Shown: positions 1-36,819 of the stretch, in pieces | How the letters are laid out: every line of letters begins with the position of its first letter | How positions within the stretch are numbered: the stretch's first letter is position 1 | NCBI GenBank assembly: GCA_030019395.1 | Contig: JASEES010000008.1 | Span: 1 to 36,819, forward strand | Direction: 5' to 3' | Source: Methanolinea sp. | Lineage (GTDB): Archaea; Halobacteriota; Methanomicrobia; Methanomicrobiales; Methanospirillaceae | Length of the DNA: 36,819 bases | Made by a program: the position numbers and the translations under genes | Notes under the pieces: generated by a model | Databases searched by the model: none | Seen by the model: only the letters and a program-made list of their open reading frames with translations | Told to the model about the DNA's origin: nothing

Positions 1-363
1 ATTTCCCGCCTCGAGGCGTTTCGCCCTCCATGGAACGTGAGCACTGTTGCAGTGAAGGTTGCGCTCGAAGCCTTTGCACGTTACGATGAGCTCGCCACAT
101 CGGGAAAGAAGATCAGGGAGGAAAGAGCATGGCTCTGTTCCGCCCTCCGGGATCTTCCCATCAAAATCGAACCGTCGGAAGCGAACTTTCTTCTCATCCA
201 CACCGGACGCGACGTGAGGGAACTCTGCACCCGCCTTCTCCGGAAAGGGATTCTTGTCAGGGACTGCCATTCTTTCGGGTTACCTGAATCAATCCGGGTC
301 GCAGTCCGGACCCGGGAGGAAAACGCCCTCCTTGTCGAGGCACTAGAAGCATGTATGCACTGA
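1..363 (+). CDS. cobD: Threonine-phosphate decarboxylase-like aminotransferase (CobD/HisC family), C-terminal part
   Basis: The reading frame is open from base 1, so the N-terminal part, including the PLP lysine, lies outside the window. The visible 120 residues are the small C-terminal domain of a fold-type I PLP enzyme, with a conserved stretch ILVRDCHSFGLPESIRVAVR that carries the substrate-carboxylate-binding arginine. This stretch fits both CobD (L-threonine-O-3-phosphate decarboxylase, which supplies aminopropanol phosphate for cobamide synthesis) and HisC (histidinol-phosphate aminotransferase). The CobD reading is preferred because the gene overlaps the downstream cobY by 13 bases, which implies a cobamide operon. 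The family is clear; the exact activity is inferred from context. Confidence 0.75.
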   Translation: MSRLEAFRPPWNVSTVAVKVALEAFARYDELATSGKKIREERAWLCSALRDLPIKIEPSEANFLLIHTGRDVRELCTRLLRKGILVRDCHSFGLPESIRVAVRTREENALLVEALEACMH

Positions 364-956
364 TCCTTGCGGGAGGGATGGGAAGCCGGCTGGGCCTTGG
401 CGAGAAGGCCCTCGTGACTGTCAGGGAAGTGCCCATGATACGCCGGGTTGCTGATGCGTTCGTGCAGGCCGGGTGCGATGTTGTGGCTGTTCTTTCGCCC
501 CGGACTCCTTATACGCGGAACTGGTGCAGGGCAAACGGAATTTTCCACTACGTGGCGGAAGGGAGGGGCTACATGGAGGATATCATCGAGGCGGTCACTG
601 CACTTGAGATATCGTCACCGGTTTTCACCTGCGGAACAGACCTGCCCCTCCTTTCTTCTGATATTGTGAAAGACCTCATGGACAGGTATACCACGTGCGG
701 AATGGACGCCCTTTCCACGTGGGTCCCCATGGCGCTTGCGGAAGAACATGGCTACCAGCCCCCCTGCATCGGGATGGTATCTGGCATAGAAGCGTGCCCC
801 GCGGGAATCAACATCCTGCGTGGAGACATGATCGCATTTCCCCAGGAAGAGGAGCGCGTGCTTGTAGCGGATGCCCGCCTTGCATGCCATGTCAATACCA
901 AAAGTGCACTCGAAATCGCCGAAAGGCTCATCTCCCAATCTCGCCGGCCCTCCTGA
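351..956 (+). CDS. cobY: Adenosylcobinamide-phosphate guanylyltransferase (archaeal CobY)
   Basis: This 201-residue protein opens with the nucleotidyltransferase signature LAGGMGSRLG followed by a conserved lysine (EKAL), and has an acidic metal-binding stretch TCGTDLPLL near residue 100. Archaea use this enzyme in place of bacterial CobU: it transfers GMP from GTP to adenosylcobinamide phosphate to give adenosylcobinamide-GDP, the last activation step before nucleotide-loop attachment. The start overlaps the end of the CobD-like gene, so translation is probably coupled. Length is normal for the family. It fits with the cobamide uptake genes later in the window (cbiZ, btuFCD). Confidence 0.85.
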   Translation: MYALILAGGMGSRLGLGEKALVTVREVPMIRRVADAFVQAGCDVVAVLSPRTPYTRNWCRANGIFHYVAEGRGYMEDIIEAVTALEISSPVFTCGTDLPLLSSDIVKDLMDRYTTCGMDALSTWVPMALAEEHGYQPPCIGMVSGIEACPAGINILRGDMIAFPQEEERVLVADARLACHVNTKSALEIAERLISQSRRPS

Positions 957-1033
957 TTCCCTGATTCACTCTTCCCCCGTCGCACCCTTTCCCCCGGTTT
1001 TTCCGATATTTTTCGTCAATTTCACGGGAAAAT

Positions 1034-1043
1034 CATAAAATGA
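1034..1043 (+). promoter_or_regulatory. TATA-like box for a leaderless transcript
   Basis: The AT-rich stretch CATAAAATGA is centred about 26 bases before the ATG at 1065. In archaea transcription starts roughly 25 bases after the TATA centre, so the mRNA would begin at or next to the start codon. No Shine-Dalgarno sequence is present, consistent with a leaderless transcript. Confidence 0.5.
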
Positions 1044-1064
1044 TTCCTGACCAAGTACACATAT

Positions 1065-2303
1065 ATGCAGGTATCGCGGGAAGTGGAACTCGAGGGGCAT
1101 ATCATCGATTCAGGGATCATGACCCGTGTTTTTGACACCATCATGGATATGGGGGGTAACTTCGAGATCATCGTTTTTGATGTCGGAAAGAAGAAGACCG
1201 ATCCCAGCTATGCCCACCTGAAGGTGAACGCCGATACCGAGGAGAACCTGAATGCCATCCTCTCAGAGATCCACAGGTATGGAGCCCGCCTGCTCGAGAT
1301 TCGAGACGTTGTCACGGTCCCTGCAGAAGGAGACCGCGTCGTCCCCAAGGGGTTTTATTCAACGACCCACCACCCGACTTTCGTAAAGTATGCGGGGGAA
1401 TGGATACCCGTCCGGCATATCGAGATGGACTGCCTGATCGTGATTGACCCGGAAAAAAAGACCGCACTGTGCACCCCCATCTCGAAGCTGAAAAAAGGAG
1501 ATCTCGTCGTCGTCGGGGAAGAGGGAGTCAGGGTAAGTCCTCCCGAGAGACCCCGCAACGTCTCCACCTTCGAGTTCATGCACGGAACGGTCTCGCCCGA
1601 AAGGCCGAGTGAGACGATCATCGCGCGGATAGCCCGGGAGATTATCGAGGTCAAGAGGCGTGGAGGAAAAATTGCCCTCGTCGGAGGCCCTGCGATCATC
1701 CATACGGGTGCTGCAGGGGCGCTCGCACGCATCATCCGGAACGGGTATATCGATGTCCTCTTTGCGGGAAATGCCCTCGCGACACATGATATCGAGTATA
1801 ACCTTTTCGGGACATCCCTTGGAATGGATCTCTCCACCGGAAAACCCGTCACAGGGGGTCACAAGAACCACCTCTATGCAATATCGGAAGTGATTCGGGC
1901 GGGCTCCATCGCAGCGGCTGTCGAGAAAGGCATCATCACGGGGGGCATTATGTACGAATGTGTACGTCGGGGTATCCCGTTTGTCCTTGCAGGTTCCATT
2001 CGTGACGACGGCCCCCTGCCCGACGTTATCACGGATGCAATGGCTGCACAGGACCGCATGAGGGAGCACATCAGGGACTGCAGCATGGTCCTCATGGTTG
2101 CCACGCTCCTCCACTCGGTTGCCGTCGGGAATTTCCTGCCATCCTATGTCAAGACAATCTGCGTGGACATCAATCCCTCGTCTGTGACAAAGCTCATGGA
2201 CAGGGGGACGATGCAGGCCATCGGTGTTGTCAGTGATGCCGGGACTTTCTTCCCCCTTCTCGAAAAGCAGCTCGAATTGCAGAGCGGGAGAATCAACGGG
2301 TAA
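1065..2303 (+). CDS. Archaeal ornithine cyclodeaminase (TIGR00300, LOR/SDH-type domain)
   Basis: This 412-residue protein starts MQVSREVELEGHIIDSGIM and belongs to the TIGR00300 'LOR/SDH bifunctional enzyme conserved domain' family. Members include the C-terminal domain of cyanobacterial AgrE/ArgZ and a methanogen protein reported as ornithine cyclodeaminase, which converts ornithine to proline and ammonia. The C-terminal half is a Rossmann-like NAD-binding region (for example ALVGGPAIIHTGAAGAL and VLFAGNALATHDIE). The family call is firm; the reaction is taken from characterised relatives. The gene stands alone behind its own TATA-like box and overlaps the convergent RaSEA gene by 11 bases at the 3' end. 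Confidence 0.8.
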   Translation: MQVSREVELEGHIIDSGIMTRVFDTIMDMGGNFEIIVFDVGKKKTDPSYAHLKVNADTEENLNAILSEIHRYGARLLEIRDVVTVPAEGDRVVPKGFYSTTHHPTFVKYAGEWIPVRHIEMDCLIVIDPEKKTALCTPISKLKKGDLVVVGEEGVRVSPPERPRNVSTFEFMHGTVSPERPSETIIARIAREIIEVKRRGGKIALVGGPAIIHTGAAGALARIIRNGYIDVLFAGNALATHDIEYNLFGTSLGMDLSTGKPVTGGHKNHLYAISEVIRAGSIAAAVEKGIITGGIMYECVRRGIPFVLAGSIRDDGPLPDVITDAMAAQDRMREHIRDCSMVLMVATLLHSVAVGNFLPSYVKTICVDINPSSVTKLMDRGTMQAIGVVSDAGTFFPLLEKQLELQSGRING

Positions 2304-3318
2304 GTGGCATGCAATAGGGGCGCTCGTTTTCAAGCACGAACTCCCACTCTTTTTTGCACGTGCAATCCATCCCGAGTAACGCCTCCAGCAAACCCCTGTC
2401 CCCCGAGAGAGAGTAATCACGGATTCCCTGGAGAATGGTGCGGTCGCATGTTCCACAGTTGTGTGCACCCCTCGTCCTCCCGCCGGAGAGTGGGTCACAC
2501 AGGATGTGTCGTTCCGCACGTAAAAGGATGGAGAGGATACTCCAGAGATAGGGGGGGCGGAACTCTCCCCGTTTCCAGTAATACTCAAGTTCCGTGCCCT
2601 TCTGGACTGAACATGGATTGAGGGAGATCATATCGGCAATTCCCCGGAGAGCATTTATGGAAGAAACCACGTCCTCAATCGATTCACGCTCTGTCAGGAA
2701 GGGGGGTTTTGCAAGGAGGTATGTTTTGACACCTGCACCAGCGGACCGCGCCGCTTTTGAGGCCAAAAGAAAGTCATCCCAGGAAAAGCCCTTGTTGATG
2801 CATTTTTCCCTGATAAAGTCGTTGCTGGTCTCAAGGCCTATCGCGACATAGAGCGGGAGATCATGGCTGCCATCGTCAATGATCTCACGGAACGATGCAA
2901 CACGGTCAGTGACCACGAACTCCGGTCTCGTCTCGGCAATGACAATTTTTCCCCTGACCAGTGACCCGATGGCATCTCTTGCAGCCCCCGGAACCTCTAC
3001 CGGGTCAAAAAAGCTGCCGGAAGTGTAGATCTTGACGCAATCGATATTATCCATGGGAAAACGGTCTTTGAGCCAGGAGACCTGGGCAAGTAATAGTCGT
3101 GCCAGCTCGCCCTCTCCTGCTGCACCAAGCCTGACATGCCGGTAACTGCACATGCGGCAGCGGTTCCAGCTGCATCCTCCGGTTTTCAGGATGACGGTGA
3201 GCGTTGAAAGAACCCTGTTACCAATCCGGTCTGATCCTGTCCATGCCGCATAGGGCCTTGCCTCGTTCAATTCTCCGGCCACGTGGGTACTATATGGGCT
3301 CCCTCTCCTATTTGACAT
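2293..3318 (-). CDS. Archaeosine biosynthesis radical SAM protein RaSEA
   Basis: This 341-residue radical SAM enzyme has its 4Fe-4S ligands in GGCSWNRCRMCSYR (Cys 49, 54 and 57, a CX4CX2C spacing). Further cysteines near the C-terminus (HNCGTCDR and GMDCTCKK) are a known feature of the TIGR01210 family. RaSEA partners with ArcS: ArcS adds lysine to preQ0 at position 15 of tRNA, and RaSEA cleaves the adduct to give archaeosine. The start is supported by a purine-rich GGGAGGGGG directly upstream. Its 3' end overlaps the convergent cyclodeaminase gene. The ArcS gene is not in this window. Confidence 0.85.
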   Translation of the reverse strand: MSNRRGSPYSTHVAGELNEARPYAAWTGSDRIGNRVLSTLTVILKTGGCSWNRCRMCSYRHVRLGAAGEGELARLLLAQVSWLKDRFPMDNIDCVKIYTSGSFFDPVEVPGAARDAIGSLVRGKIVIAETRPEFVVTDRVASFREIIDDGSHDLPLYVAIGLETSNDFIREKCINKGFSWDDFLLASKAARSAGAGVKTYLLAKPPFLTERESIEDVVSSINALRGIADMISLNPCSVQKGTELEYYWKRGEFRPPYLWSILSILLRAERHILCDPLSGGRTRGAHNCGTCDRTILQGIRDYSLSGDRGLLEALLGMDCTCKKEWEFVLENERPYCMPLTR

Positions 3319-3541
3319 TCCCCCTCCCGTATTCCTTTTTTTCCGGGAGTCCCTCCAAAATCATGGAAAATAATGTTTATTGTTCATTTTCCGGGACATG
3401 GAACAGGGATCAGATACCAGAAGACTATTCAATTCTCCAGACGCAATACTAAAAAAGCACAGTGTCTCCGCGAATCGAATACCAAAAGATTATGCATTGA
3501 ATCCGGAGACGCCCTCTTGCGGAAAGGAAGTGTGCCGAACA

Positions 3542-4654
3542 ATGAGCTGCATGAATATGGGACCCACACCACGCACCGTTGTGGCCATGGTTATCCTTTT
3601 ACTGGTCTGTACAGGCCTTGTCTCGGCGTACGAGCTGAGTATCTCTGCACCCCCGACGATCCAGAAGGGCAAACCGCTCGTCGTGAACGGGACCTCCAAC
3701 ATTCCTGCAGGAATCTCTGTGGATATCGTCCTCTCGCGGTCGGAGTATACGACAGAAGAAATTGCCCGAAAGACCGTCACACTCCAGTCGAACAAAGAAT
3801 TTTCCGTTGTATTCGATACAAAAGATCTCCAGAAGGGCCAGTATAAGGTGGAAGTTCCCAGCATCCAGGGGTATGCATTCCTGGGAGGATCGGTCACACT
3901 GAGGATTGTCCAGGTGGTAGATCGGTCTGATGAGGTGACGATCAAGTCCATGCGGACGCAGGAGATGGATGGCACCCTCGAGATTGCAGGGGTTATCCCC
4001 AAAAATCCAAATTCCGGTGTGCAGGTCGAGGTCGTCGGGCCCGGGGACGAGGTTGTTTTCGGCCCACAGTTCATCTCAACGTCGTCTGACGGATCGTTTT
4101 CCCTGAACGTTCCCATAACAAAGGCAGGCAGGTATGAGCTGAGCATCACGGACAGCAAAGGTTTCATCGGGACGTACCTGTTTACCGTAAACGAAAGGGT
4201 GGAGACTGTTGCCACTCTGGCAACCACCCCCGCGATTCTGGCTGCAATCACCGCAACGGCCCCGTCAAGCGCCGAAAAACCCGCTTTTTTTGTCATTACA
4301 GGTCCAAAGGGAAAGGTGAAAATCTCAACATCTGCAGGGACCGACTGGGTCATCGAGTATGCAGACCAGAGGGGCATTATCCAGAAGGTTAACTCCAAAG
4401 GCCAGGTCGAACCTGAAGAAATTGCAGTCGATGTATCCGGGGACTCGCTCTTTCTCAAGGTTTATCCCTACCGCCTCTCTGACAGGGGAGACGTGACTGT
4501 TTTTGTCGAGGGGGCAGAAAAAATCGGAGTAGCAACGGAGATTCCTCCCGTCTTTGCACCGACAACCACACCGACGACGAAATCCCCGTTACCTCTCCTG
4601 CTTGCAGTTATTGCATTTGCCCTCATGGCTCTCGGGAAAAGATACCGGTCATGA
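3542..4654 (+). CDS. Secreted cell-surface protein with C-terminal membrane anchor
   Basis: The protein is 370 residues from the ATG at 3542, chosen because it places a signal peptide at the N-terminus (hydrophobic core VVAMVILLLVCTGLVSA). The frame stays open further upstream, but that part looks unlike protein sequence. The body is rich in beta-type, Ig-like segments, with repeated phrases such as ISAPPTIQKGKPLVVNGTS. A threonine/proline linker precedes a C-terminal hydrophobic helix (PLPLLLAVIAFALMALG) and a basic tail. This is the usual layout of methanogen surface proteins anchored by the C-terminus. Function is unknown. A possible ribosome site (GGAAAGGAAG) lies about 12 bases upstream. 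Confidence 0.7.
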   Translation: MSCMNMGPTPRTVVAMVILLLVCTGLVSAYELSISAPPTIQKGKPLVVNGTSNIPAGISVDIVLSRSEYTTEEIARKTVTLQSNKEFSVVFDTKDLQKGQYKVEVPSIQGYAFLGGSVTLRIVQVVDRSDEVTIKSMRTQEMDGTLEIAGVIPKNPNSGVQVEVVGPGDEVVFGPQFISTSSDGSFSLNVPITKAGRYELSITDSKGFIGTYLFTVNERVETVATLATTPAILAAITATAPSSAEKPAFFVITGPKGKVKISTSAGTDWVIEYADQRGIIQKVNSKGQVEPEEIAVDVSGDSLFLKVYPYRLSDRGDVTVFVEGAEKIGVATEIPPVFAPTTTPTTKSPLPLLLAVIAFALMALGKRYRS

Positions 4655-4797
4655 TCCCCCCCATTTTTTCGTGAATACAAGACCCTGGTTTGTCTCCCTG
4701 CAGGGAAGTACCATCATATGAACCGGGGGCCGTTTGCCCTGTGAATTACCGGGACGGGTTAGGTTTTTGATGGCCCAAAACCCATGATAAATAGCGG

Positions 4798-4882
4798 GCC
4801 GGGGTAGTCTAGTCCGGAAAGGCGGTGGCCTTGAAAGCCACTGGTGCCTGGCACCTCAAGAGTTCAAATCTCTTCCCCGGCG
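4798..4882 (+). tRNA. tRNA-Ser (anticodon UGA)
   Basis: The acceptor arms GCCGGGG (4798-4804) and CCCCGGC (4875-4881) pair perfectly. The anticodon stem GTGGC/GCCAC encloses loop CTTGAAA, giving anticodon TGA. A long variable arm (GGTGCCTGGCACC) and a G discriminator are both diagnostic of serine tRNA. The T-loop is TTCAAAT. The 3' CCA is not encoded. The length is 85 bases. Confidence 0.95.
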
Positions 4883-5081
4883 TCTGCTCCAGGAGTTCAA
4901 ATCACAGAACCGGCATAGACAGAAGTATCAGCGCCTGTGAAAATTTCCAGTGGCCGGTTACCGGTTTTCTCGAAATAACTCGTTCACGTCTGGATTCTTT
5001 ATTACGCAACATCCTTTTCGTGAAGGTGGATTACCACACCATGACCTCTGTATTTATCTTATTATCCCTTCCATCCCTGAC

Positions 5082-5912
5082 ATGAGTGACATGGAGAGTG
5101 ACCTCAAAAGGGGGATGGTTGCATGGTGCAGGAGACAGGGGATACCCCTGGTGGGAGTGGCCGATGCCACCCGGTGGCATACCCCGCCTTTTGTGCCCTG
5201 GATGCCTGAAGATTTTTTCCCGCAGTCAATATTCCCGGGAACGGAATCAGTTGTGGTCATCGGCCTTCCCGTGCACCTCCCGGTCATTGAAACGACACCA
5301 TCCATCTTTTACCATGAGCATTATAACACCCTGAACCGCCTGCTGGACCAGTTTACTTACCAGATTGCAGAGCGGTTCAACCAGGCGGGATATCCCTCGG
5401 TCTCTCTCCCCCGTGACGGGTATGGAAGCATCGAGGTCCTCCGCGAATCGCCTGTTGCTTTCTTTTCACACCGGCATGCAGCATTCCTTGCGGGTTTGGG
5501 GACCTTTGGACTGAATAACATGGTGCTCACACAAGGATACGGCCCGCGGGTGCGGTTCTCGTCAGTCTTTACCACTGCCCGTCTTCCTCCCGATCCCCTG
5601 ATGAAAATAGATCTCTGCACCCGGTGTCACCGCTGCGTGGAGATGTGCCCGGCAAGGGCGCTTCCGGAAGATCCTTACCCGCTGGGAATTACCAGGAAGG
5701 AAGCCTGCACGGAATACAGTGCGGCCCTGTTCCGGAGGCATGCATCTCCCTGCGGGGTCTGCATCAAGGTCTGCCCCGTGGGCGAGGATCGCCAGCACTT
5801 TGACCGGACTGACCCGGGTATCTATTCCCGGCAATACCCGGACCCGGCCCTTGCGCGTGCATGGGCCCATGTACGGAGGTATGGTCTAAAGGGTGCAGGC
5901 AAGGAAGTATGA
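5082..5912 (+). CDS. Epoxyqueuosine reductase-like protein with two 4Fe-4S clusters
   Basis: The protein is 276 residues from the ATG at 5082. A TATA-like TATTTATC about 25-30 bases upstream and the lack of a Shine-Dalgarno sequence suggest a leaderless start there rather than earlier in the open frame. The N-terminal part contains the QueG-like segment AFLAGLGTFGLNNMVL. Two ferredoxin-type motifs follow: Cys 179/182/185/189 (CTRCHRCVEMCP) and Cys 209/224/227/231 (CGVCIKVCP). In bacteria QueG reduces epoxyqueuosine using cobalamin, but archaea make archaeosine instead of queuosine. This short homologue therefore probably has another redox role, which is unknown. It lies between tRNA-Ser and hypC. 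Confidence 0.7.
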   Translation: MSDMESDLKRGMVAWCRRQGIPLVGVADATRWHTPPFVPWMPEDFFPQSIFPGTESVVVIGLPVHLPVIETTPSIFYHEHYNTLNRLLDQFTYQIAERFNQAGYPSVSLPRDGYGSIEVLRESPVAFFSHRHAAFLAGLGTFGLNNMVLTQGYGPRVRFSSVFTTARLPPDPLMKIDLCTRCHRCVEMCPARALPEDPYPLGITRKEACTEYSAALFRRHASPCGVCIKVCPVGEDRQHFDRTDPGIYSRQYPDPALARAWAHVRRYGLKGAGKEV

Positions 5913-6011
5913 GGAGAGCGGAAACCACCCCTTGCCTGTCAACGGGGAGGTTTCCCTGTGATCAGCTTTTATCATGGTAAAAGAGCAAGATCTCTTCAGG
6001 AGGTTCCTGGG

Positions 6012-6242
6012 ATGTGTATTGCTGTTCCTGCAGAGGTAATTGAGATCAGGGAGGGAAACATCGGCATTGTGGATTATGGTGATCTTCAGCAGGAAGTCCG
6101 CCTTGACCTCGTGGACGTGAAAGTCGGTGATTTTGTCCTGGTTCATGTTGGATTTGCCATCCAGAAGATATCGCGCGAAGAGGGACTCAAGACCCGCGAG
6201 ATCTTCCGCCAGGTGTATGCCGCGATGCAGGAATCCGACTAA
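6012..6242 (+). CDS. hypC: Hydrogenase maturation chaperone HypC
   Basis: This 76-residue protein begins MCIAVPAEVIEI, the HypC/HybG hallmark in which Cys2, exposed after Met removal, binds the Fe(CN)2CO unit together with HypD. HypC delivers that unit to the large subunit of [NiFe] hydrogenases, needed in hydrogenotrophic methanogens for the F420-reducing, Mvh and Ech/Eha-type enzymes. The start is fixed by the motif and by AGGAGGT 8 bases upstream, so an earlier in-frame ATG is not used. No other hyp genes are nearby. Confidence 0.93.
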   Translation: MCIAVPAEVIEIREGNIGIVDYGDLQQEVRLDLVDVKVGDFVLVHVGFAIQKISREEGLKTREIFRQVYAAMQESD

Positions 6243-6252
6243 AAATTTTTAC
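6241..6252 (+). terminator. Possible terminator palindrome at the hypC stop
   Basis: A perfect 12-base AT palindrome, TAAAAATTTTTA, begins with the hypC stop codon and contains a five-T run. Archaeal termination often uses short T-runs. This one is weak and is proposed on position alone. Confidence 0.3.
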
Positions 6253-6560
6253 AATTCCCTGCAGTTTTCAGATTGGTTCTCGTTTCATGCGGGCAGGTGA
6301 ACATCTTTCTTTCATTGGGACTGCCGCTGACCGATGAGCGATTGCACATCATGATGGAAAACCACGAGGTGATCATAGGTAGAAAAACCCTGATCGCTGT
6401 TTTTGGTCTGGAAAATGGTGACCTCTCCAGTTTCGTGTGCGTTTCGGGAGGATACAGTCTAAAAAGGAGCGTATTTTTTTTAAACCAACATGGAGGGCAA
6501 TATGCTTATCTTCTCTGACAGAGAAAAATAAAAAGAGATAATGGACAGGACGTGTTAAAA
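6243..6560. other. Gene-poor stretch between hypC and a small membrane protein
   Basis: I see no convincing gene in these 318 bases. Open frames exist on both strands but lack start signals and protein-like composition. A strong AT-rich element TATTTTTTTTAAA (6472-6484) is probably the promoter of the downstream gene. After it comes a Shine-Dalgarno-like GGAGGG (6492-6497) and a nine-codon open frame (6502-6531) of unknown relevance. Confidence 0.5.
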
Positions 6561-6740
6561 ATGGACAAAACAGGCGTTGCAAGTCTCATTGCAGGAATTA
6601 TTCTTCTGGTTCTCGGAGCATACGGGGTATGGATATTCCTGCCGGACGTAATTCTGTTTTTGAAAGGCGTTATCGGAATACTCGCAATCCTGATTGGGAT
6701 TTTCCTTGTCATATTCGGGGTAATACTGATAAAGGATTGA
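6561..6740 (+). CDS. Small two-helix membrane protein
   Basis: This 59-residue, highly hydrophobic protein has two predicted membrane helices (about residues 7-27 and 33-57) separated by a short loop with FLPD. It resembles the many small, glycine- and isoleucine-rich membrane proteins of methanogens, and I know no function. An in-frame GTG at 6552 could add three residues (MLK); the ATG is chosen as the simpler start. It has its own upstream AT-rich promoter element. Confidence 0.6.
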   Translation: MDKTGVASLIAGIILLVLGAYGVWIFLPDVILFLKGVIGILAILIGIFLVIFGVILIKD

Positions 6741-6888
6741 AACCAAACTTTTCTGGAAAAGCAATGCCCTTTTCCATAGGCATTTAATTGAAAAATAGAA
6801 ATATTTCTCCCCGGAACGGGAAACGATACGGATCCGGGGAATGTGAAAAGTTCCGGGGTGTTGTGTATCCCCCGGGATCGGTGGTCGC

Positions 6889-7785
6889 ATGGATAGAATG
6901 AAGGTCCTGGTGGTGCTCCTTGTCATCTCCCTTTCAGGGAATGTATTCTTTCTCGTGACAGGCGGGAATAACCCCGTATCCGAGAAAATCAGCCAGTCCC
7001 TCCTGTATGCATACCACCAGGCATTCCCTCCCCTGGACAATGAAACCATTTCCCTGGCGGAGAACGAAAGCAACCAGACCTATAACAATACGACGGAGGC
7101 CGTTCAATCGGGTGGTGATGAAAAGGAGTTCACTGCCCGGGACCTTCTCCTCATGATCGAGAAGAACGAGATCTCCGACGAGGAAATCCTGCAGATGCTC
7201 CTCTCCCTGGAAAACGAAACAGTCCCTGCAGAAGAACAGGAAGTCAATGTAACCCCGACACCAGACCCGAACGCCTGGAAGGTATACGAGAGTTCGAAAT
7301 GGCATTTTTCTATACCCTACCCACCAACATGGACGGTAAAGGAAGGGACCTCGGCGAGCTCTGTGGTCACGATTACTGCACCTATCGAAACAAAATGCAG
7401 TTCTGAATCAAAGCAGTGTTACCAGTATGTGGCTTCACTCTCCGTCTCGATCGATACCAATCCGGGAACGGGAGGCCTGGAAGAGTACTTCAACAAGAAG
7501 ATAGCATCGCTCCAGCGCCAGCTTGCAATTACCGCGACCAGTAAGAGTGCGACAACGTACATATCGGGTGAAAGGGCTTACTGGATCGAATACTATACCA
7601 GGGATTCACGAGGGAACCCGTCGAAGCGCTACATGCAATATTTTGCACTCCTCGACAAGAAAGTCTACATCCTGACATATTCAGGCCCCTATTCAACGAA
7701 CGAGAATGTCTATTCACGGAACAAGGGAGATGTCCAGAAAATGATAGAGGGGTTCACCGTCAAAAGGGAGTACGTGATCGTATAA
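6889..7785 (+). CDS. Membrane-anchored extracytoplasmic protein with PsbP-like domain
   Basis: This 298-residue protein has an N-terminal membrane helix (about residues 5-24). An acidic, Asn-rich linker with several N-glycosylation-type sequons (NESNQT, YNNTTE) follows, then a C-terminal domain from about residue 130 beginning KVYESSKWHFSIPYPPTWTV. That phrase and the closing segment on tyrosine-rich beta strands resemble the PsbP/MOG1-like fold common in secreted archaeal lipoproteins and stress proteins. Two cysteines (KCSSESKQC) could form a disulfide outside the cell. The specific role is unknown. It is transcribed alone; the stop codon falls in a short AAAGAT repeat. Confidence 0.65.
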   Translation: MDRMKVLVVLLVISLSGNVFFLVTGGNNPVSEKISQSLLYAYHQAFPPLDNETISLAENESNQTYNNTTEAVQSGGDEKEFTARDLLLMIEKNEISDEEILQMLLSLENETVPAEEQEVNVTPTPDPNAWKVYESSKWHFSIPYPPTWTVKEGTSASSVVTITAPIETKCSSESKQCYQYVASLSVSIDTNPGTGGLEEYFNKKIASLQRQLAITATSKSATTYISGERAYWIEYYTRDSRGNPSKRYMQYFALLDKKVYILTYSGPYSTNENVYSRNKGDVQKMIEGFTVKREYVIV

Positions 7786-7807
7786 AGATAAAGATAAAGA
7801 TAGAGAT
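7784..7807 (+). repeat. AAAGAT tandem microsatellite at a stop codon
   Basis: Three exact copies of AAAGAT and a fourth with one change (AGAGAT) start inside the stop codon of the PsbP-like gene. Slippage here would not change the protein before the stop. Confidence 0.8.
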
Positions 7808-8026
7808 TTCTCCTCATTTTATCATGAATGTTTAATTTTTTGAATAATCTGCATCTCTATTGACAAAGAAATGGTGCTGAAAAATCCCGGTTGGTGAAAA
7901 TACTTTATTGAACAGGAGTCTCCCCAAAATGCACTTATCACGGAAATTCACTGTTGTACGGGTGGAAAACAGGTCGTTTTTGAACCAATTGAGAAAATAA
8001 AGGATTAACCGGAGAAATGGAAAATA

Positions 8027-8281
8027 CTAGAACTTTTCCACGTCTTCGGCCTTGATTGTCTTTCTTCCTTCAGAAGCTGCTGCATTCGCTGCTTTTCTGG
8101 CAACTTCAGCAATGTATTTTTCAGTCCTGGCAACGATTGCCCTCGTGCCGTCCATGCTGATCCTCTCGGCACCACTGTTCTTGGCAATCCTGACGACTGG
8201 TGCGATAGGGAGGTCAAACGAGCTGCTCCTGGTTGACTTTGCTTTCTTCTTTACAGGTGCTTTCTTAACAGCTTTTGGCAT
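8027..8281 (-). CDS. Archaeal histone with basic N-terminal tail
   Basis: The protein is 84 residues from the ATG at 8281, with GAGG 9 bases upstream. Residues 24-84 match the histone fold of HMf-type proteins: LPIAPVVRIAKNSGAERIS for helix 1 and the start of helix 2, and GRKTIKAEDVEKF for the loop and helix 3. Two features are unusual. A lysine/alanine-rich tail of about 22 residues (MPKAVKKAPVKKKAK, then a Ser/Arg stretch) precedes the fold, whereas most methanogen histones begin almost at the fold. Helix 3 also stops early, after VEKF, where HMfB continues AVRRFKK. It would wrap DNA as dimers or longer polymers. The gene stands alone. Confidence 0.9.
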   Translation of the reverse strand: MPKAVKKAPVKKKAKSTRSSSFDLPIAPVVRIAKNSGAERISMDGTRAIVARTEKYIAEVARKAANAAASEGRKTIKAEDVEKF

Positions 8282-8290
8282 AAACACGTG

Positions 8291-8309
8291 CCTCAAAAAA
8301 CCATTGAGG
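8291..8309 (-). promoter_or_regulatory. Inverted repeat at histone 5' end, including the Shine-Dalgarno
   Basis: CCTCAA and TTGAGG flank a 7-base spacer just ahead of the histone start. The 3' arm contains the GAGG that would pair with 16S rRNA. It could be a protein-binding site at the transcription start or, if transcribed whole, a hairpin that hides the ribosome site. Confidence 0.4.
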
Positions 8310-8315
8310 TGGAAG

Positions 8316-8324
8316 TATTTAAAT
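8316..8324 (-). promoter_or_regulatory. TATA box of the histone gene
   Basis: TATTTAAAT (on the minus strand ATTTAAATA) is an excellent archaeal TATA box. It predicts transcription start near 8293-8297 and a leader of only 12-16 bases. Confidence 0.6.
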
Positions 8325-8491
8325 ATAATTGATCCCGGCAGTTCGAAACGCGATTATATCCATCCCGGAAAAGAACCGTGCATCCCCAGCGGGAATACCA
8401 AAAGAGAGCGGAATGGATCATTCCCTCCGGGGTAAAAATCTTCATAAATGGTTGAAATGACTAAATCACACCAAAAAAGGGTACTTTCAGG

Positions 8492-9142
8492 TCAACTGAT
8501 TCCCACGACAACGTGGTGCAGTGTATCGACAGTTGCCCGAAGCGCCCTGCCAGCATCACGCATATGGTGGTACACTTCCCTTTTTTTCATGGCGCCCATG
8601 GCATCCTTCGTCTGGAAGAGCCGGGCCATGCTCTCAATGTAGATATCGTCAATGGTGTGCATGGCCTGCCTTGCAGATCGGATCCGCTTCTCGATGTTTT
8701 TTGTGTCCGAGCCGATAGCAGTAACCCCCGCGGCCATACATTTCGTACCCCTGAGGAGTTCCCCCGCCATCTGCACGATGGGAATGTCAGGTTCGACTCC
8801 GAAGGCATACATCTCCCGGGCTGTCTCATAGGAGTAATTCACGATGTAATCCATCTGGCGGGACAGGGTGTAAATGTCCTGGCGGTCGAAGGGTGTCGAG
8901 AATGAATCCATGAGTTTTTCCTCCATCTCGTACCTCATCCCGTCCACCGTTGCAGCCATGTACCGAAGTTCCGCCGGATCTCCGACAGGCTCTGCCTTGA
9001 GCCACTGGACAAAGGCTTCAACGCATTCAACGGTTTTTTCTGCCTGCCCGGCAAGCATTGCCTCAAAATCGTATTCCTCGGGGAAAATCATCTGGAATAA
9101 TCCCTTTTTCTTCACTTTCTTGATAAACGTCCCTTCTTTCAC
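8492..9142 (-). CDS. DUF47/PhoU-like phosphate transport accessory protein
   Basis: This 216-residue, almost all-helical protein is of the DUF47 (PhoU_div) family. Such proteins are typically encoded next to Pit phosphate transporters and are thought to regulate them. The start is GTG at 9142, preceded by GAGGTGA, which overlaps the stop codon of the upstream pit gene, so the two are translationally coupled with a gap of 4 bases. It is cytoplasmic with no membrane segment. Acidic helices such as FPEEYDFEAML may bind metal as in PhoU, but this is not certain from sequence. Confidence 0.85.
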   Translation of the reverse strand: MKEGTFIKKVKKKGLFQMIFPEEYDFEAMLAGQAEKTVECVEAFVQWLKAEPVGDPAELRYMAATVDGMRYEMEEKLMDSFSTPFDRQDIYTLSRQMDYIVNYSYETAREMYAFGVEPDIPIVQMAGELLRGTKCMAAGVTAIGSDTKNIEKRIRSARQAMHTIDDIYIESMARLFQTKDAMGAMKKREVYHHMRDAGRALRATVDTLHHVVVGIS

Positions 9143-9146
9143 GGTG

Positions 9147-10172
9147 TCACCTCATGAAGGAGAAGAGCAACGATGCTGCACCATATGCTACAATGATGGT
9201 CGCAGGAATAGTCAGGACCATCACTGTGACAATTTCCCTGCCCACGCGCCACCGGACTTTTTTTGGGTTCTCGGCAGCGCCTATCCCGATTACCGATGCA
9301 GAGATGATGTGACTTGACGATACAGGTGCCCCGGCGAGGGTGGAAACAGCAAGGATCGTACCTGAAGACACCTGGGAATCGAAAGAATGGACTGGCTCGA
9401 TCCTGAATATCCTTCGACCCAGCGTTGTCATGATGCGCCACCCGCCAAGGAGCGTGCCTGCACCGAGAAGTGCCGCACAGAGAACCCGGGCCCAGAGCGG
9501 GACAGAGAAAACCGGGACGAGTCCTGAATAAAAGAGGACAAGGGCAATGATTCCAAGCTGTTTCTGCGAATCATTTGCACCGTTGTAAAAAGCCATGAGT
9601 GCCGTGGAGCACCAGTTCAGGCGGACAACCAGCCTGTTCACTCTCCGTTTTGCATTCCGGAGAGCCAGACGGGAAAGTGACCGCATTATGTATCCACCTG
9701 CAAGGCCGAGGAGAACTGATACCACGAGGAATATAATGACCCCGGACATTCCCGACATATGGGGGGAAGGAGAAAGCAGGTCGGTGATGCCCCAGTTAAT
9801 ACCCGCAGGCCCACCGTGTGCCATTCCGGCCCCGATAAGGCCACCGATGAGACCATGCGTGGAGGATGACGGCAGGCCCCACCACCATGTTACGATATTC
9901 CATGCAGTCGCTGCGAGGATTCCGGAGAGAATGACAAGCACCATCGCCGGACCATCTCCCCCGGCAAGGAACCCGGAAATCGTGAGAACGATCGCAGTCC
10001 CACCAAGAAGGGCCCCAATCACGTTGAACAGAGTGACAAAGATGATCCCCTGCCGGGGAGTTGCCGACCGGGAGGCGATGAAAGTCGCGGCGACAGTGCT
10101 TGCGTCCTGGAATCCGTTTGTAAAGCAAAAGGCAAGGGATATGAGTATGGTGAGTAAGACAGCCTCGTACAT
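9147..10172 (-). CDS. pit: Inorganic phosphate transporter, Pit (PHO-4) family
   Basis: This 341-residue polytopic membrane protein carries the duplicated Pit signature: first copy FTNGFQDASTVAATFI (residues 17-32), second copy YNGANDSQKQLG (residues 196-207). It also has the re-entrant motif GLPSSSTHGLIGG (99-111) and its partner APVSSSHI near the end. The family takes up metal-phosphate complexes with protons or sodium. The first member of a two-gene operon with the DUF47 regulator. Confidence 0.92.
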   Translation of the reverse strand: MYEAVLLTILISLAFCFTNGFQDASTVAATFIASRSATPRQGIIFVTLFNVIGALLGGTAIVLTISGFLAGGDGPAMVLVILSGILAATAWNIVTWWWGLPSSSTHGLIGGLIGAGMAHGGPAGINWGITDLLSPSPHMSGMSGVIIFLVVSVLLGLAGGYIMRSLSRLALRNAKRRVNRLVVRLNWCSTALMAFYNGANDSQKQLGIIALVLFYSGLVPVFSVPLWARVLCAALLGAGTLLGGWRIMTTLGRRIFRIEPVHSFDSQVSSGTILAVSTLAGAPVSSSHIISASVIGIGAAENPKKVRWRVGREIVTVMVLTIPATIIVAYGAASLLFSFMR

Positions 10173-10356
10173 GCCGGGTCATTCTCAAACTGTTTTTCCC
10201 AAAAACATCCCTTTCTGTTCCATCAGAGGATTACCGCTTTTTTCAAGGGGGTATAACCAGCCGGGTTCTGCTTCCGTCAGGTTAATAGAGTGCCCGGTGA
10301 ACCATAATAGTAGTGTTTCTGATTATCTTTTCACCATGTCCCGGGGAGGTAATCAC

Positions 10357-10602
10357 ATGCGCCTGAGACTGAAAGATGAAATGGAGTATGCCATCTGGAA
10401 GATCACAGGGCTTTCTATCCCTTACAACGAGAACGTCATACCCTGCCTTGCGCAGAAGATTGCGCTGGAGACGGGAGAGGACCCTGGAGAGGTCAGCATG
10501 AAACTATCAGCCCGGATCAAGGAGATAATCTGGGAAGATGTCTCGAACCATTACAGGGTAAGAGAAAGCAAAAACGAAGTACTTGAACCCGCATACGAGT
10601 GA
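10357..10602 (+). CDS. Conserved-looking small protein, unknown function
   Basis: This 81-residue, charged, soluble protein starts at the ATG with GGAGGT 8 bases upstream; an in-frame ATG at 10336 lies before that site and is less likely. It has predicted helices (DEMEYAIWKITGL, EVSMKLSARIKEIIWEDV) and no recognisable motif. It is divergent from pit across a 184-base gap and may be a regulator or an unrelated gene. I do not recognise the family. Confidence 0.6.
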   Translation: MRLRLKDEMEYAIWKITGLSIPYNENVIPCLAQKIALETGEDPGEVSMKLSARIKEIIWEDVSNHYRVRESKNEVLEPAYE

Positions 10603-10695
10603 AAACGGGTCCCGGAATCATAAGTCCCTTCCCGGTCGGAGAAAACATATATTGACACCGGTCGAACGTAAAAGGGATTGTTCCGGGGTAGAACC

Positions 10696-11193
10696 ATGGA
10701 AAAAAATTCTGGTTATGCAGTGTACCTGTCTATAACCGCACTCCTTGCAGGCCTCATCTTCCTGGGCGGGTGCGTGCAACACGGGATCACCTCTCCCGGC
10801 AATACCACTCCCGTGCCGGCAACTCTCACGCCGGGCGTTACCCACCCGGGGGGGAACCAGTTCCTTGGGACCTGGCAGCATTTTGGAATTATCGGTACAA
10901 ACAGGGTTGCAATCCGGTTTGATTTTCTTTCGAACGGTACAGGAAGGTTCGACCTCGTCGCACCAGACCTCGATCCTCCATTCAGAAAAACCATGGTTTT
11001 CTCGTGGGAGTCAGAGGGTGACCGGCTCTGGCTTGGCTCTTCAAACGAGAAACAACACCTGGATATCCGGCACGATGCGGGGACCGATCGGCTGAAGGTT
11101 ACCGCCGATAACGAGTCCGGTCTCTTCATCGGTGAGGATTTCGTTCCGGGACCGTTCTACTGGGAGTTTACTCGCGCAGAGGAACAGGGCTGA
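10696..11193 (+). CDS. Predicted lipoprotein, unknown function
   Basis: This 165-residue protein has a signal peptide ending in a lipobox-like LGGC (Cys 26), followed by a Thr/Pro linker. A small beta-rich domain follows, of the kind 'GTWQHFG... IRFDFLSNGTGRF ... FSWESEGDRLWL'. This pattern resembles the lipocalin-like small domains that describe a folded barrel reporting a 'template' value, common in methanogen lipoproteins. No function is known. The ATG is preferred over a TTG at 10678. Confidence 0.65.
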   Translation: MEKNSGYAVYLSITALLAGLIFLGGCVQHGITSPGNTTPVPATLTPGVTHPGGNQFLGTWQHFGIIGTNRVAIRFDFLSNGTGRFDLVAPDLDPPFRKTMVFSWESEGDRLWLGSSNEKQHLDIRHDAGTDRLKVTADNESGLFIGEDFVPGPFYWEFTRAEEQG

Positions 11194-11224
11194 TTTTCTT
11201 TCTTACATCCCCTTTTTTGTTTTA
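11194..11224 (+). terminator. T-rich tract downstream of the lipoprotein gene
   Basis: A pyrimidine-rich tract with repeated T-runs (TTTTCTTTCTT, then CCTTTTTTGTTTT) follows the stop codon directly. Such tracts are the usual intrinsic terminators in archaea. Confidence 0.4.
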
Positions 11225-11367
11225 CCGGCAAGGGGCCTTGTGTGCCGGATACCTGGTTTTCGAAAAGTCTGTCTTTTGGTCTCCCCGATTGCTGTCGAAC
11301 CAGATTTTTTATCCGGTCAAAAAGGATTAGAAATTACCTGCTTTCGAACCGGATGACAGAAAGAGAA

Positions 11368-11442
11368 TGCTGCTATGGGGATTCGAACCCCAGTCGCGGG
11401 CGTGAGAGGCCCGCATGATTGGCCGGACTACACTATAGCAGC
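11368..11442 (-). tRNA. tRNA-Glu (anticodon CUC)
   Basis: On the minus strand the acceptor GCTGCTA pairs with TAGCAGC. The D-arm GTGTAGTCCGGCCAATCA is the typical archaeal tRNA-Glu form. The anticodon stem GCGGG/CCCGC holds loop CCTCTCAC-like bases with anticodon CTC, and the T-arm is TGGGG-TTCGAAT-CCCCA. The discriminator is A and CCA is not encoded. A TATA-like TTTTATGTG (11471-11479) lies about 30 bases upstream of the 5' end. Confidence 0.93.
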
Positions 11443-11629
11443 AACTGCCTGATTAAATGGGTCTTGGGGACACATAAAATTGTTGTTGACTGTTTACTAT
11501 CCTGAAATGGGGAGCGTGATTGACGTGTTCAACTTCCTGTTTTTCCGACCGGTTGCTCCTTTTGCCTTGTCGTTGCGTCAGACCCACAGTTATATCTCTG
11601 CGATACAGCCACTGATATAGGAAAGGCGG

Positions 11630-12742
11630 ATGGCGGGACTGGAAGAACAGATTCGGGAACTCGAAGAGGAACTGCAGAGGACACCCTACAACAAGGCGAC
11701 GTCCAAGCACATCGGGAGACTGAAGGCGAAGATTGCCCGGCTGAAAGACGAGGCAGTCTCCCGCGCGATGCGTGCCGGGGGCGGAAGCGAAGGGTATTCT
11801 GTCCGGAAATCGGGTGATGCAACTGTTGTGCTTGTCGGTTTCCCGTCGACCGGGAAGAGTACGCTTCTCAATGTCCTGACGGGGACAAAAAGCGAGGTCG
11901 GTGCATATGCCTTCACGACGGTCTCGGTCGTTCCCGGGGCCCTCGAACACCGCGGTGCACGGATCCAGATCCTCGATATCCCGGGCCTGATCGCGGGTGC
12001 AGCGATGGGAAAGGGGAGGGGCAAGGAAGTTATCGGGGTTGTCAGGAGCGCTGATCTCATTGTCATCCTCGTGGACATCTACAATGCCTCCCACGTCGAC
12101 GTCCTCCTGTCGGAACTGTACGATGCAGGAATCCGGATCAACCGCCCCAAACCAGACATCACCATCAGGAAGACGGCATCAGGTGGCGTGAGGATGAACC
12201 ATGTCGGTGTGCTGGACCTCGATATCGAGGAGATACGGGCCATCCTGTCCGAGCACAGGATGGTGAATGCCGATGTCCTGATCAGGGGAAACGCAACGCA
12301 GGAGGATATCATCGATGCGATGCTCGGGAACCGGGTCTACATCCCTGCATTCGTTGCAGTCAACAAGGTCGATCTCGTCGACGAGGCGACACGGGAAGCC
12401 ATCAGGAACGATATTTCCCAAAGATTCGGGTCCCCACCCATCCTCATCTCTGCCCATACCGGTTACCACATGGAGGAATTCAAGGACTGGATTTTCGATA
12501 CACTGGGGTTCATGCGGGTCTTTCTCAAACCCCAGAGCGGGGCTGCCGACCTCGAGGAACCCCTCATCATCAGGTCGGGGAGCACGGTCGGTGACGTGTG
12601 CCGCCGGTTGCACCGCGACTTCGTGGAGCGTTTCCGGTATGCCCGGGTCTGGGGAGAGTCTGTCAAGCATCCCGGCCAGAGGGTCGGCCTGTCCCACAAG
12701 TTAAAGGAAGGCGACCTGCTCTCCATCATCATCGAACATTAG
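11630..12742 (+). CDS. DRG/OBG-type GTP-binding protein with TGS domain
   Basis: This 370-residue protein starts with a coiled-coil helix-turn-helix region (residues 1-45). The GTPase domain follows: G1 GFPSTGKS (70-77), G3 DIPG (116-119), G4 NKVD (about 245) and SAH for G5. The C-terminal TGS domain (about 295-370) has the typical VGDVCRRLHRDF. This order defines the developmentally regulated GTPase (DRG) family, universal in archaea and eukaryotes and linked to ribosomes during translation. It lies next to tRNA-Glu but in opposite orientation. The ATG follows GGAAAGGCGG. Confidence 0.92.
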   Translation: MAGLEEQIRELEEELQRTPYNKATSKHIGRLKAKIARLKDEAVSRAMRAGGGSEGYSVRKSGDATVVLVGFPSTGKSTLLNVLTGTKSEVGAYAFTTVSVVPGALEHRGARIQILDIPGLIAGAAMGKGRGKEVIGVVRSADLIVILVDIYNASHVDVLLSELYDAGIRINRPKPDITIRKTASGGVRMNHVGVLDLDIEEIRAILSEHRMVNADVLIRGNATQEDIIDAMLGNRVYIPAFVAVNKVDLVDEATREAIRNDISQRFGSPPILISAHTGYHMEEFKDWIFDTLGFMRVFLKPQSGAADLEEPLIIRSGSTVGDVCRRLHRDFVERFRYARVWGESVKHPGQRVGLSHKLKEGDLLSIIIEH

Positions 12743-12905
12743 GAGAGGTTCTGCCCGAAACAAGAAACGTCCCGGTTGCAGTTTTATAAAAATCGGACTG
12801 TACCAGGGGTGATAATTCCTCCTTTCACCAACCGGGGTGTGACAGGGAAAGAGCAACGATACCTTACACCTTTCCCCCCTGAAGCTGCAAAAAATACTTT
12901 TTGTG

Positions 12906-13421
12906 TCACCCTTTCACTGCACGGACGATCGCGCCGGCAAATTCAGCTGCGGCAGCCGGGCCATTTGCCGTGATGATGTTCCCATCGGTCACCACGGGAG
13001 TTCCTGCGAGCATGGCCCCGCCTTTTAACATCTCTTTGGTGGAGGACGGGCTCTCGTAACATGTCGCCGATTTCCCTTTCAGTATACCCGCATGGGCCAG
13101 CACGACCGGCGAGAGGCATATTGCTGCGATCAGCCTGTTGTTCTTTGAAAAGTATTTGACGAGCTCTACCAGCATGTCATTGTTCCACAGGTGCACAGGG
13201 GACCCTGTCCCCCCGACGATGACGATCCCGGCATAATCGGAAGGTTCCACCTCCTCGAGGGAGAGTGAAGCGGTCGCCCGGGCACCGAGCATACCCCTGC
13301 ACTGTCCCCTCCGCGTGGAGGCGATGTCGAAGGTGATTCCAGCTTTTTCAAATGCCTCGAGGGGCTTTGCGAGTTCCTCGTCCCTGAAATTCTCCGGAGG
13401 GATCACGACAAGGACTTTCAT
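12906..13421 (-). CDS. DJ-1/PfpI family protein
   Basis: The protein is 171 residues from the ATG at 13421; the open frame upstream is not protein-like. It has the flavodoxin-like DJ-1/PfpI core, with the nucleophile elbow AAICLSPVVLAHAG (Cys 102) and an acidic residue near the N-terminus (PENFRDEEL, Glu 15-16 region). The family includes proteases, chaperones and glyoxalase-like deglycases; which activity applies here cannot be told. It is convergent with the DRG GTPase gene and has a short AT-rich upstream region. Confidence 0.85.
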   Translation of the reverse strand: MKVLVVIPPENFRDEELAKPLEAFEKAGITFDIASTRRGQCRGMLGARATASLSLEEVEPSDYAGIVIVGGTGSPVHLWNNDMLVELVKYFSKNNRLIAAICLSPVVLAHAGILKGKSATCYESPSSTKEMLKGGAMLAGTPVVTDGNIITANGPAAAAEFAGAIVRAVKG

Positions 13422-13611
13422 AGCTGTAAAAAAACTCTCTTGGCAGTAATAAGGGTATTGCCGGGGCTGGGAACGACCCCTGCCGTGTGTCACCGGGTGT
13501 ATCAGGGCTGGATTTTTGAGAGAAGAATGGATTAGAAAGGGCATTCTCTCCTGGTGCGTCCTGCGACCAGTCAATTGGTCTTTTGAGAAGGGCTCCGCAT
13601 TTTGCCGGCGG

Positions 13612-14775
13612 TTACGAACGATTCCGGGTCAGGGCTTCGCGGAGTACAGAATGTGGCGCAATCGTCTTGACAGCGGTACCGCTGAAATGGGCCCGTGATG
13701 CTTCGTACCCCCTGCTTTTGAGGGAATGGATCACATCGTCGATGGGGGGAGGGGAAATATGGAAATAGCGGGCGAGACCGTGATAGTCGTAATGGTGGGG
13801 GATATCAAGTTCGTTTCGGCACGTGTCCACCAGTTTCCGGAGTTCTCCCCCCAGCCGGAATCCGCTTGAAGAGATGGATTCATGGAGACGGTCCAGGAGG
13901 TTCCTGTCGTGGAGAGGCCCTGTCCAGAGTGGCCCGACAGGTACGAGCGCATTCCTGCAATACGGGCATTCTTCATGGGATGGCAGGATCCCCGTGGTAT
14001 GGGTCCGGAATATGCAGGACGGGCACTGGAGGACGTATCCCATCATGCTCAAGGATCTGTCTGCCATTCGGGCTCCGCGAAGAAGGCGCAGGTGGACACG
14101 GCAGTAATGCTCCCGTGCATAGGAGAAGAGGGGCTCGATTCCCCGGTCATACCTGGCAGCTTCCCTCGCGATAAATCCAAGGAGGATCCGGAGTCCGGTC
14201 TCTGCATGGTACTCGTTGTTCAGTGCGATTGCAAAATACCGTCGAATCCCGGCATTCCTGTGTGCACCGCAGAGGGGTGCCGTGTCTGTTGCAGTCACGA
14301 AGAGGAACCTGCCACACCCCTTCAGAGCCGAATCGATGAAAGGTGCGGGGCTGCCGAAAGGGTCGATATCAACGGTCTCAAAGACCCTCCCGGAGAGGAG
14401 ACAGTTTGCGTCGGAAGAGACCACCTCGACGGGAACCCCCAGGATTTCGCTGTTCCGGCGGATGAGATCGGCTGCCTGCGGGTCGCGGTCGTTGATGGTC
14501 ACCGGGACCTCGCACTCCTTTGCAATGCGTAGTCCCCTGACACCTGTTGCGCCCATTGCATCGAGGTAACGGGAGACCGGGAGAACTTTGGAGAGGAGGA
14601 CCGTTGCATCCCGTGCAAGTTCCATCCGCGGGTTGTAGAAGACCGGTGCCGATCCGGGGGGGAAAGGATGGTGAGGGTCGGTGGCCGGGACTAAAAACTT
14701 TATTCGTCCCTCCTCTGCCCAAACATACTCCATAGCGGGAGAATGTGGCGGTTCGACACGCTTATACCTTCTCAT
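13612..14775 (-). CDS. trm1: tRNA (guanine26-N2)-dimethyltransferase Trm1
   Basis: The protein is 387 residues from the ATG at 14775 (a TTG two codons earlier is possible). The SAM-binding Rossmann domain shows LDAMGATGVRGLRIAKE and the catalytic motif DIDPFGSPAPF. A zinc-type pair CPSC...CPYC sits in the C-terminal part, which is typical of the family. Trm1 makes N2,N2-dimethylguanosine at position 26 of tRNAs. It is divergent from tRNA-Arg with only 18 bases between, so the promoters must overlap the neighbouring genes. Confidence 0.93.
   Translation of the reverse strand: MRRYKRVEPPHSPAMEYVWAEEGRIKFLVPATDPHHPFPPGSAPVFYNPRMELARDATVLLSKVLPVSRYLDAMGATGVRGLRIAKECEVPVTINDRDPQAADLIRRNSEILGVPVEVVSSDANCLLSGRVFETVDIDPFGSPAPFIDSALKGCGRFLFVTATDTAPLCGAHRNAGIRRYFAIALNNEYHAETGLRILLGFIAREAARYDRGIEPLFSYAREHYCRVHLRLLRGARMADRSLSMMGYVLQCPSCIFRTHTTGILPSHEECPYCRNALVPVGPLWTGPLHDRNLLDRLHESISSSGFRLGGELRKLVDTCRNELDIPHHYDYHGLARYFHISPPPIDDVIHSLKSRGYEASRAHFSGTAVKTIAPHSVLREALTRNRS
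14762..14766 (+). promoter_or_regulatory. TATA-like element of tRNA-Arg inside the trm1 start region
   Basis: TTATA lies 28-32 bases before the tRNA 5' end, the expected distance, and falls inside the first codons of the divergent trm1. Confidence 0.45.
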
Positions 14776-14793
14776 CGGCAATGAGTTATGGCA

Positions 14794-14868
14794 GGGCGTG
14801 TGGCCTAGTCTGGACAGGGCGGCAGCCTCCTAAGCTGTAGGTCGGGGGTTCAAATCCCTCCACGCCCG
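14794..14868 (+). tRNA. tRNA-Arg (anticodon CCU)
   Basis: The acceptor GGGCGTG (14794-14800) pairs with CACGCCC (14861-14867) and the discriminator is G. The anticodon stem GCAGC/GCTGT has one G-U pair and loop CTCCTAA, giving anticodon CCT for AGG codons. The T-arm contains GGGGGTTCAAATCCCTC. CCA is not encoded. Confidence 0.94.
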
Positions 14869-14937
14869 CTGTTTTCCGTGGTTTGATAACGATTTTCCCG
14901 GGAGGGATACCCTTTTTGTGACAGGATAATAACAGAT

Positions 14938-15798
14938 ATGCAGGAGGAGTGCCTCATCCTTCCCCGATCCGGGTATATCCAGGTCATCCGCCCTGTCAAC
15001 GCCGTCCTCGCAGGTCTTGCCGGGATCGTCGGGTACCTGATGGCGACGGGAACCCTCATTCCCGGGGTCATATGGATCTTCCTTGTCGTTTTCCTCGTTA
15101 CCGCGGGGGGTAACGCCGTCAATGATTACTGCGACGTGGAGATCGACCGGATCAACCGTCCCGATCGACCCATTCCTTCCGGCGCGGCAGACAGGGATGC
15201 AGTTCTGGTCTGTTCCGCGATCCTTTTCCTGTGTGGTCTTGCCGTCTCGTTCACGATGAACCCCCTCTGCGTGGCAATCGCGGCCTTCAATACCATCCTC
15301 CTCGTCTGGTACGCAATCAGCCTCAAGCGGACTCCGGGGGCCGGGAATATTGCGATTTCATACCTGACGGCCTCGATATTCGTCTTCGGGGCTGCCTTTG
15401 CAGGTGCCGGTGGGGCCATGAAGGTCCTTCCCATCGCCCTTGTCACCTTCTTTGCCATGCTCGCCCGCGAGCTCTGGAAGGATGCCGAGGATGTCCTGGG
15501 TGATGCGGCGGGCGGGGCGTTGACGCTTCCCGTGCGGATCGGAGTATACCCTGTCATCCGGCTGGGGTTTGTATTCCTCGTGGCTGCGATATGTGCGAGC
15601 CTCGTCCCGTTTCTCTGGTGGGGACTGCCCTACCTTGCGGGAATCGCCGTCGTGGATCTTCTCGTTTTCTGGACTGCCTTCAGGGCACTCTCCTGCCGGA
15701 CACCCGAATGCCTGAAGGGGACAAGGGCTACCACACTCGTCAAGTACGCCATGTTTACGTCACTCGTGGTGTTCTCCCTCGCGGCCCTCTTCCTGTGA
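14938..15798 (+). CDS. Digeranylgeranylglyceryl phosphate synthase (UbiA family)
   Basis: This 286-residue membrane protein carries the two UbiA aspartate motifs: NDYCDVEIDRINRPDRPIPSG (first Asp cluster at 62-70) and KDAEDVLGD (181-189). It has seven to nine hydrophobic helices. In archaea this homologue adds the second geranylgeranyl chain to GGGP, the second ether bond of archaeal lipids. The extra-long N-terminus (MQEECLILPRSGYIQ) still fits the family. Its last 39 bases overlap the convergent DUF116 gene. It follows tRNA-Arg by 69 bases. Confidence 0.88.
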   Translation: MQEECLILPRSGYIQVIRPVNAVLAGLAGIVGYLMATGTLIPGVIWIFLVVFLVTAGGNAVNDYCDVEIDRINRPDRPIPSGAADRDAVLVCSAILFLCGLAVSFTMNPLCVAIAAFNTILLVWYAISLKRTPGAGNIAISYLTASIFVFGAAFAGAGGAMKVLPIALVTFFAMLARELWKDAEDVLGDAAGGALTLPVRIGVYPVIRLGFVFLVAAICASLVPFLWWGLPYLAGIAVVDLLVFWTAFRALSCRTPECLKGTRATTLVKYAMFTSLVVFSLAALFL

Positions 15799-16509
15799 AG
15801 GAGTGGAAGAAAAAAGGGCTTCTGAAGCCTCATGGGGTATCCTTGCGGGGTCGACGCCCAGCGACGCCACCTCCATGACCTTCTCCCAGTCGACACTCGT
15901 CTCCACGCACCCGTCTTTCTGCGTGACGACTCCCATCGAGACAAGACCCATCTTATCGGACATCTCGAGACCGTCCTTGACTTCGGCGAGGCATCCGACA
16001 CCGATGATGGCTCTCGGGCGGTATGCCCGGACCATGCGCTTGATGAAAGAGGATCCGGGCACGATGAAGACACGGTAGCCCATGGCCGAGAGTACTTTCC
16101 TCCAGTACCCTATACTGCATGACCCGCAGCTTCTGCAGGCGAGACCTTCGGGCGAGAGGTGGGCAGGACACCTGGACGAACGCAGGCACTGGGGAAAGAA
16201 GATCGCCCTCTCTTCCGGCGGGATCTCTGCGAAGCTCTGCTTGTGCATGGTATTATGGAGCGTGATGAAGAAAGTGAGAACCTCGCTGTCTTCGAGACCG
16301 AAGAGGCGGAAGAATGCTTTTGCCAACCCTTCGACGAGTACCATGCCGGCCTTGACAAAACGGGGAAGGATGAGCCTGCCCGTATTGATCGAGACGATGG
16401 ATATCCATACGAGAAGGAGGGAGAAGACGAGGAGACCAAAGAGAATGAGGAGGGTGATCTCGCCCACGAGGAAGATGATACCTTCAATGGTCACAGGTGC
16501 AAAAACCAT
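15760..16509 (-). CDS. DUF116 family membrane-associated cysteine-rich protein
   Basis: This 249-residue protein has an N-terminal hydrophobic region (about 8-42) and a cytoplasmic domain of the DUF116 family found in methanogens and some anaerobic bacteria. Conserved cysteines are 108, 114, 125, 128 and 131 (FPQCLRSSRCPAH, ACRSCGSCSIG), with Cys 173 in GVGCLAEVKDGLEM. These suggest a metal or Fe-S site, but none has been shown here. It is the last gene of a four-gene operon, 4 bases after mtnA. The start is ATG at 16509. Function unknown. Confidence 0.75.
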   Translation of the reverse strand: MVFAPVTIEGIIFLVGEITLLILFGLLVFSLLLVWISIVSINTGRLILPRFVKAGMVLVEGLAKAFFRLFGLEDSEVLTFFITLHNTMHKQSFAEIPPEERAIFFPQCLRSSRCPAHLSPEGLACRSCGSCSIGYWRKVLSAMGYRVFIVPGSSFIKRMVRAYRPRAIIGVGCLAEVKDGLEMSDKMGLVSMGVVTQKDGCVETSVDWEKVMEVASLGVDPARIPHEASEALFSSTPSQEEGREGEHHE

Positions 16510-16513
16510 TGCA

Positions 16514-17566
16514 TTACACCGGATTTCTGGATATTAATGCTTTTTCAAGTGCCATCCAGTCGGGGGGCGGATGAAAGACGCCAATATCCGTGATGAATGC
16601 ACTGACCAGATCGTGGGGAGTGATATCAAAGGCGTAATTCTTTACCGCCACCCCATCGGGAACCACGGTAGCCCTCCCGCACGATGCCACCTCTTCCCTT
16701 GCCCTTTCCTCGATGACAACGTCCCGGGCAGCATGGATGGGATCGAACGTGGTGACAGGTGCAGCAACATAGAACGGGATATTGTGGTACCTGGCACAGA
16801 CCGCGTGCATGTATGTCCCCACCTTGTTGAAAACAGCATCCCGCGTGATCCGGTCAGCCCCGACGATGACGAGGTCGACCTCGTGACGCTGCATCAGGAA
16901 GGCAGCCTCGGAGTCGGGGATGACGGTGACAGGGATGCCGTCCCTCCGGAGTTCCCATGCCGTCAGGCGGGCGCCCTGGAGGAGCGGGCGGGTCTCGCAC
17001 GCGATGACAGAAACCTGCTTCTTCTGCACAACGGCTGACCTGATGACACCGAGGGCCGTACCCCATTCCCTGCAGGCGAGCGCCCCGGCGTTGCAGTGTG
17101 TCAGCACCGTGCATTTTTCAGGAATGAGTGCGGCCCCGCAGGTTCCGAGCTCGTGGCATGACCGTGATTCAGCATCGGCGAAGGCCTTCGCTGCAGCATG
17201 TGCATTTTCCTTTGCCTCTTTGACCGAACCCGCACTTTCGACGGCCTCCATGACCACCCTGACCCCGAGGGAGAGGTTGACCGCCGTCGGTCTCGCAGAC
17301 CTGATCTTTTCTGCTTCCCTGTACAGCCTCCGGAGAAAGAGAGAATGGTCACGTTCGCGGATCTGTTTTATCGCTAGGAGCACGCCGTATGCCCCCGCAA
17401 TGCCGAGTGCCGGCGCGCCGCGGACCTCGAGGGTCCGGATGGCCCGGACAAGCCTGTCCGTTGTCCTGCACCGGACGAGGCGGTAGCTGCCCGGCAGACG
17501 CGTCTGGTCAATCAGGATGACGTTTCCGGTTTCATCCTCCCACGAAATGGTCTCGATGGATTTCAT
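16514..17566 (-). CDS. mtnA: S-methyl-5-thioribose-1-phosphate isomerase (MtnA)
   Basis: This 350-residue protein has the aldose-ketose isomerase signatures RGAPALGIAGAYG, LTHCNAGALA (catalytic Cys region) and GADRITRDAVFNKVGTY (catalytic Asp). MtnA converts methylthioribose 1-phosphate to methylthioribulose 1-phosphate in salvage of methylthioadenosine. The close relative ribose-1,5-bisphosphate isomerase is less likely because the MtnA motifs are intact. The ATG at 17566 overlaps the stop of the HdrA-like gene (ATGA), which favours it over a GTG two codons earlier. Confidence 0.87.
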   Translation of the reverse strand: MKSIETISWEDETGNVILIDQTRLPGSYRLVRCRTTDRLVRAIRTLEVRGAPALGIAGAYGVLLAIKQIRERDHSLFLRRLYREAEKIRSARPTAVNLSLGVRVVMEAVESAGSVKEAKENAHAAAKAFADAESRSCHELGTCGAALIPEKCTVLTHCNAGALACREWGTALGVIRSAVVQKKQVSVIACETRPLLQGARLTAWELRRDGIPVTVIPDSEAAFLMQRHEVDLVIVGADRITRDAVFNKVGTYMHAVCARYHNIPFYVAAPVTTFDPIHAARDVVIEERAREEVASCGRATVVPDGVAVKNYAFDITPHDLVSAFITDIGVFHPPPDWMALEKALISRNPV

Positions 17567-18846
17567 CGGCACTGACTGTTTCTCGAAGCATCGATGAACG
17601 CACGCATCGCAGCGGCCCCGGAGTGGGCAACGCAGTCCGGGATATCCCGGGGTGCGGTCACAGTGCCCGCAAGGTAGATGCCGGGTCGTTCTGTTGCCAC
17701 GGTATCGACCTTTTCGTTGAGTGTCCTGAAAAATCCCGTGGATTCCCGGGGGAGACCGAGCATTCCTGCGAGATCCTCTGCGTCAGGAGCCGGCTCGAGG
17801 CCGGTGGAGAGAACGACGAGTTCCGGGTTGAGGTTGAGTATCTCTCCGTTCTCGGTGTTCTCCACGCGAATACGGATGCTATCCCCCTGCCCTGTCACTT
17901 CACCGGGCATCCCCCGGACGAAATGAACCCCTGCACCGATTGCCCTCTGGTAATATTCCTCGTACCCCTTGCCGTATGCCCTTATGTCCATGTAGAGGAT
18001 GGTCACGTCGATGCCGGGATATTTCTCGCGGAGGAGGATTGCGTTCTTGATTGCATACATGCAGCAGACACCCGAGCAGTAGGGCCTTCCGAGAGGGACG
18101 TCCCTCGATCCGACACACTGGATGAAGACGACCGAACGCGGAGTCTCCCCCGTGGAAAGGCGCCTGATCTTTCCGCCCGTCGGACCGCTCGCGTTCATCA
18201 TCCGTTCGAACTCAAGACCCGTGATGACATCGGGGAGGAAGAGATACTGGAACTGGTCCTTTTTCCGGGCGTCAAAGACTTCGTAGCCGCACGCGAGGAT
18301 GATACTCTGTGCATGCACGGTGATGTCCCTCTCCCGATCCTCCTTCAGGATGGCCTCCCTGCCGCAGATATCGTAGCAAAGTCCGCATTCGATGCAGTGA
18401 TCGGTGTCCCTGACCACGATGTCCGGCACTGCCTGGCTGTGGGGTTTGTATATGGCTTTCCGGACACCGAGTCCGGCGTCGAACCGGTTGTAAACCTCGA
18501 CAGGGCATACTTCGATGCAATCCCCGCACCCGTTGCATTTTTCCGGATCGACGAAGCGCGGCATCATCCTGATTGTGACATGGAAGTCTCCGGGTGTCCC
18601 GCTGACAGACACTACCTTCGCACATGTCATGGTGCGTATGCGGGGATGGCGGTACACGTCCATCATCTTGGGTGAGAGGATGCACATCGAGCAGTCATTT
18701 GTGGGAAAAGTCTTGTCGAGCATCGCCATGTGGCCCCCGATGGACGGCTCCTTCTCCACGAGGCAGACATCGATACCATGGTTGGCAAGGTCGAGGGCAG
18801 CCTGGATCCCTGACACGCCTCCCCCGATGACAACGACCTCAGTCAT
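17563..18846 (-). CDS. HdrA-like FAD/iron-sulfur oxidoreductase, short form
   Basis: This 427-residue protein starts with a dinucleotide-binding motif GGGVSG (8-13). It then has the HdrA-specific DCSMCILSPKM (Cys 52 and 55, an unusual Fe-S site) and two ferredoxin motifs: Cys 104/107/110/114 and Cys 151/154/157/161. A second FAD-side motif, IQCVGSRD with nearby CSGVCC, and a C-terminal ATxxG-like segment (GIYLAGTVTAPRDIPD) follow. Full HdrA of the heterodisulfide reductase complex is about 650 residues; this version lacks the extra N- and C-terminal ferredoxin regions. It probably passes electrons between a flavin and an unknown partner. It overlaps its neighbours on both sides (8 bases upstream, 4 downstream). 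Confidence 0.85.
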   Translation of the reverse strand: MTEVVVIGGGVSGIQAALDLANHGIDVCLVEKEPSIGGHMAMLDKTFPTNDCSMCILSPKMMDVYRHPRIRTMTCAKVVSVSGTPGDFHVTIRMMPRFVDPEKCNGCGDCIEVCPVEVYNRFDAGLGVRKAIYKPHSQAVPDIVVRDTDHCIECGLCYDICGREAILKEDRERDITVHAQSIILACGYEVFDARKKDQFQYLFLPDVITGLEFERMMNASGPTGGKIRRLSTGETPRSVVFIQCVGSRDVPLGRPYCSGVCCMYAIKNAILLREKYPGIDVTILYMDIRAYGKGYEEYYQRAIGAGVHFVRGMPGEVTGQGDSIRIRVENTENGEILNLNPELVVLSTGLEPAPDAEDLAGMLGLPRESTGFFRTLNEKVDTVATERPGIYLAGTVTAPRDIPDCVAHSGAAAMRAFIDASRNSQCR

Positions 18847-19330
18847 CCCTGTACCTCCCGGCCATCTCCCAGTAGACGGATGCGTTCCTGACGATATGGT
18901 CCTTCTGCTCTTCCGTGACCTGCTTGATGACCTTGCCCGGCACCCCGACGACAACGGATCCAGGCGGAATGACCGCGCCCTCGGTCACGACGGTCCCGGC
19001 ACCAAGAAGCGTGTCCCTGCCGACAACTGCCCCGTTGAGGACGATGGCACCCATCCCGACGAGGACACGATCCTCTATCGTGCACCCGTGCAGGATGGCA
19101 CCATGACCGATGGAGACCTCCCTTCCGATACGGACAGGGAACCCGGCACTTGTGTGGATGACGGCGTTGTCCTGGACGTTGGACATGTCCCCAATCGTTA
19201 TCCTGTCACGGTCACCCCGGACAACCGCCCCGAACCATACGCTGACGGAGTCCCCCATTTCCACGTCGCCGAGAACTGTTGCGTTCGCGGCGATGAACCG
19301 GCCACCTGTTCCGGCTTTACCAACAGCCAT
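18839..19330 (-). CDS. Gamma-carbonic anhydrase-like left-handed beta-helix protein
   Basis: This 163-residue protein is built of hexapeptide repeats with the zinc-ligand histidines His 59, His 76 and His 81 in VIHTS and GHGAILHGC. The zinc histidines are intact, so carbonic anhydrase activity (CO2 hydration) is possible, but many such proteins lack the acid loop of Cam and have other or no known roles. It is the first gene of an operon with the HdrA-like, mtnA and DUF116 genes, and only 30 bases separate its start from coaD. Confidence 0.82.
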   Translation of the reverse strand: MAVGKAGTGGRFIAANATVLGDVEMGDSVSVWFGAVVRGDRDRITIGDMSNVQDNAVIHTSAGFPVRIGREVSIGHGAILHGCTIEDRVLVGMGAIVLNGAVVGRDTLLGAGTVVTEGAVIPPGSVVVGVPGKVIKQVTEEQKDHIVRNASVYWEMAGRYRDD

Positions 19331-19360
19331 AATAGCATTAAAAGTTCACTATCACGCACA

Positions 19361-19864
19361 ATGAAGGTTATGGTCGGGGGTACCTTCGACCCCTTCCACG
19401 ACGGCCATAAGAGGCTCATAACACGGTCCTTTGAACTCGCCGGACGTAACGGAACGGTCGTCATCGGACTGACCACGGATGCGTTTGCATCCCGGAAAGT
19501 CCATCCTGTACGTCCCTTCGAGGAAAGGAAAAAGGCACTTGAAGGTTTCATCCGGTCCGAGGGTTTTTTGGCTGCCTATTCGATCGAGCCTCTCAACGAC
19601 CGGTACGGGTCGGCGCTCGATGCAGATTTCGACGCACTCGTCGTGAGCGAGGAGACGCTTCCCGTTGCACGCGAAATCAATGTCCTGCGGCGGGAAAGGG
19701 GACACCGGAAGGTCGATATCCACCAGATAACCTGTGTCCTTGCCGAAGATGGGAAGTGGATATCCAGCACCCGCATCTACCGCGGAGAGATCGACGAGCA
19801 TGGAAGGGTCATCAGGAGGGAAAGTGAAAATGCCCGGGATACAGGTAGAGGTTCGCATTCCTGA
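19361..19864 (+). CDS. coaD: Archaeal phosphopantetheine adenylyltransferase (CoaD)
   Basis: This 167-residue nucleotidyltransferase has GGTFDPFHDGHKRLI (HxGH-like motif DGHK) near the N-terminus and ISSTRI near the end. Archaeal PPAT transfers AMP from ATP to 4'-phosphopantetheine to make dephospho-CoA, a step in coenzyme A synthesis. The start is ATG at 19361; a TATA-like CATTAAAAG about 20-25 bases upstream suggests a leaderless transcript. It is divergent from the gamma-carbonic anhydrase operon. Confidence 0.88.
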   Translation: MKVMVGGTFDPFHDGHKRLITRSFELAGRNGTVVIGLTTDAFASRKVHPVRPFEERKKALEGFIRSEGFLAAYSIEPLNDRYGSALDADFDALVVSEETLPVAREINVLRRERGHRKVDIHQITCVLAEDGKWISSTRIYRGEIDEHGRVIRRESENARDTGRGSHS

Positions 19865-20262
19865 AATGATTATGGTTGGTGTTACAGGACGATCAGGATC
19901 GGTTACGATACATTCGCATTTCATGATTCGCGTCCCACCCGCCGGTTTCAGGGATCCCCGGGATCCCCCGTGATGCGAATGCATTGAACCCGGAGTATCC
20001 TACAAATTCATAACCCCTCCTGTGCAAGGAGTGACCGGTACTCTCAGCATCACTTTTCGTGCACGCGGGTCCTCCCCCGTGCACACCTCTTCCCGTGTCG
20101 TTGCGGACTGGGCAAAGGTCGGTTTCCAGTGAGAAAGGTAGAATGGTTTATCCATCTGAGATTTCTGGTTCAACCCGATACGGAAGAATGCAGCGGGCCG
20201 GGCAGGATGAGCAAACCACTTTCCCGTTGCACAAGACAATGAGGTAAAAATGATTATGTGGG
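19865..20262. other. Gene-free stretch rich in inverted repeats, possible structured RNA
   Basis: No protein gene is supported in these 398 bases. Four inverted repeats occur in 174 bases. One is CATTCGCAT/ATGCGAATG (19911-19919 with 19973-19981). Inside it is GGGATCC-CCG-GGATCCC (19951-19967). The other two are CTCCT-N5-AGGAG (20017-20031) and GTGCACG.GGG with CCC.CGTGCAC-type pairing (20059-20084). The density suggests a structured transcript or a regulatory region, but no known RNA family is recognised and the strand is unclear. Confidence 0.4.
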
Positions 20263-20868
20263 TTACCGGATTTTTTCCCTCGCCAGAAAGAGGGCTACAC
20301 CTGATGCGAGGAGGGCCATGAAGGGAAAGGTGGGTGCAGCCGGGGTGGTCGGGACGGTTGTGGGACTTGTCGTTGATGGCGTTTCCGTCAGGAATTTTAC
20401 CATTGCCATGGCTTCATCTGCTTCCTGTGTCCGACCGAGGCTGGAGAGCGCGGTTGCCCGGTCAATCCAGGCCTCCGAGAGCCGGGGGTCGAGTTCGATC
20501 GCCCGGTTGGCAGCCTCGAGACCCTCCTCGAACCTCTGCAGGGAGATGAGTGCGCTGGCCTTGTTGGTCCATGCATCTGCCTGATTCTCGTCGATGGCAA
20601 GTGCTCTCTCCGAGGCTTCGAGCGATTCGTTGTACCTTCCCTTGACGTTCAGGATACCCGCTTTCGTGATCCAGGCAAGCGTGAAGTTCTGGTCCAGCGA
20701 CAGGGCCTGATCGATCGATGCAAGTGCCTCGTCGAACTTTTCTTCCATCGCGAGGTCAACACCCTGGTTATAGGCCGAAATGGCTTCAAGGGGGGGAGCT
20801 GCAAGACAATGAGCAACACCCGTTCCGAGGATGCAGAGGGTTAATACAAGAGCAAGTCCCTTCTTCAT
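20263..20868 (-). CDS. Secreted TPR protein with C-terminal membrane anchor
   Basis: This 201-residue protein has a signal peptide (hydrophobic core ALVLTLCILGTGVAHCLA). It has about four tetratricopeptide repeats (around residues 29-160) with the usual A.......G....A pattern and NxxxLDPxxxxAW-like motifs. A Thr/Pro linker (TTSPTTVPTTPAAP), a hydrophobic helix (FPFMALLASGVALFL) and a short basic end follow. It should sit outside the cell, held by its C-terminus, and bind partner proteins. The layout matches the N-terminal part of the 759-residue TPR protein that heads the pilus operon near 31 kb. Partner unknown. Confidence 0.8.
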   Translation of the reverse strand: MKKGLALVLTLCILGTGVAHCLAAPPLEAISAYNQGVDLAMEEKFDEALASIDQALSLDQNFTLAWITKAGILNVKGRYNESLEASERALAIDENQADAWTNKASALISLQRFEEGLEAANRAIELDPRLSEAWIDRATALSSLGRTQEADEAMAMVKFLTETPSTTSPTTVPTTPAAPTFPFMALLASGVALFLAREKIR

Positions 20869-21242
20869 GAAAAATACCTTCCTTTACCTCTATTAAGCCA
20901 TATAGATGGAAATACTTTCTTCTTTACGGGCGGAATGCAGGGCAGGGAACATGAATTCTGCCCCCTGTATGAAGGGGTGAAACAGTCGGGAGGCGATGTG
21001 AGCAGGGACTCCTGAATCGTCCACGGGCCGAAGATGTCATTTTAAGGGGAGATATCAAAGGAGCGTCATGGGAAGCCTGGTTGAGGCCGGAAGGGTCCTT
21101 CGTTTATTATTTTTCGATACTTTGAAATGGAAATGGTTTAGTGATGGAAAGTAATGAATTTGCGAAATGTCAGAAAGCCAAGTATTCTCTGGCGGGCAGG
21201 TGAAAAATGCAGGGAACTCTTACTTTCGGGAGGTGACCATTC
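20869..21242. other. Gene-free stretch upstream of a membrane protein gene
   Basis: No supported gene in 374 bases. An imperfect hairpin CAGGGCAG with CTGCC(CC)CTG (20938-20967, two bulged C) is the only structure noticed. The last bases carry a strong ribosome site, GGAGGTGA (21228-21235), for the gene at 21243. Confidence 0.5.
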
Positions 21243-21647
21243 ATGTCCAGGTTTTTCCGGATGGAAAACAATCTGGTGGAATCATTTTTCCGCGTCGAGA
21301 TACCGAACTGCCTCTTTCTCTGCATCCTCCTCTTGTATATCCTCTTTTCACTTGATATTGCATCGACCTCCATGATCCTCTCGCTTGGCGGGTACGAGGT
21401 CAATGCGGTCATGGTCCCGGTTGCCGGCAGTTACTTTTTCCATCTCCTCGTCAAGGGTTTTGTCCTCGTCATCGTCGGTTCGACGGCTCTCTGGTCAGAA
21501 GGAAAGATCCCCGGTTCGGGACTCATGATGCTCCTTGTCATTATCGTCTGGTATTCCCTCGTTATCGTGAACAACACATCGGTCCTGATAAGTCTTTGCA
21601 GGATGGCCACATCCTGTCCGCCAGCGATCCCCGTTCTCCAGGGCTGA
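21243..21647 (+). CDS. DUF5658-like membrane protein
   Basis: This 134-residue protein has about three or four hydrophobic helices (about 21-45, 54-84 and 91-118). The pattern 'D...T...LSLGGYEVNAVM' after the first helix resembles the DUF5658 family, in which an aspartate and the conserved GxxExN segment are shared; function is unknown. The last 20 residues (CRMATSCPPAIPVLQG) are soluble. A strong GGAGGTGA lies 7 bases before the ATG. It is convergent with the proline-rich gene. Confidence 0.65.
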   Translation: MSRFFRMENNLVESFFRVEIPNCLFLCILLLYILFSLDIASTSMILSLGGYEVNAVMVPVAGSYFFHLLVKGFVLVIVGSTALWSEGKIPGSGLMMLLVIIVWYSLVIVNNTSVLISLCRMATSCPPAIPVLQG

Positions 21648-21697
21648 TGCCTCCCGAAAGTCCGTGTTTTGTCCTCCTCAGACGCGGAGCCTTTTTA

Positions 21698-22477
21698 TCA
21701 GAAATACTCTTCCTCGAACTGTTCCTCGACGGAGACTGTTTCTTGTGGTTTTTCGAAAATCCCATAGGGAACAGCCCTGTTCTCGTCCACTCCCTCGCGC
21801 AGGACGAGGTAAACCGTTGTCCGGTATCCGTAAACGTTGATATGGTAGTCACCGATCTCCCTGATGCAGATCAGCTTCTCCTTTTCGGAACTGAATTCGC
21901 CGTTATAGCCGTCTTCGGCAACGATCTCTCCTGTCCGGTTATCCCGGACGGTCACGATGGCACGTGCGTCATACGGGTTCTTTGTTCCCGCGATAAAGCC
22001 CATCTCGATGACAAACGGTGGATCTGAAGGCTTGGCAAGGAGTGCAACATTATTCCATTGGAGCTGATAGGTTCCCGAGAAGAAAGGTGCGGTCGGGTAA
22101 TCGAAGGGGCGCGGGAAGGAATCGGGGGGCGTAGGGATATCCCTGTAACTGAAGTTCGCGGCAATCGCGGGGGGTATGGGTTCAGTGTACATCGCGGTTC
22201 CGGTAACTGTCGTACCGGGCGAGGGGGTGACCATAACGGGGGGAGGTGCGGCCGGGACTCCCGGGCCGCTTGGCATGTATGGTGGAACAGGATGCGGTTG
22301 TGCCTCCGTGACTGCAGGTTGAGCGGGTGCAGAAGAGGAGTCTGCAGACTCATCGGACCCAACCTCGATGCAGCAGCAGGAAAAAACGATGCATACGAGG
22401 AGGAAAGTGATCCAGAGCACAGCCTTCCAGAGATCGACTCTTCCGCCCTTCATTCCACCAATATCTGCCGATTGCAT
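21698..22477 (-). CDS. Secreted proline-rich protein, possibly lipid-anchored
   Basis: This 259-residue protein begins with a hydrophobic segment (LWKAVLWITFLLVCIVFSCCC) that could be a signal with a lipobox-like FSC. A long Pro/Ala/Ser linker (about 45-110) follows, then a beta-rich C-terminal domain (about 125-245) with TGEIVAEDGYNGEF and HINVYGYRTTVYLVL, and an acidic tail. An internal ATG at 22453 is an alternative start. No family is recognised. Such secreted domains often bind membrane or extracellular partners. Confidence 0.6.
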   Translation of the reverse strand: MQSADIGGMKGGRVDLWKAVLWITFLLVCIVFSCCCIEVGSDESADSSSAPAQPAVTEAQPHPVPPYMPSGPGVPAAPPPVMVTPSPGTTVTGTAMYTEPIPPAIAANFSYRDIPTPPDSFPRPFDYPTAPFFSGTYQLQWNNVALLAKPSDPPFVIEMGFIAGTKNPYDARAIVTVRDNRTGEIVAEDGYNGEFSSEKEKLICIREIGDYHINVYGYRTTVYLVLREGVDENRAVPYGIFEKPQETVSVEEQFEEEYF

Positions 22478-22608
22478 GTATTAAGTGTTATTATTTTTTT
22501 ATATTTTCTTATAACTTTATGAAAGTCACAGAAAACCATTTGCAGGAATTCCTTGATTCAGTGTCAAGACGCGGAAGACCCCTGCAGAACTTTTATAATC
22601 ATAATCTG

Positions 22609-23193
22609 TCACACGTCCACCTTTATTTCGATCGGGCCCCGCGATTCATTCTCATAGGCTGACAGAGCACGGGGAACGCCTGTCATGACGGTATTCACAA
22701 GGGCTCGTCCGAGTGGTGTTGCGGTTCCTGCATACCGATGGATTGGTTTGCCCTCGCAAGCAACGATCACGGCATCGGTGGGTGTTGCAATGAAGTCGTG
22801 GCCTCGCCGGAGGAGGGCCGCCGTCTTGGCACTGCTGATTGTTCCAATGGCCTCTGCGAGTGCGTTCATTCGCAGTCCTTCACGGCTTACAGCAATGATA
22901 TTGATTGTACTTGAAGAATACCCGGCGGTGATGAAAACAGTCAGAAAAGCTGATTTACAAATGACGAGGTTTTGCATGGGGACTGCTGTAAGGAGGCCAT
23001 AAAAAGATCCGTTTATTCGCTCATCCCGCGCAATGTCACGGATAAAGGCGAGGGGATCAGCGTCGTGCCAGTCACGCGGAACGGTATGGTTGAAGAGTGC
23101 GGATACCCTGGAGAACCCCCCGCCGACTCCTGTCGATACGGCGAGGAAATCTCCCTCGATGATAAGAGTGGTGGGAGACCAGCGATAGTCCAT
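22609..23193 (-). CDS. cbiZ: Adenosylcobinamide amidohydrolase CbiZ
   Basis: This 194-residue CbiZ-family protein contains the family segments TGVGGG, VPRDWHDADP, FITAGYSSST and GHDFIATPTDAVIVACEG. CbiZ removes the aminopropanol (nucleotide-loop) side chain from cobinamide or pseudocobalamin to give adenosylcobyric acid, which is then rebuilt into the cell's own cobamide using CobD/CobY-type enzymes. The ATG at 23193 has GGAGGG 2-7 bases upstream, favouring it over a TTG at 23208. It lies divergent from the pilin-btuF operon, and cbiZ next to btuCDF is a known archaeal arrangement. Confidence 0.9.
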   Translation of the reverse strand: MDYRWSPTTLIIEGDFLAVSTGVGGGFSRVSALFNHTVPRDWHDADPLAFIRDIARDERINGSFYGLLTAVPMQNLVICKSAFLTVFITAGYSSSTINIIAVSREGLRMNALAEAIGTISSAKTAALLRRGHDFIATPTDAVIVACEGKPIHRYAGTATPLGRALVNTVMTGVPRALSAYENESRGPIEIKVDV

Positions 23194-23234
23194 ATTCCCT
23201 CCTTCCAATACGGTTTATTCTCCTAATCGTAATT

Positions 23235-23250
23235 CGCATTGTTTTATGCG
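23235..23250 (-). promoter_or_regulatory. Inverted repeat over the cbiZ TATA box
   Basis: CGCAT and ATGCG flank TGTTTT, so the AT-rich core (ATAAAACA on the cbiZ strand) that would serve as TATA sits inside a dyad. It lies 42-57 bases upstream of the start. It is a candidate operator for a corrinoid-responsive regulator; none has been identified. Confidence 0.4.
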
Positions 23251-23333
23251 TGTTAAAACCTTTCAGGGCATGGATGGGAGTATTCCGGGGATTATCTCTT
23301 TCACATAATTATAAATAAATTTGTTTTATTACA

Positions 23334-23355
23334 ATTTAAATTGATCAATTTAAAT
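23334..23355 (+). promoter_or_regulatory. Perfect 22-bp palindrome at the pilin-btuF promoter
   Basis: The half-site ATTTAAATTGA is mirrored exactly around TGATCA. It lies 78 bases before the first pilin ATG, overlaps a TATA-like TTTAAATA (23349-23356), and sits in a very AT-rich stretch. A perfect dyad this long is unlikely by chance even in AT-rich DNA, so a dimeric regulator site is proposed. Confidence 0.6.
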
Positions 23356-23432
23356 AGTTGTAGATCAAATTATTTTTTGTTGTGCAGCGGACGGGCCCAC
23401 CCTGCACAACTCCTGGAAATTGGAGGAATAGA

Positions 23433-24056
23433 ATGGATGATAAAAAGGAAAGCGCCGTCTCGCCGGTTGTCGGCGTCATGCTGATGCTCGTCGTGACGAT
23501 CATCATCGCCGCGGTTGTGAGCGGTTTTGCCGGCGGTCTTGCGGGTAGTACAAAAGCGGCACCCCAGGCATCTATCGCTGTCAGGATTGATACCGCGGCC
23601 GATAATACAATGGGTGGTACCGATACGAAAATGACATTTGAACACCTCAGTGGTGACCCTATTAACACTAAAGATTTGAAGATCATCACGTATTACACGA
23701 ACAGAACCGGGTACGTCTACAAGCATGAACAGACGGCCTCGAGTGAGGCCACTGACCTTTATGGGTATGGATCCCTGACCCGGGTGCCGTTCATTAACGA
23801 CATGCGGTCTGGATATTCTGGAAACAACCCGGCCAAGGATTTTGGGAACTTTACATGGAAGACGGGTGACGTCCTGAGTACTGGCAATGTAGCCGGAACT
23901 GCATCATTGCTCGGTATAGGTTTTACCCGGGGAACATATCCGGATCCTGGCACTTTCAACGAGACCGATTTCAAGCCGGGGTGTGTCGTTGATGTCAAGA
24001 TCCTGCACATTCCGAGCGGTAAATACATCTATGACAAGGAGGTGGTCGTGGAATGA
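23433..24056 (+). CDS. Archaeal type IV pilin (DUF1628), first copy
   Basis: This 207-residue protein has a class III signal peptide. A short charged start (MDDKKES) is followed by AVSPVVGVMLMLVVTIII and a long hydrophobic helix that forms the filament core. The cleaved pilin head is beta-rich and Thr/Gly/Asn-rich. The start is fixed by TTGGAGGAATAG just upstream. Its stop overlaps the second pilin (ATGA). The signal part is identical at protein level to that of the second copy. Filament type (adhesion or other) is unknown. Confidence 0.85.
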   Translation: MDDKKESAVSPVVGVMLMLVVTIIIAAVVSGFAGGLAGSTKAAPQASIAVRIDTAADNTMGGTDTKMTFEHLSGDPINTKDLKIITYYTNRTGYVYKHEQTASSEATDLYGYGSLTRVPFINDMRSGYSGNNPAKDFGNFTWKTGDVLSTGNVAGTASLLGIGFTRGTYPDPGTFNETDFKPGCVVDVKILHIPSGKYIYDKEVVVE

Positions 24057-24652
24057 AACAGGATAGAGATTCTGCGGTTTCACCGGTTGTCGGCGTCATG
24101 CTGATGCTCGTCGTGACTATCATCATCGCCGCGGTTGTGAGCGGTTTTGCCGGTGGGCTTGTGGGTGAGAATAAAAAAGCCCCCCAGGCGTCAATCAAGG
24201 TGAGTCCGGCGATCGAGTCCATCCAGGACACGAACCCCTCAAACTGGGAGTCCGATTACCCGGTAGGATTCACTGCCCGGAACGGTCTCCTTTTCGAACA
24301 TACCGGGGGGGATGGGTTTGCCCTCGCGGACATTGCCATCCAGATCCAGAGCCAGGACGCCAAGTACACAATCTCCCTGACTGACAAGATTCCCTCATCC
24401 ACATGCCTTCCCACGGATGTCAAAAAGTATCTTACCGAGGTCGGGTCAAGTGACGGATTCATCACGTCGGGAGACAAGTTCATGCTGAATGCCGATAACT
24501 GCCGGATAGATCCCATGGGTTCGCAGATATCCTGGAAACCCGATGGGGCAGCGGGAGGTATGGGGGCTTACCTGAATACCCGGTGCGAGTACGCCATCAT
24601 TGACAGAGCGAGCCAGAAGGTCATCCAGAAGGGAGAGTTCGTCCTGCAATGA
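24053..24652 (+). CDS. Archaeal type IV pilin (DUF1628), second copy
   Basis: This 199-residue pilin carries the same class III signal (KQDRDSAVSPVVGVML) and hydrophobic helix as the first copy, but a different head domain with two cysteines (TCLPTD and NCRID) that could pair. DNA in the signal region is nearly identical to the first copy (81 of 87 bases), while the heads have diverged. It overlaps its neighbours by ATGA on both sides, so it is translationally coupled to the first pilin and to btuF. Confidence 0.85.
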   Translation: MKQDRDSAVSPVVGVMLMLVVTIIIAAVVSGFAGGLVGENKKAPQASIKVSPAIESIQDTNPSNWESDYPVGFTARNGLLFEHTGGDGFALADIAIQIQSQDAKYTISLTDKIPSSTCLPTDVKKYLTEVGSSDGFITSGDKFMLNADNCRIDPMGSQISWKPDGAAGGMGAYLNTRCEYAIIDRASQKVIQKGEFVLQ

Positions 24653-25878
24653 GGGGACTTTTTACATTTTTTCCGTTCTTCGACGCCGGGCACGCATGCA
24701 CCAGCGAATCATTTTTGGAGAGAAAAAACTGTTTGCAACCGGGAATTCAAAGGGGATATGTCCCCTTCTATTTCCTTTTTGCATGTGCTCTCCTTTTATT
24801 TCTGACAGTCTCTGCGACAGCGACTGTCGTCACCGATGACACGGGCGCAACGGTCACGATTGCATCGCCACCCCAGCGCATCGTCTCCCTCGCCCCGTCG
24901 AACACCGAGATTCTCTTTGCACTCGGGGTCGGAGACAGGGTCGTGGGGGTGACGGATTACTGCAATTATCCGCCGGAAGCCCTGGAAATACCGAAGGTCG
25001 GGGGATATAGCACGGTGAATGTCGAGAAGGTCATTGCGCTCCACCCGGACCTGGTCATTGCCGCCTACGGGAACGGCAAAGAACTGATCGAAAACCTTCG
25101 CTCATTCGGGATCCCCGTCATCTCCCTGCATCCCGCGAACCTCGACGACGTTCTCGACTCCATCGTCCTCGTCGGGACGGCCACGGGTGACGTGGAGAAC
25201 GCGACGACCCTTGCAGGCGAGCTCCGCCGGAGGATCCGTGCCGTGGAGATGGGGGCAGAGGGATCTGACTACCACCCCCGTGTCGCCCATATCATTTGGA
25301 GCGACCCCCTCTACGTCAGCGGCAACGGGACCTTCCAGGACGAACTCATCCGTCTCGCCGGGGGCAAGAATGCATTTTCCCATGTCGAGGGGTGGAAGAA
25401 TGTCGGGATCGAGGACTTCATAGCGGCCGACCCCGAGGTGCTCATCGTGAACAAGGGATCGGGGATGGGCGGCGGGGAAGATGCAATAGCCCGGTACTTC
25501 AGGGAGGAACCGCGGTTTGGAAGGGTTTCGGCTATCCGTAACCAACGGATTTTCCTCGTCGATTCCGACACGGTGGATCGGGCAGGTCCCCGGATCGTGG
25601 ACGCACTCGAGCAGTTTGCAACCGACATCCGGTCTGCGAAGGGTGGAGAAAGTGATCAGGGAGAGCGGGAATCGCACGGGAAGAAAATGCCGGGTTTTCA
25701 GGCACTGGCGGCAACTGCAGCGTGTGCAGTCGTCGTGGTATTTTCAGGGGGGAAAGCAAAGTTCCGTGACTTCTTTCCAAAAAAAGGGACAGATTCAACC
25801 TCCGGATCTGTGATGGTGTTTGTCCGGGACGGTGAAAAAGCAGGAAATTCCTTGGAAAAAACCGCGAAGGTGAAATGA
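24649..25878 (+). CDS. btuF: Corrinoid (cobalamin) ABC-transporter binding protein BtuF-like
   Basis: This 409-residue protein has an unusually long N-terminus before the signal core (YFLFACALLLFLTVSATAT near residue 50). The two-lobed helical-backbone fold follows, with PQRIVSLAPSNTEILFALG and DYCNYPPEALEIPKVGGY, typical of cobalamin and iron-siderophore binding proteins of the BtuF/FhuD class. A C-terminal PGF motif and helix (MPGFQALAATAACAVVVVF) suggest membrane anchoring, followed by 40 more residues. The corrinoid call rests on btuC/btuD and cbiZ nearby. The ATG at 24649 overlaps the pilin stop; a later start cannot be excluded. Confidence 0.8.
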   Translation: MRGLFTFFPFFDAGHACTSESFLERKNCLQPGIQRGYVPFYFLFACALLLFLTVSATATVVTDDTGATVTIASPPQRIVSLAPSNTEILFALGVGDRVVGVTDYCNYPPEALEIPKVGGYSTVNVEKVIALHPDLVIAAYGNGKELIENLRSFGIPVISLHPANLDDVLDSIVLVGTATGDVENATTLAGELRRRIRAVEMGAEGSDYHPRVAHIIWSDPLYVSGNGTFQDELIRLAGGKNAFSHVEGWKNVGIEDFIAADPEVLIVNKGSGMGGGEDAIARYFREEPRFGRVSAIRNQRIFLVDSDTVDRAGPRIVDALEQFATDIRSAKGGESDQGERESHGKKMPGFQALAATAACAVVVVFSGGKAKFRDFFPKKGTDSTSGSVMVFVRDGEKAGNSLEKTAKVK

Positions 25879-25879
25879 A

Positions 25880-26248
25880 ATGTCACGTTTTTATGGTTAC
25901 TCGCCGAAAGGCACCGTGAAGAGTGCCGTCGAATCGTTTGAATCGACAACGCAGGTAAGTGCCCCCGGAGGGGTCCTCCTCGGGACGGTCTATATTGACA
26001 TCCGCGAGGAGGAATGGGCGGTGGCGATGGCATTCGGGAGGACGAGGCACCCGACGATCCGGGGCCCGGAACCAACCTACGAAGTCCGGTATTCCTTCAG
26101 GCCACAGGGAGGAACCACGGTTGCGTTCCTCGACACGCGGAAGGGAGAGACTGTCCCGCTACCGGGAATGTCATTTTCCTCGGTCGATGAATTCGTCCTG
26201 TGGGCGATCGGAAAGGAGAGGGAACGATTGGGTGCAAAAGGGATTTAA
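25880..26248 (+). CDS. Unknown protein in the pilin-btuF operon
   Basis: This 122-residue soluble protein follows btuF after 1 base and has AAGGTGAA upstream. It is rich in charged and aromatic residues (MSRFYGYSPKGTVKSAVESFE, EEEWAVAMAFGRTRHPTIRG) with no membrane segment or known motif. Its place in the operon suggests a role in the same process, but nothing in the sequence shows it. A T-rich tract follows the stop. Confidence 0.6.
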   Translation: MSRFYGYSPKGTVKSAVESFESTTQVSAPGGVLLGTVYIDIREEEWAVAMAFGRTRHPTIRGPEPTYEVRYSFRPQGGTTVAFLDTRKGETVPLPGMSFSSVDEFVLWAIGKERERLGAKGI

Positions 26249-26555
26249 TTCCATTTTTCTTTTCGCATCATCACTCTTTGGAGAAGACTCTCCAATACCC
26301 TCGCCGGAGAGACAGTTGCAGGGGGACACTATCACTGGTTGCCCTTGCGTACCCATGGTTCATATAACATGGCGCCCGGATTGTCAGGATGAACTGGAAC
26401 GGGGAGACACGAATTTTTTGTATCACCGGAAATGTCTTTTCCGGGGCAGGATTTCATATCCGGGAGTCAGCCAGGCATTTTAGCAGGAATCAGGGTGCAA
26501 GCGACCCGGCGTCCCGTTTTCTCTCCCGGGTTACCGGAAAAAGTGGGGGATTATC
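26249..26555. other. Gene-free stretch between the btuF operon and a small minus-strand gene
   Basis: No supported gene in 307 bases. A pyrimidine-rich tract directly after the orf122 stop (TTCCATTTTTCTTTTC) is a likely terminator of the plus-strand operon. Confidence 0.5.
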
Positions 26556-26750
26556 TCATGCCTCGTACGCCACCAGGATTGCTCCGGATTCTTTTTCGAG
26601 GGACCGGATACGCGAGAGCTCCTGGGGCGAGAGTTTCTTGTACGCCGGTATCCTGTCATACGCGACAAGAATGACGCCGAGTTTCTTTTCAAGTGCTCTG
26701 ATCTCCTCGATCTGTTTCTCAGAGATTTTTGCGGGCCTGGGGCATTCCAT
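26556..26750 (-). CDS. Small protein with two copies of an LEKxxGxILVAY repeat
   Basis: This 64-residue protein is made of two similar halves: EIRALEKKLGVILVAYDR and RIRSLEKESGAILVAYEA, each preceded by a short helix (KISEKQIE, KLSPQEL). No known family is recognised. The halves suggest a folded pair of helix-strand units that could bind a ligand or form dimers. GGTGAT lies a few bases before the ATG. It is transcribed toward the btuF operon and away from the NAD-binding gene. Confidence 0.55.
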   Translation of the reverse strand: MECPRPAKISEKQIEEIRALEKKLGVILVAYDRIPAYKKLSPQELSRIRSLEKESGAILVAYEA

Positions 26751-26766
26751 TGGTTATCACCACAGG

Positions 26767-26781
26767 GTTATAGATTATAAC
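26767..26781 (-). promoter_or_regulatory. Short dyad upstream of the repeat protein
   Basis: GTTATA-GAT-TATAAC lies 17-31 bases before the start of the 64-residue protein, near where transcription would begin. It may bind a regulator. It is short and AT-rich, so chance is possible. Confidence 0.25.
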
Positions 26782-27031
26782 ATTCTTTTATATTTTATCT
26801 CAAATAGCATTGAAATATCACAATTTTTTTTGGATCGTGGAAATAGACCATGGGAAGGCAAGGCTCCCTTTTCCGGCAGGAACACCCATGCCTCCCCCGA
26901 AACCCACGTCGCGGCAGCTTGTTTTCCAAAGAACGATTTGATAAGGAGATCCTGTTTCTGCCTCTGATCTGCCTCAAAAAAGCATGGAAGCCTTTTTATT
27001 CCTGTTCAACCATGGACAAGTCCCGGCCACG

Positions 27032-27682
27032 TCAGGAATAGCCTGCTCCTGTGTCTTTTTCAAGGACCGTGAGAACCCCGTGGCACCTGCAGGCAGTCCC
27101 GACAACTATCTTTTCCCTGCTCGTATTCATGGCCAGGAGTACCTGCACATCACTTCCACGGAGGGCCCCCAGGCCTGGTGCGACCTGCAGGCTTTCGAGG
27201 ACTTGGGCTTCAGGCAGCAGTCTCTTCAATTCCGAGGAGAGCCGGATGGATCGTGGTTCTCCTGTGACGGGGCACGTGGGCGGCTCAGGGCAGTCAGGAA
27301 TGCACAACCACCCATTGTTTTGCGAAAGGTACACGGAACCCCCGTTCGTTCCCTGTATGAGATCCGGGGGAATTCTCGAAAGGAGGGGCTGGAGACCCGG
27401 GGGAGATTCCCGGACGCGATGCGCAACAGAGACCAGGCCTGCTGCCACGTGGACGGGAGCGGTCGGGAACACGCGCACTGGTCTGTATTGGATGAAAATA
27501 CGAAATGCCTCTTCGAGTCCCCCATGCACGAAGAAGGAGCCGTTGTCCATCTCCCGGATGATACCGATTGCCAGGCAGCCGGGATCAGGATCGACGATGA
27601 TACAGGGAATTCCCCTGGTGAAGAGGTAGCGAGCCGCCTTCGTGCCGTATCTTCCTCCACCCACCACCAGGTCCACCTGCAT
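27032..27682 (-). CDS. Rossmann-type NAD(P)-binding protein, unknown substrate
   Basis: The protein is 216 residues from the ATG at 27682. The N-terminus has the dinucleotide-binding motif VVGGGRYGTKAARYL followed by an acidic strand end VDPDP, as in TrkA-N or siroheme-type dehydrogenases. The rest (proline-rich middle, cysteine-containing CIPDCPEPPTCP, ending TACRCHGVLTVLEKD) has no clear match to me. It is divergent from btuC across only 54 bases and may be co-regulated. The role in cobamide uptake is unproven. Confidence 0.6.
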   Translation of the reverse strand: MQVDLVVGGGRYGTKAARYLFTRGIPCIIVDPDPGCLAIGIIREMDNGSFFVHGGLEEAFRIFIQYRPVRVFPTAPVHVAAGLVSVAHRVRESPPGLQPLLSRIPPDLIQGTNGGSVYLSQNNGWLCIPDCPEPPTCPVTGEPRSIRLSSELKRLLPEAQVLESLQVAPGLGALRGSDVQVLLAMNTSREKIVVGTACRCHGVLTVLEKDTGAGYS

Positions 27683-27699
27683 CACCACGGACTCTATAA

Positions 27700-27730
27700 A
27701 AAATTATTTTAGTTAAAACAAATTAATTTT
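27700..27730 (+). promoter_or_regulatory. Imperfect 31-bp dyad in the btuC promoter
   Basis: AAAATTATTTT on one side mirrors AAATTAATTTT on the other; 12 of 15 positions pair across the centre. It lies 7-37 bases upstream of the btuC ATG and covers its TATA region. It also lies upstream of the divergent NAD-binding gene, so a protein bound here could control both. Confidence 0.45.
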
Positions 27731-27736
27731 ATTCAT

Positions 27737-28690
27737 ATGTCGTGGCGCAGATCGGGAGTTATATTTCTTCTCCTCGCATGCCTGCTCGGTGCCAGCATCG
27801 TGATATGCACGCTCGTCGGCCCTGCAGGTGTCCCCCTCCTCTCCCTCGCCGGGGACGAGTCCGGAGCGACCATCCTCTACGGGGTACGCCTGCCCCGGGT
27901 AATCTCCGCTGTTCTCGTCGGTGCCGGCCTTGCGGCTGCCGGTGTCGTCATGCAGGGCCTTTTCCGGAACTCCATGGCAGATCCCTACCTTCTCGGTACA
28001 TCGGCCGGGGGTGCCCTCGGAGCCGCAACCGCCATCGTCCTGCTCGGAGGCGCCTTCTCCATGCCCCTCGCATTCGCAGGGTGCATCGGGGCGGCATTTC
28101 TCGTTTATGGCATTTCACGGCGGGCAGGGCGCGTGCCCGTCGAGCAGCTCCTGCTCACGGGGATCGCGGTCTCGATGTTCCTTTCTGCGGTCCTTTCGTT
28201 TCTCATGTACATATCGGGAGAAAGTCTCCACCAGATTTTCCTCTGGCTGATGGGCGGGTTCTGGACGGCATCCTGGCAGGATGCCTGGACGGGCCTCCTG
28301 GTCCTCCCTGCGGCTGTACCCCTCCTCCTGCTTGCGCGGGAACAGGACATTCTCTCGCTCGGTGAGGAAGATGCCCTCTCACTCGGTGTGGACATCGAGC
28401 TTCTCAAGAAATGTCTCCTCGTCATCAGTTCCTTCGTGACTGCTGTTGCCGTCTCCATCGCGGGGAGCATCGGTTTCATCGGGCTGATAACTCCCCACAT
28501 CATGCGCCTCTGGGTCGGTCCGGGTCACCGTATACTCCTCCCGTCGTCCATGATGGCAGGCGGGATCCTGCTCGTCCTCTCCGATACCCTTGCCCGGACT
28601 GCAGGAAACGAGGTACCCGTCGGGGTGGTGACGGCATTCTTCGGAGCCCCGTTTTTTGTCTTTCTCCTTCGCAGGAGGTATGCATCGTGA
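27737..28690 (+). CDS. btuC: Corrinoid ABC-transporter permease BtuC
   Basis: This 317-residue polytopic membrane protein of the FecCD/BtuC family has about ten helices. Typical segments are LPRVISAVLVGAGLAAAGVVMQGLFRNSMADPYLLG and, near the end, GLITPHIMRLWVGPGHR. The coupling region that contacts BtuD is present. It overlaps btuD by 4 bases (GTGA). The substrate is inferred from the corrinoid genes around it; iron-siderophore permeases are close relatives. Confidence 0.87.
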   Translation: MSWRRSGVIFLLLACLLGASIVICTLVGPAGVPLLSLAGDESGATILYGVRLPRVISAVLVGAGLAAAGVVMQGLFRNSMADPYLLGTSAGGALGAATAIVLLGGAFSMPLAFAGCIGAAFLVYGISRRAGRVPVEQLLLTGIAVSMFLSAVLSFLMYISGESLHQIFLWLMGGFWTASWQDAWTGLLVLPAAVPLLLLAREQDILSLGEEDALSLGVDIELLKKCLLVISSFVTAVAVSIAGSIGFIGLITPHIMRLWVGPGHRILLPSSMMAGGILLVLSDTLARTAGNEVPVGVVTAFFGAPFFVFLLRRRYAS

Positions 28691-29940
28691 TAGACGTCTC
28701 GGGAGTCGAGCTCGGTTACGGGGCGCAGGTGGTCCTGTCAGAAGTGTCTTTCCGATCGGGGAAGGGGGAATTCCTCGGCATCGTCGGTCCCAACGGCTCG
28801 GGAAAGACCACGCTCCTCAAGGCGATAGCGCGCCTCCTTATGCCCTCGCACGGCGTCATCCTGCTCGACGGAAAGGAGATAGGGGCGTTTTCGGCCATCG
28901 GTCTGTCACGACTGGTAGGACTGGTTCCCCAGGCATCATCACCCGGCTTCGATTACTCCGTGCGGGACGTCGTGATGATGGGGCGCTATCCCCACATCGG
29001 GATGTTCGGGGGGGAGACTCCTGCCGACCGCGATGCTGCGAAGAAGGCCATGGATGTGACCGGCATTGCCCAGCTCGCAGAAAGGTCGGTCCGGGAGATC
29101 TCCGGGGGCGAGCTCCAGCGGGTCATCATCGCGCGGGCGCTTGCCCAGGAACCCGAGGTGCTCCTCCTCGACGAGGCGACTGCCCACCTCGACCTCGGGC
29201 ACCAGGTCAGCATTCTCCAGATGATCAGGGATCTTTCGCGCCGGGTTGCTGTTATCGGGGTTTTCCACGACCTCAACCATGCGGCATACTTCTGCGACCG
29301 CATTATCCTCATCCATGACCACAGGATCCTCGCAATGGGGGACCCGGCAGGGGTGTTGACAGAGGAGAACATCGCCAGGGTGTTCGGGGTCAGGGCGATA
29401 GTCCGGATGAACCCGCTGTCAGGTCGCCTGGTCATTTCTCCCGTGCTTCATCCTTCATGCGAAGCAGTGAAGGATTCGCGTGTTCACGTCATCTGCGGCG
29501 GTGGCGAGGGTGCAGGGATACTCGTTGCACTCCGCGACGGGGGATACCGGGTTACGGCAGGGGTGCTTTCCCTCAATGACAGCGATTACCTCGCGGCAGA
29601 GGCACTTGGGATACCATGTCTCACCGAACCACCTTTCTGTCCCATTTCAGAAGGGTCCCGACGGGACCTCGAGATGCTCGCGCGAGACGCGGACGCAATC
29701 GTCGTTACGCGCGGCCCGTGGGGAGCAGGGAACATCGAGAACCTGCGCGTTCTTTCGGCCCTGGACGCTGGCACCATCGTGATTATGGGTATTGCGTCAT
29801 GGGACGGCATGAATTGGGATTACACCGGCGGGGAGGCAGAAAGGATCCTTTGTTCGCTGAGAGAGAAAGGGGCCCGTGTTACTGATGATGTTCCTGCAGC
29901 CCTTGCTGCAGTCAGGGAGATTACGGGGGAAAAGAAATGA
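28687..29940 (+). CDS. btuD: Corrinoid ABC-transporter ATPase BtuD with C-terminal extra domain
   Basis: The protein is 417 residues from the GTG at 28687, which overlaps the btuC stop. ABC motifs are complete: Walker A GPNGSGKTT (34-42), Q-loop Q82, signature SGGEL (about 139), Walker B LLLDEAT (159-165) and H-loop His 194. After residue 265 comes an added domain of about 150 residues beginning VHVICGGGEGAGILVAL, with ITRGPWG-like and MGIASWDG segments. Such long BtuD proteins are known in halophiles and methanogens, but the extra domain's function is not known to me. It is followed by a TIM-barrel gene that overlaps by ATGA. Confidence 0.88.
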   Translation: MIDVSGVELGYGAQVVLSEVSFRSGKGEFLGIVGPNGSGKTTLLKAIARLLMPSHGVILLDGKEIGAFSAIGLSRLVGLVPQASSPGFDYSVRDVVMMGRYPHIGMFGGETPADRDAAKKAMDVTGIAQLAERSVREISGGELQRVIIARALAQEPEVLLLDEATAHLDLGHQVSILQMIRDLSRRVAVIGVFHDLNHAAYFCDRIILIHDHRILAMGDPAGVLTEENIARVFGVRAIVRMNPLSGRLVISPVLHPSCEAVKDSRVHVICGGGEGAGILVALRDGGYRVTAGVLSLNDSDYLAAEALGIPCLTEPPFCPISEGSRRDLEMLARDADAIVVTRGPWGAGNIENLRVLSALDAGTIVIMGIASWDGMNWDYTGGEAERILCSLREKGARVTDDVPAALAAVREITGEKK

Positions 29941-30782
29941 GGGAGCCCGGCTGTTCCACCTGGTGCTTTTTTGACCGGGGCCTCCCCGCGGCCATCGAAG
30001 AACTCTGTGCCCGGACGAATACGATCGAGATATTTGCGGATGCAGCCCACGATATCCTCGGCAGGAATCCGCTGCCCGTGCCGGATGACGATATCACTCT
30101 CTCCGTCCATGCCCCGACAGCTGATATCAATATCGCGAGCTGCCGCGAGACGGTCCGGAATGCATCCATCGGTCTCATCGCCGGGGTGTGCCAGCGGGCA
30201 GCAGAGATGGGGGCATCGCACGTCGTCGTCCACCCGGGTTTTTCTCCGTGGCCCGAACAGGAGCAGGATTCATTCTCAGCGCTCCTCCGTTCACTCGACG
30301 ATCTCGCCCGCATTCAGGAGCAAACGGGCATGGACGTAGCCGTCGAAAATATGGGAAGCTGGGAGATGTGCCACTTCCGGGACCCCGGGCTTCTCCCCGA
30401 ACTTTCCGGGAGGGGGCTCTCGTTCTGCCTCGACGTGGGACATGCTTTCCTGAACGGAGTCCTGGACGACTTCCTCTCCCGTGGGTCACCCTGCGCCGTC
30501 CACATCCATGACAACCGGGGAAAGACCGACGACCACCTCGCGCCGGGAATGGGGAGCATTGATTTCCCGTGGATTTTCCGGCACCTTTCACGGAGAATAC
30601 CGTGGATCCTCGAAGTCACGGACCGTACAATGGTTGACCGCGGGCTGCTCGCTCTCGCGAATCCTGGTGCCATGAACGGGCAGGGGATTGAGAACAACGA
30701 AGACAATCCTTGTCACTCTCCAGTTCCCCGGGAAAGCAGGGAAGTACCTCCCAAGTTTTCATGTATCTATAAACAAAAATGA
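29937..30782 (+). CDS. Xylose isomerase-like TIM-barrel protein (AP endonuclease 2 superfamily)
   Basis: This 281-residue protein has the sugar phosphate isomerase/epimerase or endonuclease IV-type barrel. Likely metal ligands occur in HAP, VVHPGF, VENMG (Glu), CLDVGH (Asp, His) and HIHDN (His). It overlaps btuD by ATGA, so it belongs to the corrinoid operon. It could act on a sugar or sugar phosphate, for example from the nucleotide loop of imported cobamides, but the sequence does not show the substrate. The C-terminal 35 residues look disordered. Confidence 0.72.
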   Translation: MREPGCSTWCFFDRGLPAAIEELCARTNTIEIFADAAHDILGRNPLPVPDDDITLSVHAPTADINIASCRETVRNASIGLIAGVCQRAAEMGASHVVVHPGFSPWPEQEQDSFSALLRSLDDLARIQEQTGMDVAVENMGSWEMCHFRDPGLLPELSGRGLSFCLDVGHAFLNGVLDDFLSRGSPCAVHIHDNRGKTDDHLAPGMGSIDFPWIFRHLSRRIPWILEVTDRTMVDRGLLALANPGAMNGQGIENNEDNPCHSPVPRESREVPPKFSCIYKQK

Positions 30783-30842
30783 AATAAAAGTATGATATTA
30801 TACGATAGATAACAGATCTATTGTCATTCATTAGGATGGATT

Positions 30843-33122
30843 ATGATCATATCTTGCCGGAAATCTGAGAGAAAGGGAAAAAACGAGATAACGGCATATC
30901 ATTATCATTTGAAAGTGTTGTTTTTACTTTTTTTATTGTTGTTTGTTATTCCGGCTGCCCTTGCAGCAAACGGGGCCGAAGACCTGGACAGGGAAGGGAT
31001 TGCCGCACTCAATGCCGGTCATTATCAGGCAGCACTGGAGACTTTTGACAGGGCAATTGCTGCAGATCCCGGTTACCTTCCCGCACGGATAAACCGCGGT
31101 ATGGCACTCCTCTCCCTCGGCCGTGCAGGCGAGGCTCTCCTGGCGTTCGAGGTTGTCCTTGACCGGGACCCCGCGAACGTCCCTGCCTGGATATACCGGG
31201 GAGATGCCCTCGTGGCACTGGGAAGAAACGGGGAGGCAGCCGAATCGTACAGGACTGCAGAACGGCTGGAACCAGGAAATCCGGTGGTAGCGGAAAGGCT
31301 GAAGAAGGTTTCCGGTACAATACCGGAATTTCCATTGCCTTTTTCGGGGGGGATCCTGGTTCTTCTTGCGGGAGCGGGCATTGTGACCACCGGTGTCCTC
31401 GCCCTCCTCATAACAAGGAGAAGGAAGGAAAAGCTAACAATCTATCCTTCAGAGAGCGAGAAAAAGGGAGACTATAAGAGACGCCGTCTGGATTTTTTCT
31501 TCCGAATGCGGCAAGCGGTCACGGGGGGCAGCAATACATTGCCCTCCGATCATGTCCCGGTGGAAAAGTCCAAAAAACCATCGTCTTTATCCCGGGCAGG
31601 GGGGACCCTGCCGAAACTCGGAACACTGTTTTCACGGAAAGAAAAAGGGGAATCAGGATTGAGCCCATTCCCTGCAGGCGCAGGGGATCCATTCTCCCCC
31701 GGGCCACTGGTGATGGAAGGAAATGTCGATTCCGTTGGGAAAGCAGGCCTGCCGGACAATGATCCCGTTGATGGGAACCAGGTCATCGCTGGTTTTGACA
31801 GTGTCCTTGCCAATAGCGGAGTCGATGCATCGGGGCTCAAGGGCATCTCCCTGTATGCCATGGGCAGGTATGCCGAGGCCCTCGAGGCCCTCCGGAGAGA
31901 GCGGCAGGACCCCCATGCATACCCGGGTGTCATCCCTCTCGAGGCAGCCGTCCTCCTGAAGATGGACCGGCCGGACGATGCTCTCGCTCTCTGCGAGGAA
32001 GCAATACGTAACAACCAGGGGACATTCGAGACGTTCAGGGTCCAGGCGGAAATACTGGAGAGGCTGGGAAGGTTCGAGGAGGCCATCCGTGCCTGCGACG
32101 AAGCCCTGTCGCGAAACCCGCACTCGGTCGATGTCTGGTCCCTCCGGGCTCGGGCTCTCCATGCCCTCCATAGGGACCATGAAGCCCTCCAGGCCTGCGA
32201 GAGGGCTCTGGGAATGGATCCCTTTTCCCCCGAGCTTATCCGGCAGAAATCGCAGATACTTGCAACGATCGGGAGGAACGACGAAGCCATCGCGCTTCTC
32301 GAGAGCGGGATAGAGAAAAACCCCCGCGAGACGGGGCTCCTCCTGGAAAAGGCACGGATCCTGTTTCTTTCAGGACGTCCCAAAGATGCTGTCGGAGTGG
32401 TGGACTCTGCACTCGCAATTTCTCCCGGCGATCACCTCGCATGGAGGGAACTTGCAACCATTCTCCACGCAATGGGAGAATACCCCGAGGAGGCAGCGGC
32501 ATGGGAAAGGGCGTCAGCCCTTTCCCCGGGAAATACCGGTTACCTCGTATCCTGGGCAAATGCCCTCCGGGATGCAGGGGAGACCCTGCCGGCGATCAGG
32601 GTTTACTTAAAGGCGGTGGAGAAGTCCCCGCACGATGCAGGCATCTGGAAATCCCTTGGGAAGTGCCTCTATTCTGCAGCCAGGTACGAGGACGCGGCAA
32701 AGGCTTTCGGGTTTGTCACGGGGGCGTCCCCCGGTGATGGAGAAGCATGGAAATGCCTGGGATGGGCCTTCCTCAGGGCGGGCATGCAGGAACAGGCTGT
32801 GAGTGCCCTGAGACGGGCGCAATCCCTTTTACCCTCTGACGGAGAAGTCCGGAAAGGACTCCGGCTGGCAGAGGCAGCCATTGCCGTTCCGGTTGGGGAA
32901 GAGCAAGGGCTTTCACCTGCAGAAAAACCATCGGGTAACCAGAAACCGGGAGGAGACCAGGTGAACATCACCGGTTCTTTTCCGCCGGGTGACAGGGAGA
33001 GCAGAGAAACATCTCTCCAACGCCCGGAATCGCCCGGCAGTTTGTCGCAATCCGGGCATTCCGCGCCATTTCCTCCGTCAAAAGGCACCTTGCGCGTGAA
33101 GATGGGAGGCGATAAACCATGA
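30843..33122 (+). CDS. Large membrane TPR protein at the head of the pilus operon
   Basis: This 759-residue protein has a signal-like hydrophobic segment (23-41), about three TPR units outside (43-155), and a membrane helix (167-190, GGILVLLAGAGIVTTGVLALLI) followed by TRRRKEK, which marks the inside face. A low-complexity linker (205-300) leads to roughly ten TPR units in the cytoplasm (330-685), then a disordered tail. It could bring pilus parts together across the membrane. It overlaps the downstream TadA-like gene by ATGA. The exact start is uncertain, since no strong ribosome site is seen. Confidence 0.75.
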   Translation: MIISCRKSERKGKNEITAYHYHLKVLFLLFLLLFVIPAALAANGAEDLDREGIAALNAGHYQAALETFDRAIAADPGYLPARINRGMALLSLGRAGEALLAFEVVLDRDPANVPAWIYRGDALVALGRNGEAAESYRTAERLEPGNPVVAERLKKVSGTIPEFPLPFSGGILVLLAGAGIVTTGVLALLITRRRKEKLTIYPSESEKKGDYKRRRLDFFFRMRQAVTGGSNTLPSDHVPVEKSKKPSSLSRAGGTLPKLGTLFSRKEKGESGLSPFPAGAGDPFSPGPLVMEGNVDSVGKAGLPDNDPVDGNQVIAGFDSVLANSGVDASGLKGISLYAMGRYAEALEALRRERQDPHAYPGVIPLEAAVLLKMDRPDDALALCEEAIRNNQGTFETFRVQAEILERLGRFEEAIRACDEALSRNPHSVDVWSLRARALHALHRDHEALQACERALGMDPFSPELIRQKSQILATIGRNDEAIALLESGIEKNPRETGLLLEKARILFLSGRPKDAVGVVDSALAISPGDHLAWRELATILHAMGEYPEEAAAWERASALSPGNTGYLVSWANALRDAGETLPAIRVYLKAVEKSPHDAGIWKSLGKCLYSAARYEDAAKAFGFVTGASPGDGEAWKCLGWAFLRAGMQEQAVSALRRAQSLLPSDGEVRKGLRLAEAAIAVPVGEEQGLSPAEKPSGNQKPGGDQVNITGSFPPGDRESRETSLQRPESPGSLSQSGHSAPFPPSKGTLRVKMGGDKP

Positions 33123-34798
33123 GGCTCTTTAGTGGCAGGAGGGGAGGCGCTGGTATCCCGGGAGGAAAGATGGAAAGGGAGGTCAGGGTTCCTGGAGGCG
33201 ATGTGCCGGGAAGAAAGTCACCCGGGAGCATCCTTGGGTCACTTTTCCGGAAAGACAGGGACGGGAAGGATACCGTGGCAGTTCCACTCCCCGTTACCGG
33301 GCCGGAAACTGACATTTCCAACGGTACAGGGACGGGAAAGCAGAAGGTAAAAGACAGGTACTGGTTGAAGAAGGGGTTTTGCTATGCATCCATCATCGAG
33401 AATGATCTTTTCGATACCAGTTACATCGTGACGGAGCCTCCCGTCACGCAGAGAGAACGTATTCTCCTCGAAGAAGTCCACGATTACCTGCGCGACGTGC
33501 TCATCTACGAAAAGGTCACCGCGAAGGAGGAAATCAAGATAAGCCTCGCTGATGTCAGGAAGGCAATCTCCTTCTTTGATCCCGGGCTTTCCGATGATCG
33601 TGTCTCTGTCATCCACTATTACCTCGAGCGGAATCTCCAGGGATACGGACCCATTGATCCTCTCATGCACGATCAATACATCGAGGACATCAGCTGCAAC
33701 GGGTACACATCGCCCGTCTTTGTGTATCACACGAACTATGGGTCCATACCGACGAACATTACGTTCACGGCGCAGGAACTGAACAGGTACGTTCTCAAAC
33801 TCTCCCAGAAGGCTGACAAGCAGGTCTCCATTTCCTCCCCCCTCCTCGATGCCCCCCTCCCTGACGGGTCACGTGCCCAGATCACGTACACGGACGTCAT
33901 CTCCTCCAAGGGGAGCTCGTTTACCATCCGGAGATTCAAGAGCGACCCCATGACACCGGTAAACCTCATCCGGTACGGAACGTATGACCCGGAGATCCTG
34001 GCCTATATCTGGCTCGCCGTCGAGAACCGCAAGAGCATGATCATCGTGGGTGGCACCGCAAGCGGCAAGACATCGACGATGAATGCCATCTCCTACTTCA
34101 TCCCGCTCACAGCAAAAATTGTATCGCTCGAGGATACCCGCGAGATCCAGCTCCCCCACAAGAACTGGCTGCCGACCCGCACACGCGAGACCTCCTCGCA
34201 GTCAGCAAAGGGAGATATTGATCTCTTCTCCCTCCTGCGGGCGTCCCTGCGCCAGCGGCCGGAGTACATTATCGTCGGCGAGGTCCGGGGTCCCGAGGCA
34301 CAGACCCTCTTCCAGGCGATGAATACGGGTCATACCACGTATTCCACACTGCACGCCGGAAGCGTGGAGGAATCGATCAACCGGCTGGTCAACCCGCCCA
34401 TCAATGTCCCCCGGGCGATGTTCGGGGCTCTCGATCTCATGGTTGTCCAGCTCCTCCAGTACCAGGAGGGCAGAGCGGTGCGCCGGTGCCTCTCCCTCAA
34501 CGAGATCTCGGTGGACGCCCAGGCAAACATCTCCTACCACGAACTCTACCGGTGGAACCCGCGCACCGACGTCTTCGAGCGGAACTACTACCGGTCGCGT
34601 GTCCTCGACGATATTGCCTACGCGAGGGGATGGACGCGTTCCGAGACGGAAGAACAGCTCTCCCTCCGGGCCCATGCCCTCGGGATCATGGCTCGCAAGG
34701 GTATCGTGAGGTCCGACCAGGTCAGCAACGTGTTCCACCTCGTCCGGAAGTCGGCCAATTTTGCAGGGAGGATAGGAGAAGCAGATGCTGCAGGCTGA
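33119..34798 (+). CDS. Type IV pilus/Tad-like assembly ATPase
   Basis: This 559-residue type II/IV secretion ATPase has a disordered start of about 80 residues. An N-terminal domain follows, with Walker A GGTASGKTS (311-319), Asp box SLEDTRE (336-342), Walker B IIVGEVRG (384-391) and His box TGHTTYSTLHAGS (403-415). This set powers pilin assembly or retraction. It is coupled to the TPR gene (4-base overlap) and the TadC-like gene (14-base overlap), so the three are one operon. Confidence 0.92.
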   Translation: MRLFSGRRGGAGIPGGKMEREVRVPGGDVPGRKSPGSILGSLFRKDRDGKDTVAVPLPVTGPETDISNGTGTGKQKVKDRYWLKKGFCYASIIENDLFDTSYIVTEPPVTQRERILLEEVHDYLRDVLIYEKVTAKEEIKISLADVRKAISFFDPGLSDDRVSVIHYYLERNLQGYGPIDPLMHDQYIEDISCNGYTSPVFVYHTNYGSIPTNITFTAQELNRYVLKLSQKADKQVSISSPLLDAPLPDGSRAQITYTDVISSKGSSFTIRRFKSDPMTPVNLIRYGTYDPEILAYIWLAVENRKSMIIVGGTASGKTSTMNAISYFIPLTAKIVSLEDTREIQLPHKNWLPTRTRETSSQSAKGDIDLFSLLRASLRQRPEYIIVGEVRGPEAQTLFQAMNTGHTTYSTLHAGSVEESINRLVNPPINVPRAMFGALDLMVVQLLQYQEGRAVRRCLSLNEISVDAQANISYHELYRWNPRTDVFERNYYRSRVLDDIAYARGWTRSETEEQLSLRAHALGIMARKGIVRSDQVSNVFHLVRKSANFAGRIGEADAAG

Positions 34799-36599
34799 TG
34801 CATTCTCGGCTTTCAGGGACCGTGTCTTTGACCGGGAGGAATTTTCCCGGAATCTGCGGGCGGCCCGGATGAAGAAATCGTACCACGAGTACACGCGGGA
34901 AGTCCTCGTCCAGACCGGGCTCGTCCTCGCCGGGTCTGTCCTGGTCGCCATTTTATTCCACCTCTTTTCTATCCGTTTCATCATTCTCAAGCCATTTTCC
35001 CCCTGGGTTCAGGACGTGCTCCTCATCGGTGTCCCGGCAACGACGCTCTTCTTCCTCCTCTATTTTCAGCCCATGCTGTCAGCGAAGGGAAGGAAAGCAC
35101 GCATCGAGATGGATCTGCCCTATGCCATTACCTATATGCAGGCCCTTTCCACCACGCTCACGCTGTATAACTCGATCCGCGGGGTCTACGAGCAGGGAGA
35201 CCTCTACGGGGAAGTCTCGAAGGAATTCGGGATGATAGTGCGCGACGTGGAATTCTTCGGGGACGATCTCGTCACGGCAATCCGGAACCTGGGACAGACG
35301 ACACCGTCGGAGAACCTCAAGAAGCTCCTGGACGACCTCATCCTGATGTTCGAGAGTGGCGGAGACCTGCCGTCCTTCCTCGCTTCCCGATCGGAACACT
35401 ACAGGGAAGTTGCCGAAAAGGAACTCGAAATGTCCCTCAAGACCATGGAGATCATGGCCGAGGTCTACGTTACCGCGTTCGTAGCCGCACCAATCGCGGT
35501 CATCATCATGGTCGTTGCCGAGAACATGAGCGGGCAGTCGACACTCTCCTCGATGATGCCCTATTTCTTCATTTTTCTCCCCCTCGGTGCCATCGCGATG
35601 GTCTGGATACTATCACTCGTTGTCCCCGGGGAGAACGTCGAGATCACCCGCAGGGAGAGCCGGAGCACGGAGTTCGGGAGCGCGATCCCCGTATCCCGGG
35701 ACAAGGAAGCACCCGATGCAGAATATTCACGGCGCATCCTCGCAAAGAAAAAGCTCCTCCGCCTGCTTGCCGTCCTGAAGGACCCCCTCCGCAATTACAT
35801 GGCTGATTACCGGATCGGGATAACAGTCGGCATAATAGCAGGGTCCTTTATCGTGATCCTGTCCATGCTAGGGTTTTTCGAGGGAGTCTTTCCCAAGTAC
35901 CCTGCCGAGATCCTTGTCTGCCTCCTGACCATCGCAATGCTCGCGCCCCTCGTTGCAGCTTACGAGCTCCGGCGCTTTTACGTCCACCAGGTCGAGAGCC
36001 AGGTCCCCGATTTCCTCCGGGAGCTCGTTGACCTCAAGGACATCGGAATGACTCTCCAGGGGGCTATCCGGCTCATTGCGGAGTCAAAGATCGGACTGCT
36101 GTCCACCGAGCTCAAGCTGGTCTCCCGCGACGTGCGGTTCGGGACAAGTATTTCCAATGCGCTCGTCCGCTTCGAGGAGAGGATAGGCGTCCTCGTCATC
36201 AAGCGCGTGATATCGTTGATTATCCGGGCAAGCGAGGTTACGGATTACATTCGCGATATCCTCATCATCGCAATTAGTGATCTTGAGCATTACCTCAAGA
36301 TGAAGAGGGAGCGGTACACGGTTTCGTTCGCCTATATCATGATCATATACCTCTCCTTTGGGATCTTCCTCTATACCGCATACCAGCTGAACGTCTCCTT
36401 CATTTCGTCGTTTGAGAAGCTCAATACGAACATCGATATATCGGGAAACGTGCTCGACATGTTCCGGATGTCCATCATCCTCGGCGTCTTTTCCGGTATC
36501 ATGGCAGGGCAGCTCTCGTCGGGGAGCATCCTTGCCGGGTTCAAGCACGTGATTCTCTTCCTGATCGCTGCGGTGGTGCTGTTTGCGTATGTCCTGTGA
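34785..36599 (+). CDS. Type IV pilus platform protein, TadC/T2SF-like, double-domain
   Basis: This 604-residue membrane protein has two T2SSF-type halves (about 100-300 and 395-560), each with a helical cytoplasmic part followed by paired membrane helices. Matching helical segments are LEMSLKTMEIMAEVYVTAFVAAPIAV and LEHYLKMKRERYTVSFAYIMIIYL. Such proteins anchor the ATPase and move pilins in the membrane. The fused double form is common in archaea. It overlaps the ATPase gene and is followed directly by a pilin-like gene. Confidence 0.87.
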   Translation: MLQADAFSAFRDRVFDREEFSRNLRAARMKKSYHEYTREVLVQTGLVLAGSVLVAILFHLFSIRFIILKPFSPWVQDVLLIGVPATTLFFLLYFQPMLSAKGRKARIEMDLPYAITYMQALSTTLTLYNSIRGVYEQGDLYGEVSKEFGMIVRDVEFFGDDLVTAIRNLGQTTPSENLKKLLDDLILMFESGGDLPSFLASRSEHYREVAEKELEMSLKTMEIMAEVYVTAFVAAPIAVIIMVVAENMSGQSTLSSMMPYFFIFLPLGAIAMVWILSLVVPGENVEITRRESRSTEFGSAIPVSRDKEAPDAEYSRRILAKKKLLRLLAVLKDPLRNYMADYRIGITVGIIAGSFIVILSMLGFFEGVFPKYPAEILVCLLTIAMLAPLVAAYELRRFYVHQVESQVPDFLRELVDLKDIGMTLQGAIRLIAESKIGLLSTELKLVSRDVRFGTSISNALVRFEERIGVLVIKRVISLIIRASEVTDYIRDILIIAISDLEHYLKMKRERYTVSFAYIMIIYLSFGIFLYTAYQLNVSFISSFEKLNTNIDISGNVLDMFRMSIILGVFSGIMAGQLSSGSILAGFKHVILFLIAAVVLFAYVL

Positions 36600-36819
36600 G
36601 AAACGGTCTATGGAATTTGCCGTTTCTTCCGTCGTCGGCGAGATGCTGATGCTTGCAGCAGTTGTCATCATTCTCGCGGTCGTCACGATCAATGCCCAGT
36701 CCCTCCTCCCGCCGCCTCGTGAACCCGTTGTTACGGTTATTATGAAAAATACGACAAAGACCGTTACTTTTTACCATAAGGGTGGGGATGCGGTCAGGGT
36801 GGGGGATCTAAGAGTGATT
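36589..36819 (+). CDS. Type IV pilin-like protein, cut by the window end
   Basis: Only the first 77 codons are visible. From the ATG at 36589 a charged start (MSCEKRSMEF) leads to AVSSVVGEMLMLAAVVIILAVV, a class III pilin signal. The ATG at 36610 would leave almost no charged residues, so 36589, which overlaps the platform gene by 11 bases, is preferred. After the helix comes a Pro-rich turn (LLPPPREP) and the start of a beta-rich head (VTVIMKNTTKTVTF). It probably encodes a subunit of the same pilus. Confidence 0.75.
   Translation, partial: MSCEKRSMEFAVSSVVGEMLMLAAVVIILAVVTINAQSLLPPPREPVVTVIMKNTTKTVTFYHKGGDAVRVGDLRVI

Follow-up and report, generated by a model that had tools for sequence, protein, structure and literature searches.

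A shared operator suggests joint control of pilus and vitamin B12 uptake genes of a methanogen through the supply of cobalt or vitamin B12

The palindrome and its intergenic region

The window, i.e. the whole stretch of 36,819 bases of Methanolinea sp. that was analysed, contains a 224-nt region between cbiZ on the minus strand and a pair of pilin genes, which are followed by btuF, ORF122, btuC, btuD and a CbiR-like gene. In this region lies ATTTAAATTGATCAATTTAAAT (23334-23355), which is 22 bp long and identical to its own reverse complement. A sequence-only reading had described it as a palindrome perfect at 11 of 11 positions that covers the probable TATA box, and both observations hold, as TTTAAATA (23348-23355) falls within the right arm. 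The features are the following:

22609-23208, minus strand: cbiZ, adenosylcobinamide amidohydrolase, the divergent gene (PF01955, 99 bits)
23312-23343, minus strand: left two-unit operator, facing cbiZ (cbiM-derived matrix 25.7; model R2 on the minus strand, E 1e-4)
23312-23323, minus strand: unit Z of the left operator, TAAATAAATTTG
23332-23343, minus strand: unit A of the left operator, CAATTTAAATTG, an 8-bp linker away from unit Z
23334-23355, no strand: the palindrome, at the junction of operator units A and B
23346-23377, plus strand: right two-unit operator, facing the pilin operon (cbiM-derived matrix 18.9; conserved in pilin promoters)
23346-23357, plus strand: unit B of the right operator, CAATTTAAATAG, covering the probable BRE and TATA box
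23348-23355, plus strand: probable TATA box TTTAAATA, judged by its sequence, inside unit B
23366-23377, plus strand: unit C of the right operator, an 8-bp linker away from unit B, at the predicted start site
23379-23410, plus strand: conserved hairpin in the 5' leader of the pilin mRNA, from the predicted transcription start onwards (models A3/R1)
23433-24056, plus strand: pilin 1, archaeal type IV pilin (PF07790, 94.5 bits)
24053-24652, plus strand: pilin 2 (PF07790, 81 bits)
24649-25878, plus strand: btuF-like substrate-binding protein (PF01497)
25880-26248, plus strand: ORF122, small conserved protein with no Pfam match over the cut-off
26556-26750, minus strand: 64-aa ORF behind the candidate operator 26801-26832, with no Pfam family
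26801-26832, no strand: fourth candidate operator (16.3), 50 bp before the 64-aa ORF; also in G009 (L063)
27032-27688, minus strand: ORF218, flanking the operator 27699-27730 on the side opposite btuC
27699-27730, no strand: operator between ORF218 and btuC (29.0, best in the window), 7 bp before btuC
27737-28690, plus strand: btuC permease (PF01032)
28675-29940, plus strand: btuD ATPase (PF00005; best NCBIfam match a corrinoid ABC transporter ATPase, below its cut-off)
29937-30782, plus strand: CbiR-like TIM-barrel protein, cobamide remodelling (NF041277, 57 bits, below the cut-off of 105)

With its 22 bp, the palindrome is the longest perfect one of the window (the next longest has 16 bp). 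Perfect palindromes of at least 22 bp appeared in 2.3e-4 of 200,000 first-order Markov sequences with the composition of the 224-nt region, and in 8e-4 with that of the AT-rich 91-nt core, meaning that such a palindrome is unusual at this site, though not out of reach once across all intergenic regions of a genome. The informative part is the larger symmetry around it: an imperfect inverted repeat (23313-23376) encloses the palindrome with arms 23313-23344 and 23345-23376, which are 78% complementary with a spacer of 0, and blastn aligns the region with its own reverse complement (81%, E 8.5e-9).

Judging from the sequences compared, the conserved unit is a palindromic 12-mer, CAA-N6-TTG, which occurs in pairs. 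Each operator consists of two such 12-mers with an 8-bp linker, so that the distance from unit to unit is 20 bp (about two helical turns), and a 2-bp linker separates the two back-to-back operators, the junction of which yields the perfect palindrome. Because unit B must also serve as TATA box, it reads TAG where the consensus has TTG, and part of its conservation is therefore that of the core promoter. An archaeal core promoter would have a TATA-like octamer about 25-30 bp ahead of the start site and a BRE upstream of it; TTTAAATA is the candidate octamer, judged against a predicted start site, and across 22 aligned promoters its bases and the G-T after them hardly vary. As for TTGATCAATTTAAATA, it occurs exactly only once in the genome and at 9 places (the exact one included) with up to 3 mismatches, and was rejected as a general promoter on that account.

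The leader hairpin, with the pattern GTTGTG...CGGGCCC...CTGCACAAC, is a feature separate from the operator. Across the order, 11 of 232 genomes have it ahead of a pilin according to model R1, and when genome contigs were scanned for the exact pattern, the 7 records retrieved all belonged to the same group. Its covariation is weak (two-sided change in 1 of 14 pairs). It was rejected as a known RNA, since the window and 13 related loci gave no Rfam family at gathering score; eight matches below that score were at chance level. Among named records, the conserved leader is carried by Methanolinea and further Methanoregulaceae MAGs, by an unplaced euryarchaeon MAG and by Methanoculleus chikugoensis. 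A possible second hairpin in the leader (23379-23428) pairs with the ribosome-binding site. The pilin operons of genus g5 have a different leader, conserved and structured-looking (GTCATCTACG...CATGATGGC in L095, L099, L100, L104, L114 and L115), for which there was no Rfam match either, and a second pilin cluster, located on the window's contig (L070, C50:43760-46003), has hairpin-like repeats of other sequence in its leader.

The operator before cbiM and other genes

CbiM (PF01891) was found in 107 of 108 genomes of the family, mainly as matches of two lengths, about 630 and 606 bp, of which the longer were presumptively taken as cobalt type (those checked precede CbiN) and the shorter as NikM type. 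Pfam confirms the CbiM and CbiN identities in the inspected loci. From the matches, 70 of the longer genes were sampled for their upstream regions (30 loci and 40 fetched), and after dropping L189 and L203, whose start codon was not found by pattern, 68 cbiM regions from 66 genomes and 11 genera were left, with 20 of the shorter, NikM-type genes as control. Six further cbiM regions, selected by motif and used in a comparison with a pilin-promoter matrix, are not counted among the 68. The pattern CAA-N6-TTG-N8-CAA-N6-TTG, with at most 3 mismatches in its 12 anchor positions, is present in all 68 cbiM regions, beginning 39-72 nt before the start codon, compared to 1 of the 20 NikM-type controls and 177 of 1,360 shuffles. 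The mismatches were 0 in 13 sites, 1 in 30, 2 in 16 and 3 in 9; at no more than one mismatch the count is 43 of 68 versus 1 of 1,360 shuffles. The linker length matters as well: a linker of 8 accounts for 68/68 regions, other linkers for 14-45.

A matrix built from the cbiM sites alone, i.e. with no pilin promoter in its training, was scanned over the 36.8 kb of the window and gave 29.0 for 27699-27730, 25.7 for 23312-23343, 18.9 for 23346-23377 and 16.3 for 26801-26832, the next score being 7.1. The maximum was 8.3 in 200 shuffled windows, while 2,000 composition-matched 224-nt shuffles reached 15.6 at 99.9% and 17.2 at most. The site 26801-26832 and, to a lesser degree, 23346-23377 need care, as their scores are near the shuffle range; the latter is also weaker than most cbiM sites. 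The operator at the btuC position recurs in L062, L063 and L067, and the site of the window genome's own cbiM scores 29.9 (L269), its region (L248) being one of the 68 training genes. As a side observation, the 64-aa ORF is conserved in G005, G009 and G006, and adjoins the winged-helix gene discussed below in G206.

Nearly all sites in 52 long loci, which add up to 790,648 bases with some overlap and most of which had been fetched for holding such genes, precede pilin, cbiZ, lipo259, cbiM, btuC, cobN, ORF122, winged-helix, NikR_C-like or 64-aa ORF genes, which speaks for the position of sites within chosen loci rather than for their frequency genome-wide. Three of these loci (L066, L070 and L283) have no site at matrix score 12. 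Among 778,647 bases, 41 places match the linker-8 pattern with at most one mismatch, compared to 0-5 places for other linkers and 0-2 for five other palindromic words. At 2 mismatches these numbers become 91 versus 8-40 for the controls, and the weak sites therefore include chance ones. One operator is shared by the non-homologous cbiM, btuC, pilin, cbiZ, cobN and winged-helix genes, as is characteristic of a regulon.

A search for the pilin promoter pattern TGATCAANTTAWATAGT with at most one mismatch listed 28 places spread over 26 of the 108 family genomes, compared to 4 for the reverse-read control. Two of the 28 repeat a palindrome already listed, read on its opposite strand, which leaves 26 distinct places. 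Twenty of the 26 lie 97-209 bp before a pilin N-terminus and three precede cbiM (G211, G041 and G219); the remaining three (G197, G047 and G023) have no pilin within 1.5 kb. In the alignment of 22 such promoters, including one Methanoculleus promoter and one cbiM promoter, conservation extends well past the BRE and TATA box. At E up to 0.01, 44 of the 231 genomes that represent the order contain matches to the sequence-only model R2. Its weaker matches (inspected in part) include cbiM genes and ORF122 homologues in the Methanoculleus family, and some, e.g. L139, L145 and L154, have no recognised target. In the window's own genome, at E up to 10, R2 returned nothing but the palindrome's site, matched on either strand, and a single weak match (E 0.5), and it missed the operator of the genome's own cbiM. 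As matches of R2 and of the pattern fell before cbiM and ORF122, a pilin-specific module unrelated to corrinoids was rejected. Most operator-headed clusters include an ORF122 homologue, and in several genomes of the Methanoculleus family it is the gene that immediately follows the operator.

By gene content, the operator-headed clusters tie pilins to cobalt and corrinoid genes across genera. Behind the operator in genus g5 the order is often pilin-pilin-ORF122-btuF-btuC-btuD-CbiR-like or pilin-pilin-CobN-ABC transporter (CobN, CbiA-type and long CbiZ proteins being assigned by Pfam), and in G211 a single operator heads cbiM-cbiN-four pilins-ORF122-btuF-btuC-btuD-CbiR-like-btuF.

Conservation of the dyad and alternative readings

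Of the 13 genomes analysed from the genus of the window genome, 7 have a btuF match at E 1e-30, and in each of these a pilin is preceded by the conserved leader; in the other 6, both such a btuF match and the leader are missing, and pilin matches are weaker or missing too. The dyad was compared in 10 orthologous loci with a readable region (an eleventh, L011, is N-masked there). All 10 share the TGATCA centre and differ little in the right arm, but only the window has the full dyad (11/11 pairs), the others having 7-10 of 11 pairs. Matches in the outer left arm are moderately above expectation, being 41 of 63 with the window included (shuffle mean 31.0, p 0.002) and 34 of 56 with the window excluded (27.4, p 0.025), L004, a near-copy, being omitted from both counts. 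Symmetry about the TGATCA axis, taken over 25 pairs, amounts to 323 of 625 (shuffles 220.7, sd 11.1; slid axes all at most 272), a count that is lowered by the misplacement of L134 by 2 and of L138 by 1.

Both halves were rescored with corrected row positions in 25 promoters, 24 of them pilin promoters and one (L111) that of cbiM in G211. Scores of the right half range over 13.7-32.3 across the whole set; those of the left half are at least 18 in 18 promoters and below 5 in 7. A divergent cbiZ or lipo259 is present in 14 of the 18 promoters with the left half and in none of the 7 without (Fisher 7e-4, for genomes that are related and not independent). The left half is thus present alongside a divergent gene, which points to a bidirectional operator-promoter.

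The proposal that the perfect dyad is the operator does not survive its own conservation test, since all 11 pairs match in 1 of 10 loci while the genes are conserved; as a recognition unit the 22-bp dyad was rejected, the left half being absent or weak in 7 of 25 promoters that keep the right half, and the cbiM operators lacking the TGATCA centre. It is highly improbable that the palindrome forms one dimeric site centred on TGATCA, despite the centre being kept in all 10 loci and despite an axis symmetry above that of the shuffles even with two rows misplaced, because promoters without a recognised divergent gene have mostly lost the left half yet retain the right one. A somewhat likelier, though still improbable, reading holds that the region is only the conserved core promoter (BRE and TATA box) of highly expressed pilin genes, made palindromic by its AT-richness. 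The right arm is indeed TTTAAATA, variable A/T-rich sequence makes up the outer left arm, and chance could bring about one such palindrome among the intergenic regions of a genome; yet the two-unit geometry stands before 68/68 cbiM genes, btuC and cobN and not before NikM-type genes, the second pilin cluster of the contig (L070) is without an operator at matrix score 12, and TTGATCAATTTAAATA is exact just once in the genome. That the palindrome acts as an RNA hairpin or cruciform borders on the negligible: a perfect palindrome could in principle form a stem-loop, but this one is upstream of the predicted pilin start site, and the conserved RNA hairpin, which has no Rfam family at gathering score, is a different segment.

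On our reading, held with a probability of roughly 80%, the palindrome marks the centre of an operator-promoter that works in both directions and belongs to a cobalt/corrinoid regulon of the Methanoregulaceae. The operator, its geometry and its shared occurrence can be read directly from the sequences, while we infer that it serves repression rather than activation and that the effector is the cobalt ion or a corrinoid. The earlier suggestion of one control over filament and corrinoid uptake is well supported at sequence level in so far as the operator is common to cbiM (68/68), btuC and cobN, with halves for cbiZ and pilin-btuF; its other part, the 22-bp dyad as the unit, fell away. This suggests that pilus and vitamin B12 uptake genes would be controlled together by the supply of cobalt or vitamin B12.

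Proposed control, candidate regulator and known systems

When cobalt or corrinoid is sufficient, a dimeric regulator would bind the paired units, and with unit B over the BRE and TATA box and unit C at the start site, its occupancy would block TBP/TFB or RNA polymerase. Upon shortage, cbiM (cobalt import), btuFCD (corrinoid import), cbiZ (corrinoid remodelling) and the pilins would be made together. Repression under sufficiency seems the simplest reading for uptake genes, given how repressors of metal uptake generally work, the alternative being activation under limitation.

With slightly less than an even chance, the best candidate for the regulator is a protein of about 269 aa with a winged helix and DUF7839. 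Its gene lies near operators in 7 of the 19 g5 genomes with fetched neighbourhoods, six homologues being 64-73% identical to the first one; it is divergent from cbiM in G197 and G199, and in four genomes (G037, G210, G197 and G199) an operator is found 68-194 bp before it. It is absent from the window and from 12 cbiM neighbourhoods of the window's genus. The winged helix weakly resembles those of the metal regulators SloR and ScaR (DtxR-type), while the DtxR dimerisation and metal-binding domain was not found in the candidate, which has the winged helix and DUF7839 only.

It is a serious possibility, though with the odds somewhat against it, that the regulon is real and run by another regulator, e.g. 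one using NikR_C-only proteins (in genus g5) or an unlinked factor of the DtxR, Lrp or ArsR type. The linkage of the winged-helix gene in just 7 of 19 g5 genomes would fit with this, as would the NikR_C-like proteins (about 100 aa) that are encoded between a second operator and the pilin operator in six loci (L158, L162, L163, L166, L169 and L170). All 3 of these 6 neighbours that were tested are PF08753, NikR_C only, and the ribbon-helix-helix part of NikR was not found in them, so that they have no known DNA-binding domain; the winged-helix gene, in turn, has an operator in its own promoter region in four genomes, as expected of an autoregulated regulator. A more elaborate proposal, for which the odds are clearly unfavourable, is a dedicated cobalt/corrinoid regulon of the Methanoregulaceae, run by the winged-helix/DUF7839 protein through paired CAA-N6-TTG operators, including a special type IV pilin pair for corrinoid/cobalt scavenging (capture, or contact with corrinoid-releasing partners) and not for general adhesion or motility.

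The methane pathway of methanogens depends on a corrinoid enzyme, and bacteria largely use riboswitches and protein sensors to adjust their cobalt and B12 supply. To our knowledge, this adjustment is poorly described for archaea. With its operator defined, its targets listed and a candidate for its regulator, the system is directly testable in methanogens, and the proposed control common to pilins and corrinoid genes raises the concrete and unusual question of whether archaeal pili serve in nutrient scavenging.

The closest precedent may be the CBL-box, which was reportedly proposed by Rodionov and others in 2003 as the signal of a hypothetical archaeal B12 regulator. In its general description, as a signal in the DNA ahead of cobalamin genes of some archaea and with no known regulator, it resembles the present operator. 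Operons of the NikR/DtxR type likewise have metal uptake genes under a palindromic operator, whereas here the NikM-type promoters have no operator and the candidate has DUF7839 instead of the DtxR metal domains. No description of a paired CAA-N6-TTG operator was found in the literature searched, including passages of PMC10665913, PMC2667541 and PMC7689651. Archaellum promoters offer another archaeal filament gene with a regulator's box beside its BRE and TATA box, namely the EarA box, which is TACATA-like and activating (PMC10665913). EarA serves archaella, however, while the paired units described here overlap the BRE/TATA and start site and are common to cobalt genes, and just upstream of the TATA box there is no TACATA box on the plus strand (expected 9-11 bp before the BRE). 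In bacteria, cobalamin riboswitches control cbiMNQO and btu genes (PMC7689651), and none was matched by Rfam at gathering score in the window or 13 related loci. The target genes are the same, and presumably the physiological logic as well, with control here being exerted through an operator in promoter DNA.
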